From Marinomonas sp. SBI8L (GTDB taxonomy: Bacteria; Pseudomonadota; Gammaproteobacteria; Pseudomonadales; Marinomonadaceae), in contig NZ_JSEO01000016.1 of assembly GCF_001624705.1 (NCBI RefSeq), positions 58,461-122,460 on the forward strand: a DNA stretch of 64,000 nucleotides, written 5' to 3'. Shown here one piece after another: positions 1 through 64,000 of the stretch. The position numbers were made by a program, and so were the translations under genes. The notes beneath the pieces were generated by a model. It saw only the letters and a program-made list of their open reading frames with translations, did not search any database and was not told the DNA's origin. Numbering within the stretch: the stretch's first letter is position 1; each line of letters starts with the position of its first letter.

Positions 1-156
1 GTTGGTTGGTTATTAAAAGTAACGGCAATAGAGCACCAAGCTGAAGTTATCCGTTTTATAGAAGAAAATATCAATCGCTTTACAAGGCCTACATTACGTT
101 ATGCTATTGAGAAAATGGATGGCGAAACACGCAAAACAATGCTTTCTCTTAAATAA
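1..156 (+). CDS. DNA alkylation repair protein (AlkD-like), C-terminal end only
   Basis: The reading frame is open from base 1 and stops at 154-156, giving the last 51 residues of a protein that starts outside the window. The text begins VGWLLKVTA and continues with RFIEENINRFTRPTLRYAIE and a Lys-rich end. This is the usual C-terminal HEAT-repeat pattern of AlkD-family DNA alkylation repair proteins, which remove alkylated bases. The catalytic part lies upstream and cannot be checked. The family call rests on this short tail only. Confidence 0.6.
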   Translation, partial: VGWLLKVTAIEHQAEVIRFIEENINRFTRPTLRYAIEKMDGETRKTMLSLK

Positions 157-210
157 TTTTGTGACAGCTACTTTCAGACACCTGATATTTGATGCTTAAA
201 AGGAACGTTT

Positions 211-864
211 ATGGATTTGGCAAACTGGATCATGTTTTCTTCGATAATCACTTTGGCTTCTATTTCACCTGGGCCTAATGTGATTGCAGTGATAGTACAA
301 GCGTTAGAGTCTGGCCTAAGGGGCGTTTTTTATACCATCTTAGGTAATCTAATCGCGTTATTTACCATAGCTCTAGCAGCGGCCTTAGGAGTAGGCGCTT
401 TATTAGAAGCCGCTCCCAGCGTCTTTAATGTGATGAAATTAGCAGGGGGGGCTTATTTAGCTTGGATGGGTTTTAAGATGTTAAAAAGCTCTTTTAATAA
501 GATGCCTACTATCAATTTGGCGAAGGCAGATAGTGATAAGCTAGAGCAAGAAGTGCAGATATCAAAACGAAGCTTGATTATCAAAGCCATGCTGATCTCC
601 TATAGTAATCCAAAATCCATCTTATTCTTATCGGCTGTTTTCCCTGCGTTTTTAAATCAAAGTGAACCTGTACCGCTACAGTTTGGGATCATGTTTATGT
701 CTATCATCTTGATAGTCAGTTCAATACATACCTCTTATGCATTATTAGCCTTGCGCATGAAGTCTCGCTTGGTTGGCGCTAAATCGAGACGAATCATGGC
801 TCGCCTCTCAGGCATTAGCTTTTTAGGCTTTGGTTGTGGGTTCATTTACCAGTCTCAGAAGTAA
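211..864 (+). CDS. LysE/RhtB family amino-acid exporter
   Basis: This 217-residue, very hydrophobic protein has the family length and about six predicted membrane spans. The N-terminal SISPGPN motif (residues 18-23) and the following Gly-rich helix are typical of LysE/RhtB exporters, which move amino acids or related metabolites out across the inner membrane. The start is supported by AAGGAA seven bases upstream of the ATG. It ends just before the convergent GlxA-type regulator gene. The substrate cannot be read from sequence. Confidence 0.85.
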   Translation: MDLANWIMFSSIITLASISPGPNVIAVIVQALESGLRGVFYTILGNLIALFTIALAAALGVGALLEAAPSVFNVMKLAGGAYLAWMGFKMLKSSFNKMPTINLAKADSDKLEQEVQISKRSLIIKAMLISYSNPKSILFLSAVFPAFLNQSEPVPLQFGIMFMSIILIVSSIHTSYALLALRMKSRLVGAKSRRIMARLSGISFLGFGCGFIYQSQK

Positions 865-870
865 GGGTTA

Positions 871-1899
871 TTAACGTTTACTCGCAAATCGTTGTCTGAA
901 TTGAGATGGGCTCAGTCCCATCTTTTGGTTAAAGACTTTGCGATAGGCGCTTGTATCTAGATAACCGACTTGATGGGCTATGGATTCCACACTCAAATTA
1001 GACGATTCTAAAAGGTCGCAAGCGCTTTGGATGCGGGTGTTTTGAATATATTCACTGGGTGAGAGCTGAAGGTGTTTTTGAAAACGCCGTAATAAGGTGC
1101 GTTCGGTTAAATGAGTTAGCTGGGTTAAATCACCGACTTTGATCGATTTTGCATGATGTTGTTGAATATAGTGTTGGCAGGCAAGCACACTTTGGTCTGA
1201 GTGTTTATTGGGTTTAAATACTTGATAGTAGGCTTGCTCTCTATGGCCTGTGTCGACAACAAGTTGTTTGCCTAATTGTCGCATTAAGCTTGGGCAGGTG
1301 AGTACAGACACCAGCTCTAAACCAAGATCTAGCCAGGCCATCAAGCCACCAGCAGTAATGATATCTTTATCATTAATCAGAATCTTATCATCTTCTATTT
1401 TCGCTTTAGGGCAGTGTGTCTTTAGCTTTTGGCTTAATTGCCAATGAGTGGTAACAGGCCTGTCGTCTAATAGTCTGGTATTGGCGAGCAGAAAAGCGCC
1501 TGCACAGGCTGAGCTTAAAATCGCACCTTGCTTGTGTTGTTCTATCAGCCACAAATTTAACGTGTTGAATGACGCTGTTTCACTCGCTAAATAAAAGTCA
1601 GATCCCAAACTAGGCGGGAGAATAATGGCATCAAATACTTGGTCGAAGGGCTTGGATGCTGTCTTGCTAGACCAGTCAATTAAGCTCACGTCAAAGATTG
1701 GCTTTGCGGCATCTTCACTACTGGACCCGAATGTTGAATTTGCTAATTCATCATCAGATTCTAGTGGTTTCTGAACCAGATTTAGACTTGGTAGTAATTG
1801 CGAAGAACGAATGCCATTAGCGAGTAAGAAGAGCTCTTCAAGGCCATAAAGGGCTGATTTCAGCGCATTAGGGTAATTTACTATAGCAATCTTAATCAT
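871..1899 (-). CDS. GlxA family transcriptional regulator (DJ-1/PfpI domain + AraC HTH)
   Basis: The 342-residue protein has two parts. Residues 1 to about 205 form a DJ-1/PfpI (class I glutamine amidotransferase-like) domain with a Cys at 132 in an SSACAGAF elbow. Residues from about 235 form an AraC-type double helix-turn-helix ending DTSAYRKVFNQKMGLSPSQF. Proteins of this architecture are cytoplasmic activators, often of carnitine, betaine, arginine or amide metabolism genes. It is transcribed away from the isochorismatase-like gene at 2102 with a 200-bp shared upstream region, so that hydrolase is its most likely target (inference). Confidence 0.88.
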   Translation of the reverse strand: MIKIAIVNYPNALKSALYGLEELFLLANGIRSSQLLPSLNLVQKPLESDDELANSTFGSSSEDAAKPIFDVSLIDWSSKTASKPFDQVFDAIILPPSLGSDFYLASETASFNTLNLWLIEQHKQGAILSSACAGAFLLANTRLLDDRPVTTHWQLSQKLKTHCPKAKIEDDKILINDKDIITAGGLMAWLDLGLELVSVLTCPSLMRQLGKQLVVDTGHREQAYYQVFKPNKHSDQSVLACQHYIQQHHAKSIKVGDLTQLTHLTERTLLRRFQKHLQLSPSEYIQNTRIQSACDLLESSNLSVESIAHQVGYLDTSAYRKVFNQKMGLSPSQFRQRFASKR

Positions 1900-1961
1900 A
1901 AAACTGGCTCGAATCTTGTTTTTAATTCAATAAAAAGAATGTCTGATTTCGCATTAATTGT

Positions 1962-1973
1962 GTCTAATTAGAC
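1962..1973. promoter_or_regulatory. Perfect 12-bp palindrome in the GlxA/hydrolase divergent promoter
   Basis: GTCTAATTAGAC reads the same on both strands. It lies between the divergent starts at 1899 and 2102, closer to the regulator. It could be an operator for the GlxA-type regulator, but that is only positional inference. Confidence 0.3.
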
Positions 1974-2101
1974 GCTTATCGGTCAAGCCTTTAACTCGCA
2001 TAATGTCTATCAAGTTATCGCCTAGCAATTAAAGGGCGGTTGTTAGCTGAGAGCCTGAGCAAGTGCTTTCAATGAATTGAGTTTAATAAAAGGTAGAAAA
2101 A

Positions 2102-2623
2102 ATGAGCCAATCCTCAAACAACAAATCCGCGTTAATTATTATTGATCCACAAAATGACTACTTGCCAGGGGGTAAATATCCTCTTTGGAATATGGAAGTC
2201 AGTATTAAGCAAATTATTGAGGCGATGGATAGAGCTAAAGCAAAAGGCATGTCGATTTATTTTGTACAGCATATCGCCCCAGAAGATGGCCCATTTTTCC
2301 AAAAGGGCAGTGAAGGCGCAGATATTATCGCAGCGCTTAAAAAAGAAGCCCCTGATGCTAAGGTAGTGCAAAAAGTGTATGCGGATAGTTTTGAGCAAAC
2401 TGAATTAAATCGCTTACTCAAAGCAGAAGGTATCGAAGATCTAGTGCTTTGCGGCATGATGACGCAGAACTGCATTACCCATACGGCGTTATCAAAAACA
2501 GCAGAAGAGTATCAGGTTTCAATTTTGTCAGATGCCTGTACAACAGTAGATGAGATGGTGCATAACATTGCTCTAGCGGCTTTATCTGTACGTTGTACTT
2601 TTAGACCGACTGATTCTCTATAG
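2102..2623 (+). CDS. Isochorismatase/nicotinamidase-like cysteine hydrolase
   Basis: The 173-residue protein carries the family triad: D15 (IIIDPQNDY), K91 (VVQKVYADSF) and C124 (GMMTQNCITHTA). These hydrolases cleave amides or vinyl ethers such as nicotinamide, ureidoacrylate or isochorismate in the cytoplasm. The C-terminus is slightly short and ends soon after the ALSVR strand. It is divergent from a GlxA-type regulator, a common pairing for inducible amidase-type enzymes. The substrate is unknown. Confidence 0.85.
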   Translation: MSQSSNNKSALIIIDPQNDYLPGGKYPLWNMEVSIKQIIEAMDRAKAKGMSIYFVQHIAPEDGPFFQKGSEGADIIAALKKEAPDAKVVQKVYADSFEQTELNRLLKAEGIEDLVLCGMMTQNCITHTALSKTAEEYQVSILSDACTTVDEMVHNIALAALSVRCTFRPTDSL

Positions 2624-2658
2624 CATCAATCGTTGTTTTGACAGTAGCTGATTAAGCT

Positions 2659-2826
2659 CTATAGGCCAATGTCTTTGCAATACACCGGACGTTGAACCTC
2701 GGTAACCTGTTCTTCATAGCTAATATCGGTTTTGAGTGAGCAAATAGGTTCAGGGTCTGGTGTTCCAAGGTAGCTAACTAGTAAGTTGATAAGGCTAGAA
2801 AAGAGAACGAGTTCGACACCTGTCAT
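2659..2826 (-). CDS. Possible small protein, 55 residues, hydrophobic N-terminus
   Basis: An ATG at 2826 is preceded six bases upstream by AGGTG and opens a 55-codon frame. The first 20 residues (MTGVELVLFSSLINLLVSYL) form one hydrophobic helix, followed by a polar tail with two cysteines. I do not recognise a family. It sits alone between the hydrolase gene and the LysR gene, on the same strand as the latter. It could be a small membrane protein or a chance frame. Confidence 0.35.
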   Translation of the reverse strand: MTGVELVLFSSLINLLVSYLGTPDPEPICSLKTDISYEEQVTEVQRPVYCKDIGL

Positions 2827-2927
2827 ATGAGCACCTAATGTTACGGGTTAAATTGATACTTTATGTCTGGCTATGAATGAATGCTGTGTTATATCCGTTA
2901 TTTAAATCGGTATTTAGTGTCTGATTA

Positions 2928-3827
2928 TTAACGAGAAAGTTTATACCAAGCTGCTAATAATTTGCTGAGTTCTTTACTGGCGCTATTTCGCTTTTCACTT
3001 TCTCTTATTAAGGCTGACCAAGCTAGGTCTAGGCCTTTTTCGCCGAGCTTCGTATAGCTTAATCTTTGTGATTGTAATGCTGCATCGACTGCCCATTTAG
3101 ACAGAATACTCATACCTAATCCTGCGCTAATTAATTCTATGATGGCATCTGTCATTTCTACCACTTCCACCTGTTGAGGAATAACACCAGAGGGACGAAT
3201 AAAGCGTTCATATTCAAACCCAGGTAAGACATTTTGGCTATAGGTGTAATACTGCTCTTGGCTAAGATCTTGCGCTTCTATATAGGGTTTATGGCTGAGA
3301 GGGTGGTCGTAAGGTGTGACGAGTACTAGCTCATCTTCAAACAGTGGAATGGGAATAATACCCGGGGTTGCGAGATAACCCGGTGCAATGACGATATCCA
3401 CTGACCCATGTTGCAAACTGGTAATCGGGTTTTGTGTTGCTGAGGCGACTAATTGTAATTTGAGCTTAGGCGCTTTTTGGCTAGCGTATTGAATAAATTC
3501 AGGTAACCAGTGATAGCAAGAATAAGAGGCGACACCAAGCCGTACTATTTGGTTTTGATCACTGGCATTTTGTTCAAAGTCATTTTCAGCTCTTTCAAGC
3601 ACAGGTAGCGAGTGCAATGCCGCTTGAGTGATTAAACTGCCAGCAGGTGTGAGTTTTAAGCGCCTGCCTTCTTTCTCAAAAAACTTGCCTCCCATGCGGC
3701 GTTCTGCCTCGGCGATTCTGTGACTCAAAGCCGATTGGCTAATGCCGAGAGCATCTGCAGCTTGTGCCACATTACCTAACTCTGAGATCGCTTTAAGCAT
3801 TTGCCAGTGTCTAATTTCGAGCTTCAT
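2928..3827 (-). CDS. LysR family regulator, MetR-like
   Basis: The protein has an N-terminal winged helix (residues 1-60, with SQSALSHRIAEAERRMGG) and a LysR co-inducer domain. The text VRLGVASYSCYHWLPEFIQY closely follows the MetR pattern, suggesting a MetR-type subfamily member. An upstream ATG at 3869 would add 14 residues, but it falls inside a palindrome (3850-3874), so the start at 3827 (MKLEIRHW) is preferred and matches family N-termini. It is divergent from the EamA exporter at 3970, its likely target. MetR in enteric bacteria senses homocysteine; whether this protein does is unknown. Confidence 0.85.
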   Translation of the reverse strand: MKLEIRHWQMLKAISELGNVAQAADALGISQSALSHRIAEAERRMGGKFFEKEGRRLKLTPAGSLITQAALHSLPVLERAENDFEQNASDQNQIVRLGVASYSCYHWLPEFIQYASQKAPKLKLQLVASATQNPITSLQHGSVDIVIAPGYLATPGIIPIPLFEDELVLVTPYDHPLSHKPYIEAQDLSQEQYYTYSQNVLPGFEYERFIRPSGVIPQQVEVVEMTDAIIELISAGLGMSILSKWAVDAALQSQRLSYTKLGEKGLDLAWSALIRESEKRNSASKELSKLLAAWYKLSR

Positions 3828-3849
3828 TATTGAGCCTGTATTGTTAATT

Positions 3850-3874
3850 AATACATGCAGGTTTTGCATGTATT
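3850..3874. promoter_or_regulatory. Palindromic operator candidate between metR-like gene and EamA exporter
   Basis: Two perfect 10-bp arms, AATACATGCA (3850-3859) and TGCATGTATT (3865-3874), are separated by 5 bp. The site lies just upstream of the LysR start and 96 bp before the exporter start. LysR proteins bind such dyads to control themselves and the divergent gene, so this is a good operator candidate. Confidence 0.5.
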
Positions 3875-3969
3875 TAATAATTAATTCACTTATATATTAA
3901 TCTAGTTTCAACTATTGTCTAGCCTATTGAAGCGTTACTGGAATCTAAGGCTAATAAGGACAAAACTGA

Positions 3970-4932
3970 ATGAGTTTTAACCAAATCAAAGAGATACAAA
4001 GCGTGAGCACACAAGCAAGTGGCCCAATAATGGTGCTGTTAGCTGCGATTGGCTTTGGATTTAACCCTCTCTTTGCTCAAATACTGTTTGCACAAGGTAT
4101 GTCGGCTGAAATGGTGACGCTTTATCGTTTTATCTTACCTGGTATTCTCCTGTCATTTTATTTACCAACCCCTGCTTCACTATGGCCAGAAGTGAGCAGA
4201 ATGCTAATGCTAGGGTTTGCAAATGGGATAGGTATTTTTGCCTACTTTTATGCTTTACAAACTTTAGCTTCGGCGACGGCGATTCTGATTTATTACACTT
4301 ATCCTTTTTTCTCCTTACTGCTTGGCGTGCTTATTTTTAAACGCAGTGTGAATACGAATGCGGTTTTATCCGCTGCTTTAGTGTTGATTGCGGCATCATT
4401 AGTGATAGATCCCGCTGCTTTATCGATGGAATCTAAATTTGCTTTAATAGGTTGCTTCCTTGCACCCTTGGTATTTGCTTTTCAAATTCAATATTTAGCT
4501 AAGCCTAAACAAAGTTTAACGGCACCAAGAAGGATGGCATGGGGCACGCTTGGACACCTGATTGTGCTGATTCCTTTAGCCATTTATTGCGCTCCACAAA
4601 TGATATTTCCTGTAGAAGCGAGCGGGTGGTGGGCTTTAATCGGACTAGCTTTTATCGCGGCGGCTATTCCTCAATATTTGTTTGTGATAGGAGCGATTAA
4701 AACCAAGCCAGAAATTATTGCGATTTTTGGTTCTGCTGAGCTGGTGGTAGCCATGCTGTCTTGTGCTTTATTACTAGATCAAAGTTTAACTCGATTGGAT
4801 ATCACGGCCATGTTATTGGTGATGATAGCGCTAGCGATTCGTCATCCTGCCCCTAAGCAAGAAAGTAAGCCACGTCAGACAGACTCTCATTTCTCCAAAG
4901 CGGTGGTCCAGCCACTAAAGCAAGCCTCTTAA
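3970..4932 (+). CDS. EamA/DMT family transporter
   Basis: The 320-residue inner-membrane protein has two EamA repeats of about five spans each (residues about 18-145 and 155-290), the normal drug/metabolite transporter layout, then a polar tail. The GPIMVLLAAIGFGFNPLF start of the first repeat is family-like. TAAGGAC precedes the ATG. It is divergent from the MetR-like regulator and probably exports the metabolite that regulator senses, but no substrate is evident. Confidence 0.85.
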   Translation: MSFNQIKEIQSVSTQASGPIMVLLAAIGFGFNPLFAQILFAQGMSAEMVTLYRFILPGILLSFYLPTPASLWPEVSRMLMLGFANGIGIFAYFYALQTLASATAILIYYTYPFFSLLLGVLIFKRSVNTNAVLSAALVLIAASLVIDPAALSMESKFALIGCFLAPLVFAFQIQYLAKPKQSLTAPRRMAWGTLGHLIVLIPLAIYCAPQMIFPVEASGWWALIGLAFIAAAIPQYLFVIGAIKTKPEIIAIFGSAELVVAMLSCALLLDQSLTRLDITAMLLVMIALAIRHPAPKQESKPRQTDSHFSKAVVQPLKQAS

Positions 4933-4994
4933 AGTGATTGCTGTTAAACTCTTTTTCTTAGGTTATTAGGGCAAGCACCTAGGTTTAAAACTTA

Positions 4995-5033
4995 GGTTTA
5001 AGTTAAAGATTTAAGTTGAAGATTTAAGTTGAA
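4995..5033 (+). repeat. Three tandem 13-bp repeats ahead of the second EamA gene
   Basis: Three consecutive 13-mers occur: GGTTTAAGTTAAA, GATTTAAGTTGAA and GATTTAAGTTGAA (the last two identical). They end eight bases before the ATG at 5042, next to the GAAGGG ribosome-binding site. Copy-number change here would alter the leader but not a reading frame. Confidence 0.6.
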
Positions 5034-5041
5034 GGGTAAAG

Positions 5042-5881
5042 ATGATTGCAATCATATGGATGACAGGCAGTTTGGTGTCATTTTGTCTAATGGCGGTAGC
5101 GGCAAGAGAATTAGCTGGAGAATTGTCGATCTTCCAAGCTCTCTTTTTTCGTAGCGCCATCGGCCTTATTTGTTTAAGTGTGATTTACCTTGCTCTCAAA
5201 GAAAAACCTCAACTGAGTACCAATCGATTAAAGCTGCATTCTTTACGTAATTTTGTCCACTTTGCAGGGCAGTATGGCTGGTTTATGGGAATCAGCTTAT
5301 TACCTTTGGCAAATGTGTTTGCATTAGAATTTACTGTCCCTGTTTGGACGGCCCTTATTGCCGCCTTCTTTTTAAAAGAAACCTTAACGCAGAAAAAAAT
5401 AATTGCGATTTGCCTTGGCCTGATGGGTGTTCTCATCATAGTGAAGCCTGGCTATGGCATTTTTGAGCTTGCTTCCTTAATCGTCATCGGGGCGGCTATG
5501 TGTTATGCCGTTGCCTATACCACCACTAAAGCCTTAATGACCACCGAAGCGCCTTTTAGCATCTTGTTTTATATGTGCCTTTTACAGATACCTATTGGTT
5601 TTATTGGATCAATTGATCACTGGGTTTGGCCTGAGGGAGCTCAATGGATTTGGTTAAGCCTAATTGGAATGACTGCTTTAACAGCGCATTATTGCATCAC
5701 CAAAGCGATGGGTCATGCCGAAGTGACAGTAATAGTCACGCTGGACTTTTTACGCTTGCCGCTGGTCGCCTTAATTGGGGTTTTCTTGTATCAAGAGGCA
5801 TTTGAGCTAAGTTTAATTCTAGGAGCAGGCGTTATGTTATTAGGAAATCTGGTAAACACCCAACGCAAAGCTAAAACTTAA
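5042..5881 (+). CDS. EamA/DMT family transporter (RhaT/YdcZ-like pair member)
   Basis: The 279-residue membrane protein has ten hydrophobic spans in two EamA repeats. Text such as LFFRSAIGLICL, LEFTVPVWTALIAAFFLKE and AHYCITKAMGHAEVTV is typical of the inner-membrane EamA family. The start is supported by GAAGGGTAAAG before the ATG. It follows another EamA gene on the same strand with a 109-bp gap that contains tandem repeats. The two are not close copies. Substrate unknown. Confidence 0.83.
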   Translation: MIAIIWMTGSLVSFCLMAVAARELAGELSIFQALFFRSAIGLICLSVIYLALKEKPQLSTNRLKLHSLRNFVHFAGQYGWFMGISLLPLANVFALEFTVPVWTALIAAFFLKETLTQKKIIAICLGLMGVLIIVKPGYGIFELASLIVIGAAMCYAVAYTTTKALMTTEAPFSILFYMCLLQIPIGFIGSIDHWVWPEGAQWIWLSLIGMTALTAHYCITKAMGHAEVTVIVTLDFLRLPLVALIGVFLYQEAFELSLILGAGVMLLGNLVNTQRKAKT

Positions 5882-5974
5882 TATAAGTTGAGAAGCTTAT
5901 CTAAGCGTGACGTAAGAGCTAAATAAGAGGGAGAAAAACAACCGTCTAGCTTTTCTATTTTAGGATGGAGAGTC

Positions 5975-7156
5975 ATGAACAAGGTCCTTTTATCGCTTAT
6001 TCATACATTTTTTAAGATGGAATCTTCAGCTGGCATCTTGTTAATGTTAGCGGCAGTCCTTGCTATTGTATTTGCTAATACTCGTTTAGAGCCCTTTTAC
6101 CAACTGCTCCTATCAACCCCAGTAGAAGTACGCATTGGCGCCCTCGAAATTGCTAAACCTCTTTTACTTTGGATTAATGATGGTTTAATGGCCGTCTTCT
6201 TCTTTTTAGTGGGGTTAGAGCTGAAGCGTGAACTGTTAGAAGGTGAGTTATCCAATAAAGAGAATGTTATCTTGCCAGCGGTTGGTGCGATTGGGGGGAT
6301 GGCAGCGCCTGCACTGATTTATTTGTATTTTAACTATGGTGATCCGCTTGCTGAAAAAGGCTGGGCGATTCCTGCAGCAACCGATATAGCCTTTGCTTTA
6401 GGTGTATTAGCTTTACTAGGCTCTCGTGTCCCCATTTCCATTAAAATCTTTTTAACCTCCTTGGCAATTTTTGATGATCTTGGGGCCATTTTAATCATCG
6501 CATTTTTTTATACAGCAAAAATTTCTTCAACCGCATTAATCATAGTGGCCTTGTACATTCCTGTTTTGTACTTGCTCAATCGCTACAATGTAATTACTAA
6601 TAGTCCTTATATTTTTATCGGTATTATTATGTGGGTAGCCATGTTGAAGTCCGGCGTTCATGCCACTTTAACTGGGGTAATTCTTGCTATGTTCATTCCA
6701 TTAAATGTTAAGGGCAGCCATGTTTCCCCCCTTAGAGTACTGGAGCATGACTTACATGCTGTTGTCGCTTTTGTCATTTTACCCATCTTTGCTTTCTCAA
6801 ATGCGGGTCTCAATCTAACCGGCGTTAACTCAGATCAAGTATTCCACAATGTGCCTTTAGGTATTGCTTTAGGCCTCTTCTTTGGCAAGCAAATTGGGAT
6901 ATTTGTGATCTGTTACTTAACCATCAAAATGAAGTTTGCAAGCTTACCTAATGGCATGAGTTGGAGCGCTTTATACGGTACAGCAACCTTGTGCGGCATT
7001 GGCTTTACCATGAGCTTGTTTGTCGGCTCCCTAGCCTTTGAGGCCACAGGTATTAACCTTATTTTTGATGAAAGGCTGGGTATTATTATGGGGTCGTTAA
7101 CCTCAGGAATAGTGGGGTATCTAATCCTGAAATATAGCCTTAAGAAACCAACCTGA
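5975..7156 (+). CDS. nhaA: Na+/H+ antiporter NhaA
   Basis: The 393-residue inner-membrane protein matches NhaA in length and content. It has TDIAFALG with D137 (equivalent to Asp133 of the E. coli enzyme) and FDDLGAI with the adjacent D167-D168 pair that binds Na+ or H+. The N-terminal FFKMESSAGILLMLAAVLA and the LELKRELLEGEL segment are also characteristic. NhaA exchanges two protons for one sodium ion and protects against salt and alkaline pH, which fits a marine host. It appears to be a single-gene unit. Confidence 0.97.
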   Translation: MNKVLLSLIHTFFKMESSAGILLMLAAVLAIVFANTRLEPFYQLLLSTPVEVRIGALEIAKPLLLWINDGLMAVFFFLVGLELKRELLEGELSNKENVILPAVGAIGGMAAPALIYLYFNYGDPLAEKGWAIPAATDIAFALGVLALLGSRVPISIKIFLTSLAIFDDLGAILIIAFFYTAKISSTALIIVALYIPVLYLLNRYNVITNSPYIFIGIIMWVAMLKSGVHATLTGVILAMFIPLNVKGSHVSPLRVLEHDLHAVVAFVILPIFAFSNAGLNLTGVNSDQVFHNVPLGIALGLFFGKQIGIFVICYLTIKMKFASLPNGMSWSALYGTATLCGIGFTMSLFVGSLAFEATGINLIFDERLGIIMGSLTSGIVGYLILKYSLKKPT

Positions 7157-7371
7157 AAGGCTTTAAGCCAGATTAAGTATGGTTTGAAAAGCAGCGCCTA
7201 TTGAAGTGACCCCATAAAGTTGGACGCTTTTTTTGTGCTCGCCGCTTTCTACAGACTATTTCTAGAATAAATTTTATACACAGATTAAGCCGCGTTTCTG
7301 ATTGATTTCCTCGTTATTGTTTAAACACTTACTTAACTAAAACAAATAACTTGATACAGAAAGGGGACATT

Positions 7372-7626
7372 ATGTCTGGGTCTAATTTGACACTGCAAAA
7401 TCTTGTAGAAGCCATTATGAATTCAATTGCGGATGCTCAAGATCAAATCGAAAAGCAAACGCTAGACAATATTAATGAATGGTTTGATGAAGAAGGGCGC
7501 CCCAAAATGGTGTCTTTTAAAGTGCCTTCCTTACACCCTGACGATGTTGAAAAAAGAGCCAAGGGTGAGGCGGCAGAAAGAGAGGTAAACATTCCTCTTC
7601 TCACCCTAATGCACACTCATTTATAG
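7372..7626 (+). CDS. Short DUF2589-like protein (N-terminal half only)
   Basis: The preferred ATG at 7372 follows AAGGGGACAT and gives 84 residues. The pattern of an amphipathic N-terminal helix, then GRPKMVSFKVPS, then EREVNIPLLTLMHTHL matches the first half of the DUF2589 proteins at 34577 and 35246, where the same Pro-Leu-Leu/Ile-Thr-Leu strand is followed by a second beta-rich half. Here the frame stops at that point and a terminator-like hairpin follows at once. It may be a real short form or a truncated relative. Function unknown. Confidence 0.6.
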   Translation: MSGSNLTLQNLVEAIMNSIADAQDQIEKQTLDNINEWFDEEGRPKMVSFKVPSLHPDDVEKRAKGEAAEREVNIPLLTLMHTHL

Positions 7627-7633
7627 CCTCTAA

Positions 7634-7668
7634 AGAGCGTTCAAACCTGCCTGATAAACGCTCTATTT
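7634..7668 (+). terminator. Rho-independent terminator after the short DUF2589-like gene
   Basis: AGAGCGTT (7634-7641) pairs with AACGCTCT (7657-7664) and is followed by ATTTTA. The stem is perfect but the T-tract is short. Confidence 0.55.
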
Positions 7669-7873
7669 TACTGATATGGGTACTTCTTATGAGTTTTTTA
7701 AATAGGGTTTTGACCTATATGTGGTTTAGTTATCGCTGCTTTCATTGATAAAAGTGCGTTAAAACATATTCCTGAACACTGATTCATTTCACCTTCATCT
7801 TAAGTTTGATAACATCAGTTGCCCTTTAATAGGGTGTTATTCATAGAGAAAAGTTTAAAAGAAGGTTTTGGTT

Positions 7874-8170
7874 ATGTTCAGTTTGTTTCGAGCACTCAGT
7901 TTTGCTGAGGGTGTTTCGTATGTCATGATTCTTTCAATTAGTATGGGGCTGTTAAGCCGAGACTATGTCTCTATGATAGGTATGACCCATGGTATTTTAT
8001 TTATGATCTACCTAGTATTGCTGGCCCTAGTTTCTGAGAAAGAAGGGTGGTCGAAACAGGCAAGAGGTGGGTTATTTATCGCTTCTATTGTTCCTTTCGC
8101 ATTTATTAGGGCAGAGTTGTTTCTTCGTAAATCATCTGTGAAAAATGATTCACTTTCTAGCACATCATAA
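7874..8170 (+). CDS. DUF3817 domain membrane protein
   Basis: From the ATG at 7874, eight bases after AGAAGG, the protein has 98 residues and three hydrophobic spans. The sequence LFRALSFAEGVSYVMIL, then GMTHGILFMIYLVLL and a basic C-terminal span, is the DUF3817 pattern (often found fused or next to YbhL/KdpA-like proteins). No function is established for the family. It is monocistronic here. Confidence 0.75.
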   Translation: MFSLFRALSFAEGVSYVMILSISMGLLSRDYVSMIGMTHGILFMIYLVLLALVSEKEGWSKQARGGLFIASIVPFAFIRAELFLRKSSVKNDSLSSTS

Positions 8171-8203
8171 TGGTTAAAATAGATCAATACAGAGAGTAAT
8201 TAA

Positions 8204-9769
8204 TTAAAAATGATTAATTGCTCTCTGCCTTCGCAAGATATTAATTAAATCTTTTTTCGGAACAGGTTTGTAAAAGTGAAAACCTTGAATACAGTTAATT
8301 CCTAAATTATTTAAGGTAGAAAGTTGTGCCGTATTTTCCACACCTTCAACAATAATTTTTGTTTTTAGGCTATTTGAAATTTGAATAATTGACTCAATTA
8401 ATGGGATGGCATAGCTTGATTCGTCTGATATATTTTTAACAAATACCTTGTCAATTTTTAAAACATGGAAAGGGAATTTACGGATAAAATCTAAACCAGA
8501 ATAACCTGTTCCAAAGTCATCAATTGCTACTTTTACACCTAGGTCTGAGAAGGTTTTAAGGTTTTCTTTGATAACCTCAAGTTCGGCTTCACTACATTCT
8601 GTGTTCTCAGTTATTTCAAACATAATTTGATTAAATAAGTGCCTATTATTTTTGAAGATAGCATTAACTCGCTCAATAAAGTCTTCTCTACAAATAACTT
8701 TTCGGCTGATATTGACACTGATATATTGGCTTTGAAATGTACTTTTGTGTGCCTTGAGTAGCCCTAGAGCTTCTTGTAAAACAAAGTAGGTTAAATCTTG
8801 TATTAACCCAGATCTCTCAGCCAATGGAATAAAAACATCTGGCGGAACATTGCCAAGTTGAGGGTCTTTCCATCGTAATAGGGATTCACAGCCAACTACC
8901 TTATAGCCAAAATGGCTGTGGCTCTGCTCGACAATTGGTTGGTAATTTATGTAGAGCTGCTGCTTATCAAGGGCGTTTGATAGGGAGAAGCCTAAGCTGC
9001 CTTGGGAGAGCTTTTTGTGTTTGTAGAATACGAGCAAACTGGTACTTACTCCTGCAACCAAAAAACCAAACCAAAGGTAGTTAAGCAGGAAGTTTAAATA
9101 ATAAGATAAGCCTAAATATGCCGTAATAGAAAAAGGATATCTGCTTGATTGGTAATAGTATTTTGCGAAAGGCCTATCATCTATATTTTGTGTTAATTCC
9201 CTATTAATCACTTCTAACTTGAAGCTTATATCGTAAGGACTTAGCTCTGTTTTTACCATATCAACTAGGTATTGTGGTGGTATCAAGCTACTTATGCCGC
9301 CAACTTCGGGTTTTGAGAATATTAGTAAAACTGATTTTTCACCCGTTATCGCCGTTTTTGTGTAGGAGAGTGTGGTGTTTACTGGGCTCTCATTGAGCCT
9401 TTTTCTGATACTTTTAAATAGGTTAAAAGAAACATCTCCTTGTGTTGTCGAGCAAAAGAAATGGTCTTGCTGATTAAAAATACCAGACTCTTTGACTATC
9501 TTTTCATTAAATACTTTCTGCCGGAACTCACGTATGAAAGAAGCACAACTACTTTGAGTGAATTTGGTATCTAAGAAAGGGGTAAAAGAGGTTTTGATAT
9601 TGCTTAATTCTGTCTCTAAGTAGTAAGCGGAACCTTGAGTGAGGTTTTTATAATGGAGAGAGGAAAAAGGCAACAAGATTGCCATTGATAAGACTAAACA
9701 AGATATAAAGAAAAATGAAACCTTGATGCCACTATCAATTTTGAATTTTAAAATGAAGTGCTTTTTCAT
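8204..9769 (-). CDS. EAL-domain cyclic-di-GMP phosphodiesterase with CSS-type periplasmic sensor
   Basis: The 521-residue protein has a membrane span at about 17-36, a periplasmic domain with paired cysteines (SSC at 73-75 and CST at 106-108, as in CSS-motif redox sensors), a second span at about 228-249, and an EAL domain. Catalytic-site residues are in place: E295 (ESLLRW), N354, E385/E388, D417-D418 (DDFGTGYSGL), K438 and E475. It should hydrolyse c-di-GMP in response to a periplasmic redox or disulfide cue, as known for this class. No GGDEF partner is adjacent. Confidence 0.88.
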   Translation of the reverse strand: MKKHFILKFKIDSGIKVSFFFISCLVLSMAILLPFSSLHYKNLTQGSAYYLETELSNIKTSFTPFLDTKFTQSSCASFIREFRQKVFNEKIVKESGIFNQQDHFFCSTTQGDVSFNLFKSIRKRLNESPVNTTLSYTKTAITGEKSVLLIFSKPEVGGISSLIPPQYLVDMVKTELSPYDISFKLEVINRELTQNIDDRPFAKYYYQSSRYPFSITAYLGLSYYLNFLLNYLWFGFLVAGVSTSLLVFYKHKKLSQGSLGFSLSNALDKQQLYINYQPIVEQSHSHFGYKVVGCESLLRWKDPQLGNVPPDVFIPLAERSGLIQDLTYFVLQEALGLLKAHKSTFQSQYISVNISRKVICREDFIERVNAIFKNNRHLFNQIMFEITENTECSEAELEVIKENLKTFSDLGVKVAIDDFGTGYSGLDFIRKFPFHVLKIDKVFVKNISDESSYAIPLIESIIQISNSLKTKIIVEGVENTAQLSTLNNLGINCIQGFHFYKPVPKKDLINILRRQRAINHF

Positions 9770-10150
9770 TACTGTGCCTTAAATTACATCACGACTTTTA
9801 TACTGAGCGGATTTTGTTTTTATTTGTATTAAGTAAAGTGTTAAAAAGTAAAATAACGTAAATAATTTAGCTGTTTTAAGTGCTCGATGTTTAAGGGTTC
9901 ATTTATAAGGTTGAAAGGATCATAAAATAATTGTTTGTGTGAGTATACGTTTTTTTTGCTGCATTTATTTTTGTCATCTTTTACTAAAAAGTGGCGTGAT
10001 TTGGTCTAACTAAATGAATAACTTTTGATATTAATACCTTAGTTTTTACCTAGCCTTTACCTTGTTTATGTTAATGGATAGCGTTCTCTGTTTGATTTAA
10101 ACTAGAGAATATTGGTGTTGTTTTAGAAAGCTGAATATTAGAGATCCTAG
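9770..10150. other. 381-bp AT-rich divergent intergenic region
   Basis: This lies between the divergent EAL and GNAT genes. It is AT-rich and presumably holds both promoters. I see no RNA gene, clear hairpin or small coding frame in it. Confidence 0.4.
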
Positions 10151-10564
10151 ATGAATATTGAAGTATTACAAAAGCCAGATAGTGACTTGATTGATTTCTT
10201 GGATAAGAAAATCAAAGAGATGAATTGGCAAAACTGGGAGGTGAGTGAAAGACTTCCTCTTGCTGTTCAAATTAAAGATGACTCTGGTGAGGTCGTCGCT
10301 GGGGCCGCAGCTCGTACTTTTGGTGATTGGCTATTATTGGATACCTTATGGGTCTCTGAAACATTAAGAGGCCAAGATGTCGGTAGTAAAATTCTAGCCA
10401 AAGTTGAAGAGGCGGGCAAAGCAAGAGGTTGTAAAAAGTGCTTTTTAGAAACACTGCATTTTCAGGCTAAACCTTTTTATGAGAGAAAGGGTTATCAGGT
10501 AGAATGGGTACAAGAAAACTATCCAAAAACGGGTTGTCAGTATTTTATGGTGAAACAGCTCTAA
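10151..10564 (+). CDS. GNAT family N-acetyltransferase
   Basis: The 137-residue protein carries the GNAT acetyl-CoA core: VAGAAARTFGDWLLLDTLWV (beta4), then LRGQDVGSKILAKVEEAGKARG (the R-x-x-G-x-G/A pyrophosphate loop and helix), then CLETLHFQAKPFYERKGYQ. Such enzymes acetylate small amines or proteins in the cytoplasm. A cupin gene follows 54 bp downstream of its stop, so the two may be co-transcribed. Acceptor unknown. Confidence 0.85.
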   Translation: MNIEVLQKPDSDLIDFLDKKIKEMNWQNWEVSERLPLAVQIKDDSGEVVAGAAARTFGDWLLLDTLWVSETLRGQDVGSKILAKVEEAGKARGCKKCFLETLHFQAKPFYERKGYQVEWVQENYPKTGCQYFMVKQL

Positions 10565-10618
10565 TGTTAGCTGGGGATGCTCAAACTTCCCTTTGTTTGG
10601 TTTTCGCTAGGAGATGTC

Positions 10619-10984
10619 ATGAGTAAGATTAATATTAGTGAAAAGTTCTCACTCTTTACGGATGAGTGGACACCCAAGGTACTTGCAGAATCAAATGGTC
10701 AATTAGTTAAAATTGCTAAAGGCAGTGGTGAGCTAGTTTGGCATAAACATGATAATGAAGACGAATTGTTTATCGTTTTTAAAGGGCAATTAACCTTACA
10801 GCTTAGAACTGAAAATATTGAGCTGGGTGCAGGGGAAATGTACGTGGTTCCAAAAGGTGTTGAGCACTGTCCGGTTGCGGCATCTGATACGCATTTTATG
10901 ATGATAGAGCCAACTAGTACCGCTCACACCGGTGAGCTAGAGACAGGTGTTACTGTTTCTCAAGATGCTCAAGAGTGGATTTAA
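10619..10984 (+). CDS. Cupin domain protein
   Basis: The ATG at 10619 follows TAGGAGATGTC and gives 121 residues (an upstream ATG at 10577 lacks a binding site). The single small beta-barrel has both cupin motifs: VWHKHDNEDELFIVFKG (H, H, E) and GEMYVVPKGVEHCP (H). Metal-binding positions look complete. The protein may be a sensor, isomerase or dioxygenase-like; the family does not tell. It probably forms an operon with the GNAT gene. Confidence 0.82.
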   Translation: MSKINISEKFSLFTDEWTPKVLAESNGQLVKIAKGSGELVWHKHDNEDELFIVFKGQLTLQLRTENIELGAGEMYVVPKGVEHCPVAASDTHFMMIEPTSTAHTGELETGVTVSQDAQEWI

Positions 10985-11073
10985 GCTCTTACTAACTTGG
11001 TATTTTTATCTAACTAAGCAGACAAACTAATCGTATCAATGTTTAAATCTCCCTACATACATTAAGACATAAA

Positions 11074-11517
11074 GTGATGAAAAAGAAACAAACAATCCAT
11101 CAGGCGGTTTTCCCGCTAAGTATTGATTTACAAATGAAGATGAATCCTAAGTTAGATGGCTTATCTGTTAGACCAACCTTAATGCAGCTTCGTGCTATGC
11201 GCCAGATTAGGATGACAGGACAGTCTACCTTGTTAGATATTTCTAACACCCTTAAGCGAGATAAAAGTCAAATTAAACGCTTGGTAGACGAACTGGATGA
11301 ATTGGGTTTAGTAAGGCGTGAACCAAATCCGAAAGACAAAAGAAGTAAATTATTATTTTTGACTCAAAAAGGCATAGAGTTTTTTGAATACGTTGAAAGG
11401 GTTGAAATGACCTTTTCTGAGCAGCTAATGGAGGGAATTTCAGATGAAGAGCTGGAAGTTTTCTTTAATGTGTCGAATCGATTGTTAACTAACTTACGTG
11501 AAAGTTCTGATGATTAG
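11074..11517 (+). CDS. MarR family transcriptional regulator
   Basis: The 147-residue protein has the MarR winged helix: LMQLRAMRQI, STLLDISNTLKRDKSQIKRLVDELDELGLVRREPNPKDKRSKLLFLTQKG. The recognition helix and the wing with the D-x-R/K-S sequence are clear. The binding-site match before the ATG is weak. It is convergent with two minus-strand genes (a membrane protein and an SRPBCC protein) and its target is not evident from position. Confidence 0.88.
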   Translation: MMKKKQTIHQAVFPLSIDLQMKMNPKLDGLSVRPTLMQLRAMRQIRMTGQSTLLDISNTLKRDKSQIKRLVDELDELGLVRREPNPKDKRSKLLFLTQKGIEFFEYVERVEMTFSEQLMEGISDEELEVFFNVSNRLLTNLRESSDD

Positions 11518-11540
11518 GCGAAGTTTTTACTTCGCCTTTT
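11516..11540 (+). terminator. Rho-independent terminator overlapping the marR-type stop codon
   Basis: AGGCGAAGT (11516-11524) pairs perfectly with ACTTCGCCT (11529-11537) around a T4 loop and runs into TTTTG. The left arm begins inside the TAG stop codon. Confidence 0.75.
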
Positions 11541-11589
11541 GATCACTGATCTAGAGTTAGGTTTTTTAAATACTTCCCTTCTTTGAATA

Positions 11590-11988
11590 TCAGTTTAGCT
11601 TTGCTTGTGTGATTTGTGCTTTTCTTAGGGTTTTGATGACCCAAGTCGCTAACAAAAATAGGCTAAAAGTAATGATTAGACCTCTTATCATGATTGGGTC
11701 ATAGGCTTCATTTAATAATGACACTACACGGGTGCTGCCATTAAGAAAAAAGTAAAGGCAGGCGGGTGCAATTAATAACCAGTTTTTAGATAAGATGCCA
11801 TAGGCAGTCACTAAAGCCATCATTAATAGCGGCGCACCCAGTGTCCTTATATTTGTCAGACCATAGTCTGAGGTTGGATTAAAGCCACTTGTGTCACCAA
11901 GTATCTGCGGAAAAAATGTTGCAGTTATTCCTGCAACCGAAAAAATGACAACAAATAAACACGCGATGATGTTAGCAAGACGAACCAT
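11590..11988 (-). CDS. Four-span membrane protein (DUF4345-like)
   Basis: The 132-residue protein has four hydrophobic spans: an N-terminal IIACLFVVIFSVAGI, then GAPLLMMALVTAYGIL, LLIAPACLYFFLNGSTRVVSLL and a C-terminal span, with the Arg-rich RGLIITFSL. This layout resembles DUF4345 family membrane proteins, but the match is from memory of the pattern only. AAAGG lies nine bases before the ATG. It is downstream of the SRPBCC gene on the same strand (53-bp gap), so they may be co-transcribed. Confidence 0.55.
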   Translation of the reverse strand: MVRLANIIACLFVVIFSVAGITATFFPQILGDTSGFNPTSDYGLTNIRTLGAPLLMMALVTAYGILSKNWLLIAPACLYFFLNGSTRVVSLLNEAYDPIMIRGLIITFSLFLLATWVIKTLRKAQITQAKLN

Positions 11989-12041
11989 AGTAAATAACCT
12001 TTAAATGTTGAGTTCTTTAACTCAATGTGAGTGTTGGTATG

Positions 12042-12539
12042 TTAAGCGCTTCTAGCGCTAAAAGTTCGACTGGAAACTTCCAAGTAATTTTTTAGGTCTT
12101 TCAAAACACCGGTAAAATTCTTAGATAAGCCTCTTCTCAAAATTGGATAAAGCAAGATCCCCAATACCGAAAGGGTGATGTTGGATTCCCAGCTCGCCCT
12201 GCATTGATCATCAGAAATAGCCTTAACTGACATAGTGACTATGTTTTTTTTGACAGGAAAAACTTTAGGTGCGTCTATGGGGATTGCATCAAATGAAAAG
12301 CGCATTTCTTCTTCTGAATAAGACAGTATTTTTTCTTTAGCCTTGAGGCCATTTGGATTATCCGTGAATTCGCAAACACGGCCAGGAATTGGCGCTGTTT
12401 GATTTTGAGAGAATTCATCCAAAGGGTAAGATTTTTTTACAAAGTCCATCCATAAATAAGCTTGATCGAACTCTTCTGCAATTAGGTGCCAAACATCCTG
12501 TGGACTGCGTTCTATCCTAATGGTTTTTTTTATCTTCAT
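12042..12539 (-). CDS. SRPBCC (polyketide cyclase-like) family protein
   Basis: The 165-residue protein begins MKIKKTIRIERSPQDVWHLIAEEFDQAYLW, the typical first strand and alpha helices of the START/SRPBCC fold, and ends with a long C-terminal helix (LSKNFTGVLKDLKNYLEV). The fold binds hydrophobic ligands in a central cavity. No ligand or reaction can be inferred. Start supported by GGATC seven bases upstream. Confidence 0.72.
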   Translation of the reverse strand: MKIKKTIRIERSPQDVWHLIAEEFDQAYLWMDFVKKSYPLDEFSQNQTAPIPGRVCEFTDNPNGLKAKEKILSYSEEEMRFSFDAIPIDAPKVFPVKKNIVTMSVKAISDDQCRASWESNITLSVLGILLYPILRRGLSKNFTGVLKDLKNYLEVSSRTFSARSA

Positions 12540-12812
12540 TTTTGATCCAGGTAAGAATTATTAATTTAGTAGATTTTTATCAGCTAATGTGATTTTAATT
12601 ATTTTTGTGGATAAATGTCAACTATATTGTTTTTTGCTATTTGACTTTAGAATGAATGAAGATAAGAAAACTACCTATAAATGGATTTGATAAGAAAATT
12701 CGCTTGATAAGGGCTAGTGTTAAAGAGGGATGACAAAAGAGGGTCAAACTTTGGCTCTTTGGGCTTGCGAAGGATTGTTTCTTACTCATAAGAATTTGTT
12801 GAGGAGATAAAA

Positions 12813-13160
12813 ATGAATTTTATTGATGGTTTTGTCGCTGCTGTGTCAACAGAAAATAAGGAAAAGTACATTGAGCATGCTAAGGATGCCGCATTACTTT
12901 TTAAGGAGTATGGTGCCTTGGGTATTGTTGAATGCTGGGGTGAAGATGTTCCAGAAGGGGAGAAGACATCTTTTCCTATGGCTGTTAAGTGTGAAGAGAA
13001 TGAAACTGTGGTGTTCTCTTGGGTTAATTGGCCTTCTAAAGCGGTTCGAGACAAGGGTTGGGAGGGCATGATGCAAGATGAGCGAATGAAAGAATTTATG
13101 ATGCCGTTCGATGGGAGTCGTCTCATCTATGGTGGTTTTCAAACCATAGTGGACGAGTAA
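12813..13160 (+). CDS. DUF1428 family protein
   Basis: The 115-residue protein matches the DUF1428 pattern: FIDGFVAAVSTENKEKYIEHAK, GALGIVECWGEDVPEGEKTSFP, VVFSWVNWPSKAVRDKGWEGMM and MPFDGSRLIYGGFQTI. The fold is a dimeric alpha/beta barrel, and the biological role is unknown. GAGGAGATAAAA precedes the ATG, a strong ribosome-binding site. It is a single-gene unit with a following hairpin. Confidence 0.9.
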   Translation: MNFIDGFVAAVSTENKEKYIEHAKDAALLFKEYGALGIVECWGEDVPEGEKTSFPMAVKCEENETVVFSWVNWPSKAVRDKGWEGMMQDERMKEFMMPFDGSRLIYGGFQTIVDE

Positions 13161-13184
13161 AAGTTCCTAGTTTAAAGAGCTATG

Positions 13185-13223
13185 AAAAGGGTTTATAAGG
13201 TTGAGCTTACTAACCCTTTTTTA
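13185..13223 (+). terminator. Hairpin terminator after DUF1428 gene
   Basis: AAAAGGGTT (13185-13193) pairs with AACCCTTTT (13212-13220) and the right arm runs into a T-rich tract. The A-rich left arm means it could also work for the opposite strand. Confidence 0.6.
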
Positions 13224-13361
13224 TCTTTTATTAGCTAAGGCTAAGCTTGTATAAGATGTTTTTTTACATTTGCCATAAGGAAGAGGGAATTAGGAGAAGT
13301 TTGAAATGTTTAGAACATTTATAATCGATCAAGTAATTTGCAAAAAAAGACTATTGATAGC

Positions 13362-14342
13362 CTAATTCTTATTATCCCATGCCAGCTTAACCTCTAAAAT
13401 TTGAGGGAGAATTTGTTGGAAAATATCAACTAACCTTGGATCAAATGCAGACCCTGCATTTTTAACAATCTCGTCTATGACATCTTCTACTGGCCAAGCA
13501 TCTTTATAAGGACGTTTCATACTTAAAGCATCAAAGACATCTGTAATGGCAACAATACGTCCTGACTCAGGAATGGCTTCACCTGCAAGGTTATTTGGAT
13601 AACCACTTCCATCCCATTTTTCATGATGAGATAAGGCTATCTCTGACGCTAAATGAATAAGTTTAGAGTCACTTTTATTTAAGATATCTGCGCCTATTTG
13701 AGTATGTTGTTTCATGATTACCCACTCTTCAGGTGTGAGTTTTCGCGGGGCTTTTAAAATTTCATCAGGAATACCTATTTTTCCTGTGTCATGCATGGGA
13801 GCGGCAAGTTCCATTAGCTCAGCCATTTCATCTGTCCAGCCTGCTGCAGATGCGAGTAATCTTGAGTATGCCGCCATTCGCCAAATGTGATCACCCGTAT
13901 CATTGTCATTATAATGACCTGCTTCACCTAGCATAAAGACAGCATCTTTTTGGACTTTTTCTAATTCATTTACTTTAACAAGGGATAAATGTGTTTGTAC
14001 TCTGCGTAGTACAATCGCACCAGAAATAGGCTTTTGAATATAGTCTACAGCCCCAACGTCGAAACCCTTGGCTTCATCTTCTGTATCGCTCATGGCTGAG
14101 ACAAAGATAACAGGAATAGCTTTAGTTAAAGGGTTACTCTTTAACTTTTCGCATACATCATAACCACTGATATCAGGCATCATGATGTCTAGTAAAATTA
14201 AGTCTGGTCGATGTTCTTGGGCTGCTGAAAGTGCTTTTATACCACAGTTAGCAAAAATGAGCTGAAACTTACCTTTAAGAACTTGTCTTAACAAATTAAG
14301 GTTATTAGGTTCGTCATCAACAATTAATATTTTTTTCAGCAT
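13362..14342 (-). CDS. Response regulator with HD-GYP c-di-GMP phosphodiesterase domain
   Basis: This 326-residue protein has an N-terminal receiver domain (residues 1-120, D9-D10, phospho-acceptor D52 in LLDIMMPD, K104) followed by HD-GYP. The HD-GYP signature is complete: H184-D185 in APMHDTGKIG, HTQIGADIL, HHEKWDGSGYP (239-249), and ITDVFDALS. The class degrades c-di-GMP when phosphorylated. Its ATG overlaps the stop of the hybrid kinase gene by one base (TAATG), so they form one two-component unit, with the kinase the likely phosphodonor. Confidence 0.93.
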   Translation of the reverse strand: MLKKILIVDDEPNNLNLLRQVLKGKFQLIFANCGIKALSAAQEHRPDLILLDIMMPDISGYDVCEKLKSNPLTKAIPVIFVSAMSDTEDEAKGFDVGAVDYIQKPISGAIVLRRVQTHLSLVKVNELEKVQKDAVFMLGEAGHYNDNDTGDHIWRMAAYSRLLASAAGWTDEMAELMELAAPMHDTGKIGIPDEILKAPRKLTPEEWVIMKQHTQIGADILNKSDSKLIHLASEIALSHHEKWDGSGYPNNLAGEAIPESGRIVAITDVFDALSMKRPYKDAWPVEDVIDEIVKNAGSAFDPRLVDIFQQILPQILEVKLAWDNKN

Positions 14343-17275
14343 TAGGCAAACTCCAACGTGATTCCTAGATTAATCGCAACTTCATGGGTTTTAAGTATTG
14401 CACCTTCAAAGTTAAATGCATCAACTTCCCTTTGAATATCTTGTAACTTTTTATGACCGATTGATTGAGTTAAGTTATCTAACAGAGGTTCTATAACATC
14501 AGGGTCCAATGTATTTAAAGCTGTAATTAATTCTAATAACAAAGGTCCCATAGCTTCTTTATCCAGCGTTTTAGGTTGATTGGCTTGATTGAGGTGGGAT
14601 AGGTTTAATTGGTTGATTGCACAACAAGCGTCATCAAGTACTTGTTTTAATGAGTCGAGTTTTAAAATTGCCTTATCACAGTCATTTGATTTTAGGTCCG
14701 CATCAATTTCAGTGATGATTTTTGCGACCTGACTAATATAGAGGTTTCCCGCTAAGCCTTTTAAAGCATGAGCGATGGCTTTCGCTGGTTGTAATTTATC
14801 TGTGTTTTGCCGTAATAATTGCTCTATTTGGATTGCATCATTGCTTCGTTCTTTGGCAAAGGTTATTAATGCTTTTGCATATACGTCGTTTGACCGCCAT
14901 ACCTCAATTGCTTTGGTGTAGTCTGCGATATTTCTTAAGGGTGAAAAATTGATATTGCTTTGCTGATAAAGTTCTATGTCTTGGGTGTCATTGATTTCGC
15001 CTAGTTCAGCGGGAACCATATTCTCCATCGCAGAAAATAAATGATTAAAGTTGATAGGTTTTGCCTCAACGGCATCCATGCCAGAATCTAGGCAATTCTG
15101 ATAGTCCTCATTCATTACACTCGCTGTTAAAGCAAGAATTTGAATATGTTGACCACTTCCAATTTCATTCTTTCTGATTTCACGGCTAGCTTCAAAACCG
15201 TCCATCACAGGCATCATCACATCCATTAAAATAATGTCATAATTGAATTTTTGAGTCGCTTCAACCGCTTCAAGCCCATTTTTTGCCCAATAAACACTGT
15301 GACCTTGGTGCTCAAGGCGGATGGTCACTAACTCTGCATTTGCGTCTATATCTTCTGTTAACAGTACTTTAAATTTACGCGGAGAGTTATACTCATCAAC
15401 TTCCACATTGTCACTTTCGTATAAACATTCTTGTTCCAACTCTTCTTCAGCTACTTCTAATTCACAAGTGAAATGAAACTCTGAACCTTCACCTAATTTA
15501 CTCTCAACCCAAATATCACCACCCATAATGTTAACAATTTGCTTACTAATGGTAGTACCAAGTCCCGTACCACCAAAGCAGCGAGTTGTTGACTCATCTG
15601 CTTGTACGAATGAATCAAATACATTTTTAACCTGCATTTCACTCATTCCAATGCCTGTATCTTGCACAATGAAATGTAACTTATCTTTTGCATCCCTTTT
15701 GACATAAAGGCGGATATGACCTTCTTGTGTGAATTTAATGGAATTACTCACTAAGTTTAAAATTACTTGCCTTAAACGGGTAGGGTCACCAAGATATTTG
15801 TGTGGCAGGTTCGCATCTATTTCTAATTTGATATCTAAGTTCTTTTCTTTCGCTTGTTGATCAACAGTCTGCAAGGTGAGTACAAGTGCATTTGGTAGAT
15901 GAAAGTAGGTTCTCTCCAATACAAACTTTCCGCTTTCTAATTTAGATATGTCGAGAATGTCATTGATAATAACTAACAGAGATTGAGCTGAATTAAGGAC
16001 TGTTCTTAAATGCTTGAGGCTATTTTCAGGTAGCGAATGCTTCAAAATTAGCATTTCGGTAAAACCAATAATTGAATTCATTGGGGTGCGAATTTCATGG
16101 CTCATATTCGCAAGAAATGCGGCTTTTGTGCGTGCGCCTGCTTCGGCTGAATCACGTGCTTGAATTAATTCTTCGGTCCTTTCTTTGACTGTTTGCTCAA
16201 GGTTAGCGCGATAATTGTCTAACTCTTTTTCATGTCGTTTATTCTCCGTAAGGTCGCTGACAATAACGACATACATAGCTTCCTCTGTTATATCCATTTT
16301 GCCTATTGCTAAATAAATGGGAAATCGACTGTTGTCTTGGCGTATCGCTTCAGCTTCATTTATCAGATTGCCATTTGATTTAATATTCGTATTGAGAAAA
16401 TAGTGATTCTCTTTACTCGTGCTATAGATTAGCGTGTCGATGTTTTTATTGATTATTTGATCTTCAGTTTTGCCAAAAAGAATTTCTGAAGCCTTGTTTA
16501 ACTGTTTAATAATGCCGTTTTCATCAGCAATAATGATACCGCTAGGAGAGGTTGAAAAAATGGCTCTGTTAAAGCTCGCCTCATGCTGAACATCAAAATA
16601 TAAAGTATTTAACTTGTCTGCCATTTCATTGAATGACTGAGCAGTTTTAGTTAATTCATCTTTTCCTGAGGAGACTATAACGCGATGATTTAAGTCACCT
16701 TTTGACAGTGCCTTAGACGCTTGTGCAAGTGCGGTTAATTGACGAGTGAGATACTTACCTAACACGAAAGAAAATAAAACAGTGACTGCGATTGATAGGA
16801 TTGAAATTATAACTAATACGTTTTGCGCTTCTGCCGCATCTTTTCTTGCAAAGTTTATGTCTAAGCCAAACTCTACTCTACCATAGGCCTTTTCTTGTTC
16901 GATTATCTCTGTAAAAGTGTCGAACACACCGTCACTTGCTTCTTCGATATTTTGATCTTGAACAAAAGGTTTGATCTGTTCATTTTCTCTTATTGCGGCG
17001 GCTAGTAAGTTAGTGTGATCATCAAATACTCTAATATATACCATGTCAGGATGTTTAATAATTTCATCTACATAGGTTTTAAGTGTTGCTAAATCGTATG
17101 AAAGAACACTGTCTTTCGCCATAGCTGAAAATAAGTTAGAGACAGTGTAAATACGTTTTTGAATCGCTTTTTCAGTTGAGCTTTGTAAAACAGACATACT
17201 CACTAAATACAGAATAGTGAACACTGTACTTTGGATTAGAATTAACCCTAGTATGGTTTTTAGGCGAAAAGACAT
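14342..17275 (-). CDS. Hybrid sensor histidine kinase (sensor-HAMP-PAS-HisKA-HATPase-REC-Hpt)
   Basis: The 977-residue inner-membrane kinase reads in order: a span at 7-29, a periplasmic sensor (about 30-150), a span at 152-172, HAMP (173-226), PAS (about 235-345), a coiled linker, HisKA with H393 in FLANMSHEIRTPMNS, HATPase with the N box (NLVSNSIKF) and G boxes, a receiver with D685 in IILMDVMMPVMDG, and a C-terminal Hpt with H836 in HALKGLAGNL. It should run a His-Asp-His relay to the co-encoded HD-GYP regulator, linking an external cue to c-di-GMP. The start has only a weak binding site. Confidence 0.93.
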   Translation of the reverse strand: MSFRLKTILGLILIQSTVFTILYLVSMSVLQSSTEKAIQKRIYTVSNLFSAMAKDSVLSYDLATLKTYVDEIIKHPDMVYIRVFDDHTNLLAAAIRENEQIKPFVQDQNIEEASDGVFDTFTEIIEQEKAYGRVEFGLDINFARKDAAEAQNVLVIISILSIAVTVLFSFVLGKYLTRQLTALAQASKALSKGDLNHRVIVSSGKDELTKTAQSFNEMADKLNTLYFDVQHEASFNRAIFSTSPSGIIIADENGIIKQLNKASEILFGKTEDQIINKNIDTLIYSTSKENHYFLNTNIKSNGNLINEAEAIRQDNSRFPIYLAIGKMDITEEAMYVVIVSDLTENKRHEKELDNYRANLEQTVKERTEELIQARDSAEAGARTKAAFLANMSHEIRTPMNSIIGFTEMLILKHSLPENSLKHLRTVLNSAQSLLVIINDILDISKLESGKFVLERTYFHLPNALVLTLQTVDQQAKEKNLDIKLEIDANLPHKYLGDPTRLRQVILNLVSNSIKFTQEGHIRLYVKRDAKDKLHFIVQDTGIGMSEMQVKNVFDSFVQADESTTRCFGGTGLGTTISKQIVNIMGGDIWVESKLGEGSEFHFTCELEVAEEELEQECLYESDNVEVDEYNSPRKFKVLLTEDIDANAELVTIRLEHQGHSVYWAKNGLEAVEATQKFNYDIILMDVMMPVMDGFEASREIRKNEIGSGQHIQILALTASVMNEDYQNCLDSGMDAVEAKPINFNHLFSAMENMVPAELGEINDTQDIELYQQSNINFSPLRNIADYTKAIEVWRSNDVYAKALITFAKERSNDAIQIEQLLRQNTDKLQPAKAIAHALKGLAGNLYISQVAKIITEIDADLKSNDCDKAILKLDSLKQVLDDACCAINQLNLSHLNQANQPKTLDKEAMGPLLLELITALNTLDPDVIEPLLDNLTQSIGHKKLQDIQREVDAFNFEGAILKTHEVAINLGITLEFA

Positions 17276-17544
17276 AATGAGTTTTTTCTGGCAGAGTTGG
17301 AGAATAAAAGTGAAGGGTAAAGGTCTAATTTAAGTTCTTTCTTTGTTAAAGTACCTAAAGCCTCAAATGCTTTGCATAAGCTAAATAATGCTTTATCTAG
17401 TTTTCTTGTTTGAATGAATATCTTAATGATTTGCCCCCAAAGTAAACCTAGTATTGTTCTTCTATAAAGACCTACCTGAATGAAAGTGCTCTGATAGGAT
17501 AGTCCAAAGGAGAAAAGGCAATGAAGCATGATTAACTCGTTCAT
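17260..17544 (-). CDS. Possible small protein overlapping the kinase start
   Basis: A 94-codon frame on the same strand overlaps the kinase start by 16 bp. The product is Leu/Phe/Lys-rich with no recognised motif, and no good ribosome-binding site precedes its ATG. Translational coupling to the kinase, whose own binding site is poor, would explain the overlap. A chance frame is equally possible. Confidence 0.25.
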   Translation of the reverse strand: MNELIMLHCLFSFGLSYQSTFIQVGLYRRTILGLLWGQIIKIFIQTRKLDKALFSLCKAFEALGTLTKKELKLDLYPSLLFSNSARKNSLCLFA

Positions 17545-17952
17545 TTTTTAGATGATTATTAGGATCAAGCGTAGTTTTGAATCGGCATATCCGCAAGTTA
17601 CCCTAACCTAATAAAACTAAAATTAAGCTTAGCTTTCTGTGATTGATTTAAGAGAAAATACCAATAAATAAAGCATAATTTTCTGCTGGGCTATTGGGAG
17701 AAAGCGTGACACTCTATGAACCACTGAACCACTGAACCACTGAACCACTGAACCACTGAACCACTGAACCACTGAACCACTGAACCACTGAACCACTGAA
17801 GCAGTGAAAATGAAACTTTAAATAAGTTAAAACACGCTGTCGCTTTAAGTGTGATAACGCTGAAGAAAAGATATGATTCAGTGGCTTATTAGGCAGTACT
17901 TTGAATGAAGCAATCTAAGAATCACCACTAACTTTCAATTAATGAGGTCGAA
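17545..17952. other. 408-bp intergenic region containing an octamer repeat tract
   Basis: This lies between the divergent kinase/small-frame unit and the monooxygenase gene. Apart from the octamer tract (17721-17800) it is AT-rich and shows no other clear feature. It must contain the promoter of the 17953 gene. Confidence 0.4.
17721..17800. repeat. Octamer microsatellite, 10 perfect copies
   Basis: CCACTGAA is repeated ten times without error, preceded by a partial TGAA and followed by a mutated unit (GCAGTGAA). It lies 152 bp upstream of the monooxygenase start and is not in a reading frame. Slipped-strand length changes are expected and could alter promoter spacing or leader length. Confidence 0.9.
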
Positions 17953-18255
17953 ATGTTTATTGCAATGAATCGTTTTAAGATCAAACTTGGTTTTGAAGAA
18001 GACTTTCTAGCTATCTGGGAAGGACGTGACAGCCTGTTAAAAACCGTGCCTGGTTTTGTGAGCTTTAACCTTTTACAAGCTGAGACGAACGACGAGTTTA
18101 CCTTGTTCGCTTCCCATGCAACTTGGGAATCTAAAGCAGACTTTGAAGCTTGGACCAAGTCTGACGCTTTTAGAAAAGCTCATGCAAACGCTGGGAATCG
18201 ACGTGAAATTTATTTAGGGCCACCTCAATTAGAGCTATTTGAAGTGGTGATATAA
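17953..18255 (+). CDS. Antibiotic biosynthesis monooxygenase-domain protein (IsdG/HmoA-like)
   Basis: The 100-residue protein has the dimeric ferredoxin-like fold of the ABM family: MFIAMNRFKIKLGFEEDFLAIW, then VPGFVSFNLL, then FTLFASHATWESKADFEAWTKSDAFRKAH. This pattern is shared with heme-degrading IsdG/HmoA proteins, including the early Asn (N6) and central Trp (W58). A heme-related role is possible but not proven. AATGAGG precedes the start. Confidence 0.75.
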   Translation: MFIAMNRFKIKLGFEEDFLAIWEGRDSLLKTVPGFVSFNLLQAETNDEFTLFASHATWESKADFEAWTKSDAFRKAHANAGNRREIYLGPPQLELFEVVI

Positions 18256-18434
18256 GCCTTTGATAGCGTTAAATAAACGAATTAGTAATTTGAGAATTGA
18301 GAGCTTCCTTGTTTGATTTTTATACTGGGTTAACCCCATACAATCAAAGTGGGTAACTCTCTTCTCAAAGAACTATTTCTAAGTTCAAGCAATCTAATTA
18401 TAAAAGCTAGCTGACACCTTTAATCTTGCTAACT

Positions 18435-19196
18435 TCATAGTCGAACCCCACCTATTGAGTATCCGCCATCTATGGTTATTTCTTGCCCTGTTACAAAAGG
18501 TGAGTTATCAGAAAGAAGCCAAGCGACGGTACCTGCCACATCTTCTGGAGTTCCATTACGTTTTAATGCAGCTTGTTGCGCAAGGCGTGTAGATAACGCT
18601 TGATCAAGTACTTCTTCGGCCATTGGCGTGAGTATAATTCCTGGGTTAATCGCATTGACTCTAATGTTATTAGGACCTTGTTCAATGGCTAAGGTTTTCA
18701 TCATGGCTAAAATAGCACCTTTGGTAGACGCATAAGCTCCAGCGCCTGGCATAACAGCATTCGCAGTCCAAGAAGCATTGATGACGATTGATCCCTGAGC
18801 CATCAGCGAAAGGCTATGTTTAATAGTAAAAAAGGTGCCAAGAAGATTGGTATTAAAAAGGGTAATAAAGTCATCTTTTTCAGTTTCTGCTAATGTTTTA
18901 AAGTCGCCCAGTATTCCAGCATTGGCAAACACCCCATCTAACTTACCGAAATGAGTTTTAATTTTTTCTATCGTCAGAATCACCGATTCCTCAATACTGA
19001 TATCACAAGTTATAGCAAGTGAGTCTACTCCCATTTTCTTAAGTTCATTTGAGAGTGTCGCAAGAGGTTCTAATTGCCGACCTATTAAGGCTAGTTGTGC
19101 TCCTTCTGATGCTAGCTGGAGAGCAGTCTGTCTACCCATCCCTGAACCAGCGCCTGTAATTAAAATTGTTTTGTTCTTAAATTGTGATGTTTGCAT
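18435..19196 (-). CDS. Short-chain dehydrogenase/reductase (SDR)
   Basis: The ATG at 19196, after AAAGGTC, gives a 253-residue classical SDR. An upstream in-frame start at 19277 would add 27 unrelated residues. Motifs: TGAGSGMGRQ (cofactor loop), ANAGILG, the catalytic S with Y-A-S-T-K (GAGAYASTKGA) and the closing PFVTGQEITIDGGYS. It is a cytoplasmic NAD(P)-dependent oxidoreductase of unknown substrate, divergent from a LysR regulator at 19297 that probably controls it. Confidence 0.9.
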   Translation of the reverse strand: MQTSQFKNKTILITGAGSGMGRQTALQLASEGAQLALIGRQLEPLATLSNELKKMGVDSLAITCDISIEESVILTIEKIKTHFGKLDGVFANAGILGDFKTLAETEKDDFITLFNTNLLGTFFTIKHSLSLMAQGSIVINASWTANAVMPGAGAYASTKGAILAMMKTLAIEQGPNNIRVNAINPGIILTPMAEEVLDQALSTRLAQQAALKRNGTPEDVAGTVAWLLSDNSPFVTGQEITIDGGYSIGGVRL

Positions 19197-19296
19197 GACC
19201 TTTTTCTCATTTGATTGGTGTGAAAAAGATCTTAATTTTATAAGAATAGTAATTAAATGCTGATATTCTTTATTCACTATAAAGTAGGACTATCAA

Positions 19297-20178
19297 ATGG
19301 ATTTATTTCGCTCGATGCAGGTTTTTGTAACAACAGTGCAATCAGGTTCAATGAGTGCTGCTGCAAATCAACTTAATCTATCGCCTGCGATGGTTGGGCA
19401 ACATATCGCAGCATTAGAGTCTAGATTACAAGCACGTTTGCTTAACCGTACAACAAGGCGCCAACACTTGACTGATTTTGGTGTGAGCTACTTAGCTCAA
19501 TGTAAGGATATTTTAGAGCGAGTTGCTTTAACTGAACTGGCAGCAGAAACACAGCATTATGAAGCAAGAGGAAATTTACGAATTACAGCACCAATTACCT
19601 TTGGTTCTTCAGTTCTTATGCCTGCATTAAAGTCCTATCGTGACCTTTCGCCTCTTGTTTCAATCGATCTTGTTCTGAGTGATAGTAATCTGGATCTGAT
19701 AGAGGAAGGTTTTGATATCGCATTTCGAATTGGTGATATACCCGATAGCCGTTTAATTCAGCGAAATTTAATGCCGTATGAGGTGATTGTATGTGCTTCG
19801 CCTGATTATCTAGATAAATTTGGAACACCTTCCCTCCCTGATGATTTAGCGACACACCAATTGATAACATTTACGCCATCTCAGAGGCTAACTTGGACTT
19901 TTTATAAGAAGGATGTTACTGCGCAGGTAGTTCTAACCTCTATGGTAAAAGTTAACAATAGTCATGCGATCTTGAATGCGGCTTTAGCTGGATTAGGCAT
20001 TGTTATTCAACCAAAAGTGTTACTTGATGCTGATATAAAAGCAGGACGTCTTATCCAGTTATTACCCGATTGGGAATTAGGAAAGAAACCGTTATCTATG
20101 ATTTATTATCAGGATCAACATATGACTCCTAGAACCAGAAGCTTTATAAATTTTGCATTAAAAACGTTTAGCCTATGA
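19297..20178 (+). CDS. LysR family transcriptional regulator
   Basis: The 293-residue protein has an N-terminal winged helix (MDLFRSMQVFVTTVQSGSMSAAANQLNLSPAMVGQHIAALESRL) and a co-inducer domain (GNLRITAPITFGSSVLMPAL, ILNAALAGLGIVIQPKVLL). It belongs to the CrgA/AaeR-like branch that often sits opposite a reductase gene. Here the divergent partner is the SDR, 100 bp away. Confidence 0.92.
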   Translation: MDLFRSMQVFVTTVQSGSMSAAANQLNLSPAMVGQHIAALESRLQARLLNRTTRRQHLTDFGVSYLAQCKDILERVALTELAAETQHYEARGNLRITAPITFGSSVLMPALKSYRDLSPLVSIDLVLSDSNLDLIEEGFDIAFRIGDIPDSRLIQRNLMPYEVIVCASPDYLDKFGTPSLPDDLATHQLITFTPSQRLTWTFYKKDVTAQVVLTSMVKVNNSHAILNAALAGLGIVIQPKVLLDADIKAGRLIQLLPDWELGKKPLSMIYYQDQHMTPRTRSFINFALKTFSL

Positions 20179-20320
20179 AGAAACACTTCTTTTATGACCA
20201 CCTTAATTAGCGCTATTTAAAGTTGGTATTTAGCGTGTTTTAAAATAGTATTTTTATCGCCTTGATGAACTGTTTGAGGTATAAACGGCATGCTTATTGT
20301 TACAGTAAAAGGGAATTTGA

Positions 20321-21013
20321 ATGGAAATCAAAAAAAGCGCACTTAAAGTCTCAATCGGTTTTTTGATTCTAACGGCAATATTTTCTATTTGGCTAGTGTT
20401 ATTCGGAGAGTTTGGGGACTTTGAAATCAGGGTATTGTTAACAACTCTGTCTATTTCAATGGCAAGTATGTGTGCGATGGCATGTGGTGCTCATATTGAA
20501 AAGACCAAGATTAAGCTGGCTGGTGGTATTGGAATAATATCTGCGCTAGTGAGTTTGTCTCTCACTTTATTTTTAATTTGGAGTGAGGTGAGAGGAAATA
20601 ACATTTGGCGCTTGTGCTTTAGTTCATTAATCGTGACTTTTGCTTTTGCCCATGTGTTACTGCTTAACTTGCCTCCTCTGATAGAAAAACGATTTTGGCT
20701 GCGTTATCTTGCGGCTATCTCAGTTTCCATTATGTCTTTGTTAATGATGGTTCTTATTTGGGATGAGCGTATGGTTTCAGAAGTCTATTTCAGGCTACTG
20801 ATTACCTTAGCTATCATAGTTGCTTTGGTTAGCCTGCTAATTCCAATCTTCTCTAAACTAGACAAAAAAGCAGAATATAAATTAGAGAGTGCATTACAAA
20901 ACAGCCGTAAAAGTAAGGCTGCTCAAAAGCCACTTGAGCTTAAGTTGACCCAAATTGAAGATGATATTTACGCCGATGAAAATGGCAAAGAGTATCGTCT
21001 CATTGAGTTATAA
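20321..21013 (+). CDS. Hypothetical six-span membrane protein
   Basis: The 230-residue protein has about six hydrophobic spans: VSIGFLILTAIFSIWLVLF, RVLLTTLSISMASMCAMACG, AGGIGIISALVSLSLTLFLI, LCFSSLIVTFAFAHVLLLNL, YLAAISVSIMSLLMMVLIW and LLITLAIIVALVSLLIPIF. A charged cytoplasmic tail follows. I do not recognise a family. AAAGGG lies upstream of the ATG. The gene stands alone, and nothing around it suggests a role. Confidence 0.7.
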   Translation: MEIKKSALKVSIGFLILTAIFSIWLVLFGEFGDFEIRVLLTTLSISMASMCAMACGAHIEKTKIKLAGGIGIISALVSLSLTLFLIWSEVRGNNIWRLCFSSLIVTFAFAHVLLLNLPPLIEKRFWLRYLAAISVSIMSLLMMVLIWDERMVSEVYFRLLITLAIIVALVSLLIPIFSKLDKKAEYKLESALQNSRKSKAAQKPLELKLTQIEDDIYADENGKEYRLIEL

Positions 21014-21127
21014 GTCTCTACTAAGGGATAGGGCTCTATTAAGTGGTAGCTATCTGAATGAAGCTTAAGTACAAGGTGCTAATTTGATTGACTAACTATT
21101 TATGAATACCTAAACAAAGGAATATTT

Positions 21128-22096
21128 ATGAAGATTGCTATTTTAGATGATTATCAAGATGTGGTTAGGCAACTTAACTGTTTTTCTTTGTTAGAAGGAC
21201 ATAATGTCTTAGTGCTAAACCAATCATTGCCTGAAGATGAATTGGTGCAAAAATTAGTGGATGTTGAGATTTTAGTCTTGATTCGAGAGCGTACTGAGAT
21301 CAGTGAATCTCTCTTATCTCGCTTGCCTAATTTGAAACTGATAAGCCAAACCGGCAAGGTGAGTAATCATATTATCCCGAGTGTTTGTCATCAGTATGGG
21401 GTTGAAGTGGCAGAAGGGGTTGGCTCTCCGGTTGCCCCTTCAGAGTTGTGTTGGGCCTTGATTATGGCTGCGTCTCGTCATATTCCTGCTTATAGTGCGA
21501 ATTTAGCAAATAACCAATGGCAAGACTCTGGGAATATGGGGTTGGGTCGATCTTTAAACGGATTAACCTTAGGTATTTGGGGGTACGGTAAAATAGGTAA
21601 ACGTATTGCCCAGTATGCCAAAGTATTTGATATGAAGGTGCTAGTGTGGGGGAGTGAAAGCTCACGCCAAGCTGCGATTGAAGATGGTTTTGATGCAGCA
21701 GAGTCAAAAGGTGAGTTTTTTGAAAGTGCTGATATTTTAACCTTGCATTTGCGTTTAAACGAGGTCACCAGAGAATGTGTTACTTCTGCTGATCTTGCCA
21801 AGATGAAGTCAGATTCCTTATTCGTCAATATTAGCCGTGCAGAATTGGTTGAAAAGGAAGCTTTATATCGAGAGCTCAGTCAGAATCCGTCAAAGAAAGC
21901 GGCTATTGATGTTTATGAAAATGAACCCGCGAATCTTGAAAACGAGCCATTAATTGGGTTAGAAAATGTCACCGCTTTACCGCATTTAGGTTATGTAGAG
22001 CAGAAGAGCTATGAGTTGTATTTCAAAATAGCATTTGAAAATGTTTTAGCCTTTGCAAATGGCGAAGCAAAAAATCTAGTGGCTAGAAAGACTTAG
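21128..22096 (+). CDS. D-2-hydroxyacid dehydrogenase family protein
   Basis: The 322-residue protein has the family layout: a split catalytic domain (residues 1-105 and 285-322) and a central NAD-binding domain with GIWGYGKIGKRIAQ and the acidic-to-neutral end VLVWG. It also has the conserved IFVNISRAELVE stretch, E in YENEP and the catalytic H of ALPHLGY. It should oxidise or reduce a 2-hydroxy/2-keto acid in the cytoplasm. A GrpB gene follows 41 bp later and may be co-transcribed. Confidence 0.9.
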   Translation: MKIAILDDYQDVVRQLNCFSLLEGHNVLVLNQSLPEDELVQKLVDVEILVLIRERTEISESLLSRLPNLKLISQTGKVSNHIIPSVCHQYGVEVAEGVGSPVAPSELCWALIMAASRHIPAYSANLANNQWQDSGNMGLGRSLNGLTLGIWGYGKIGKRIAQYAKVFDMKVLVWGSESSRQAAIEDGFDAAESKGEFFESADILTLHLRLNEVTRECVTSADLAKMKSDSLFVNISRAELVEKEALYRELSQNPSKKAAIDVYENEPANLENEPLIGLENVTALPHLGYVEQKSYELYFKIAFENVLAFANGEAKNLVARKT

Positions 22097-22137
22097 TGTC
22101 TGAAAAGTCTAATTAAACAGGTTTTAAAGAAGGATGA

Positions 22138-22680
22138 ATGGCCTTGCGTATTATCGAAGTGGTGGATTACAACCCGAACTGGGTAAATGAGTTTGAAAAG
22201 GAAAAGGCGCTGATCTTATCTCAGTTTTCGGGTGAAGGCGTCCAAGTGTATTCTCAACCCTTTAATATACTCCATATTGGTAGTACCTCTGTTGTAGGGC
22301 TTAGCGCTAAACCTATTATTGATATTCTATTAGAAGTAGAAAGCTTGGAATCGCTTGATCTTGATTCAGACAAGCTCGCTGCGATCGGTTATCAAGTAAA
22401 AGGTGAATATGGCATTAAGGGGCGTCGCTATTTTCAACGAGGTGAAACGGAACGTACGCATCAAATACATGCGTTTCTAAAGGGGTCTGACCATGCTATT
22501 CGACACCTTGCGTTCCGTGATTATTTGTCTGCATTTCCTGAGGTCGCAAAGGATTATGCAAGAATCAAAAAAGAAGGTGCGACCCTCTACTCCCATAGTA
22601 TTGATCAATACTGTGAGCATAAAAACGACTTTGTGGTTAAGCATGAAGCAGAGGCATTGGCTTGGTTCAAAAATAGATAA
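22138..22680 (+). CDS. GrpB (UPF0157) family protein
   Basis: The 180-residue protein carries the GrpB nucleotidyltransferase-fold marks: VDYNPNWVNEFEKEKALI, then HIGSTSVVGLSAKPIIDILLEV with the paired acidic metal-binding positions, and RTHQIHAF. GrpB proteins are related to nucleotidyltransferases; their substrate is not established. The start is a TTG or ATG near 22138 following GAAGGATG. It sits between the dehydrogenase and a GNAT gene. Confidence 0.88.
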   Translation: MALRIIEVVDYNPNWVNEFEKEKALILSQFSGEGVQVYSQPFNILHIGSTSVVGLSAKPIIDILLEVESLESLDLDSDKLAAIGYQVKGEYGIKGRRYFQRGETERTHQIHAFLKGSDHAIRHLAFRDYLSAFPEVAKDYARIKKEGATLYSHSIDQYCEHKNDFVVKHEAEALAWFKNR

Positions 22681-22709
22681 AGCAACGTTTGTTTATTAGG
22701 GGGAAATCT

Positions 22710-23174
22710 ATGAAGGCAAAAATAGAATATATTAAATTCGATGACATTGATCAGGAAGCATTCCTCCCCTTAGTAAATAGTCAAAGGGTGCGAGAGCATC
22801 TGATGGCGCATGCTCTTTTTACGCCCGAGACATTAGCCCAATGGATGGCAACGAAACGTGCACTTGATAATGAAGCTGGCTGTAAAGCGAGAGGGATTTT
22901 GTGTGATGGAAAACTGGCTGGTTGGTGCGCGATCCAATACGAAGAGGGCCAGTATGAAATTGCTATTATCATTGATGACAGCCATTGGGGCCTAGGAAAG
23001 CGCGTGTTTAAAGATATGATGCAGTGGGCAAGAGAGTTCAAACATGAAGACGTCTACATTCATTTTTTACATACTCGCCCCGAGTACAGGTTCTTAAAGA
23101 AAATAGCTAAATCCGTTCAAGAAACCGAGCTATATGGTAATAAATTTATCAGTTACCAATTGGCGGTAGAGTAA
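22710..23174 (+). CDS. GNAT family N-acetyltransferase
   Basis: The ATG at 22710 follows AGGGGGAAATCT and gives 154 residues (an upstream frame start at 22689 lacks a binding site). Features are the acceptor-side helix LVNSQRVREHLMAH, the central strand LAGWCAIQYEEGQYEIAIIIDDSHWGLGKRVFKDMMQWA, and a C-terminal Phe/Tyr-rich end. The pyrophosphate loop (WGLGKRV) is a variant of the usual R-x-x-G-x-G. Acceptor unknown. Probably co-transcribed with grpB (29 bp gap). Confidence 0.78.
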   Translation: MKAKIEYIKFDDIDQEAFLPLVNSQRVREHLMAHALFTPETLAQWMATKRALDNEAGCKARGILCDGKLAGWCAIQYEEGQYEIAIIIDDSHWGLGKRVFKDMMQWAREFKHEDVYIHFLHTRPEYRFLKKIAKSVQETELYGNKFISYQLAVE

Positions 23175-23226
23175 GTCAAATTTTGTCATTCTGCTGATTG
23201 TCTCCTAATTCTATAAAAGTACTTTT

Positions 23227-23574
23227 ATGAAACCTGTAAGTGTATTGATCCATGTTGTTGATGTTAACCAAGGTTTTGATTGGTATAAAAAAGCTTTTCC
23301 TAATGCGAAGGAGAGGTATTTGGAAGCATTTGATATGAGGCTTTTGGATATTAGTGGATTCATGATTGAGATAGTCAAAGCTGACGCTAAGGTTGGATCA
23401 GGAAAAGCGGGGAGTGTTTTATATTGGCCGGTGAGCTCGGTTAATGACGCCTTAGAACACTTTGAATCTCTTGGTGCAAAGTTATATCGTGGGCCTATGG
23501 CGATAGAAGAAGGGCTGAGAATGTGCCAAATCGAGGACCCTTTTGGTAACTTGATTGGGTTACGTGGTCGATAG
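23227..23574 (+). CDS. VOC (glyoxalase/bleomycin-resistance) family protein
   Basis: The 115-residue protein shows the VOC half-barrel repeats: VLIHVVDVNQGFDWYKKAFP and, in the second half, VNDALEHFESLGAKLYRGPMAI followed by IEDPFGNLIGLRG. The metal positions (H, E and the final D-P-F-G-N) are partly visible. Members range from glyoxalase-like isomerases to antibiotic-binding proteins. The binding site before the ATG is weak. Confidence 0.8.
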   Translation: MKPVSVLIHVVDVNQGFDWYKKAFPNAKERYLEAFDMRLLDISGFMIEIVKADAKVGSGKAGSVLYWPVSSVNDALEHFESLGAKLYRGPMAIEEGLRMCQIEDPFGNLIGLRGR

Positions 23575-23648
23575 CATTACGTGGCCAACAGTATTGCTTA
23601 GTTCATACTGACAATTCAGTGTTAAGGTTTTTTTAAAAAGGGATTTAC

Positions 23649-24290
23649 ATGGAACTGTTTGGAAGAATCACCTCTTTTAATGTTCAAAAAGTGCTCTGGT
23701 TACTTGAAGAGCTTGGCATAAATTATGAACTCGTGGAATTAGGTGGGCGTTTTGGTGGGTTGGAGACTGAGGATTTTCAGCAGTTAAACCCTATGAAGAA
23801 GGTCCCAGTTTTAATTGATGGTGAAAGACATATTTGGGAGTCTCATACCATAATGAGATACCTTATTGCTGAATACTCACCACAGCTATGGTGTCAGGGA
23901 AGTCCTTATAGCCAGTCTTTATATGAGCGTTGGATGGACTGGTCTCAGGTGACTTTTCAACCCGTTTTCATGGCAACTTTTTGGGGCTTCTATCGAATGC
24001 CCCCAGCTAAAAGAGATATGAAAACAGTTGAGTTAAATCTAGTTAAATGTCAACAATGCCTTGGGCAGATTGAAGCTCAATTAAAAGAAACGCATTATCT
24101 TGCAGGTTCATCAATGTCTCTTGCCGATATTTGTGTTGGAGCAGTCCTGTATCGTTTGACGACACAGGGGCTTTCTATCTCATTACCCTCAAATACTCAA
24201 AAATGGTTTGACAAATTAAGCAAAAGACCGGGCTATAAAACATGGATTATGAGTGATTACAGTGAGTTAAAAGGTCGTGAAGATTTTTAA
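23649..24290 (+). CDS. Glutathione S-transferase family protein
   Basis: The 213-residue protein has an N-terminal thioredoxin-like domain (ELFGRITSFNVQKVLWLLEELGINYE, then MKKVPVLIDG and the gamma-Glu-binding ESHTIMRYL) and an all-helical C-terminal domain with the SLADICVGAVLYRL N-capping box. It should conjugate or reduce substrates with glutathione in the cytoplasm. AAAAAGGG precedes the ATG. Confidence 0.9.
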   Translation: MELFGRITSFNVQKVLWLLEELGINYELVELGGRFGGLETEDFQQLNPMKKVPVLIDGERHIWESHTIMRYLIAEYSPQLWCQGSPYSQSLYERWMDWSQVTFQPVFMATFWGFYRMPPAKRDMKTVELNLVKCQQCLGQIEAQLKETHYLAGSSMSLADICVGAVLYRLTTQGLSISLPSNTQKWFDKLSKRPGYKTWIMSDYSELKGREDF

Positions 24291-24435
24291 TCCTTCAAAC
24301 TAATCAAGCACCTTGCTTTGTTATTTTTCATTTTTCCAGAATCAAAACTTATTTGATTTTGCACCCTAGAATCAAACATCACCTTGGTGGAATGGATATC
24401 CTGTGTCTGTTGATGAGAAAGAAAAGGAATGTAAA

Positions 24436-25302
24436 GTGAGTAAGGCTAAAGCGTTTTTAGTTAGCTTGGTTAATGAGATAAACCAACATGATGTGGATGT
24501 ATTAGGTGTTCAATTTTTAAGTGAAAAGCTTGGTTTATCGCGTTGGCAGTTACAAAGGACTTTCAGCGCATTAGTGGGCATTAGCTTAAAAGAGCATTTA
24601 AGAGAGCGTCGTATTTGCTATGGCGCAAAGCTCTTATTGGAGACTAATCAAGGCGTGCTAGATGTTGCTCTCGCGTCAGGGTTTAGTAGTCAAGCCGCCT
24701 TTTCTAGAGCCTTTAAAACGCATTTTACTATGACTCCAGTTCAATATCGTCAACGAGCTGTTGTAGACAAGGTAAGTTTCGACTTATTTATTCCTAAACA
24801 TTACAAGTGGAGCAAGGCGATGACGATTAAAGTTGAGCATAAAAGTGCGATCTTACTAGAGGGCGTGCAGGGCTACTTCAATGGTTTTGATAGTTCAAAA
24901 GCAAATAATCTCGAACGGATTCCAAAACTTTGGCAATCATTAATGCAGGATGACGTATTTATTAAGCAAGCTAACTTAATAGGTTATGGGTTAATTTATG
25001 AGAGTGATGATAAAGCAAAAGGAGATCTAGCTTATTTGGCAGCAATTGATTCTAGTCAGGCTCAGATGCACAAAAAAGGGATCAAAAAAGAGGTTAATGA
25101 GCAGCTTTATGCCATTATTCCTCATCATGGCAAACTCTCTGATTTAAGTAATACCCTAGACGCATTTTGTGGACAATGGTTAGTGGAGTCAGACTATAAG
25201 ATGTCGAGTGACTTTAGTATTGAAGTGTATGATGAAAGGTTTGATCCTGATTCAGAAAACTCTTATTTTGAAACTTGGATACCGGTTCAGACAAGTCGTT
25301 AG
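24436..25302 (+). CDS. AraC family regulator with GyrI-like effector-binding domain
   Basis: The start is set at GTG 24436 because AAGGA lies seven bases upstream. A GTG at 24403 in the same frame would add 11 residues but has no binding site. Residues from about 10 to 110 are an AraC double helix-turn-helix (LSEKLGLSRWQLQRTFSALVG, ALASGFSSQAAFSRAFKTHFTMTPVQYRQR). The remainder is a GyrI-like small-molecule-binding domain (VEHKSAILLEGVQGYF, then LYAIIPHHGKLSDL). This is the Rob/SoxS-like architecture that senses amphipathic or toxic compounds. Confidence 0.9.
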   Translation: MSKAKAFLVSLVNEINQHDVDVLGVQFLSEKLGLSRWQLQRTFSALVGISLKEHLRERRICYGAKLLLETNQGVLDVALASGFSSQAAFSRAFKTHFTMTPVQYRQRAVVDKVSFDLFIPKHYKWSKAMTIKVEHKSAILLEGVQGYFNGFDSSKANNLERIPKLWQSLMQDDVFIKQANLIGYGLIYESDDKAKGDLAYLAAIDSSQAQMHKKGIKKEVNEQLYAIIPHHGKLSDLSNTLDAFCGQWLVESDYKMSSDFSIEVYDERFDPDSENSYFETWIPVQTSR

Positions 25303-25344
25303 AATAGCTTAATGCGATGACTTTTTTGACCTGAGACTGTCCTC

Positions 25345-25387
25345 AGAGACAAGGCTCATTTCTGAGGCTTGTCTCTTGCCTTTTGTC
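25345..25387 (+). terminator. Strong hairpin after the AraC-GyrI gene
   Basis: The 14-base arms at 25345-25358 and 25363-25376 pair with one mismatch and are followed by TGCCTTTTGTC. It lies between two convergent genes and may serve both. Confidence 0.65.
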
Positions 25388-25491
25388 TTCATAAAAAGAG
25401 CATTGCTTAGAACACATCATCCCTCCCATTAGTTGAGTATGATGTTAGAGAATGGGCAAATTACCCTTTAATGCCATGACACTAATGAGTG

Positions 25492-26682
25492 CTAAAGGAA
25501 TGCTTTTTTCCATCTTTGCGTGTGCTCTTCATCCCTTTCTAAATACTGCTTTAGTGCGAGAGCTAAAGGTGGAGAAAAGTTTTGCTCTTCGTCCATGGCG
25601 ATCGCATTGATTCGCATTGTGTACCAAGCAGTAATACCTTCTGTTGGGGGTGAATCAAAACGAGGAAAATTCAGTGTTTGATGGATGCCAGCAAACCAAT
25701 CGTTAGGGAGGTTCGGGTTGAGCACCATAGCGCGGGCCAAGCCTACTAGGTCTGCACTCATATCTTGCAACAGGGTGCTGGCATCGGATAAAGACTTGAC
25801 GCCACCTGTCACCATGAGGGGAATAGAGGTAAGGTTTTTTGCTCTTTTAGCAAAGGTCTTGTAATAAACCCCTTTGCTTGAGCTATCTGAGCTAGACTTT
25901 GCACCAGGAAAATAGGTGCCTCCGCTAATTTCAATCAGGTCCAAACTGGTTTTCTCTAACAAGCTAACATGTGCCAAGGCATCTTCTTCTGTTAAGCCGC
26001 CTTCAAGTAAATCCGATGCATTAATTTTGATACCAATGGGGTAGTTGGGCCCGACTTGAAGGCGAATAGCCTCAATAATAGCCAATATAATACGACAGCG
26101 ATTTTTGATACTACCGCCGTATTTGTCGTCCCTTAGGTTAAACAAAGGGGAAATGAATTGGCTTAATAAAAAGCCATGGCCTGCATGAATTTGTACGCCA
26201 GTAAATCCGACCTCTTTGGCAATGCTGGCAGCCTTGGCATAACTTGCAGGTAAGCTCTCTATCTCTTCTATCGTCATACCTTCGCAGTGAAGTGTGCCTA
26301 CATCTAGTGCAGATGGGCCTTTAGCTTGACTGATAGGCGCGTGAGATAAGGCCCCTGCATGGCCAAGTTGTGGCCATATATGTGCGCCTGTAATACTTGC
26401 CCTTTGAGTGAGTCGCCTTAAGGCTTCTTTATCCGAATGTTTTGTGAGACTGAGGTTGCCTGGCTTTTCAGGGTATCTTGGGTCAATTTGCACTTCTCCT
26501 ATGATGGATAAACCGATACCGCCTTGTGCCCATCTTTCATAAAGCCTTATCTGAGCTTGCGTTGGATTGGCTTCTCCGTCGCCTAATGAGTCAGACATGG
26601 CGGATTTTGCTAATCTATTTTTTAATACCGCACCGCAGGGTAGGGTAAGAGGTTGTTCAAGTAAGGTGTGTATTCTATCCAT
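25492..26682 (-). CDS. Old yellow enzyme family NADH:flavin oxidoreductase
   Basis: The 396-residue FMN-dependent TIM barrel starts LEQPLTLPCGAVLKNRLAKSAMS and shows the family text QLGHAGALSH, GFTGVQIHAGHGFLLSQFISPLFNLRDDKYGGS and LVGLARAMVLNP. The Gln/His pair (QIHAGHG) that holds the substrate is present. Such enzymes reduce activated alkenes or other electrophiles. It is divergent from a LysR gene that carries a premature stop. Confidence 0.92.
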   Translation of the reverse strand: MDRIHTLLEQPLTLPCGAVLKNRLAKSAMSDSLGDGEANPTQAQIRLYERWAQGGIGLSIIGEVQIDPRYPEKPGNLSLTKHSDKEALRRLTQRASITGAHIWPQLGHAGALSHAPISQAKGPSALDVGTLHCEGMTIEEIESLPASYAKAASIAKEVGFTGVQIHAGHGFLLSQFISPLFNLRDDKYGGSIKNRCRIILAIIEAIRLQVGPNYPIGIKINASDLLEGGLTEEDALAHVSLLEKTSLDLIEISGGTYFPGAKSSSDSSSKGVYYKTFAKRAKNLTSIPLMVTGGVKSLSDASTLLQDMSADLVGLARAMVLNPNLPNDWFAGIHQTLNFPRFDSPPTEGITAWYTMRINAIAMDEEQNFSPPLALALKQYLERDEEHTQRWKKAFL

Positions 26683-26797
26683 TGCTTTGCCCTTTGCTGT
26701 ATGTGGGAGCCATATAGTTTCATAGCGCTATTATTGATATTTTTAGATAAACTAAAAACAGGGTAATGATTAATAGACTGTTAAAAATAAGTTGATA

Positions 26798-27700
26798 ATG
26801 AATACATCTGATCTCACATTGTTTGTGCAAATAGCTCAATCTGGCAGTATTACGGCTTCGGCCAAGCAGGCTGGTATTACAACAGCAGCAGCAAGCTCCG
26901 CGCTTAAACGTTTGGAGCAACAGCTTGGGGTGCAGCTTTTTATTCGTAGTACTAGGCAGTTACGTATCACGCTTGCAGGTGAAAAATTCCTGTTTCATTG
27001 CCAGCAGGCGCTAGCTTCTTTAGAGCTAGGTGTTGTGAATGCCAATGAGTCTATGGGAAGCATAGCGGGAAATTTAAGGTTATCTGTATCATCTGATTTA
27101 GGCAGAAATATCTTGATACCATGGATAGATGAGATATTAGGGCAATATCCTGCTTTGGCAATTGATTTAACTGTAAGTGATACCCTTTCAAACTTTTTTG
27201 AGGATAAGGTAGATCTAGCTCTTAGATATGGCAAGCCTCAGGATTCGAACTTAGTCGCGTTTCATATAGCAACTTTAAAACGAATAACCTGCGCTTCTCC
27301 TGATTATCTAGCCACTTATGGTAAGCCAAAGCATCCAGAGGAGCTTAGAGATCATACTTGTTTGTTGTACCGAATAAATGATCGATTATTTGACCATTGG
27401 GAATATAGTCAGTCAGCTTCAAACTATAAAGTAAAAGTATCAGGTAACCGAGTTTGTAATGATACGGATATAGTAAAGCGATGGGCGCTTGCTGGTCATG
27501 GTATTGCTTATCGATCTGAAATTGATATTGCGTAAGAGCTAAAGTTAGGTCAATTACAACCTTTGCTAACCTGCTATGAGTCTCCACCCGTTGAGCTTTA
27601 TTTGATCTGTCCAAATAAGGCACATGTAACACCTTCAGTTATCATCTTTAGAGAGCTATTGAGGGAAAAGTGTTTTGAACTTATAAAAGTCTTTAGTTAA
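26798..27700 (+). pseudogene. LysR family regulator broken by one in-frame stop codon
   Basis: The gene reads as a normal LysR protein (winged helix LTLFVQIAQSGSITASAKQAGIT, co-inducer domain GNLRLSVSSDLGRNILIPW) up to a TAA at 27532-27534. The same frame then continues without a shift for 55 codons (ELKLGQLQPLLTCYE and VELYLICPNKAHVTPSVIIF), which is the expected LysR C-terminal sequence, to TAA at 27698-27700. One substitution thus removed about 18 percent of the protein, including the last strand and helix. It is divergent from the old-yellow-enzyme gene, its likely former target. Readthrough or a sequencing error cannot be excluded. Confidence 0.85.
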
Positions 27701-27935
27701 AGCCTGCGAGTGTTAGCTCCTCGTTATGATAAGTCGATCAACTTAATCAGTGTTTCCTGATTTGATGCTTTCTTACATAAATTTAAAGTCTTATATTTTT
27801 AATCGACTATACTTTTTAGAATTAGAGTAAGCTCTTGCTTTAATTCATGTTTATTAAACTGACATAAGTTGGCTTATTGGTTTAATCGGGAGTGAGAACA
27901 AACCAAATTAATTTTAGTGATGATGGAGGTTTTAT

Positions 27936-28394
27936 ATGGAAGCTGAAGAAGAAAAAAAAGAAGATTTAGTTCACTGTATTTATACTAGTGCATCAACAAT
28001 TGAGTTTACACCAGAAGACATTACCGAGCTGCTTGAAAAGGCTAGAAGAAACAATGATAAATTAGGTGTTTCGGGGATGTTGTTATATGACGAAGGATCA
28101 TTTTTCCAAGTACTAGAAGGTGACCCACAAGTTGTAGCGCGACTTCTAAAAACAATCCAAAATGACAAAAGGCATGATAAAGTCGTCAAAATTATTTACG
28201 AAGATATAGAGGAAAGGGATTTTTCTGAATGGACTATGGGATATTCTGGCGCCTCAAGAAGTGATTTGCAAAGTATTGATGGGTTAAATGACTTTTTCCA
28301 AACTAACAATACCTTTGTAGAGTTGGATGAAGGCAGAGCCAAAAAACTCTTATCTGCCTTTAAAGATGGAAAGTGGCGTACATCGATTAATTAA
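27936..28394 (+). CDS. BLUF-domain blue-light sensor protein
   Basis: The 152-residue protein is a single BLUF domain with a short C-terminal helix. The flavin photocycle residues are present with the spacing of the AppA protein: Y16, N40, Q58, W99 and M101 (YTSAS, NNDKLGVSGML, FFQVLEGD, SEWTMGY). It should bind FAD and change hydrogen bonding in blue light. It has no output domain, so it probably acts on a partner protein. GATGGAGG precedes the ATG. No clear partner is adjacent; c-di-GMP enzymes elsewhere in the window are candidates only. Confidence 0.93.
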   Translation: MEAEEEKKEDLVHCIYTSASTIEFTPEDITELLEKARRNNDKLGVSGMLLYDEGSFFQVLEGDPQVVARLLKTIQNDKRHDKVVKIIYEDIEERDFSEWTMGYSGASRSDLQSIDGLNDFFQTNNTFVELDEGRAKKLLSAFKDGKWRTSIN

Positions 28395-28420
28395 CTATTA
28401 AATGTTTATAAGCTTAAAGA

Positions 28421-28448
28421 AAAACCACATATTCGGTGGTTTTTTCTA
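28421..28448 (+). terminator. Rho-independent terminator after the BLUF gene
   Basis: AAAACCAC (28421-28428) pairs with GTGGTTTT (28436-28443) and is followed by TTTCT. Confidence 0.8.
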
Positions 28449-28497
28449 TTATATCAATTAGTTAAAAATAGCTCTTAATTTATATATTACTTTATTG

Positions 28498-28761
28498 CTA
28501 TTGAATAAGCGTTGTCATAATGCAGAATAATAGGAAGTAAGGCCAATACAAGACTTTTAATAGCAGGCCATCTTGATAATCAATGAGATAGTTTCTGCTA
28601 TTAGAAAGGTAAAGCATTGACGAAATAGTGACACATATAAGCAAGCTGTAACAGGCTAAATAATAGAACACTAAAAAGATAATGCCTTTGGCCTCTAATG
28701 CATTTCGTAACGAAGTATTCGAAAGAATTAAGATAAAGAACAAAGAGGAACTTCGTGCCAC
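28498..28761 (-). pseudogene. Duplicated C-terminal fragment of the Cache-pLGIC protein
   Basis: The 87 codons align with residues about 629-711 of the neighbouring 712-residue protein: LFFILILSNTSLRNALEAKG against LFFILVISHVSLRDELEAKD, then LKVLYWP against LKMLYWP. A stop lies ten codons upstream of the GTG, so nothing before the second membrane segment survives. It carries three hydrophobic spans. It looks like the remnant of a tandem duplication. Expression as a small membrane protein is possible but unlikely. Confidence 0.75.
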
Positions 28762-28849
28762 TAAAATCGAAGCCCCATCAACTTAATAACAAAATCTGAA
28801 CAATAGCATTTTAAAAATGAATTCAATTATAACTTTTGTAATCAAAGGG

Positions 28850-30988
28850 TTATTGTAGGTTGATGAGCGTGATAGCGATGCAAAAAGCGAAGCAAATAGG
28901 CCAATAGAGCATCTTTAAAATAAGCCCTTCTTTAAAATCGAGAATTCGACTTTGTATATCTGAGGTATAAAGAATGGCTGCGACAGCTACGAAGACAATT
29001 TGTGCGTAGGTTCCGAAATAGAAATACTCAAGAAAAATCATGTCTTTTGCTTCTAGCTCGTCCCTTAATGAAACGTGTGAAATGACCAGTATAAAAAACA
29101 AAGCGGCACACTGTTCAAGTACCGTTGAGCTGCTAAAGCCCCAAAGCGTGATTTTGGCTTCGTTTTTGGTCCATAAGAGTAAGGTGCAAAAAGCCAAGCA
29201 ACTAACCATTATAAGCGGGAGTAGGTGGGTGATAACGGGACCTGTAATGACTCTTTTAATCACAAGGTTGAAAGAGAGTAATGCTTTTTGATCTAAGTTT
29301 TCATTAAGATCCTGATAGCTAAAGTAACTTTGCTTTATTTGCCATCCGCTAAGCTCTAAACCATTTTGATTAATGCCAGGTAAATCTTCAGGGTTCATGC
29401 TCTGATACATGCTAAATTTTGGCACTAATATATGTTTGGCTATTTGGTTTTTGCCTTCAATTTGGATTTTGATTTCTTCCATATCAAAGGGGAAAGAGGC
29501 GTAATTGAAAGGTTGCCTTATCTCAGAGGTAAACTTCCATTTTTGCAGATTATCTTTGCTTGCTAGCTTCTCCCATTGTGTGTCTATGGCAAGCGGGAAA
29601 AAGACGGGCGGTTCTTCATACTCATTATCTAGTTTAGATAAGCTGATATCTCCCAACACTTGAATCGTACCTGGATCTAGCTGAGTGATTGCATTGATAT
29701 TAAAGCCGACTTCAGTTTGTGAAAGAGAAGGCCTTTTAAAGCTTGGATCTGGGGCGTGTTTTAAGATGAAATTATTCACATTTACTTTTTCAAAGACTTG
29801 GTTCGCTGTGACTAAACTAAGTTCATTATTCAGTTTATCCGCCCACATATTAATTAAGCTTATGAACATGACACAGCTGATAAGAATAGAAAAACGATAT
29901 CCTAGATTAATGAGTTTATGGGGAAACTTGAGGCAACTGAGTAACAAAATGCCAGAGATTAGAAATAAGAGTTGAGGCAGTTTATGTAGCGATGATAAAC
30001 CATTACTCAGGGCTTGTTCGGCTCTTAACTCATCAGCCCAAACCAGTATGCCTAGTGTGTCTTTAGTGCCTGATACTTCACTAAAAAATAACCAGCATTC
30101 TTTTTTATTTATGGGGTGGATGAAGGAGGTAATAGGGCCTTTTTCTCTTTGGGCGAGAATGGTTTTAAAAAAACTATTATCCTGTTTAAGTTTATGAATA
30201 TCCTGCCCTAGATAATCTGCTACAGGATAAGAAATGAGTTCGTCATTGACAGTTAGAATAAAGCCAAAGCCACTTTGTGCGAGGTCCAATTGTGAAACGA
30301 TCTGACTAAGACCAGACAATGATAAATTAAGGAAAATAATACCGTCATAGCCATTGTCAGCCTTGTTGTCATAGTTTGATGAAAATGGCCGTATAAACTC
30401 TGCAATCCAACTTTTAGCAGAAGTGCCGTAATAGGGGGCTAACCACATAGGGCCTTCTTTTAAAGGTTGATGAAACCAAAAGGTTCTAGGTCTGCCGGAG
30501 TTAGCATCATCGGCAAGGGTATAATCATACTTATCAGATAAGGCCTGTTTTGGCTGGTTATTGGCTCCTTTTTGATAAAACGGAGAGTACAGAGGTACTG
30601 CTGGACTAAAGCGATCTTTTTTAAAGACAACGCCACCTCTAAAAGCTCCCTTGGTTGCTAGCACCTTGTCTTTAATGAGTGCTCTAATTTGGTTATCGCT
30701 TAAGTTGCTTTGGGAAAGCTGATAAGCAATATCTGAAGTGGCTTGCTTAATGGTATTAAATTGTTGGCTAATCTCTAAACTGGCGTTATTTCCTTGCTCT
30801 ACAATCGCCTGTACTAATAGAGCATCTTGAGTTAATACAGTGTGTTTTTGTATTTGCTGTATATACAAACCAGCAGATAAAAACAGAGCAGCAGCCAGCA
30901 ATAAACTGAACTGCCAGTACCTAATCCGCCTTTTGTTTAATCTTTGATGAGTTGTGATGCCATCCTGGCTAAGTTCTCCCTGCTTCAC
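28850..30988 (-). CDS. Cache sensor domain fused to a pentameric ligand-gated ion channel-like module
   Basis: The 712-residue protein reads: a span at 25-43; a periplasmic Cache-type sensor at about 45-325 (TFWFHQPLKEGPMWLAPYYG, GYDGIIFLNLSLSGLSQIV, FGFILTVNDELISYP); a two-span hairpin at 338-383; a beta-rich region at about 395-580 ending in PFDMEEIKI and LSFNLVIKR; and four C-terminal spans (584-607, 622-641, 651-675, 691-711). FPFD at 499-502 and the Pro591 in LLPLIMVS fit the Pro-loop and first transmembrane helix of pLGICs. I infer a channel gated by an external small molecule. It overlaps the preceding permease gene by four bases. Start at the ATG inside that overlap. Confidence 0.7.
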   Translation of the reverse strand: MKQGELSQDGITTHQRLNKRRIRYWQFSLLLAAALFLSAGLYIQQIQKHTVLTQDALLVQAIVEQGNNASLEISQQFNTIKQATSDIAYQLSQSNLSDNQIRALIKDKVLATKGAFRGGVVFKKDRFSPAVPLYSPFYQKGANNQPKQALSDKYDYTLADDANSGRPRTFWFHQPLKEGPMWLAPYYGTSAKSWIAEFIRPFSSNYDNKADNGYDGIIFLNLSLSGLSQIVSQLDLAQSGFGFILTVNDELISYPVADYLGQDIHKLKQDNSFFKTILAQREKGPITSFIHPINKKECWLFFSEVSGTKDTLGILVWADELRAEQALSNGLSSLHKLPQLLFLISGILLLSCLKFPHKLINLGYRFSILISCVMFISLINMWADKLNNELSLVTANQVFEKVNVNNFILKHAPDPSFKRPSLSQTEVGFNINAITQLDPGTIQVLGDISLSKLDNEYEEPPVFFPLAIDTQWEKLASKDNLQKWKFTSEIRQPFNYASFPFDMEEIKIQIEGKNQIAKHILVPKFSMYQSMNPEDLPGINQNGLELSGWQIKQSYFSYQDLNENLDQKALLSFNLVIKRVITGPVITHLLPLIMVSCLAFCTLLLWTKNEAKITLWGFSSSTVLEQCAALFFILVISHVSLRDELEAKDMIFLEYFYFGTYAQIVFVAVAAILYTSDIQSRILDFKEGLILKMLYWPICFAFCIAITLINLQ

Positions 30989-31623
30989 TCTTTGTCACCC
31001 TCCTGAGCATTCAATTGGGCCTTGTTATTAAAGCGCTGGAGTAAGACCTGATCAAAACGCTTGATTAACCAAGAACAGATTAAGCTACAACTGATAAACC
31101 AGAGTGCAACCAAGCTATAAATAGGAATGACCATTTGACTATCCCCAGAAATCGCAATAGTGGCATTTGCTGTAGCCATGATTTCCTTTACGCCTATGAT
31201 GGATGAGGTCGTTGAGGCCATCAGGATGACAATAAAGTATTGGCTCCAAGGAGCGAGTTGAAAGGCTTTATTTTGTGTTCGAGCCTCTAAAAAATAACCG
31301 CAAGCAAAGCCGGTTACAGGAGCGCCTAGCGCAAAAACGGCTTTTGCTATGACGGGGATTTGAAAGTGCATGCTAGCCAGACTAAATTGCGTTGGAATAA
31401 TAAGCGCAAGGTAGAAGAGCAAAACAAAACTTGGCACATTTCTAAACACAAGTAGAAAACTTTTGGCGATTAGCTGAATCAACTTAAATCGGCTTAAGTG
31501 GAGTTTAGTAATGTATAAGCCTGTCATTATGCCAAGAGCCATGGCACACAAGGTAATCACAATGTTTAAGCTAAATGCTTGCATAAAAACGGGAAATAAA
31601 CTGATGAGATAGTAAATTGTCAT
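30985..31623 (-). CDS. Amino-acid ABC transporter permease-like protein (HisM/GltK type), atypical
   Basis: The 212-residue protein has about five spans and resembles polar amino-acid permeases (FSLNIVITLCAMALGIMTGLYI, FLLVFRNVPSFVLLFYLALI). The cytoplasmic EAA coupling loop is badly degraded: around LEARTQNKAFQLAPWSQYF the usual E-A-A-x3-G-x9-I-x-L-P is not recognisable. No ABC ATPase is encoded near by. It overlaps the downstream Cache-channel gene by four bases and lies 33 bp after the binding-protein/permease fusion. Confidence 0.75.
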   Translation of the reverse strand: MTIYYLISLFPVFMQAFSLNIVITLCAMALGIMTGLYITKLHLSRFKLIQLIAKSFLLVFRNVPSFVLLFYLALIIPTQFSLASMHFQIPVIAKAVFALGAPVTGFACGYFLEARTQNKAFQLAPWSQYFIVILMASTTSSIIGVKEIMATANATIAISGDSQMVIPIYSLVALWFISCSLICSWLIKRFDQVLLQRFNNKAQLNAQEGDKE

Positions 31624-31656
31624 GATTCATCCTTTAAACAAATTAATACTATGTTG

Positions 31657-33225
31657 TTAGTTTTCTAATTGAGGGCGCTTCGCTTGGGGAATTAGCCTAA
31701 ATAAATACTCTATTGTTTTGCTAAAAAGCATGACCTCGAAGAAGTAAAACAGCATAAGCAGCGTCATTAAAAACAGAGTATGGCCTTGAGAGGCAACCAG
31801 ACTGGTAGTGACAAGAATGGCATTGGGTACAGAAAGGGCGCTTGCCATAGCTGAGGCTTTTACCAAGTTAATCAAGTTGGCAATAATGCCGTGTTTTCCT
31901 TCAAGAAAAGCAGTATTCAGTGTGCTTAATTGGCGTCTTTTATTTTGTGATGCTATGGCATCTTCTAGCAAGCTGCTTATCCCTGCTGCGGTATAAAGCG
32001 AGAGCACGATCAGTGCTGTTGTTACTGCTCCTCCAGAAAGAAGGTCTAGCATCAAGGGGTGGCTATAGTGATAAGAAAATAACCCAAAATAGAGTAGATA
32101 CAACAAGACAATAGGTGGAACGCTGCGTTGTACATTGATGATGCTATTAATCGTCTTACGTATATAGGGGTTAGAAAGCAGAGAAAAGAGGGTAAAGATA
32201 TAGGCAAATACCAAGGTGAGTATGACCACTGCCAAGGTAAATAATAAGGTCTGAGTGAAAGCCAAGATAAGCCAATTTGTATCGTGTTGATCAAATGGCC
32301 ACCAATAGTTGTTTTCAACGGGTTTGTCTTTTGGGTACTGATCACAAGCTTCAGGGAGATGGTAATCCGCATTAAAACGGCATAAGTAATCTCCCCTGTC
32401 AGTTTTTTGATTCCATAATTTTGTTCTATCCGCGAGATAGGCTCTATCAGGTAAAAGCCATTTAGTTGCGTATTTATAAAGTGTTGCATCTCGCTGCCAT
32501 TTAACAGTGATACTCTCAAGCTTCCTTTTTAGAGAAAGGCTATCGAGGTCTTTATTGACGACTAAGGACCATAAGATAGGATAGATAATTGGTAGTTCTG
32601 CCTGGTAGTCCTTCCAGCTATCCGATTTTAATAAATGATAGATGGCTGAATTATCATAGGCCCAAGCAACACACTTTTTAGTGAGTAGGGCTAATTGAGC
32701 ATCCCTTGTGTTAAATAGAATTAAGGGCTCGATTTGATAATCTTGAATGAGGGTTTTGTTAAAATATGAGCCGCCATATAGGCAGACTTTCTCGCCGGAT
32801 AAATCTGACCAGTTTTTGATATTGGATGATTTGGCCGTTAATGCAGTAACCCCACTACGATAGTAATGAGGGGTTATCATGCTGACTCTTTCTCGTCTTT
32901 GTTGGGTATCTCCAACGGTTGCGATAAGCATGTCTACTTCGCCTTCTTCGAGCAATTGAAAGCGATTGCCACTGGTAACCGATCTGAGTTTAGCTTTTAC
33001 CCCTAGTTCTTTCGCCACTAATGCCGCTAGGTCTGGCTCAAAACCAACAATGTCACCTTCAGGTGATAGCATCCCCCAAGGAGGATAATCCACCTTAACC
33101 CCAATTCTAATGACTTCCCTATCTTGGATCTGGCTTAAAGTATCTGCATATAGCTGGCTAGATAAACCAGAAATAGCGAATAAAAGGGCGAATAAAAATA
33201 GATTAATCAAGGTCCTTAACATCAT
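31657..33225 (-). CDS. Periplasmic amino-acid-binding protein fused to a permease domain
   Basis: The 522-residue protein has a signal/anchor (residues 5-27), an SBP_bac_3 binding domain (about 34-265; VIRIGVKVDYPPWGMLSPEGDIVGFEPDLA, then the hinge text QLLEEGEVDMLIATVGDTQQRRERV), a linker, and a permease-type membrane domain (about 318-510). The permease half has the FTQTLLFTLAVVILTLVFAYIF and NVQRSVPPIVLLYLLYFG signatures, but its EAA loop is degenerate. Such fusions normally pair with an ATPase, which is absent here. Its start overlaps the methyltransferase stop by four bases. Confidence 0.85.
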   Translation of the reverse strand: MMLRTLINLFLFALLFAISGLSSQLYADTLSQIQDREVIRIGVKVDYPPWGMLSPEGDIVGFEPDLAALVAKELGVKAKLRSVTSGNRFQLLEEGEVDMLIATVGDTQQRRERVSMITPHYYRSGVTALTAKSSNIKNWSDLSGEKVCLYGGSYFNKTLIQDYQIEPLILFNTRDAQLALLTKKCVAWAYDNSAIYHLLKSDSWKDYQAELPIIYPILWSLVVNKDLDSLSLKRKLESITVKWQRDATLYKYATKWLLPDRAYLADRTKLWNQKTDRGDYLCRFNADYHLPEACDQYPKDKPVENNYWWPFDQHDTNWLILAFTQTLLFTLAVVILTLVFAYIFTLFSLLSNPYIRKTINSIINVQRSVPPIVLLYLLYFGLFSYHYSHPLMLDLLSGGAVTTALIVLSLYTAAGISSLLEDAIASQNKRRQLSTLNTAFLEGKHGIIANLINLVKASAMASALSVPNAILVTTSLVASQGHTLFLMTLLMLFYFFEVMLFSKTIEYLFRLIPQAKRPQLEN

Positions 33226-34055
33226 CTAGCCTCCTTATCTTGTTGGGTGCAGTTTTTAAGTTTTGGTTTTGCTAATACGAGAAAACCGTAAGCAAATTGA
33301 ATGGGTAAAAGGTGGCATAAAATCTTGTCTAATTTGGCTAAAAGAGGGTGAGAGAGCACCCATTTTTCAGGCAGCATACTTTCTGCTTGGCTGATGATGG
33401 CTTCTAGCCCTGCAAGTGCTAGTTCCTGCTTTAGGCTAGATAAGGTGTATAAGTGGTAGTTGAGCTTAATCTTGCCTTTACGCTGGTATTGGATCGATTC
33501 ACTGTTTTTTAAGCTGATATTTTTGACAATATTCCAAGCTTGTTTAAATAGAAAACGACGGCTGCGATTAGGCACTGACAGCAAAATAGCACCTTCTTGA
33601 GAGGCGAGTTGTGCTTTGTTTTCTTTTAAAACCTTAACCCTTTCTGAGGCTTGAGTTATGTGAGAAAGCACGCCAAACATCATGAGGCTAAGTGAAATAG
33701 GTTTGGAATCTTCTAAGTACTTTTCGAGTTTTTGCTTCTTACAAAATAAATGAATTTTGTTGCTAGTGTTATGGTTAAGCAGAAGTAACTCTTCTAAATC
33801 TGAAATGGCTCTTTCACTAATGTCGTAGCCAATAAAGTGTAAGTTATAGGTATTTGCTAATGCTAAAAGATAGCGTCCTTGTCCACAGCCAAAATCAAGA
33901 ACTTGGCTTTTGGGATTAATAGGGAGCAAGCTTAGCTGAGTATGAATAAAGCTAAGTACATTAGGGTTCGCACTTGGGTATCGGGTTTTATACAGACCGG
34001 ATTGATAGTATTGATTGTATTGCTCGGCCATATCTTTTTCATAATGCTTATTCAT
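33222..34055 (-). CDS. Class I SAM-dependent methyltransferase
   Basis: The 277-residue protein has SAM motif I, VLDFGCGQGRYLLALANTYN, followed by the acidic end of strand 2 (FIGYDIS) and the motif IV region LSLMMFGVLSHI. The N-terminal AEQYNQYYQSGLYKTRYPSANP is seen in methyltransferases acting on small molecules or lipids. It is first in the transporter-channel operon with a 4-bp ATGA overlap to the next gene, so it is translated with it. Substrate unknown. Confidence 0.87.
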   Translation of the reverse strand: MNKHYEKDMAEQYNQYYQSGLYKTRYPSANPNVLSFIHTQLSLLPINPKSQVLDFGCGQGRYLLALANTYNLHFIGYDISERAISDLEELLLLNHNTSNKIHLFCKKQKLEKYLEDSKPISLSLMMFGVLSHITQASERVKVLKENKAQLASQEGAILLSVPNRSRRFLFKQAWNIVKNISLKNSESIQYQRKGKIKLNYHLYTLSSLKQELALAGLEAIISQAESMLPEKWVLSHPLLAKLDKILCHLLPIQFAYGFLVLAKPKLKNCTQQDKEAR

Positions 34056-34277
34056 GATTACTCTTCCTTTAAAGCCTTTATCTGTCTTGTCTCCTGTTAT
34101 GGCTTAAGACGAATTTCTTAAGCGAATAACACGACTTTTTACCTTCCTCAAATGCTTGATGAATTCAGGATTAGGCTTATAGTTTGGCTAAGAGTAGTTT
34201 TTCTATCTCGGGGGAAACCACTGTAAATTCAGTGGCTTGCACTGTTCGAGTAGGCGGTTAGGATATTTATTGATCGG

Positions 34278-34493
34278 CTAATTCGAGTGACTTTTTTGCA
34301 AAATTGTTTGCTTTTGTGACTCATAGTTTTCGAATACGTCTTTTGCTTGATTTAAGCTTGTGGGACTTATGCTAATGCTGGTATTGCAATCTGGGTTAGA
34401 GCAACGAAACCGCATACCACTGACAAAAAGCTTGGCATCGAAGAGAATGACGGACTGGCAATGTGGGCAAGGGATTTGCTGTTGGTAGGGCAT
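34278..34493 (-). CDS. Small zinc-ribbon protein
   Basis: The 71-residue protein has four cysteines in two knuckles: C9-x2-C12 (PCPHC) and C31-x4-C36 (RCSNPDC), which should bind one zinc ion. A basic, Gln-rich tail follows. AAGGACG precedes the ATG. It is the last gene of a minus-strand set behind the two DUF2589 genes (83 bp gap). The role is unknown; it could be a protein-protein adaptor. Confidence 0.7.
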   Translation of the reverse strand: MPYQQQIPCPHCQSVILFDAKLFVSGMRFRCSNPDCNTSISISPTSLNQAKDVFENYESQKQTILQKSHSN

Positions 34494-34576
34494 AAAACGT
34501 CCTTATTAATTATGTTTATTCACTGAGTTTGTTAAGTGGGTGCGATGAAATCGCACCCTCAACCTGATGATCAGAG

Positions 34577-35209
34577 TTAACTTTTCTCGGCTTCAATCTG
34601 AATAGGCTGGATAGCTTGAGAGTAAGCATCAATGATAGTGGTTACCCCTTGTGGCAATGGCAGTTGTCCTGCATGAACATGCACATTGTATTTAGCACTA
34701 TTAGACTTCTCGTAATGGGACTTATCTGATGAGGCTGTTTTGCTGGTGGATTTCACGCTACCACTAATTTCAACAGAGAAAGGCCCGATACCTGCTGAGG
34801 CGCTAAATTTTGCTTCTGCACCCACCTCAGTACTGGATGAGTTTTCTTTTTCATTGGAAAAAGAGCTCTTTACTTCCATTTCAAAATCAACAGAAACATC
34901 ATCAACCGCTAATGAGTTAAGAGGCAAGATGGTGAGTAACGGCAAGTTCATTTTTGTTTGTGCGGGTTTTTCTTGGGGCGTGCCATCGGCGTTAATGATA
35001 GCGCGCTCAATAATCATATCTATCATGATAGGTGAGCGAGTGCCGTCTTGTGCTGGTGGTTGAAAGCAGGTGTTTAATAAGAACTCAGTTTGGGTGTGAG
35101 CCATTAAAGCATTTGCTTCGGCTGCGGCTTTTAAAGGCCCGCCAATTAATGACTTCATTGGCAAACCACTAAATTGTTGCGCCATAGATAATAAAGCTGG
35201 TCCTGGCAT
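34577..35209 (-). CDS. DUF2589 family protein
   Basis: The 210-residue protein matches DUF2589: an N-terminal helix (SLIGGPLKAAAEANALMAHTQTEFL), a beta strand set with TKMNLPLLTILPLNSLAVDDVSVDFEMEV, then a Ser/Lys-rich beta part (SFSNEKENSSSTEV, EISGSVKSTSKTASSDKS) and KYNVHVHAGQLPLPQGVTTIIDAYSQAI. No function is known for the family. AAGGAGTTCTAT precedes the ATG. It is downstream of a related gene at 35246 (36 bp gap). Confidence 0.85.
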   Translation of the reverse strand: MPGPALLSMAQQFSGLPMKSLIGGPLKAAAEANALMAHTQTEFLLNTCFQPPAQDGTRSPIMIDMIIERAIINADGTPQEKPAQTKMNLPLLTILPLNSLAVDDVSVDFEMEVKSSFSNEKENSSSTEVGAEAKFSASAGIGPFSVEISGSVKSTSKTASSDKSHYEKSNSAKYNVHVHAGQLPLPQGVTTIIDAYSQAIQPIQIEAEKS

Positions 35210-35245
35210 ATAGAACTCCTTGGATAAGTATTTATGTTGGCTGAA

Positions 35246-35752
35246 TTAGCCTGGGATTTGCGATCTTAGGGCCTTTTCGTACCCTTCGATCACAAGCTGG
35301 AGACCCTCTGGTGGCTCATTGCCTTTAAGGGTAATTTCGATCGCAGTATTAGTGCTTTTATGGTCGCAGTTAGTTAACAAACCACGCTTATTAGAGTTGG
35401 CAAAAGCCACCATAAGCTCATTATCTTCGTTGGTTGTGACATCCAATTCTGCTTTAAATTTTACTTCTTGAATTCTCGGTGAACTGACAGGGGAAAGGGT
35501 GATTAAAGGGACATTCACCATCACGGTTTCGACTCCCTTTTCAGTTCGACTTGGAAACGCCATGGCGACCATCTTGGGTCTATGGGTGACATATGATTCA
35601 GGTGCAACACCTTGGTCATCTATATCCAGCTCTTCGTGTTTTATTGCATCAAAGAAGGTCTCTATGTGCTTAACACCTTCTGCTTCGACAGCTTGCGCTG
35701 CACTGTGAATACTTTGGTGGATAGCGTTCATTAAGGCTTTAAATTTAATCAT
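35246..35752 (-). CDS. DUF2589 family protein, second paralog
   Basis: The 168-residue protein shares the DUF2589 layout with its neighbour: helix HQSIHSAAQAVEAEGVKHIETFF, strand HRPKMVAMAFPS, then VMVNVPLITLSPVSSPRIQEVKFKAELDV and the closing PPEGLQLVIEGYEKAL. It lacks the Ser-rich insert of the downstream paralog. The two together suggest a hetero-assembly. It leads the minus-strand set, and a 420-bp region separates it from the divergent lamin-tail gene. Confidence 0.78.
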   Translation of the reverse strand: MIKFKALMNAIHQSIHSAAQAVEAEGVKHIETFFDAIKHEELDIDDQGVAPESYVTHRPKMVAMAFPSRTEKGVETVMVNVPLITLSPVSSPRIQEVKFKAELDVTTNEDNELMVAFANSNKRGLLTNCDHKSTNTAIEITLKGNEPPEGLQLVIEGYEKALRSQIPG

Positions 35753-36173
35753 GGCAAACTCTTTTTTTGGTTATAGGGCCCACGAATAAATCACCTGTTC
35801 TCAGTCATATTAGGTGATGCTTTTATCCTCACCTTGAAGTGAGATAGCTTATTCGCAGTGTCTTTTAGGTTTTTGATTTGTACCGAAAGATTAACCAGAA
35901 GACGCTGAGATAACGCGGCAAGAAAAATGACAAAACCTGTCAAAACAAGGGTCTTTTAACCGCTTTCTTCTCCTTATTTATGACGCAGTAGATTCGGGGG
36001 AGTGAATATCAAGAGAGATGGGGATGTGACCAAAAACTGCCTTAAATTTGTAAGAATAGCCTGCAAAAATAATGCGTTTGGACGAGTAAGTCTTGGACTT
36101 GAGTGAGATGTTTAATGGGGAAACGCTGTGAAATATAGCGCTATTAAATATAGATAAAAGAGGGAAGCGAGTT
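35753..36173. other. 421-bp divergent intergenic region
   Basis: This lies between the DUF2589 set and the lamin-tail gene and presumably carries both promoters. A short stretch at about 35846-35860 (CTTATTCGCAG) resembles one end of the MITE found elsewhere, but there is no partner. Nothing else is evident. Confidence 0.35.
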
Positions 36174-37034
36174 ATGGAATCAAATACGATCAATAAACTA
36201 AAACAAAGCATCTATAAACATCAATTCAGCCTAGAGCAGGATCGCGCTTTATCCGCCTTTTCTGAAGTGAGCTTGAAGCTTGCTGAACAGTTATTGAAGG
36301 ATAATGCCGACGGGATAAACCCCAGTGCGTTTACTGCATGGTGGCAGGCTAATTATCGTCTATATGCGAATCAACAAATGATGATAACTGGGCTAAATTT
36401 TAAGGGAACAAGTTCAAATGGTAGCCATCCTGAGGAAGATGAATATATTGAAATAACCAACCAAGGCCCAGCTATTCTCGATCTAGGTGGTTGGTCCATT
36501 GAAGCTGGCCCTAATCAAACTATGACCTTTAAAGAAAAAACTATGATAGCAAGTGGTCAGAGTATTCGAGTTTATACGTTTGATAAGGGGGCGTTTTCAT
36601 TTAAAAGTCACCAAGCCATTTGGAATAATCGAGGGGATAAAGCCAAATTATACGATCAAGATGCGACCTTGATTAGCCAGTGGTGGTATGGCCGTGAAGC
36701 TGAGAAAGATGTCTATATTTCTCATATTGCTTTTGATGGCAATGATAGATATTCAGAAGGTGACGAGTATGTTGAGATCACTAATTTGAGCCCTGCTTGG
36801 GTGGATATCTCAAGTTGGGTTTTAGGGGGTGGGCATGCAGATGATTTTGTCTTTTCAGAAGGTAGTCATATTGCACCTTTTGGCAGCATACGTGTGTATA
36901 CCAATAAACTCGATGCTAGAACAGGCGGCTATTCATGGGATAGCAAGCGAGCTATTTGGAACAACCATGCAGGGCATGCTTATTTAAATGGGTTGGGGCA
37001 ACGAACAGTCAGTGACTATCACTATGGTAAATAG
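36174..37034 (+). CDS. Protein with two lamin-tail domains
   Basis: The 286-residue protein has an N-terminal helical part (1-70) and two lamin-tail (LTD) immunoglobulin-like domains. The first is at about 72-170 (MMITGLNFKG, DEYIEITNQGPAILDLGGWSI) and the second at about 180-284 (YISHIAFDGN, DEYVEITNLSPAWVDISSWVL). Both end with a RAIWNN/QAIWNN repeat, so the domains are internal duplicates. Bacterial LTDs occur in cell-surface and secreted proteins. No signal peptide is visible. AGAGGGAAGCGAG lies upstream of the ATG. Confidence 0.8.
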   Translation: MESNTINKLKQSIYKHQFSLEQDRALSAFSEVSLKLAEQLLKDNADGINPSAFTAWWQANYRLYANQQMMITGLNFKGTSSNGSHPEEDEYIEITNQGPAILDLGGWSIEAGPNQTMTFKEKTMIASGQSIRVYTFDKGAFSFKSHQAIWNNRGDKAKLYDQDATLISQWWYGREAEKDVYISHIAFDGNDRYSEGDEYVEITNLSPAWVDISSWVLGGGHADDFVFSEGSHIAPFGSIRVYTNKLDARTGGYSWDSKRAIWNNHAGHAYLNGLGQRTVSDYHYGK

Positions 37035-37201
37035 CACTAACAATTAGCGTGAAATAAATAGCACTAAAATAAATAGCGCCATAAGAGGCAAGGCCCCAAA
37101 CTCACTCTGCTTGATTTGGGGCAAAAAGTCAGAATTTGCGCCAAGTAGTTAATCTTGTATGGCAATAAGGTAAATGGACTCATTCTTAGAAGGTTCACCT
37201 T

Positions 37202-40027
37202 ATGTCTAATGCATCATCAATTAACAATATGCCGATTAATTCATCTTCAATCGATCTGAGCGTGAAAGAAAGATCAAATTACTATCAGCTACTTTTTCCT
37301 TATCTAGAGTTAGAGAATGGCCCTAAAATTACTCAGTTAGAATTGGATAATAGCTTTTATACCTGCCCTGATAGCCTTAATGAAAATGCTACATTCCAGC
37401 AATGGGAAAAAGCGAAAACTGCTGGGGATAGGGCTCAGGCTCAAGCCTCTGCTGTGAGTTACATTAATAGCGCAGACTTTATTCGATACCCTCAGCAATT
37501 ATCTTTGCCTTTAATTAAATTATTAGATGAAGACTTTTCTCGATTACAAAGTCGTGAGGATCTAATTAGTGTAATTGATCGACACTTTTCCTCTTCGGAT
37601 AACTTAGTTGAGTTTCTTGCCTCTCCTGACTTTCAAGAAAGCCTTACTCGTATTTGGCTAAGTTGTTTTTCTCTCATTATTATTCTGGACTATGAAATCA
37701 ACTGGCTTGATCAGTTAATTCGTATCTTAAAAAGATTAAACTTCATAGATAAAGCCTTGGGCTTGATTAAGAATAATCAGACTTGGTCAGAATTTAATAC
37801 TGAACTTTGGTTGAATGCTGATCTTTTACTGCCTCTTAGTGTCTTCCCTTTACCTTGTTCTGGAATAACAGATGAGGAGAAAAGTACAGTAAAAGTCAAA
37901 GCTGACACGTCCATATCTTCAAGCCTGCCTGCATCGGGCGTAAGACCTTATGCCATAGGGACGTTACACAGAATAGAGTACAAGTTAATTGGCTACGAAC
38001 TAGGAGAGTTGCAAAAAGTAGAATCTGTTTTATCCGGTGAATCACGAGAGAGCCAATTGGATTTTACGTTTAAGTCTGACTCTCAGTTGAGTATGTTGCA
38101 AGAGAAGCAAGCTTTAGATAAAACACTGGCGTCCCATAAAGAGCAAGATTTATTAGCCCATGTACAACATACGCTTGCTGACAAGCAGGTGACTAATACG
38201 CTAGATAAGTATGCCACCCAATATATCGCCACATCAGCGAACGCCAGCACATCAGGAAGTTGGACGATTGATGAAAAACCTAGAGGGGGCGATAACCAAG
38301 CGTCGGCGGACTTTATTAAAGATGTATTGGCTAAAACTGAACAGAGAGTGTCTCGTCATGTTAGCCAAGTAAAACAGGTACAACTTAGTTATGAGCAAGT
38401 TAATAAGGAAAGTCAGCGTTTTCATAATGACAAAGATCGACCCCTTAATGGTTTTTACTACTGGCTAAATAAGCGTTATCGGGTACAGGCTTTAGAATCT
38501 CAAAAACGTTTGATGATAGAGATAAACTTAGACCTTGGTGGTGATGAGCTACAGCGAGAATTGAAAAAACTAGTTCAGTTAGATCAGGCTAAACCAATGA
38601 GTTTAAGTGAGCATGGGGTTAATCAATATTCAGATATCTTGATTGAACTTCCTGATACTTCGAATGTGCAGACACATCCTCAAGAAAGCGCGAATAATAC
38701 GTCTCATAATGTTAATAATAACCTTGATACCAGTCTTGATGATAAGGGCGAGAACTATGCGGATTTATCCTCAGCTTATTATTTAAATCTTTATCAAGCA
38801 TATAACTTAGACTGTATTGAACCTGCCCCAAGGTTAAAGCCTTCCCTTAATAAGAGTATTCGCTCCCAGTTAGCATCCTCTTCACAAATATTCACTATCC
38901 CTAAGGGGTATTCTGCTAAGAAGCTAACAGTGAGTGCTTTGGTGGCAGATTCTGTAACAGGGCTAACTATTCTGTTATTGGGTAAGGTTTATCCAATGCA
39001 TTTATCAAACGGACAGACTAATCAAACAATTGTATTAGAAGGAGAGATTGAAGAAGCGATCGAGGTTTCATTCTTAGCAAATCTTGAAACAGGCGTTTGT
39101 CCAAATACAGGTGCAAAGCAAAATTGTAGTGGTAAACAAGCCGTTAGTATCAGTGCCCATACACAAGTCATTAGCATGAACTTGGAGCTGGCCTTAACAC
39201 AAGAGCGCTTAAATCAATGGCAACTTAAAGTTTATGAGGCATGCCAGCAAGCGTATCGGTTGCAATGCGCTGAATATAAAGTGTCTTTAGAGACGTTAAA
39301 AGGCAAGCTAAAAGAAGAGGATAATAAAGTCACTCTGAGTTTGATTAACCGTGAGCTGATTAAGATGAGTATTAAAACTTTATTTGATCACAGTATGGTC
39401 TTTGTACAAGGGGTTGCAGGTGAACCCAAGGACTTGTTTGCTTATCAGCAATACTTTGATTACATCTTAGAATGGGATCAACTTTATTGTAAGTTGATAA
39501 ACTATCAAGCATGCAATACTCCTGATTCTGAAACAAACGAAACCAGTGACGTAAATACTTCTAAGCGCGACATTTCTACGGCAGATTCTTCCGTTTCTGC
39601 ATCACAGATATCTTCTACTACAAGTGTGGCATCTTCTTTAAAAGAGAAGGCTCAGAGTGATATTTCTCATGAAAAGGCGCTAGAAACACAAAGTTTACCT
39701 GTTTTAGCTGAGTTAGATTCAGAGCTCTATTTATATCGTTTTATCAAAGCACAAGAAGCCAAGCTTCTTATTCCTGTGAAACCAGGTTTTGAAAAACGTT
39801 TTATGTACTTCTATGAAACTGGGCGAATTTGGCATGGCCAAGAGAGTTTAGTACCGATTAACCAGGGCGCTTTAGCCTTGATTAATGATTATAAAGGGTT
39901 ACGTAATCATTTAGAGGGAGAGAAGCGAGTGAAAGATTGGCAGGTGTGCTTACCGACTGTGATGTCTGTGATAGACGAAGATACAAGCTTAGATAATATT
40001 GCGAGCCATTTAGATAACAATCGTTAG
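37202..40027 (+). CDS. Large hypothetical protein, 941 residues
   Basis: I do not recognise a family. The protein is hydrophilic, without a signal peptide or membrane span, and has Ser/Asn/Thr-rich linkers at about 490-510 (SANNTSHNVNNNLD) and 780-825 (TSDVNTSKRDISTADSSVSASQISSTTS), suggesting at least three separate folded parts. The middle contains a long helical, Gln/Lys-rich region. Twenty-seven bases separate it from the tail-collar gene, implying one operon. GGTTCACCTT precedes the ATG. It could be a structural or adaptor protein of the neighbouring system. Confidence 0.7.
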   Translation: MSNASSINNMPINSSSIDLSVKERSNYYQLLFPYLELENGPKITQLELDNSFYTCPDSLNENATFQQWEKAKTAGDRAQAQASAVSYINSADFIRYPQQLSLPLIKLLDEDFSRLQSREDLISVIDRHFSSSDNLVEFLASPDFQESLTRIWLSCFSLIIILDYEINWLDQLIRILKRLNFIDKALGLIKNNQTWSEFNTELWLNADLLLPLSVFPLPCSGITDEEKSTVKVKADTSISSSLPASGVRPYAIGTLHRIEYKLIGYELGELQKVESVLSGESRESQLDFTFKSDSQLSMLQEKQALDKTLASHKEQDLLAHVQHTLADKQVTNTLDKYATQYIATSANASTSGSWTIDEKPRGGDNQASADFIKDVLAKTEQRVSRHVSQVKQVQLSYEQVNKESQRFHNDKDRPLNGFYYWLNKRYRVQALESQKRLMIEINLDLGGDELQRELKKLVQLDQAKPMSLSEHGVNQYSDILIELPDTSNVQTHPQESANNTSHNVNNNLDTSLDDKGENYADLSSAYYLNLYQAYNLDCIEPAPRLKPSLNKSIRSQLASSSQIFTIPKGYSAKKLTVSALVADSVTGLTILLLGKVYPMHLSNGQTNQTIVLEGEIEEAIEVSFLANLETGVCPNTGAKQNCSGKQAVSISAHTQVISMNLELALTQERLNQWQLKVYEACQQAYRLQCAEYKVSLETLKGKLKEEDNKVTLSLINRELIKMSIKTLFDHSMVFVQGVAGEPKDLFAYQQYFDYILEWDQLYCKLINYQACNTPDSETNETSDVNTSKRDISTADSSVSASQISSTTSVASSLKEKAQSDISHEKALETQSLPVLAELDSELYLYRFIKAQEAKLLIPVKPGFEKRFMYFYETGRIWHGQESLVPINQGALALINDYKGLRNHLEGEKRVKDWQVCLPTVMSVIDEDTSLDNIASHLDNNR

Positions 40028-40054
40028 GCATGAAAGCTAAAGGAGTAAGTTAGC

Positions 40055-40654
40055 ATGGAGAAGAAACACGAGTACTCACAACACGCCCCCAGCGCTCAAC
40101 ATCCTGAACTGCCTGAATTAGTGCCACCTGCTATTATGGGAGATGCTATGCCGGTTGGCTCTGTAATCGCTTTTGCTGGGGAAATACGTACTTCAGGTGA
40201 TAGGCCTCATGAAACGAATTTACCTATGTTTAACTGGCTTAAGTGTGATGGATCAAGCTTAGAGATTGCTCAGTACCCTGAACTATTTTCTGCGCTAGGT
40301 TATCGTTATGGTGGTAGTGGACAAAGATTTAATCTACCGGATTTAAGGGGAGAGTTTTTACGAGGTGTGGATGAGGGCGAACGTCATAAAGGGAGTCTAG
40401 ATAACAGAGTAGGGGCGAGAAATGGTGAGAAAAATGGTGTTGGTTCAACCCAAGGTTTTGCTCTTGAAACACATGTCCATGGTTACCAGAAGCCAAAAGA
40501 AGTTGTACCTGTAATTGCTGAACCTGGTGTCTCGACGACGCAAACACCCTTGATACCCGCAGATACTTCAGAGCCTAAAAAATGCTCAGTTAGTCAATAT
40601 GAAACCCGTCCAGTTAATACCTTTGTCTATTGGTTAATTAAAACCAAGCTCTAA
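40055..40654 (+). CDS. Phage tail-collar domain protein
   Basis: The 199-residue protein carries the tail-collar domain: MPVGSVIAFAGEIRTS, then WLKCDGSSLEIAQYPELFSALGYRYGG, FNLPDLRGEFLRGVDEG, then ETHVHGY and NTFVYWLIKTK. In phages and contractile injection systems this domain forms trimeric fibre tips. No other phage gene is close. Here it is the third gene of the lamin-tail/941-residue set, so it may be a surface fibre of a non-phage assembly. AAGGAGTAAGTTAGC precedes the ATG. Confidence 0.85.
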   Translation: MEKKHEYSQHAPSAQHPELPELVPPAIMGDAMPVGSVIAFAGEIRTSGDRPHETNLPMFNWLKCDGSSLEIAQYPELFSALGYRYGGSGQRFNLPDLRGEFLRGVDEGERHKGSLDNRVGARNGEKNGVGSTQGFALETHVHGYQKPKEVVPVIAEPGVSTTQTPLIPADTSEPKKCSVSQYETRPVNTFVYWLIKTKL

Positions 40655-40755
40655 CAAGCGATTTAAGCGTCCCATAAGAAAGTCCAGTTACTCTCTTGTT
40701 TACAAGATATGAACGGCAATTGGTTTGTCAATTTAGTAAATAGGAGAGGCTTCTA

Positions 40756-42382
40756 ATGCAAAACACACATTCTATTCGCTTGGTGAAGGCCCACCAGCAT
40801 ACACCTAGGGTGATTCACTGTAATGTTTTTGATGAAGTATTACGTGAAGTGCCTGTTTCGGTCGCTTTTTATTATAAGAAAAATCTAAAAACAGAAGAGC
40901 TCAAATTCGCGTTAGAGGCCGCTCTTGAGTCGTTTGATATCTTTGCTGGTAGGCTAAGTTATCTTGATGGTGACTTTTGTATTAATTGTCGTAACCAAGG
41001 GGTTAGCTTTTCTACCCAAACCCATGACTTTGAAATGACTCAGCTATTAGCTAATCAATTTGATAGTCAAAATAATAAAATACTATTTGATCTAATTAAC
41101 CCTAAAACAGTGATTAAAAAGCAAGAAGCAGTGTTAACCATCAAGGTAAATTATTTTGAAGCTGGTGGTATGTGCCTAGGGAGCCTGCGATTAAGTCACC
41201 TCTTCTCAGTCTTTTCAGAAAACGTATCACACAAGGCGTTACTTTGACGTAATGTAGGTACCTTTCGAGAAGTGACAACACAGGGTGTTACTTTTTCTGA
41301 AAGACCCGAAGGGCGTGGTCTAAAAGCCCTATCTTTATGTTGAGAACCTTATCAATAGAATAACTATTAAGTTGCGCTCCTCGCCATAAATCTAGCGGCT
41401 TTTATCCACACGCTGAGGCGGGAGGACTTATTCGCAGGTTCCCTAGCTTTAACTTGGCATCATGCGATTGGCGATATGCAGACTTTTATGAGCTTTATGC
41501 GTGCTTGGTCGGATCAATTTGCTGGGCGTCATTTTGTAACGCCTCTGATTGTACCTGATAGACATCAGTACCTGGCTCAGCACTTACCAATAAATAACAA
41601 CCAAGATGAAGCGGCAGTGCGTAAAATTGGAATCGTAGAAGCCATAAAGCTAATTTACTACATGCAATGCAAAAGGAAGGCTCAAAGGTGGGTTCAGTTT
41701 TATTTTAGTGAGGATGAACTCAAAACTATGCATGAAAACTATCGACAAAGATCAGATCGTTTTTTTATCTGTTAATGATGCATTGTCTGCTCATATCTTA
41801 TCTGTATTCACAGATACTCTTGAACATAAAGGCCAGTTATATCCAAGAGAAATGGATATGGCGATTAATTTTCGCAGTCGAGCCGGATTAGATAAAAGTT
41901 TAATGGGCAACATGGTTTCGACTGTCAAAATAAGCCACATTCCTGGTGACTCAGCAGTAAAACTAGCTCAAGGTATTCGTCATAAGGTTGAGCATTTTGA
42001 AAACGAACATTTAGATTATTATGCTAGCTTAGAGTATATCGAAAAGCATGGAGGGCGGGATAAAATAGTTCAGTTTATTCCTGATTGGCTTAACCCATAT
42101 GGGAACTCTTTATTATTAACAAGTTGGGCTAACTTTGGAGTCTATGACATAGATTTTGGTGTTGAGAGACCATTTTACTTTGCCACCATGGGGCCGGCAT
42201 TATTTCCATGGATTAGTAACATTGTTGAAGGGCCAAATAATACAGGGCTTTCTTATGTTGTTTCAGTGCCTAAAAGTGTGTCAGATGACACGATAAAAAA
42301 TACATTGCTGGGCAAGATTAACCAATTTAGAAAACCAGATGAAGTGATTCCAGAGCTTGTACACTCACTGACTATAGGTTGA
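40756..42382 (+). pseudogene. BAHD-like acyltransferase gene, broken by a MITE and a frameshift
   Basis: Three pieces join into one HxxxD-type acyltransferase. Residues from 40756 run to CLG at 41180, where a 267-bp element interrupts. Removing it restores the frame (M-C-L-A-L-T-W-H-H-A-I-G-D) with the catalytic HxxxD motif. A second lesion is a T7 tract at 41760-41766, where one extra T shifts the frame: before it FSEDELKTMHENYRQ, after it VNDALSAHILSVF. The C-terminal part reads FRSRAGLDKSLMGNM, then LLLTSWANFGVYDIDFG, close to the DFGWG-like region. As sequenced the gene cannot make a full protein. Confidence 0.85.
41176..41446. mobile_element. MITE-like element copy 1, inserted in the acyltransferase gene
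   Basis: The element is bounded by CTAG (41176-41179 and 41443-41446). The ends are inverted repeats: GGAGCCTGCGATTAAGTC on the left and, on the complement, GGAACCTGCGAATAAGTC on the right. It has no coding frame. It is the reverse complement of the copy at 53046-53317 with high similarity throughout. Precise loss of 267 bp restores the host gene frame, and CTAG is the apparent target duplication. Confidence 0.9.
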
Positions 42383-42456
42383 TCTTGAAGGAAGGTGACA
42401 GACCCTTGTATAAGATGAACGTGAGCTAGACAGAGTCATATATACAAGGGGTCATA

Positions 42457-42795
42457 TTATTTCTTTTGGGTGTTTTTTAACTGTTGACTCAGGTTTTCCA
42501 TCAAGGCCTGTATATCTTGGCGTGATTCCTTAACCTGATCTAACTGTTCGTTAATATGTTGGTTAATTTCCTGGTATAAGCTACTTAAGTCGGCATTAAT
42601 ATTTTCAACCATGGCACTAAGATCTGCTGCTAACTCTGGCATATCTGAGTTAGCATCTGCTTGGTTATCGGTAGCTGATTCAGCATAACGTCCTGTGTCT
42701 TTATCTGTGTCTTTAGCTGCGTAACGATCACTTTCATCTTGAGATGGGGTGGTTTGGCTTTGTGCTGGAGCTGGGCTTGCGTTTGATTCACTCAT
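42457..42795 (-). CDS. Acidic coiled-coil protein of the R-body locus
   Basis: The 112-residue protein has a Ser/Gln/Asp-rich N-terminal half and a helical C-terminal half (LAADLSAMVENINADLSSLYQEINQHINEQLDQVKESRQDIQALMENL) with heptad spacing. I recognise no family. It is the last gene of the minus-strand R-body set, 99 bp after its upstream neighbour. AGGAGAG precedes the ATG. Confidence 0.6.
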   Translation of the reverse strand: MSESNASPAPAQSQTTPSQDESDRYAAKDTDKDTGRYAESATDNQADANSDMPELAADLSAMVENINADLSSLYQEINQHINEQLDQVKESRQDIQALMENLSQQLKNTQKK

Positions 42796-42894
42796 ACTTC
42801 TCTCCTGAAGGATGTCAGATTAATATTGGGTATTAAATTTCAACGTTATTTACGGCATATTATTTTTGTCACGGGCTCTACATATCTTTGTAAA

Positions 42895-43440
42895 TTACGT
42901 GATATTAGGGTGCAGTGCTAAATACAAACCAGAAGCAATTACCCCTGCAACTAAAAGACCAAGAGATAAAACTAGCGCTTTTTTATTGAACTTAGGTAAA
43001 GCCTCTTTTATGTTTTTTGGCTCAACTTGATTTGAGATTCCATTGAAGTTCGCAGCTTCACTCTTTGCTTGAGCGGGTGGGGGTGACTCTTGCGCTGGAT
43101 TAGCTGTAAAGAGGTTTGTGTTATCCACGGCTGTTAGCTTTTCATGTACTGCTTGTGCAGATTCAGCCGCTTTTTTTGACACCGTCGTTGATTCAGGGAT
43201 CGGAGCACTTATTGGCGTGCTAGCTCTTGCCTGTAATATTCTTGCACAAGCATTCGTGATAGAGGTTGATGATGCCATTTGTGCATTCTGTTGTGATGTA
43301 ATGGCATTTTGCATACCCCGAGACAGAGTATCTGCAAAGATGGTATCAACCATGGCAACTGAGTATTCTTCGCTCGCTGGGCTGACATTTGTAATTGGTT
43401 CGGCCTGATCTTTAGCCTCTTTTGTGTGTAACAAATCCAT
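42895..43440 (-). CDS. RebB-like domain protein with C-terminal membrane anchor
   Basis: The 181-residue protein has a central RebB-like stretch (SVAMVDTIFADTLSRGMQNAITSQQNAQMASSTSITNACARILQ; note NAI-x2-QQNAQM as in RebB proteins), a Pro/Ser/Thr-rich linker, and one hydrophobic span near the end (ALVLSLGLLVAGVIASGLYLAL) just before the C-terminus. This would anchor an R-body-type protein in a membrane. It belongs to the R-body gene set by position and composition. Confidence 0.6.
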   Translation of the reverse strand: MDLLHTKEAKDQAEPITNVSPASEEYSVAMVDTIFADTLSRGMQNAITSQQNAQMASSTSITNACARILQARASTPISAPIPESTTVSKKAAESAQAVHEKLTAVDNTNLFTANPAQESPPPAQAKSEAANFNGISNQVEPKNIKEALPKFNKKALVLSLGLLVAGVIASGLYLALHPNIT

Positions 43441-43486
43441 GATGAAGTCCTGTTATCTAAACAATATTATCCGTATGAGTTGTCTG

Positions 43487-43753
43487 TTATTTCGACTCAG
43501 TGACACTGGAGTAAAGGTCGATAAAATTACTCTTAGAGTCTTTTGCTTGAGAGTTTAATTTATCCAGTGCTTCTAGATATTTGGGGTCACCTGACTCAAT
43601 AAAGTTTGCGAGTGCAACCCCGGCGGCAGTGGATAACAAGGTATTCATATCTCGCATTGTATTCGCCGCATCTTGTACCGCTAAAGCACCTGATTGAGCG
43701 AGCGATTTACTTGCAATAGACTGGGTTTTATCTTGAGTTGCTTCATTAGACAT
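43487..43753 (-). CDS. Small R-body-locus protein
   Basis: The 88-residue, mostly helical protein (SLAQSGALAVQDAANTMRDMNTLLSTAAGVALANFIESGDPKYLEALDKL) is Ala/Ser-rich like the RebB proteins next to it but lacks the VTQVN and QQQAN signatures. AAGGAAAACACC precedes the ATG. It is probably a companion (RebD-like role is only a guess) in R-body formation. Confidence 0.6.
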   Translation of the reverse strand: MSNEATQDKTQSIASKSLAQSGALAVQDAANTMRDMNTLLSTAAGVALANFIESGDPKYLEALDKLNSQAKDSKSNFIDLYSSVTESK

Positions 43754-43904
43754 GGTGTTTTCCTTGTCATTAATAGTAAGAAATAGCGGTTTATTAATTT
43801 AATTTTTTGTTGGCTGTTTGTTTGAGCTCAACCTAGTCAAAGCTAGATAAATACACGCTAAGTAAGCTGCTGTGCTAAACCCAGCGTGTATTTATTGTGC
43901 CAGT

Positions 43905-44186
43905 CTAGCGACGCGGCGCAGCACCTTTATCTATGATTTGGCCAGATACAGTACCTGTGACGGCATTACCTGTATTCATCAAGGCGTTAATGCCTTGAAC
44001 AGTCGCCGCTTGCCACATAACATTTGCTTGTTGTTGCCCTGTCGTTAGGTTTTGTGCACCAGCTGCAAGTGCTTGGCTAGTTGCTAGCATTAGGTTGCCC
44101 ATCGCTGTCGCAGGGGTGTCACCAAGTACCTTAGTATTTACTTGAGTAACTGAATCTGTAATGGCTTCGTTCACATAATTTGGCAT
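43905..44186 (-). CDS. RebB family R-body protein, copy 6
   Basis: This 93-residue protein carries the RebB (killing-trait) pattern: AITDSVTQVNTKVLGDTPATAMGNLML, then QALAAGAQNLTTGQQQANVMWQAATVQGINALMNTGNAVTG, with a short PRR end. RebB proteins are polymerising units of R-bodies, the protein ribbons that unroll explosively in Caedibacter and other bacteria. It is the last of five near-identical copies. Confidence 0.88.
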   Translation of the reverse strand: MPNYVNEAITDSVTQVNTKVLGDTPATAMGNLMLATSQALAAGAQNLTTGQQQANVMWQAATVQGINALMNTGNAVTGTVSGQIIDKGAAPRR

Positions 44187-44254
44187 GGTTTTATCCTTAA
44201 AAACTGATTGAAAATAAAGCGAATACCCTGATTAGGGTATTCGCGAGACCAAGC

Positions 44255-44521
44255 TTAACCTCGGTCAATAATGTTGCCTGTCACTGTGCCTGTTACAGCA
44301 TTGCCAGTGTTCATTAGGGCGTTAATGCCTTGAACAGTGGCTGCCTGGTACATAACATTGGCTTGCTGTTGGCCTGACACTAGGTTTTGAGCACCAGCGG
44401 CTAATGCTTGGCTAGTTGGCATCATTAGGTTACCCATAGCGGTTGCTGGGGTATCACCTAATACTTTGGTGTTTACCTGGGTGACTGAATCTGTAATTGA
44501 TCCATCTACTGAATTTGGCAT
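44255..44521 (-). CDS. RebB family R-body protein, copy 5
   Basis: This 88-residue paralog differs from its neighbours at the N-terminus (VDGSITDSVTQVN) and carries LVSGQQQANVMYQAATV and a TGNIIDRG end. It shares the MMPTSQALAAGAQN variant with copy 3. An AGGAG precedes each of these ATGs, so the copies are translated separately from one transcript. Confidence 0.88.
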   Translation of the reverse strand: MPNSVDGSITDSVTQVNTKVLGDTPATAMGNLMMPTSQALAAGAQNLVSGQQQANVMYQAATVQGINALMNTGNAVTGTVTGNIIDRG

Positions 44522-44550
44522 GGAATGCTCCTTAATTTAAAAAATGCGAA

Positions 44551-44817
44551 TTAACCGCGGTCAATAATTTGACCTGATACTGTCCCTGTCACTGCATTAC
44601 CAGTGTTCATCAGAGCATTTATGCCCTGAACAGTTGCTGCTTGCCACATCACATTAGCTTGCTGTTGACCTGTTGTTAGGTTCTGCGCAGAAACGCCCAA
44701 TGCTTGGCTTGTCGCTAGCATAAGGTTGCCCATAGCAGTTGCAGGTGTGTCACCTAACACCTTGGTGTTAACTTGAGTGACAGAATCTGTGATGGCTTCA
44801 TTTACATATCTAGGCAT
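44551..44817 (-). CDS. RebB family R-body protein, copy 4
   Basis: This 88-residue paralog has the VNEAITDSVTQVN start and the MLATSQALGVSAQNLTTG variant with MWQAATV, then SGQIIDRG. The W/Y and SGQ/TGN differences sort the five copies into two groups that alternate along the DNA. Confidence 0.88.
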   Translation of the reverse strand: MPRYVNEAITDSVTQVNTKVLGDTPATAMGNLMLATSQALGVSAQNLTTGQQQANVMWQAATVQGINALMNTGNAVTGTVSGQIIDRG

Positions 44818-44859
44818 AACTTATTTCCTTATTTATCAGTGATTTACAAATAGTTAAAA

Positions 44860-45126
44860 TTAACCTTTGTCGATGATGTTGCCTGTAACAGCACCTGTTA
44901 CAGCGTTACCTGTGTTCATCAAGGCGTTGATACCTTGTACTGTTGCAGCTTGGTACATCACATTGGCTTGTTGCTGTCCTGCAGTTAAGTTCTGCGCTGA
45001 CGCAGCCAAGGCTTGGCTTGTTGGCATCATCAGATTGCCCATAGCGGTTGCTGGCGTATCACCCAATACCTTGGTATTTACCTGAGTGACTGAGTCTGTG
45101 ATTGCTCCATTTACTGTATCTGGCAT
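44860..45126 (-). CDS. RebB family R-body protein, copy 3
   Basis: This 88-residue paralog (VNGAITDSVTQVN, MMPTSQALAASAQNLTAG, MYQAATV, TGNIIDKG) belongs to the same variant group as copy 5. Its upstream gap to copy 2 is 54 bp. Confidence 0.88.
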   Translation of the reverse strand: MPDTVNGAITDSVTQVNTKVLGDTPATAMGNLMMPTSQALAASAQNLTAGQQQANVMYQAATVQGINALMNTGNAVTGAVTGNIIDKG

Positions 45127-45180
45127 AGTAATTTCCTTTTTTAAATGATGTGTCTAAACGAAATGAATAGACTGTCTTGC

Positions 45181-45447
45181 TTACCCACGGTCAATAATTT
45201 GACCGGATACTGTGCCGGTAACTGCGTTACCAGTATTCATAAGGGCGTTGATGCCCTGAACTGTTGCGGCTTGCCACATAACGTTCGCTTGTTGCTGACC
45301 TGTTGTCAGATTCATTGCGGCAACCGCAAGAGACTGACTAGTGGAAAGCATTAGATTGCCCATGGATGTGGCAGGTGTCATACCAAGGGTATTGGTATTT
45401 ACCTGAGTAACTGAGTCTGTAATGTTTTCATTTACTTGATTCGGCAT
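45181..45447 (-). CDS. RebB family R-body protein, copy 2
   Basis: This 88-residue paralog is the most divergent of the five tandem copies (VNENITDSVTQVNTNTLGMTPATSMGN, MLSTSQSLAVAAMNLTTG). The C-terminal MWQAATVQGINALMNTG part is the same as in copies 4 and 6. AAGGAGCAAAC precedes the ATG. Confidence 0.88.
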   Translation of the reverse strand: MPNQVNENITDSVTQVNTNTLGMTPATSMGNLMLSTSQSLAVAAMNLTTGQQQANVMWQAATVQGINALMNTGNAVTGTVSGQIIDRG

Positions 45448-45475
45448 TTGTTTGCTCCTTGAAATGACGACTTAT

Positions 45476-45727
45476 CTAGTCGGTTAGATTATCTACAACG
45501 GCACCATTTACGGCTGTGCTTGTCGTGTACATACCAGTACGACCCTGGGTACCAGACGCTTGTCGCGTAATATTGCCCTGCTGTTGGTTGGCAACAGCAT
45601 TGTGTGCTGCAATCGCAAGGGACTGGCTTGTTGCTGTGATTAAGTTTGCAGCTGCATTTGATGAGGTCAGCCCTATGGTGAGTAGGGTGGTCTGTGCAAC
45701 TGCATCTTCAATGGCATCTTGGCTCAT
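45476..45727 (-). CDS. RebB-like protein, divergent copy 1
   Basis: The 83-residue protein is the first gene after the regulator. It keeps the RebB layout (AVAQTTLLTIGLTSSNAAANLITATSQSLAIAAHNAVANQQQGN) but differs from the five downstream copies and ends in TSTAVNGAVVDNLTD. In known R-body sets two distinct RebB-type proteins are needed; this one could be the second partner. Confidence 0.78.
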   Translation of the reverse strand: MSQDAIEDAVAQTTLLTIGLTSSNAAANLITATSQSLAIAAHNAVANQQQGNITRQASGTQGRTGMYTTSTAVNGAVVDNLTD

Positions 45728-45788
45728 GGTGACGTCCTTTTATTTAATAAGGCTATGATATTTTTAATAACTAAATGAGACTTGGGTA

Positions 45789-45807
45789 AACGAACTAAAT
45801 ATTCGTT
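45789..45807. promoter_or_regulatory. Short inverted repeat between regulator and first rebB-like gene
   Basis: AACGAA (45789-45794) and TTCGTT (45802-45807) form a perfect 6-bp dyad with a 7-bp spacer. It overlaps the regulator stop codon and lies 62 bp before the first rebB-like gene. It could be an operator or a weak terminator. Confidence 0.3.
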
Positions 45808-47227
45808 ATAAACTCTCTTTTAATTTATTTTTATATTCCCTAGGCGTCATCTTTGTGTATTTTTTAAATATTTTTTCGAAATGACTTAGATCTCCAAACC
45901 CAACTTCCAAAGAGCTTGTAGTGATTTTTTTATTAGGGTTTTCAGCAAAAGACTTTTTGATTTTTTCAATTCTTAGTTCGGCTAAAATCTGTTTGAAAGT
46001 CTTTCCTAGGTTTGAACGAAATAAATAAGATAGATGAGATGGGCTGACGAAAGAAAAATCAGAAAGATGCTGTAGAGTGATCTCTTTATGATAGTTTTCT
46101 GATAAATAAATCAAAGACTTCGACAGACCTTGATGAAGGTTCTTAATTTGACTGAAATCTGAATTAAATAAATTCTCAATTAGAATTTTATGGTTAATTG
46201 TCTCAATGTCTTCACTAAAAACTTCCGGTGCCAGGTTTTTAATGTCTTCAGGCCTTATATGGTGACCTTTACTGAGTACAATTAAACGTATGCCAATTCT
46301 TTCTAACTCAGAATAATTTTCTGGCCAGTGATGATTTTTCAAAATAGAGATGGCTTGATCTGTAAAATGCTTATTACCATCACTGTTTTCAGCAAGAAGA
46401 AAGTTCAGGATATAGGGGATGTCATTTCGTCTATCTTTCAGAGAAGGCATCTTGATTTTTAAGTAGTTAAACTCCCTTAATAAACTTTCTAAAAATCTAT
46501 CTTTTTTTACTTCGTTAGCCAAATTTTGACTACTAGAAATAATATACCTTATGTCAGTCTTGTTAAGGCTTTTAGCTGTGTGGTCTATCTGACTTTTTGC
46601 ACTAAGTAATTGAATTAATTGCCCTTGCTGTGCAAGTGGTAACCTTTCAATTTCACTGATGAAAAGCGTACCACCGCTTAACTTACCTAATAATTTAAGT
46701 AATTGAGCTTCAAAATTTTCAGGGTTAAGAGAACTGCAATTTAACTCATAAAAGCCATTTTCACGCCTTTCACTACTGTAATGAATTGCACTAGCGACGG
46801 CTTGCTTTTCACAGCCAGAATAGCCTTCAACAATGACTGGATGCTTAGATTTTGAAGCATGTTTGATGAAGTTTTCGATATCTAAAATATGATCGCTAGA
46901 GCCAATTAGCGCTTGTCCTTTACCCAGATGAAAGCGAGAAACTTGGTTAGTAATGTGTCGGCTTACAAGCAAATCAACTTTTTCAAAAACCTCATTTAGC
47001 CTTGAGCTTTCTAAATAAGTTTCATGAAAGTCAATATAGCCAATTGGTTTTTTGTTGTAATAAAAAGAATGTTTATTTTCAAAATTTTCATTTATATTGC
47101 AGTTATCCTGGCTAAAATGTACAGTTGCTTTTTTAAGCTCTGACTCACCAAGTTTCTTATATATTATTGACTCTAAAATTTGTCTTTCATTTTTTCCTAT
47201 TAACTCTTGGATATTTAATCGGTCCAT
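45806..47227 (-). CDS. Degenerate AAA+ (sigma-54 activator-like) domain fused to AraC HTH; R-body regulator candidate
   Basis: The ATG at 47227 follows GGAGTATGAG, so it is preferred over the in-frame ATG at 47239. The 473-residue protein has an N-terminal domain (about 1-100), an AAA+ domain like that of sigma-54 activators (about 105-335), and a C-terminal AraC double HTH (about 370-473: LQHLSDFSFVSPSHLSYLFRSNLG, LEVGFGDLSHFEKIFKKYTKMTPREYK). Walker A reads GYSGCEKQ instead of GxxGxGK, Walker B reads LFISEIE instead of an Asp-Glu pair, and no GAFTGA loop is present. It cannot be a normal sigma-54 activator. It lies directly upstream of the R-body genes on the same strand. Confidence 0.82.
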   Translation of the reverse strand: MDRLNIQELIGKNERQILESIIYKKLGESELKKATVHFSQDNCNINENFENKHSFYYNKKPIGYIDFHETYLESSRLNEVFEKVDLLVSRHITNQVSRFHLGKGQALIGSSDHILDIENFIKHASKSKHPVIVEGYSGCEKQAVASAIHYSSERRENGFYELNCSSLNPENFEAQLLKLLGKLSGGTLFISEIERLPLAQQGQLIQLLSAKSQIDHTAKSLNKTDIRYIISSSQNLANEVKKDRFLESLLREFNYLKIKMPSLKDRRNDIPYILNFLLAENSDGNKHFTDQAISILKNHHWPENYSELERIGIRLIVLSKGHHIRPEDIKNLAPEVFSEDIETINHKILIENLFNSDFSQIKNLHQGLSKSLIYLSENYHKEITLQHLSDFSFVSPSHLSYLFRSNLGKTFKQILAELRIEKIKKSFAENPNKKITTSSLEVGFGDLSHFEKIFKKYTKMTPREYKNKLKESL

Positions 47228-47239
47228 CTCATACTCCAT

Positions 47240-47262
47240 TTGATATCAGTTCCGGATATCAA
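47240..47262. promoter_or_regulatory. Palindrome just upstream of the R-body regulator start
   Basis: TTGATATC (47240-47247) and GATATCAA (47255-47262) are perfect inverted arms with a 7-bp spacer. They end immediately upstream of the regulator ribosome-binding site. Position suggests autoregulation or control by another factor. Confidence 0.4.
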
Positions 47263-47727
47263 TAAAAAATTAATCAATGTTTTAAAATAATTCGCTAAAA
47301 TCTATCCGGTATGTATTTTTAATACAGCGTATAAATATGCGCTGCGGTTAAATTGGCGGAATCAGTGAAAAACTGGTTGAAATCGATTTTTGTTATATTT
47401 GGTTTATATAGTTTTTATTGGTAGATCTTATAAAAGTGAGCCTGACTCACATTATCCTATAAGGAGGAAAAGCAAAGTTATTTTCTATATATTTTGGAAA
47501 AATAAAGTAAAACTCTGATTTTAAGTGGGATGGTTTGCTGGAGATCATTAAATAAGTCTAGGGAATTTGCGATTAAGTCCGCATGCTGAGGTGAGGGGCT
47601 TATTCGCCGGTACTCTAGGTATACGATTTGTCTAAGAGTAAGCAAAAGAAAGTAAACATAGGGTGAATAGATAGGGTATTCAGGTTGGAAAGTGCGTATG
47701 ATTGGCTTTTTTTAAAAGAGTTTGAAA
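47263..47727. other. 465-bp intergenic region with a MITE remnant
   Basis: This AT-rich stretch between the R-body regulator and VF530 gene contains a 61-bp remnant of the MITE (47558-47618). A short GTGAG/CTCAC hairpin is present near 47437-47452. A strong Shine-Dalgarno-like AAGGAGG at about 47461 is not followed by a start codon. No coding frame is convincing. Confidence 0.4.
47558..47618. mobile_element. MITE-like element copy 2, 61-bp internal-deletion remnant
   Basis: CTAG flanks both sides. The left end GGGAATTTGCGATTAAGTC and the right part (GCTGAGGTGAGGGGCTTATT, then CGCCGGTACT) match the two ends of the full elements at 41176 and 53046. The middle 200 bases are missing. Confidence 0.7.
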
Positions 47728-47943
47728 ATGCAGCAAAATAATCCCCTTCATGGAATTAAATTAGAGCAGATGATTATTGCGTTAGAAGAGAGTATTGGCT
47801 GGCGCGAAATGGGGATTCGGATTCCTATTAATTGTTTTAGAGTGGATCCAAGTGTGAAATCAAGTTTGAAGTTTTTAAGACGCACGCCTTGGGCAAGAGA
47901 AAAAGTTGAAGCGCTATACCTTGAAATAATAGTTGGCCAATAG
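47728..47943 (+). CDS. VF530 (DUF2132) family DNA-binding protein
   Basis: The ATG at 47728 gives a 71-residue protein matching the VF530 family: [56 protein letters not shown] solved VF530 relative binds DNA, and the role is unknown. The frame could also start two codons earlier at a TTG. It is convergent with the LpxR-like gene. Confidence 0.92.
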
Positions 47944-47978
47944 CTTAGCCATAGACACACCTAATTCTTGATGGAGCT

Positions 47979-49022
47979 TTACCAAAGAGCAGAAATACTA
48001 AGCGCCCCATAGCTTGAATCTTCTGCTTGAGTTCTGAACGTTTTACTGGATTCTTGATAAGACAGCATAATGCTCCAAGATTGAAAACCAACAGTAATAC
48101 CTAATACGCTAAATAGTCTGTCATTAATAATGTCAACTGAGTGGCTATCAGTAAAAGTATTGCCATCTAGGGTGACATCGTTAAATACGTAGGATTTAGC
48201 TCGACTAGCGAATATCTGCCAATGGGCAGATCTGCCTGCAAGATAATTGGGGCTTCGTACTGGGAAGGATGAAAAATTAGGGTAGGTTTGATCTAAACTA
48301 TGGCCAATACGTACTGATATTCCTGCTTCTGCACTACTACTCAGGTTCCCCGCACCGAGTGATGCAAAGGTTAAAAAGTCCATACCGAAGCTCGGATTAA
48401 GCTCAAATTCAAAGGCTCTGAATAAGATTTCTCTTTCAATACGAAAAACGGGTTCGTTACTTAATTGATTATCCCAGCCTAGAGGCTCATCCGACCCTGT
48501 TGCACCATGAATACCTGCCTGGACATCTTCGGCAAAGGTTGCAGGGCCTACTAAACCTAGGCTAAAAGCCCAGCGATCAGAAACGGTGTCGTCAAATGAG
48601 ATAAGCGTTGCATCCCAAATAAGAAGGCCTGCATAGGGTCTATCATCTGTAATTAAATTTTCTTGAGTAATATCTTCAGGGGTAAACATGGCTTGGCCAA
48701 AGCGGTAAGAAATGCCTCTACGCTTACCTGATTGAGTCGCAAAATCACTGCCTTCAATAAACCAAAATATCGGAGCGGGTGTATCCTCTCGCTTGAATCG
48801 ACTACCTAAGGGGGCGGCGTAGTTAAATCCAATTCCATTGGTGTATTGGCCGTCACTGTTGGAAAACATGTCGTTTTCCCAGGTTAATGTGACCATGCCA
48901 TCAGCGGCAGATGAGATTTGAGAAAAGCTACTAATTAATAAAATTAAACAGTACTTTTGAAGTGAGAGTTTGACCTTCAGGCCTTTAACTTGCTTATGTA
49001 AGTGAGTTAAAAATTCTTGCAT
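47979..49022 (-). CDS. LpxR-like outer-membrane lipid A deacylase
   Basis: The 347-residue protein has an N-terminal export signal ending near SQISSAADG, then the LpxR text LTWENDMFSNSDGQYTNGIGFNY (with the Asn/Asp pair of the active site) and TDDRPYAGLLIWD. The body alternates as in 12-stranded outer-membrane barrels and ends in a Trp. LpxR removes the 3'-linked acyl chains of lipid A. The N-terminal extension before the signal is long, so the true start may be a little downstream. Confidence 0.85.
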   Translation of the reverse strand: MQEFLTHLHKQVKGLKVKLSLQKYCLILLISSFSQISSAADGMVTLTWENDMFSNSDGQYTNGIGFNYAAPLGSRFKREDTPAPIFWFIEGSDFATQSGKRRGISYRFGQAMFTPEDITQENLITDDRPYAGLLIWDATLISFDDTVSDRWAFSLGLVGPATFAEDVQAGIHGATGSDEPLGWDNQLSNEPVFRIEREILFRAFEFELNPSFGMDFLTFASLGAGNLSSSAEAGISVRIGHSLDQTYPNFSSFPVRSPNYLAGRSAHWQIFASRAKSYVFNDVTLDGNTFTDSHSVDIINDRLFSVLGITVGFQSWSIMLSYQESSKTFRTQAEDSSYGALSISALW

Positions 49023-49169
49023 AAATAATACTTAGCAGGCTCTTTCTGAATCAGTTTAAATTTTAGAATATCAGTATCTTGGCTATCCTGTCTAAACTTA
49101 TATCAGAAACTCGTAATTTAACCTAGCTGATTGGGGAGAGTGCTATTGACCTCCCCAATAAAATTCTAT

Positions 49170-50822
49170 TTATGCGTCTTTCTCTAATTCTAACAAGTCT
49201 TTAGCAACTGCTTCAGCCACCTTGATACCGTCAATTGCTGCAGAAAGAATACCTCCTGCGTAGCCTGCGCCTTCACCCGCTGGATATAGGCCTAAGGTAT
49301 TCATGCTTTGATAACTTGCATCACGACGGATACAAACGGGAGAAGAAGTACGTGTTTCTACTCCGGTTAAGATAGCATCAGACATAGAGAAACCTTTAAT
49401 CTTACGTTCAAATGCTGGGATCGCTTCTCTAATTGCTTCAACGGCAAAATCAGGTAAAGCCTTACTTAAATCACCTAATTTAATACCTGGTTTATAGGAA
49501 GGTACGACACTTCTTAACTCGGTAGAAGGTGTATCTTTTAAGAAATCACCCACTAATTGTGCTGGTGCATGGTAACTTTCACCACCTAGTGTATAAGCTA
49601 AAGACTCTAATTTTCTTTGTAGATCTATACCCGCTAAAACACTTTCTGGATAATCTTTTTCTGGGTCTATGCCGACTACAATGGCTGAGTTCGCATTGCG
49701 CTCGTTACGCGAATATTGAGACATGCCGTTTGTGACTACGCGTTTTTCTTCTGATGTTGCGGCGACTACTGTGCCACCTGGGCACATACAAAAGCTATAT
49801 ACACTTCGGCCATTCTTACAGTGATGAACCAGTTTATAGTCAGCCGCACCAAGAATAGGGTGCCCTGCATTATCACCAAATCGTGCGTCATCAATCACAG
49901 ATTGAGGGTGCTCGATGCGATAACCTATCGAAAAAGGCTTGGCTTCCATATAGATGCCTTCTTTTTCTAGCATACTAAAGGTATCTCTCGCACTGTGGCC
50001 AATTGCTAAAACAATATGGCTAGAATACAGGGTTTCGCCAGAAGCGAGTTTAATACCTGTTACTTTACCTTTTGTCTCATCCTGAGTATTTTCACGAATT
50101 AATGACTCTACTTTTTCACCGAAGCGAATTTCGCCGCCTAACTCTCTAATTTCAGCACGCATTTTTTCCACCATGGTAACCAGCTTAAAAGTACCAATAT
50201 GGGGTTTACTAACATACATTATTTCTTCAGGTGCACCGGCTTTGACAAATTCAGTCAGCACTTTTCGACTTAAGAATCGCTTGTCTTTGACTTGACTATA
50301 AAGCTTACCATCAGAGAAGGTGCCAGCACCGCCTTCGCCAAATTGAACATTAGATTCAGTATTAAGTTTTTCTTTACGCCACAGGCCCCAAGTATCTTTT
50401 GTTCTTTGCCTAACATCTTGCCCGCGTTCAATAACAATAGGCTTAAGGCCCATTTGAGCAAGTAATAAAGCAGATAACATACCGCAAGGCCCAAAACCAA
50501 TAATGATAGGTCTTTGTTGTGATTTACTTGGGAAGCTACTGTCTGCTTGCCCAACAAAATAGTAATTTGTATCAGGTGTTTCTTTTACCGCGTTAGAATC
50601 ACTGAATTGAGCCAGTACATTTGACTCAAGCTTGTTATCAAGGCTCACATCAAGTTGGTATACGAGCTGAATGTCCTTTTTTTTGCGGGCATCATAACCT
50701 CGTTTGAAAATACTAAAGTCATCCAATTGTGATTCTTCAATGGATAAGAATGAGGCAATGGCTTTAGATAACTCTTCTTGAGTGTGATTTAGGGGCAGCT
50801 TAAGTTCTGTAATTCGTAACAT
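49170..50822 (-). CDS. FAD-dependent dehydrogenase (COG2509-type)
   Basis: The 550-residue protein starts with a small N-terminal domain (about 1-90), then the FAD-binding GxGxxG motif in IIGFGPCGMLSALLLAQMGLKPIVIERG. Further family text includes VQFGEGGAGTFSDGKLYSQV, SFCMCPGGTVVAATSEE and a C-terminal GLYPAGEGAGYAGGILSAAIDGIK. It is a cytosolic flavoprotein of the uncharacterised COG2509 group. It stands alone on the minus strand. Confidence 0.9.
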   Translation of the reverse strand: MLRITELKLPLNHTQEELSKAIASFLSIEESQLDDFSIFKRGYDARKKKDIQLVYQLDVSLDNKLESNVLAQFSDSNAVKETPDTNYYFVGQADSSFPSKSQQRPIIIGFGPCGMLSALLLAQMGLKPIVIERGQDVRQRTKDTWGLWRKEKLNTESNVQFGEGGAGTFSDGKLYSQVKDKRFLSRKVLTEFVKAGAPEEIMYVSKPHIGTFKLVTMVEKMRAEIRELGGEIRFGEKVESLIRENTQDETKGKVTGIKLASGETLYSSHIVLAIGHSARDTFSMLEKEGIYMEAKPFSIGYRIEHPQSVIDDARFGDNAGHPILGAADYKLVHHCKNGRSVYSFCMCPGGTVVAATSEEKRVVTNGMSQYSRNERNANSAIVVGIDPEKDYPESVLAGIDLQRKLESLAYTLGGESYHAPAQLVGDFLKDTPSTELRSVVPSYKPGIKLGDLSKALPDFAVEAIREAIPAFERKIKGFSMSDAILTGVETRTSSPVCIRRDASYQSMNTLGLYPAGEGAGYAGGILSAAIDGIKVAEAVAKDLLELEKDA

Positions 50823-50986
50823 AGGGGATTAGAGTATCTTATGTAGTAGTTTGTTTGATTAACTTAAAAATTAACCAAACAAGGGATCAATGGAAATTGT
50901 GGGCGAGTTTAACATGGGGGAAAGCTGACTCATATTAAAAAACGCTTGCTTACTTAATCGCAGTTTCTTTAATTAAGACGCTTTGC

Positions 50987-51496
50987 TTATTTCTCAAAAA
51001 TAGCCAGTAACTTAGTGAGCTTGGAGTCTAGTTCTTTTTTCTGAGTATCACTCATGTCTGAGAGCATATTCTCCATATTATCAACATGGGCAGTAGCCGT
51101 TTTATTGATAATGTCAAAGCCAGTTTGGCTCAATTTTACAAGCTGGCTACGAGCATCGTCCGGATTTGGCAGTCTTTCAATTAAGCCTCTTGCTTCCAAT
51201 CGTTTCATCCTGTGAGTCATGGTGCCTGAAGTTATCATCATGATTGAGAAAAGTTCAGTTGGTGCAAGAGTATAGGGTGCACCGGAACGCCTCAGGGTCG
51301 CCAAAACATCAAACTCCCAATAATTTAAATCAAACTTGGCAAAGGTGTTATCTAGTCTATCCGTCATTAACATTGAACAACGTTTTAAACGGCCAAAAAT
51401 TCCCATTGCATCAAGGCTTAAGTCAGGTCGCTCTGTTTGCCATTGACGTTTAATTGCATCTACTGCATCGCCTTTATTTGTATCTTTATCATTCAT
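50987..51496 (-). CDS. MarR family regulator, PecS-like
   Basis: The 169-residue protein has the PecS-type N-terminus (IKRQWQTERPDLSLDAMGIFGRLKR) and the MarR winged helix (LAPTELFSIMMITSGTMTHRMKRLEARGLIERLPNPDDARSQLVKLS). PecS-type regulators respond to urate-like or phenolic ligands and are often paired with an EamA exporter, PecM. Here the EamA gene at 51688 is divergent with two dyads in between, exactly this layout. Confidence 0.87.
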   Translation of the reverse strand: MNDKDTNKGDAVDAIKRQWQTERPDLSLDAMGIFGRLKRCSMLMTDRLDNTFAKFDLNYWEFDVLATLRRSGAPYTLAPTELFSIMMITSGTMTHRMKRLEARGLIERLPNPDDARSQLVKLSQTGFDIINKTATAHVDNMENMLSDMSDTQKKELDSKLTKLLAIFEK

Positions 51497-51592
51497 TTCT
51501 GTGCCAATCCTTAATAGATGTGAAGAGTTTTTTGGCTAAAAAGACGTCCAATTTAGCAATATTCATTGATGTCTAATTTCTCTAAAATTTAC

Positions 51593-51645
51593 CTTGAAGT
51601 CAAGATAAAATGCTGCCAATCTAAATATATCTTAAGTTCAAGATA
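51593..51645. promoter_or_regulatory. Two palindromic operator candidates of the PecS-like regulator
   Basis: Site 1, CTTGAAGTCAAG (51593-51604), is a perfect 12-bp palindrome. Site 2, TATCTTAAGTTCAAGATA (51628-51645), is an 18-bp near-palindrome with the same CTTGAA/TTCAAG core. Both lie in the 191-bp region between the divergent marR-type and EamA genes, as expected for MarR control of both. Confidence 0.6.
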
Positions 51646-51687
51646 ATTTTGACACTTAAATAACTTTAATAGATGAGGATTAAAACA

Positions 51688-52647
51688 ATGAAGGATCAGG
51701 CTTTTGGCAATATCGCGTTGACCGCACTAGCGCCTATTATGTGGGGGACAACCTATTTAGTGGCAAGTGAGTTTCTACCCCAGGATAGGCCTTTTAGTGC
51801 GGCGTTAATTAGGGCTCTACCGGCCGGCATCATTCTTATTCTGTGGAGCTACTTCTTTCTTCCTCGTGTGAGGTTGAGCATTAAACAATGGCTGCAGCTC
51901 ACTCTATTATCTGGACTTAATATCGGTATTTTTCAAGCCTTACTATTTGTCGCTGCTTATCGATTGCCGGGTGGAATAGCAGCAGTGGTAGGTGCAATAC
52001 AACCGCTTTTAATGATGTTAATAGTTTGGTTTTTTGAACATAAAAAACCTCAGCTTAAAGTGGTTCTAATGGCAGTATTTTCGGTACTTGGAATGAGCTT
52101 GCTTTTTGTATCGCCTCAAACACAGTGGGATAGTATTGGTTTGATGGCGGCGTTTGCAGGTACTGTCTGCCTTGGTTTTGGGACTTACCTAGCAAGGCGT
52201 TGGAATAATGGTATGTCTGTGTTGAGCTTTACAGGATGGCAGCTTGGTTTAGGTGGTTTGATTCTGCTTCCTTTAGCATTTGCTTTTGAAGGGGTATTAC
52301 CAAGTTTAACTCTGAATAACTACCTAGGTTATGGTTACCTATCTATTTTTGGCGCCTTATTAGCTTATAGTCTCTGGTTTAGAGGGATAGCTAAACTGTC
52401 ATCTGTTTCTGTTTCATCTTTAAGTTTGCTTAGCCCAGTAACGGCTATCTTAGTTGGATGGGCCGTTCTAGAACAAGCTCTAACTATGCGTGAGAGTATC
52501 GCTATTCTTATCGTATTAGGTTCTGTATTGATGCTGCAACGTTGGTTGAATCCAGCAATACAAAAACAAAATAAGCCTAACGCCACTCAGGAAGCTATTT
52601 CTAGTATTTCACACGCTAATAGCTCACACCAAAAAGCGAGTATTTAG
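51688..52647 (+). CDS. EamA family transporter, PecM-like
   Basis: The ATG at 51688 follows GAGGA and gives 319 residues; an ATG at 51673 is also in frame. Ten hydrophobic spans form two EamA repeats (NIALTALAPIMWGTTYLVASE at the start, which is PecM-like). It should export a small metabolite under control of the divergent PecS-like repressor. Confidence 0.87.
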   Translation: MKDQAFGNIALTALAPIMWGTTYLVASEFLPQDRPFSAALIRALPAGIILILWSYFFLPRVRLSIKQWLQLTLLSGLNIGIFQALLFVAAYRLPGGIAAVVGAIQPLLMMLIVWFFEHKKPQLKVVLMAVFSVLGMSLLFVSPQTQWDSIGLMAAFAGTVCLGFGTYLARRWNNGMSVLSFTGWQLGLGGLILLPLAFAFEGVLPSLTLNNYLGYGYLSIFGALLAYSLWFRGIAKLSSVSVSSLSLLSPVTAILVGWAVLEQALTMRESIAILIVLGSVLMLQRWLNPAIQKQNKPNATQEAISSISHANSSHQKASI

Positions 52648-52744
52648 AATTAGGGGAAAGTGTATACTTATTCTTTACTATGTAAGGCGTTGTTTTATAT
52701 GAGGTTTGTGGGGTGTGTTTTGAGGTGAGCTTAGATCTTGTCTG

Positions 52745-52773
52745 AAACCTGCAATTCAAGAAAAGCAGGTTTT
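52745..52773 (+). terminator. Weak hairpin between convergent EamA and DUF2986 genes
   Basis: AAACCTGC (52745-52752) pairs with GCAGGTTT (52765-52772), followed by TTAGG. It lies between convergent genes and may serve either strand, but the T-tract is short. Confidence 0.4.
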
Positions 52774-52807
52774 AGGTGTTAGCTGAACTTAATCAGTAGC
52801 GGAGCCA

Positions 52808-53008
52808 CTAGCGATCAGATTGAGTTGTTTCTTGAACTGGTGATATAGACTCTTCACTTGATTCAGATGTTGCCAAACTTTCTTCTGCTTCTAATTTTGC
52901 TCTATCTGCTTTGCTTATGTACTTAGGCTTTTTGTTTAGATTGTTATGGCGGTTCGCCATTTTTTCTTTCTTCGTTAAGATGCTTTTAATCTTTTTACGA
53001 CGATTCAT
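52808..53008 (-). CDS. DUF2986 family protein
   Basis: The 66-residue basic protein begins MNRRKKIKSILTKKEKMANRHNNLNKKPKYISKADRAKLEAEE, the full DUF2986 pattern of small Lys/Arg-rich proteins of marine gammaproteobacteria. The function is unknown; the charge suggests nucleic-acid or ribosome contact. A MITE-like element lies just upstream of its start (53046). Confidence 0.85.
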   Translation of the reverse strand: MNRRKKIKSILTKKEKMANRHNNLNKKPKYISKADRAKLEAEESLATSESSEESISPVQETTQSDR

Positions 53009-53045
53009 GATAAAGCCTTTAGTTAAATGTATGACAAAGCTAACA

Positions 53046-53317
53046 CTAGGGAGCCTGTGAATATGTCTTCCCGCCTCAGCGTGTGGATAAAAGCCGTTAG
53101 ATTTATGGCGAGGAGCGTAACTTAATAGTTATTCTATTGATAAGCTCTTCAAACATAAAGATAGGGCTTTTAGGCCATGCCCTTCGGATCTTTCAGAAAA
53201 AGTAACACCCTGTGTTGTCACTTCTCATAAGTTACCTAGATTATATCAAAGTAACACCTTGTGTGATGCTTTTTCTGTAAAGACTGAGAAGAGGTGACTT
53301 ATTCGCAGGTTCCTTAG
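53046..53317. mobile_element. MITE-like element copy 3, full length
   Basis: The element runs from CTAG (53046-53049) to TTAG (53314-53317), with inverted ends GGAGCCTGTGAATATGTC and, on the complement, GGAACCTGCGAATAAGTC. It is colinear with the reverse complement of copy 1 through its whole length, including two inner motifs of the type CACCCTGTGTTGTCAC. It has no coding frame. Copies diverge by scattered substitutions. Confidence 0.9.
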
Positions 53318-53332
53318 CAAAAACAAGACGAA

Positions 53333-53367
53333 AAAAAAGCCCTGATAGGTTATCAGGGCTTTTTTAA
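53333..53367 (-). terminator. Strong bidirectional terminator downstream of the tRNA-Leu 3' end
   Basis: GCCCTGATA (53339-53347) pairs with TATCAGGGC (53351-53359), with A6/T6 flanks extending the stem to 15 bp. On the minus strand it lies about 37 bases after the tRNA-Leu 3' end and would end its transcript. Confidence 0.85.
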
Positions 53368-53403
53368 ACCATACTTTTTAATGCCGTAACACTAAAATTA
53401 AAA

Positions 53404-53457
53404 TGGTACCAGTAGGCGGACTCGAACCGCCACGCCTTTCGGCAACGGATTTTGAAT
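53404..53457 (-). pseudogene. 3' part of a split tRNA-Leu(CAA)
   Basis: Read on the minus strand, the fragment has the anticodon-loop core ATTCAAAA, the 3' anticodon arm, a class II variable arm (TTGCCGAAAGGCGTG), a T-arm with GGTTCGAGTCC, acceptor strand TACTGGT and an encoded CCA. It lacks the D-arm and 5' acceptor strand. These lie at 57920-57958, and together the pieces make an 85-nt tRNA. Confidence 0.9.
53450..53457. repeat. Left attachment core (att) of the island
   Basis: TTTTGAAT, the anticodon-loop core of the split tRNA. The same 8-mer is at 57920-57927. The flanks share an imperfect GCAACG too, giving about 16 bp of similarity. Confidence 0.8.
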
Positions 53458-53564
53458 TGGTTGGATATATCTTTTTGATTTGCATTATCAGCAACTTACA
53501 ACGCATTAAACTCATGCGTATACAACTTTGAGGTTTTGAAATGTATGATAATCTAACTTAGGGA

Positions 53565-54841
53565 TTGGCAATTTACCGCCAAAAACACACAAAAAGTATC
53601 TATGTCAGGCTCAGAGTTGATGGTAAAGAGATCAAGCGTTCTCTCAAAATATCAAATATTGACGAAGCTAAAAGTCGAGATTGGGCGTTAAAGTTTGAGT
53701 ATGAAGGAAAGCTAACAGCAGGCTTACCCATTATTGAAAGTAAAGAGCCTATGATCAACACTGCTATAAAGCAGATTTTGAAAAATATGGAACTCAAAAA
53801 AATCAAAAGAACAACTTACGCTGATTATAAGTATGTTTTTGAAAATGTGATGTTCCCTTACTTCAACAGAAAATCAATGTCTTTTCTTACAACTAAATTG
53901 TTCGTCTTTATTTTGAAACCCTGGAATTATCAAAAAGCCGTATAACCATACATAAAACTTGTTTCAAAAAACTTTTTGAACATCTTGAAGAAGAGCTTCT
54001 CAAAAAATCTAACTTTCCTATTATCCCAAAAATAGAAACAACCGAACAAGAAATCAGACATTCATTCTTATTCCCTCATTTGACTGTTATTGATGCAGGG
54101 TTTGATCAATACATGGATCAGACAGTAGAAAAACTAGCTAAAACAAAAGAATATAGAACCATATTAAAATATTATTTTAAGTTTTTAATTGAAACAGGGG
54201 TTAGACCAGGCGAAGAAGTTAAACATTTAAAGTTTAGTAATTTTAAACGATCTACAAATGACTATGGTGAAACAGAAGTATTCTGTATTGATCACCAAAG
54301 GGAAAACAGCCCGGCACCTTAAACAAGGAATAAAAATTGTTTTAACGAATGGAAAATAACACAATCTATACTTGAAATGGCTAAAGTTCAAAATCCAGAT
54401 AAAAAGGTAACATTAAAAAACTTTAACACTATTCAAAGATCTATTTTAGAAAGCTTAGAAGGCAAGTTTACTTGTTATTCAAAGCAGTTTGGTAACTACT
54501 TAAAATGGTTAGAAAAAGGTGATTACCTGAAAACAGATAGGACTTATATATTGTATTCTTACCGTCATACTTTTATAACAGAAAAATTAAAGCAAGTTGT
54601 AGATATCTACCTAATAGCTAAATATGCGGGTAATTCAGTAGAAATGATACAAAATCATTATGATGACTACAAGCTTGATCAGCAGGATCACATTGACCAA
54701 TTAACAGGAACACACCGTACCGAAGATAAAAAGAAAAAATCATTCGGAAAAACAATACAGATCGGAAGTGGTGTTAATATTACAAGCGAACATATAAAAT
54801 ATATTTCTGATCCTTTAAAAAACCTTGAGATTAACAATTGA
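53565..54841 (+). pseudogene. Tyrosine recombinase (integrase) with three frameshifts
   Basis: Joined frames give a full integrase: an N-terminal arm-binding and SAM-like part (YRQKHTKSIYVRLRVDGKEI, IKRTTYADYKYVFENV), then after a frameshift at about 53910 the text ETLELSKSRITIHKTCFKKLFEHL, and the catalytic R region (TGVRPGEEVKHLKFSNF). After a second shift at about 54290 comes the beta-hairpin ITKGKTARHLK, and after a third at about 54355 the catalytic C-terminus YSYRHTFITEKL and AKYAGNSVEMIQNHYDDY with the active-site Tyr. The start is a TTG at 53565. It would have catalysed island integration but is now inactive. Confidence 0.88.
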
Positions 54842-54866
54842 GAAAAGTAAATAATTTATTTAACCA

Positions 54867-54896
54867 AAATAGGTTTGTCCCTTAAACCTATTTTTT
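54867..54896 (+). terminator. Terminator of the integrase gene
   Basis: AAATAGGTTT (54867-54876) and AAACCTATTT (54884-54893) pair perfectly with a 7-base loop, followed by TTTATTC. Confidence 0.75.
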
Positions 54897-54941
54897 ATTC
54901 TTTTTCATTATATTCAGAGCTATCAGGGAAATTATTGGGGC

Positions 54942-55713
54942 TTAGCTCTGGAAAAATATGTTGATATTCATATTATATCTTTTCTTTTTATCTAGTTTAT
55001 TTGGGTTAGAAAGTTTATTTATTTTTTTAAGATTTTCAATAAATAACTTTAATTTAGATATCCCATTTTTCTGTTCTTTATCTTCTTTATCTTCTTTATC
55101 TTCAAGTTAATTTCCTAATTTGAAAATATTCTATTTTAACTCTTTATTGTTTTCTATTTCTTTATTAACCATAGAATAATAATCTTTAAGTTTTGTATGC
55201 ACCGCCTTAGAGCCTGGATTATATTTTAGTTTCAATTGTTTTCATTTGGTTTAAGTAAGACTTTTGATAATCAGGTAATGTGCTTTTATTAAAAAGCTCA
55301 CGAGCTGATAATCTAGCATCATCCGTCATTGGAACAATATGAGCGTGTATATGTGGCGTTTTTTCGTCAAGGTGCAACACCGCAGATACAAGGTTGTCAC
55401 CAAACTCGTTTCTTAGCCATTTACGTGCATTTATTGCAAAGTCTTTTGTGTTAGTATTACTTTGGGAAAAATCAGGTGAGAGGCTTAATACAGCTTCAAT
55501 GCAAAGCACTGCATTTTTTCTTGGGGTTATATTATTTTGCTTAAATCTACTCTTTACGTCTTTTACAGCATTAACAGAACCATGTAATTTTTTATTACTT
55601 ATTTTGGGATCGACATTAAGTGTTTCTAAGTATCTTTATACGTGAGCATTTGATAGGTTCAAATTATGATAATCTTTTATTTTTTCAAACCTTAATACTG
55701 TTTTTAATTCCAT
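54942..55713 (-). pseudogene. MobV family relaxase, decayed
   Basis: The frame starts at ATG 55713 (MELKTVLRFEKIKDYHNLN) after GGAGATTTTAA, hits an in-frame TAA at 55636-55638, and continues with RYLETLNVDPKISNKKLHGS and the relaxase motif HLDEKTPHIHAHIVPM (metal-binding histidines), then stops at 55219. In another frame the sequence goes on with NPGSKAVHTKLKDYYSMVNKEIE, the MobV GSKAKH motif, and further Lys/Glu-rich text to about 54942. At least two stops and one frameshift make it nonfunctional. Confidence 0.82.
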
Positions 55714-55771
55714 TTAAAATCTCCATACCATTTTCAGCATAAACAATCTTTGATTGTTTCTACCCGTAGGG

Positions 55772-55819
55772 CGAACACAAACGAAGTTTGTATAGTAAGT
55801 ATACAAACGTGTTTGTTCG
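55772..55819. other. Candidate oriT of the MobV system
   Basis: A perfect hairpin GTTTGTATA/TATACAAAC (55786-55794 and 55800-55808, 5-base loop) is nested in a longer imperfect dyad (CGAACACAAAC and GTGTTTGTTCG). The minus-strand text GTTTGTATACTTAC resembles the pMV158-type MobV nick region. It lies just upstream of the relaxase gene, the normal position of a MobV oriT. Confidence 0.55.
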
Positions 55820-55901
55820 TATTTACATTAAACATATGACCATATATTATAATATTGTCAAATGTTGGGACATTGACAATCACAATTAGATAGATATCCA
55901 C

Positions 55902-55989
55902 AACCGTCTCAATATCACTCCATAACTGTTCCAATCACATCACACAATAGTTCCAAGCTTATTCCGCAACCGTTCCAAAATAAAAAGCT
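55902..55989. repeat. Four iterons, exact 22-bp period
   Basis: Elements starting at 55902, 55924, 55946 and 55968 share AACYGTTCCAA (AACCGTCTCAA, AACTGTTCCAA, AATAGTTCCAA, AACCGTTCCAA), each followed by 11 variable bases. Exact 22-bp (two-turn) spacing is a hallmark of iterons bound by a plasmid Rep protein at its origin. An AT-rich stretch and a rep-like frame follow. Confidence 0.75.
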
Positions 55990-56102
55990 ACACATTGAAT
56001 TATTACTTTAAATATTAGATTGTTTTATCATTGATAAAAAAACCTAATATATCTTTAAGTATTTTATTTATTATTTATTATTTCTTCATAACGAAATAAT
56101 CA

Positions 56103-56193
56103 GAAAAAAGAAAAAAGAAAAAAGAAAAAAGAAAAAAGAAAAAAGAAAAAAGAAAAAAGAAAAAAGAAAAAAGAAAAAAGAAAAAAGAAAAAA
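56103..56193. repeat. Heptamer microsatellite GAAAAAA, 13 perfect copies
   Basis: Thirteen uninterrupted GAAAAAA units precede the rep-like frame. The length (7n) shifts frames on slippage. On the opposite strand it yields a Phe/Leu-rich frame, which I take as chance. Confidence 0.9.
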
Positions 56194-56274
56194 GAAAATA
56201 GAACAATTGAAATAAGTATAAAGAAATTACAAGAAAAATATAAGATTTTTAGAGGAGAGTCAAAATATGATCTA

Positions 56275-56660
56275 ATGGATTTCTTAAACCAAATTAATAA
56301 TGACATATTTTCATATTTTCATATTTTGTTTTAGATAAAGAAAATGAGGTCTTAACTTACAATATCAAACCTGATTATTTTGATACTAATAGCAATACAT
56401 TCTTTGTTAATGCCTGTTTATTGAAAGGACTAAAAATTAACTCTCAAAAAATCGCACTGTATTTAGTGAGTATGGGACCACACGCAAAGTACCTTCATCT
56501 TTCGCATATAGCCAAACTATTAGATATTTTGAAGGTAAGAGTCAGAAGTTAAAACAAAAGTCAGCTAATACAGCCACTATCAAAACATAATTTTATTAAA
56601 GATACTAAGCATGACCGAAGTAGGAAAAACTTTACTTTAAAATGGAAAATCTTAAACTAA
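56275..56660 (+). pseudogene. Broken rep-like gene with HTH region
   Basis: The frame begins near 56275 (MDFLNQINNDIFSYF) and breaks at three tandem copies of CATATTTT (56304-56327). With two copies the frame would join to VLDKENEVLTYNIKPDYFDTN, then INSQKIALYLVSMGPHAKYLHLSHIAKLLDIL, a helix-turn-helix-like part. An in-frame TAA at 56550-56552 interrupts, and the same frame ends at 56660. Position after the iterons suggests a replication initiator. No family is recognised with confidence, and the true start is uncertain (the frame is open upstream to 56092). Confidence 0.45.
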
Positions 56661-56697
56661 AAGAGATAATTAAAGATTTCTCTGACTATTTATAATC

Positions 56698-57693
56698 TCA
56701 TTGATTAAGTTGTGTTAGTAGCATATTTAATGAACTGGAAAATAATATTGTAGGCATAATAAGGGTAAAATAAATGATAGTTCTAACTATTTTTTTTTGC
56801 TTATAGTTGTCTTCGATTGCTTTAGCTATTGGAATTAAGTTAATCATTAGAGCAAACATCCCTACTCTTTTTGATTGAGCAGAACCCATCAGTACCGCGG
56901 AAACTGAGGTTAGTGACAATAAAAAGATTAAGTAATAAAAAAACTTTGCCGATATATCATTAAACACCATTCTATATGATGATATATAGAATATGAACAT
57001 TATCCCCATTACAAATAAATACACACCGACACCTAACTGTCCTGTGTCATTGCTTGATTTAGTTCCTAACGCAAAAGGGAGTAAAATAATCACACTTAAA
57101 TATAAAAACACACTTTTAAAGCTAATTTGCCTTTTCTTGTTTAAAGTGAAAAATAAAGGTGAAAATAATGCTGCCACATTATGCGTAAGAACACCTAATA
57201 ATATAAAAAATGTTTTTTTTAAAAAACCAGAGTGAATAAATAATAAAGAAGAGAAATATAAAAATACAGTATAAGATAAATATTGTCTGTAAACGTTATT
57301 AATTCCCATTACAGCAGGGAAAAACAATAGAAAAAGATAGGTAAAGTATTGGGGTAACCCTATATTCTTTCGTGCTTTTAATACAAGCATAAAAGAAATA
57401 ACATCATATATTATAAATGTAACTTCTGGAGACTGTGTTATTTTATATAAATATCGTGAAGAAAACCAATAGACAGGTTCTTTCAAATAATAAAGTGAAA
57501 CAAGCTCACTTTTTAATGCACTTGCATATGTATTTATATCAATATCAAAACCTGAAAATCGAGTAATGATTGAGTAAATAGTAAACAAAAAAAGTGTAAC
57601 GAAAAAATACAACTTTTCAGATTGTAGTCTTTTAACACAAAACAAAGCCCCAATTAAAATTAAAAACAAATAATATATCAGCTCATATGTCAT
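56698..57693 (-). CDS. EpsG/Wzy-type polysaccharide polymerase, island cargo
   Basis: The 331-residue protein has about ten spans and matches EpsG-type polymerases (GINNVYRQYLSYTVFLYFSSLLFI, then HSGFLKKTFFILLGVLTHNVAALFSPLFF; RQYLS and THN are the conserved pieces). Such proteins polymerise capsule, exopolysaccharide or O-antigen units in the inner membrane. The gene is intact but has no glycosyltransferase neighbours. It is extremely AT-rich. It is likely cargo. Confidence 0.75.
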   Translation of the reverse strand: MTYELIYYLFLILIGALFCVKRLQSEKLYFFVTLFLFTIYSIITRFSGFDIDINTYASALKSELVSLYYLKEPVYWFSSRYLYKITQSPEVTFIIYDVISFMLVLKARKNIGLPQYFTYLFLLFFPAVMGINNVYRQYLSYTVFLYFSSLLFIHSGFLKKTFFILLGVLTHNVAALFSPLFFTLNKKRQISFKSVFLYLSVIILLPFALGTKSSNDTGQLGVGVYLFVMGIMFIFYISSYRMVFNDISAKFFYYLIFLLSLTSVSAVLMGSAQSKRVGMFALMINLIPIAKAIEDNYKQKKIVRTIIYFTLIMPTILFSSSLNMLLTQLNQ

Positions 57694-57743
57694 ACTAACC
57701 TACAAAAAAAACCACAATTAAGTGGCTACTTTTAATAATTAAA

Positions 57744-57828
57744 TGGTGCGGGTGGCGAGACTTGAACTCGCACTTCTTTCGAAATTGGATTTTGAATCCA
57801 ACGTGTCTACCGATTCCACCACACCCGC
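57744..57828 (-). tRNA. tRNA-Leu (anticodon CAA), intact, carried by the island
   Basis: The 85-nt gene on the minus strand has a 7-bp acceptor stem (GCGGGTG/CACCCGC), a D-arm, anticodon stem TTGGA/TCCAA with loop TTCAAAA (CAA), a class II variable arm, T-loop GTTCAAG and an encoded CCA. It lies inside the island, 91 bp from the split tRNA. Its acceptor and variable arms differ from the split gene, so it is not a recent copy. Confidence 0.95.
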
Positions 57829-57919
57829 AATTTTATACAACCTTTACTTGAATACAAAAGCCAATGTAATACATTGATTTAAATAAACTTTAGCATGATA
57901 ATGCTGGAAGCGCAACGCC

Positions 57920-57958
57920 TTTTGAATCCGTCGTGTCTACCAATTCCACCACACTGGC
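57920..57958 (-). pseudogene. 5' part of a split tRNA-Leu(CAA)
   Basis: On the minus strand the fragment reads acceptor strand GCCAGTG, D-arm (TGGTGGAATTGGTAGACAC) and 5' anticodon arm ACGGATTCAAAA. GCCAGTG pairs with TACTGGT of the 53404-53457 piece (two G-U pairs) and ACGGA pairs with its TCCGT. 39 + 54 - 8 shared bases = 85 nt. Confidence 0.9.
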
Positions 57959-58189
57959 ATGGAAACTGTGGCTGCGTATTATGTTGATTTTTAAGAGGGC
58001 GTCAACTTTTTTTACCTGCTTTTTAATAAATATCTGTTTTAGACTGTTTTTGATGGCTTTTTATGCGCACTTCAAAAATAAAAAATCGAATAATCCCTTT
58101 TAAGAACATACCTTTTTAACGCAAATTTCGATAAAATGCCGAGTCTTTTTGACTTACTCTATAAATGACTTTCCCTAGGCTTGTTGCGA

Positions 58190-60420
<2,231 letters not shown>

Positions 60421-60491
60421 TTGACGCTGTTAAAGAAAATGTACAGATAAGAAATGCAATAATAATTTTATAACCATTGGAGACAGAAAGA

Positions 60492-60821
60492 ATGATCTCA
60501 TTGATCTCAGCTGCCCATGCAGAAGGTGCTGGTGCACCAGCGGATGCAGGTATTTTAAACCTAGTACTACTAGTTGGTTTTGTACTAATTTTTTACTTTT
60601 TAATGTGGCGTCCACAGGCAAAACGTCAAAAAGAACATAAAAACTTGATGTCATCCCTAGCGAAAGGCTCTGAAGTGTTAACCAATGGCGGCATGCTAGG
60701 TAAAGTTACTAAAGTAAATGACAACTATGTTGTTCTTGAAGTAGCTGAAGGTGTTGAATTGAACTTCCAAAAAGCCTCTGTTGCGGCTGTGCTACCTAAA
60801 GGTACACTGAAGTCAATTTAA
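60492..60821 (+). CDS. yajC: Preprotein translocase subunit YajC
   Basis: The ATG at 60492 (MISLISAAHAEGAG) gives 109 residues; an upstream TTG at 60477 is less likely. It has one N-terminal span (LNLVLLVGFVLIFYFLMWRPQAKRQKEH) and the YajC core (LAKGSEVLTNGGMLGKVTKVNDNYVVLEVAEGVELNFQKASVAAVLPKGTL). YajC forms a membrane complex with SecD-SecF. Confidence 0.96.
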   Translation: MISLISAAHAEGAGAPADAGILNLVLLVGFVLIFYFLMWRPQAKRQKEHKNLMSSLAKGSEVLTNGGMLGKVTKVNDNYVVLEVAEGVELNFQKASVAAVLPKGTLKSI

Positions 60822-60827
60822 TAACTT

Positions 60828-60855
60828 GAAAAGCGCCGAAAGGCGCTTTTCTTAT
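60828..60855 (+). terminator. Terminator or attenuator between yajC and secD
   Basis: GAAAAGCGCC (60828-60837) and GGCGCTTTTC (60842-60851) form a perfect 10-bp stem with a GAAA tetraloop, followed by TTATTTC. It would reduce readthrough into secD. Confidence 0.75.
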
Positions 60856-60904
60856 TTCTGTTAACTACAAGTGTTTATTAACACTATGAACCAAAGGATG
60901 TTTC

Positions 60905-62752
60905 ATGCTTAACAAGTATCCCTTGTGGAAGTATTTGCTGATTCTTTTTGTATTAGCGCTTGGGCTACTGTATGCCTTGCCAAACCTTTACCCTGATGAT
61001 CCAGCTCTTCAGCTTTCAACACAAAAAGCGACTGTTAGCATTGATGAAAGTGTTATCAAAAAAGCAGAGCGAGCTTTAACTAAAGCTAATATAGAATTTA
61101 AAGCGTCAGAGTTAACCTCTAATGGTGCAACTCTACGTTTCAATAGTGGTATTGATCAGTTAGCTGCAAAACCCGTTGTAGCTGCTGCTTTGGGCGATAA
61201 TTATGTCACTGCGTTAAACCTAGTTCCGACAACACCTGATTGGCTTGCAGCCTTTGGTGCTGGACCTGCTAAATTAGGTCTAGACCTTCGTGGTGGTGTC
61301 CATTTCTTACTAGAAGTTGATACGCCAGCCGCGTTAGCTCAGCGTATGGAAGTTGCTTCTGCTGAAATGAAAACGCTACTTCGTCAACAAAAAGTGAGAT
61401 ATCGCAAGGTAAATGTTGATGCTGGTGTACTTAAAATTCGTTTCTTGCAGGAAGCTTTTTTAACGCGTGCTGAGACCTTATTAAGTGATGAATTTCCTGA
61501 ATATATTTATTCAACTCAATCTCAAGATGGCGAGTTTTACTTAACAGCAAGTTATTCAGAATCAGCTAAAGCTGAGATTGAAGCTTATGCCTTGCAGCAG
61601 AACTTAACGACCCTAAGAAATCGTGTTAACGAGCTAGGTGTTGCTGAGCCGTTAGTACAGCGTCAAGGTAGTAATCGTATTGTGGTTGAATTGCCAGGTG
61701 TGCAAGATACTGCAGCTGCTAAGCGTATCATTGGTGCAACCGCTAACCTTGAATTCCATTTGGAAGCACCGCTTGATGCTGATGATGTTGAAGTTTTAAC
61801 CTTTAGAGATGGTAGTGGTCGTACTGCTCGCTTAGAGCGTGATTTGATTATTACTGGTGATAGTGTTTCTGACGCTAACTCGTCTTTTGATGAAAACGGC
61901 ATGCCGCAAGTAAATATCAGCCTAGATACTAAGGGCGGTAAACAGATGGCGAAAGTTACTCGTACAGCTGTTGGTCGTAACATGGCAGTTGTTTTTATTG
62001 AGCACAAATCTCGCTCTCGTTTTGTAGAAGATGAAAACGGTAAAGCTCAAGAAATTCGTCAGTCATATAGCGAAAAGGGCATCATTTCCTTAGCGACGAT
62101 TCAAACTACTCTGGGTAATGCTTTTCGTATTACTGGTTTGGATAGCTCCCGTGAATCATCTGAGTTAGCGCTATTGCTTCGTGCCGGTGCACTTGCCGCT
62201 CCAATTTACTTTGTTGAAGAAAGAACGGTAGGGCCTAGTCTTGGTGCTGAAAACATTCGTCTAGGGGTTGTTTCTGCTCAAATTGGTTTGTTAGTTGTTA
62301 TGCTATTTATGTTGGTTTACTACCGCGTATTTGGCTTGTTTGCGAATGTTTCACTAGCGATAAACATTGTTCTACTTATGGCATGTATGTCTTTGTTGGG
62401 TGCGACACTTACTTTGCCTGGTATTGCAGGGATAGTATTGACCATGGGTATGGCTGTTGATGCGAATGTCTTGATATTTTCGCGGATAAAAGAGGAGTTG
62501 GCATCTGGCCTGCCAACGCAACAAGCTATCTATTCTGGCTTTAACCGTGCTTTTACAACCATTCTTGATGCCAATATCACTACCTTGTTAGTGGCGGTTA
62601 TCTTGTTTGCTGTTGGTACTGGCTCGGTGAAAGGTTTCGCTGTGACGCTTTCTTTGGGGATAATCACTTCCATGTTTACTGCGATTGTTGTGACCCGAGC
62701 TCAGGCAAACTTGGTCTATGGTGGTCGTAAAGACGCCCGTTTATCGATATAG
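60905..62752 (+). CDS. secD: Protein translocase subunit SecD
   Basis: The 615-residue inner-membrane protein has an N-terminal span, the LGLDLRGG box followed by the large periplasmic domain, and six C-terminal spans with GIVLTMGMAVDANVLIFSRIKEE, which carries the proton-path Asp. SecD-SecF uses the proton gradient to finish export. AAAGGATG precedes the ATG. The secF gene follows 11 bp later. Confidence 0.98.
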   Translation: MLNKYPLWKYLLILFVLALGLLYALPNLYPDDPALQLSTQKATVSIDESVIKKAERALTKANIEFKASELTSNGATLRFNSGIDQLAAKPVVAAALGDNYVTALNLVPTTPDWLAAFGAGPAKLGLDLRGGVHFLLEVDTPAALAQRMEVASAEMKTLLRQQKVRYRKVNVDAGVLKIRFLQEAFLTRAETLLSDEFPEYIYSTQSQDGEFYLTASYSESAKAEIEAYALQQNLTTLRNRVNELGVAEPLVQRQGSNRIVVELPGVQDTAAAKRIIGATANLEFHLEAPLDADDVEVLTFRDGSGRTARLERDLIITGDSVSDANSSFDENGMPQVNISLDTKGGKQMAKVTRTAVGRNMAVVFIEHKSRSRFVEDENGKAQEIRQSYSEKGIISLATIQTTLGNAFRITGLDSSRESSELALLLRAGALAAPIYFVEERTVGPSLGAENIRLGVVSAQIGLLVVMLFMLVYYRVFGLFANVSLAINIVLLMACMSLLGATLTLPGIAGIVLTMGMAVDANVLIFSRIKEELASGLPTQQAIYSGFNRAFTTILDANITTLLVAVILFAVGTGSVKGFAVTLSLGIITSMFTAIVVTRAQANLVYGGRKDARLSI

Positions 62753-62763
62753 GAAACAAGACA

Positions 62764-63675
62764 ATGAAAACATCTAATATCCCTTTTATGGGAATGCGAA
62801 AACCAGTTGCCTTGCTATCTATTGTATTGGTAGTCATTTCTTTGATCTCGTTAGCTGTTAAGGGTCTTGAATTTGGTCTGGACTTTACTGGCGGAACCTT
62901 GATTGAGGTTGGTTATCAAGTTGCTCCTGAGCTTGATCAGATAAGAGCTTTGTTGGCTGAAAATCAATACGATGATGTTGTGGTTCAAACTTTTGGAGCC
63001 AATACAGATATCGTTGTGCGTATGGCAAATGTCTATACACCAACGTTAGGTGATGAGGTGCTTGCAGTATTGCGCTCAGATACAGCCAGTGTTGAGTTGT
63101 TAAGGTCTGAGTTTGTAGGTGCTCAAGTTGGTGAAGAGTTAAGAGAGCAGGGCGGCTTAGGCATGCTATTGGCTTTGGCTATTGTGATGCTTTATGTTGC
63201 TGTTCGCTTCCAGTTCAAGTTCTCTGTTGCCTCTGTGGCAGCACTTGCGCATGATGTGATTATTACCTTAGGTATCTTTTCGGTTCTAGGGTTTGAGTTT
63301 GACTTAACTGTGCTTGCTGCATTACTTGCTGTGATTGGTTATTCATTGAATGATACGATTGTAGTATGTGACCGAATTCGAGAAAATTTCCGTATAATGC
63401 GTGAGATTGAGCCGGTGGATTTGATTAATGAGTCTATTAATCAGACTTTAGGTCGTACTTTAATTACCTCCTTAACAACTATTTTTGTGTTGTTAGTGCT
63501 TTTCTTCTTTGGTGGAGAGGCTATCCATAACTTTGCTTTTGCATTGTTGATTGGTGTGATTATTGGTACTTACTCATCGGTTTTTGTGGCGGCTAACCTA
63601 TTGCTTGCACAAAAAATTGAAAGAGAAGATTTGGTTCCAACACCGAAAGAAGAGTTTGAGGATGAAATGCCTTAG
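62764..63675 (+). CDS. secF: Protein translocase subunit SecF
   Basis: The 303-residue protein starts with a span and GLEFGLDFTGGTLIEV, then six-span text including GYSLNDTIVVCDRIRENFRIMR, the SecF proton-path motif. It is the last gene of the queA-tgt-yajC-secDF run and is followed by a strong terminator. Confidence 0.98.
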   Translation: MKTSNIPFMGMRKPVALLSIVLVVISLISLAVKGLEFGLDFTGGTLIEVGYQVAPELDQIRALLAENQYDDVVVQTFGANTDIVVRMANVYTPTLGDEVLAVLRSDTASVELLRSEFVGAQVGEELREQGGLGMLLALAIVMLYVAVRFQFKFSVASVAALAHDVIITLGIFSVLGFEFDLTVLAALLAVIGYSLNDTIVVCDRIRENFRIMREIEPVDLINESINQTLGRTLITSLTTIFVLLVLFFFGGEAIHNFAFALLIGVIIGTYSSVFVAANLLLAQKIEREDLVPTPKEEFEDEMP

Positions 63676-63699
63676 CTTATAAGGAATTCATTCTTAATA

Positions 63700-63730
63700 A
63701 AAAGCCACATCATTTGATGTGGCTTTTTTG
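63700..63730 (+). terminator. Terminator of the secDF run
   Basis: AAAGCCACATCA (63701-63712) and TGATGTGGCTTT (63715-63726) pair perfectly with a 2-base apparent loop, followed by TTTG. Confidence 0.85.
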
Positions 63731-63741
63731 TTTGTAGCAAG

Positions 63742-64000
63742 TGTCCCGTCCTGAATAAGGTTGTCACTTCCCAATTCATCATTTGGAGAGTGTTATGCAA
63801 TCAACATCTAAGCGTACTCAGCGCGACTATTCACTCGCTTTTAAATTATCGATTGTCGATCAGGTAGAAAAAGGCGAATTAACTTATAAACAAGCTCAAG
63901 ATAAGTACGGCATTCAAGGTTGCTCTACTGTTTTAGTTTGGCTTCGTAAGCATGGCAAGCTAGATTGGTCTTTAGGGACTCCCCCTTTTTTTCTAAAAGG
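63742..64000 (+). mobile_element. IS3-family insertion sequence, left part only
   Basis: The likely left end TGTCCCGTCCTGAATAAGG (63742-63760) is followed by a transposase orfA whose product fits IS3-family transposases. The rest of the element is outside the window. Confidence 0.7.
63795..64000 (+). CDS. IS3-family transposase OrfA, partial
   Basis: The ATG at 63795 (MQSTSKRTQRDYSLAFKLSI, then VEKGELTYKQAQDKYGIQG and VLVWLRKHGKLDW) opens an HTH region typical of IS3 OrfA proteins that bind the element ends. GGAGAGTGTT precedes the ATG. The run CCCCCTTTTTTTCTAAAAGG at the window end is a possible slippage site for making the OrfAB fusion, but it cannot be judged here. Confidence 0.85.
   Translation, partial: MQSTSKRTQRDYSLAFKLSIVDQVEKGELTYKQAQDKYGIQGCSTVLVWLRKHGKLDWSLGTPPFFLK

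Follow-up and report, generated by a model that had tools for sequence, protein, structure and literature searches.

The window, the whole 64,000-nucleotide stretch of Marinomonas sp. SBI8L DNA that was analysed, contains a native tRNA-Leu(CAA) gene whose anticodon loop is interrupted by a 4.5-kb island. An 8-bp core, ATTCAAAA, is present twice, at 57920-57927 and 53450-53457. The features of the locus are:

57978..58005, minus strand: host tRNA promoter TTGACG-16-CATAAT, upstream of the 5′ stub (consensus scan, with 4 promoter-like sites against 2.1 expected in shuffles)
57920..57958, minus strand: attL, the 5′ half (39 nt) of the native gene for tRNA-Leu(CAA), with the core ATTCAAAA at its end; the intact genes at G000:C2 and in G036 start with the same 39 nt
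57834..57841, minus strand: GTTGTATA, +86 from the core on the tRNA side, a possible arm-type site for the integrase (putative role)
57744..57828, minus strand: intact substitute tRNA-Leu(CAA), 85 nt with CCA, no intron (ARAGORN; Rfam RF00005, 62.5 bits)
57710..57727, minus strand: hairpin with T run, terminator-like, downstream of the substitute tRNA (consensus match)
56698..57693, minus strand: cargo gene for a 331-aa membrane protein of the EpsG family, polysaccharide polymerase-like (PF14897, 39.3 bits, cut-off 30.1)
56102..56226, no strand: AGAAAAA repeat, 17.7 copies
55219..55635, minus strand: MobV relaxase fragment (NF041497, 106.3 bits, cut-off 100; PF01076, E 2.6e-27)
54323..54841, plus strand: tyrosine integrase, C-terminal piece (47-48% over 124 aa to Marinomonas integrases)
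53897..54322, plus strand: tyrosine integrase, middle piece, in another frame (39-42% to Marinomonas integrases)
53565..53945, plus strand: tyrosine integrase, N-terminal piece (41-43% to Marinomonas integrases; PF14659 over cut-off)
53519..53526, minus strand: GTTGTATA, -70 from the core on the integrase side, a possible arm-type site for the integrase (putative role)
53404..53456, minus strand: attR, the 3′ half of the native gene for tRNA-Leu(CAA), now orphaned, with CCA (core at 53450-53457); the intact genes have the same sequence in their 3′ part
53331..53366, minus strand: native tRNA terminator behind the 3′ half (read from the sequence)

The 3′ half measures 53 nt, or 54 nt counting the shared A, and the rejoined halves give 85 nt identical to the intact tRNA-Leu(CAA) at G000:C2:214185-214269 in the host genome and to two loci in the sister genome G036. 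On sequence grounds, this identity is far beyond chance. In G036, both window flanks adjoin as one unbroken tRNA gene upstream of queA, which constitutes the empty site; the gene is preceded by the same promoter as the window 5′ stub and followed by a hairpin similar to the native terminator. Together with the ARAGORN calls, the empty site bears out the original prediction of a tRNA-Leu(CAA) split in its anticodon loop by an island carrying an intact tRNA-Leu(CAA), and the proposed rebuilding of an 85-nt tRNA from halves sharing an 8-bp core holds as well. A complete tRNA is absent from both island junctions, so the target was, as had been suggested, not rebuilt by integration, unlike that of a canonical restoring tRNA island.

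The one intact tRNA called by ARAGORN in the window is the substitute, which shares the strand of the 5′ stub and follows it at a distance of 91 nt. It has the anticodon of the native gene and a different sequence, as expected: its best long matches among 49 Marinomonas genomes reach 78-80% over 70-85 nt and the best match of its 5′ arm 92% over 38 nt, and against phage and plasmid sequences the best-covered among the matches listed reach only 75-78%. Judging from the Marinomonas matches, the island tRNA is foreign. The window element appears decayed, with its integrase broken into three frames (about 40-48% identical to intact Marinomonas relatives; the C-terminal piece has no PF00589 match of its own), its relaxase truncated and its substitute tRNA intact. 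In relatives, two tRNA-side copies of GTTGTATA are found, at +84 and +95 from the core.

It had also been proposed that the substitute may compensate for the loss and make the island hard to lose. Supplying a same-anticodon substitute is how this element family works, but the window host has an intact copy of its own. The finding named beforehand as refuting this, another intact chromosomal tRNA-Leu(CAA), was made on contig C2, where the gene is identical to the rejoined halves; the sister genome G036, which has no island, holds both native copies. Because a second intact native gene remains, the substitute is dispensable in the window host, which did not need it, and survival after integration does not strictly require it there. 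The loss on the queA side therefore left no gap to fill, and the substitute alone does not make the island hard to lose.

The integrase was found in 4 of 49 Marinomonas genomes as five copies, namely that of the window and four intact relatives in three other genomes (G029 twice, G026 and G001). At each of the five, a tRNA-Leu(CAA) is interrupted in the loop and a same-strand substitute follows the stub (about 110 nt behind it in the four intact relatives). The core shared with the target measures 8 bp in the window and about 9 bp in G029, G026 and G001, and the elements span 4.5-7.2 kb between cores. The same plan occurs in another family, at a tRNA-Leu(UAA) in G303, where the layout runs from stub through substitute, a RepL-like protein (PF05732 over cut-off) and integrase to the 3′ half, about 9.7 kb apart, and where the rejoined halves equal an intact 88-nt tRNA-Leu(UAA). 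Its integrase, 30% identical to the Marinomonas integrases, has no PF00589 match at E 0.1 and was assigned by similarity to them (E 5e-36). The isotype of the element tRNA equals that of the target in the window, G026, G029, G001 and G303. Because related elements repeat the same plan, they show the architecture to be, by all appearances, a strategy of an element family and not an accident.

The relative integrase P0002 matches PF00589 over cut-off and phrog_1. In a PHROGs scan of 10 proteins, the integrase was the sole match to a family of known function; a cargo protein of G026 matches phrog_1353 (unknown function; E 8e-55). Among the mobilization genes of G029, MobC alone scores over cut-off; no Pfam or NCBIfam model reaches its cut-off with the relaxase-like proteins of G029, G026 or G303. 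With MobC and MobV present, the elements do not seem to be temperate phages and may be integrative and mobilizable elements. No P0002 relatives were found in plasmids, phages or viral contigs; genome contigs yielded two from Marinomonas and a distant one from Rhizobium, the latter beside a tRNA-Arg, and a class-level sample of 369 genomes yielded, besides its own genome, one distant match on a short contig. Of two further distant matches at order level, G413 is located next to an intact tRNA-Leu(CAA), and G063 has no tRNA on its 5.8-kb contig. A search of 390 genomes for a spaced pattern of stub and second tRNA turned up the window plus one tandem pair that looks intact, but the pattern was too narrow (it missed G029 and G026), and its counts are no guide to rarity.

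In G029, a Marinomonas genome on a single contig, neither native tRNA-Leu(CAA) gene is whole: each is split by one of two element copies that are 100% identical over 7304 bp, and no tRNA-Leu(CAA) other than the substitutes was found in this genome. The addiction idea thus seems to fit G029 better than the window genome. G029 does have a tRNA-Leu(UAA), and such a tRNA may read UUG by wobble.

Substitute tRNAs of some relatives carry a predicted self-splicing group I intron (RF00028; 64.5 and 62.6 bits, cut-off 50); those of the window, G026 and G303 do not. The intron lies inside the anticodon loop, where these integrases target, and in-silico splicing of the predicted introns yields tRNA-Leu(CAA). 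Among intron matches (n=43, 10 of them without a locus to examine), a truncated same-type stub lies upstream of 11 of 31 intron-bearing tRNAs versus 4 of 122 intronless ones, the intronless control loci being mostly from Marinomonas, neither random nor matched by taxon. This association spans four isoacceptor types, and the test presupposes same-strand upstream placement, a bias that only the loci found through their integrase escape. The raw ARAGORN labels are wrong for L158 (Leu-CAG) and for L175 and L176 (Phe-AAA); with the 5′ exon ending in T and the intron in G, these loci give Met-CAU and Leu-UAA, as in their stubs, other splice junctions also being callable, and L123 was typed by its raw call, Arg-UCU. 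A heuristic search of the 30-40 kb read at the intron-bearing islands of G253, G234, G409 and G162 gave no convincing 3′ half or integrase, and for G159, G310 and G018 neither is seen up to the end of the contig; in all of these, island identity is taken from stub and substitute alone. In G290, a PF00589 integrase (42.8 bits, cut-off 27.1) lies 1.4 kb behind the stub, with a 3′-half candidate at 8.9 kb. At L159, a tRNA 3′ half lies downstream.

It is considered very probable that a small plasmid-like integrative element splits tRNA-Leu(CAA) and supplies a complete foreign substitute. The DNA itself shows the split gene, the empty site, the substitute, and related elements built on the same architecture. 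Through its tyrosine integrase, a plasmid-like element that also encoded a MobV relaxase would have entered one of the two native tRNA-Leu(CAA) genes, at the 7-nt anticodon loop. With just 8 bp in common between attachment site and target, integration would destroy the tRNA without rebuilding it, and the element would compensate with a complete foreign tRNA-Leu(CAA), which integration would set, in the same orientation, right after the host tRNA promoter and the 5′ stub. We infer that this integrase recombines in the loop and that the substitute is expressed from the captured promoter and functional. The element would later have decayed, with the substitute kept. A conventional tRNA-site island, whose target was rebuilt at integration and whose junction decayed after the extra tRNA made it redundant, is improbable. 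By eye, GGCGTTGCGCTTC behind the window stub has a loose likeness to a decayed 3′ half, and a distant integrase relative in G413 (28%; PF00589 over cut-off) adjoins an intact tRNA-Leu(CAA), as ordinary islands do; however, in the four intact sibling elements, too, no 3′ half follows the stub, the stretch in common with the target is only about 9 bp long, and two of these elements are 100% identical, hence recent. The proximity of two tRNA-Leu(CAA) sequences, only 91 nt apart, could also suggest local tandem duplication and decay with no integration. This is scarcely credible given a foreign substitute, a 3′ half 4.5 kb off beyond an integrase, and a plan that recurs with integrases and core repeats, and it is refuted by the empty site of G036.

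As for the introns, there is about an even chance that they are passengers from donor genes and shield nothing, intron-bearing tRNA-Leu(CAA) being frequent among ordinary genes and the elements taking whatever tRNA they met. Twenty of the 31 intron-bearing tRNAs have no stub, among them six tRNA-Leu(CAA) loci (L156, L157, L164, L169, L173 and L159), and three substitutes are intronless; against this stand the stub excess over intronless tRNAs across four isoacceptor types and the position of the intron inside the very loop that these integrases target. Tentatively, the intron might instead hide the replacement tRNA of a loop-cutting element from the integrase. At the DNA level, neither the element's own integrase nor others targeting the same loop would recognize the intron-split loop, and the attP next to the substitute would be unable to recombine with it; at the RNA level, the substitute would be a normal tRNA. 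If such shielding is real, G029-type hosts depend on a mobile element's ribozyme-bearing tRNA, and bacterial anticodon-loop introns may persist partly by blocking integrases. Altered stems of intronless substitutes were considered as another escape from the integrase and dropped, as tRNA stems vary between species anyway.

The hosts here, which we take to be Gammaproteobacteria, differ in this from those of actinobacteriophage systems. According to the available part of the source, tRNA-dependent lysogeny has been demonstrated for mycobacteriophages, one with an 8-bp core in tRNA-Leu-CAA, and the principle is thus already known from phages; the actinobacteriophage targets include tRNA-Lys-TTT for Fionnbharth and tRNA-Leu-CAA for Gaia (PMC10865867). 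A tyrosine integrase, an attB within a tRNA and an element tRNA of the same isotype are shared with those systems, and Gaia has the same target tRNA and a similarly short, non-rebuilding core (8 bp, versus 8-9 bp here). As far as the accessible text of that source extends, the present elements differ in being small Rep/Mob/Int elements and not phages, in the substitute lying directly behind a captured host promoter, in the second native copy left in the window host and in the introns of several substitutes (PMC10865867). Sinorhizobium prophages put the native tRNA-Leu(UAG) out of action and provide a similar one, so that there too a tRNA is cut mid-gene and a foreign isoacceptor supplied; those cases are prophages, and the available part of that report does not mention an intron (PMC11476347). 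Canonical tRNA islands, as described in the accessible part of the Islander source, likewise combine a tyrosine integrase, a tRNA target and a displaced fragment at the far end, but restore the split gene, which the window island does not (PMC4383910). The introns resemble bacterial tRNA group I introns (RF00028 in anticodon loops) and, within what the available part of a review covers, differ from known ones in residing in tRNAs carried beside an attachment site; phage introns observed to date are all in protein-coding genes, according to the same part of that review (PMC3984707).

What is new is tRNA-dependent integration by small plasmid-like elements, with group I introns in the anticodon loops of substitutes. 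This carries tRNA-dependent integration beyond phages to tiny plasmid-like elements, offers a route by which foreign tRNA genes replace native ones, and opens to testing the question of why group I introns so often occupy anticodon loops. Island finders that assume a restored tRNA would misplace or miss such elements, and tRNA annotation can lose intron-bearing substitutes: in default mode, ARAGORN calls no tRNA-Leu at the two G029 loci, and G029 would therefore seem to be without tRNA-Leu(CAA).

The tRNA-Leu(CAA) gene proximal to queA, on the minus strand of the window, is interrupted at its anticodon loop by a decayed mobile element (the island) measuring 4.47 kb from core to core, where the core is ATTCAAAA, the stretch common to the 5' and 3' halves of the split gene. 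The features are:

53404-53456, minus strand: 3' half of the native tRNA-Leu(CAA), 53 nt
57920-57958, minus strand: 5' half of the native tRNA-Leu(CAA) (the stub), 39 nt
91 nt behind the 5' half, same strand as that half: intact tRNA-Leu(CAA) (the substitute)
56102-56226, within the island: tandem repeat of the heptamer AGAAAAA, 17.7 copies
Within the island: tyrosine integrase, broken into three frames
Within the island: MobV relaxase fragment (NF041497 above cut-off)
Within the island: EpsG-like gene, cargo

The cut in the anticodon loop and the intact tRNA carried by the island are both as originally noted. The joined halves form 85 nt identical to an intact gene elsewhere in the window's genome (G000:C2:214185-214269) and to both copies in the sister genome G036 (QueA 93%), where the two island flanks adjoin directly as an empty site. 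The further suggestion that the substitute may compensate for the lost tRNA did not hold for this genome: the second intact chromosomal tRNA-Leu(CAA) makes compensation unnecessary in the host, and the island-free relative, G036, has two intact native copies. Among 30 queA loci examined, from 49 Marinomonas genomes, the adjacent tRNA-Leu(CAA) is intact in 28 and split in two (the window and G001); that of G029, a locus outside the 30 counted, is likewise split. Host DNA just past the 3' half (53199-53264) contains two 17-nt copies of AAAGTAACACC(C/T)TGTGT with a spacing of 49 nt, and a TGAACCAC tandem repeat (11.5 copies) lies at 17717-17808.

As judged from consensus matches, the native host promoter is retained ahead of the substitute and a terminator-like hairpin follows it, so the substitute is probably transcribed from the captured promoter. 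No model in Pfam or NCBIfam recognised a candidate replication-protein remnant at ~56304-56552. The substitute is also matched by 188 Vibrio phage records; among the matches listed, K172-type records reach 78% at ~10298-10374, where the features are annotated as hypothetical protein.

Related elements show why a tRNA is carried despite the spare host copy. Integrase homologues were found in three other Marinomonas genomes, G001, G026 and G029 (4/49 including the window's own), with a single weak match in G046 (E 1.9e-5). The intact integrases (447 aa) are 87-93% identical to one another and 39-48% identical to the window pieces. All four further copies lie at a tRNA-Leu(CAA) split in the identical loop position; in each, the integrase adjoins the 3' half and a complete substitute follows the 5' stub at a distance of ~110 nt. 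These elements, 6.4-7.2 kb from core to core, encode a MobC-type protein (above the PF05713 cut-off in G029, the genome tested), a protein of 628-664 aa in the relaxase position and one of 208-210 aa; for the last two, no Pfam or NCBIfam model scored above cut-off in G029 and G026. One G026 cargo protein strongly matches phrog_1353, a PHROGs family of unknown function (E 8e-55). In the relatives, repeats of GTTGTATA (<=1 mismatch) stand +84, +95, -81 and -69 from the core; those of the window stand at +86 and -70. Both sets are placed as would be expected of arm-type integrase sites; because the element copies are homologous, this shared placement is not independent evidence. In the single-contig genome G029, two element copies, 100% identical over 7304 bp, occupy one native tRNA-Leu(CAA) each. 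A scan that scored 150 of 272 candidates there found no intact native tRNA-Leu(CAA), the other leucine tRNAs found being UAG (twice), GAG and UAA.

More distantly, a ~9.7-kb element in G303, which has a RepL-like protein, ends in a putative integrase 30% identical to those of Marinomonas, so assigned by this similarity (E 5e-36); it gave no match to PF00589 at E 0.1. The tRNA-Leu(UAA) that the element splits is preceded by tRNA-Gly and tRNA-Cys. All three parts of the arrangement were found, namely the stub, a substitute tRNA-Leu(UAA) lacking an intron, and the 3' half; once joined, the halves fold as tRNA-Leu(UAA). In G413, the tRNA-Leu(CAA) that adjoins a 28% integrase relative is intact, as would be consistent with ordinary integration that restores its target; the far end of that element was not found. 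Mycobacteriophages are the group in which tRNA-dependent lysogeny was demonstrated, phage Gaia having a tRNA-Leu-CAA target with an 8-bp core, and Lj965 of Lactobacillus johnsonii is named as a likely further case (PMC10865867); two comparable prophage cases are described for Sinorhizobium (PMC11476347). A search of titles and abstract openings, with subscription journals mostly outside its coverage, found no report of such substitute tRNAs containing group I introns, or of comparable elements other than phages.

Rfam group I introns lie inside the anticodon loop of both G029 substitutes (268 nt) and of the G001 substitute (261 nt), and in-silico removal yields tRNA-Leu(CAA). Under strict filters, RF00028 had four matches in the 49 Marinomonas genomes, the fourth being in a G018 tRNA-Arg(UCU) ~110 nt behind a native tRNA-Arg(UCU) stub (identified against the intact G029 gene), and 41 matches in 31 of 390 genomes across the order. 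From the 43 distinct matches of both searches, 33 were examined, and ARAGORN called 31 as intron-bearing tRNAs. At the DNA level, similar introns occur in genes of marine phages, lying between two ribonucleotide reductase pieces in Shewanella phage 1/4 and between terminase pieces in a Vibrio phage.

Of the 31 intron-bearing tRNAs, 11 have a truncated same-type tRNA that begins 120-250 nt upstream (positive scores 21-35; shuffles <=13): Leu-CAA in G029 (two), G001 and G310, Leu-UAA in G253, G234 and G409, Met-type CAU in G159, G290 and G162, and Arg-UCU in G018. Anticodons were read after in-silico splicing at ten loci and, at locus L123, from the raw ARAGORN call. By the identical test, 4/122 intronless tRNAs from the loci collected were positive (window, G026, G303 and the G029 tRNA-Arg(CCG)), giving a one-sided Fisher p of 3.5e-6, or 5.5e-6 without loci known via the integrase (8/28 vs 1/119), against a taxon-unmatched control. 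The G253 and G234 cases (L186, G253:C4; L188, G234:C1) have in common a ~570-bp module of stub and intron-bearing tRNA-Leu(UAA), 98% identical, beyond which the 15 kb compared showed no further alignment; they are thus not independent, and merging them gives 7/27 (p 2.6e-5, same taxon-unmatched control). An upstream stub was absent from 20/31 intron-bearing tRNAs. Since some of these look like ordinary genes (tRNA-Leu(CAA) at L156, L157, L164, L169 and L173, among others), substitutes may derive from intron-bearing donors. Given such possible donors, we offer only as a tentative proposal, one we do not favour at present, that the intron in the anticodon loop would hide the substitute from the element's own integrase.

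Further arrangements were seen at other loci. A third split-and-substitute case of G029 (L146, G029:C1:3387100-3388700, minus strand) comprises a tRNA-Arg(CCG) remnant that breaks off behind its anticodon stem, ~100 nt ahead of an intact tRNA-Arg(CCG). The split tRNA-Arg(UCU) and substitute of G018 (L135, L136; G018:C20:18378-40927) lie at the edge of a defence island with Shango (SngA-C) and Gabija (GajA/B) genes that extends past the contig end. At L192 (G290:C1, L192:2117-3286), a PF00589 integrase lies 1.4 kb behind a split tRNA of CAU type and the intron-bearing substitute that accompanies it. At L196 (G170:C2:193500-199000), an intron-bearing tRNA-Leu(CAA) is followed 114 nt downstream by the apparent 3' half of a different tRNA, perhaps the trace of a lost element.
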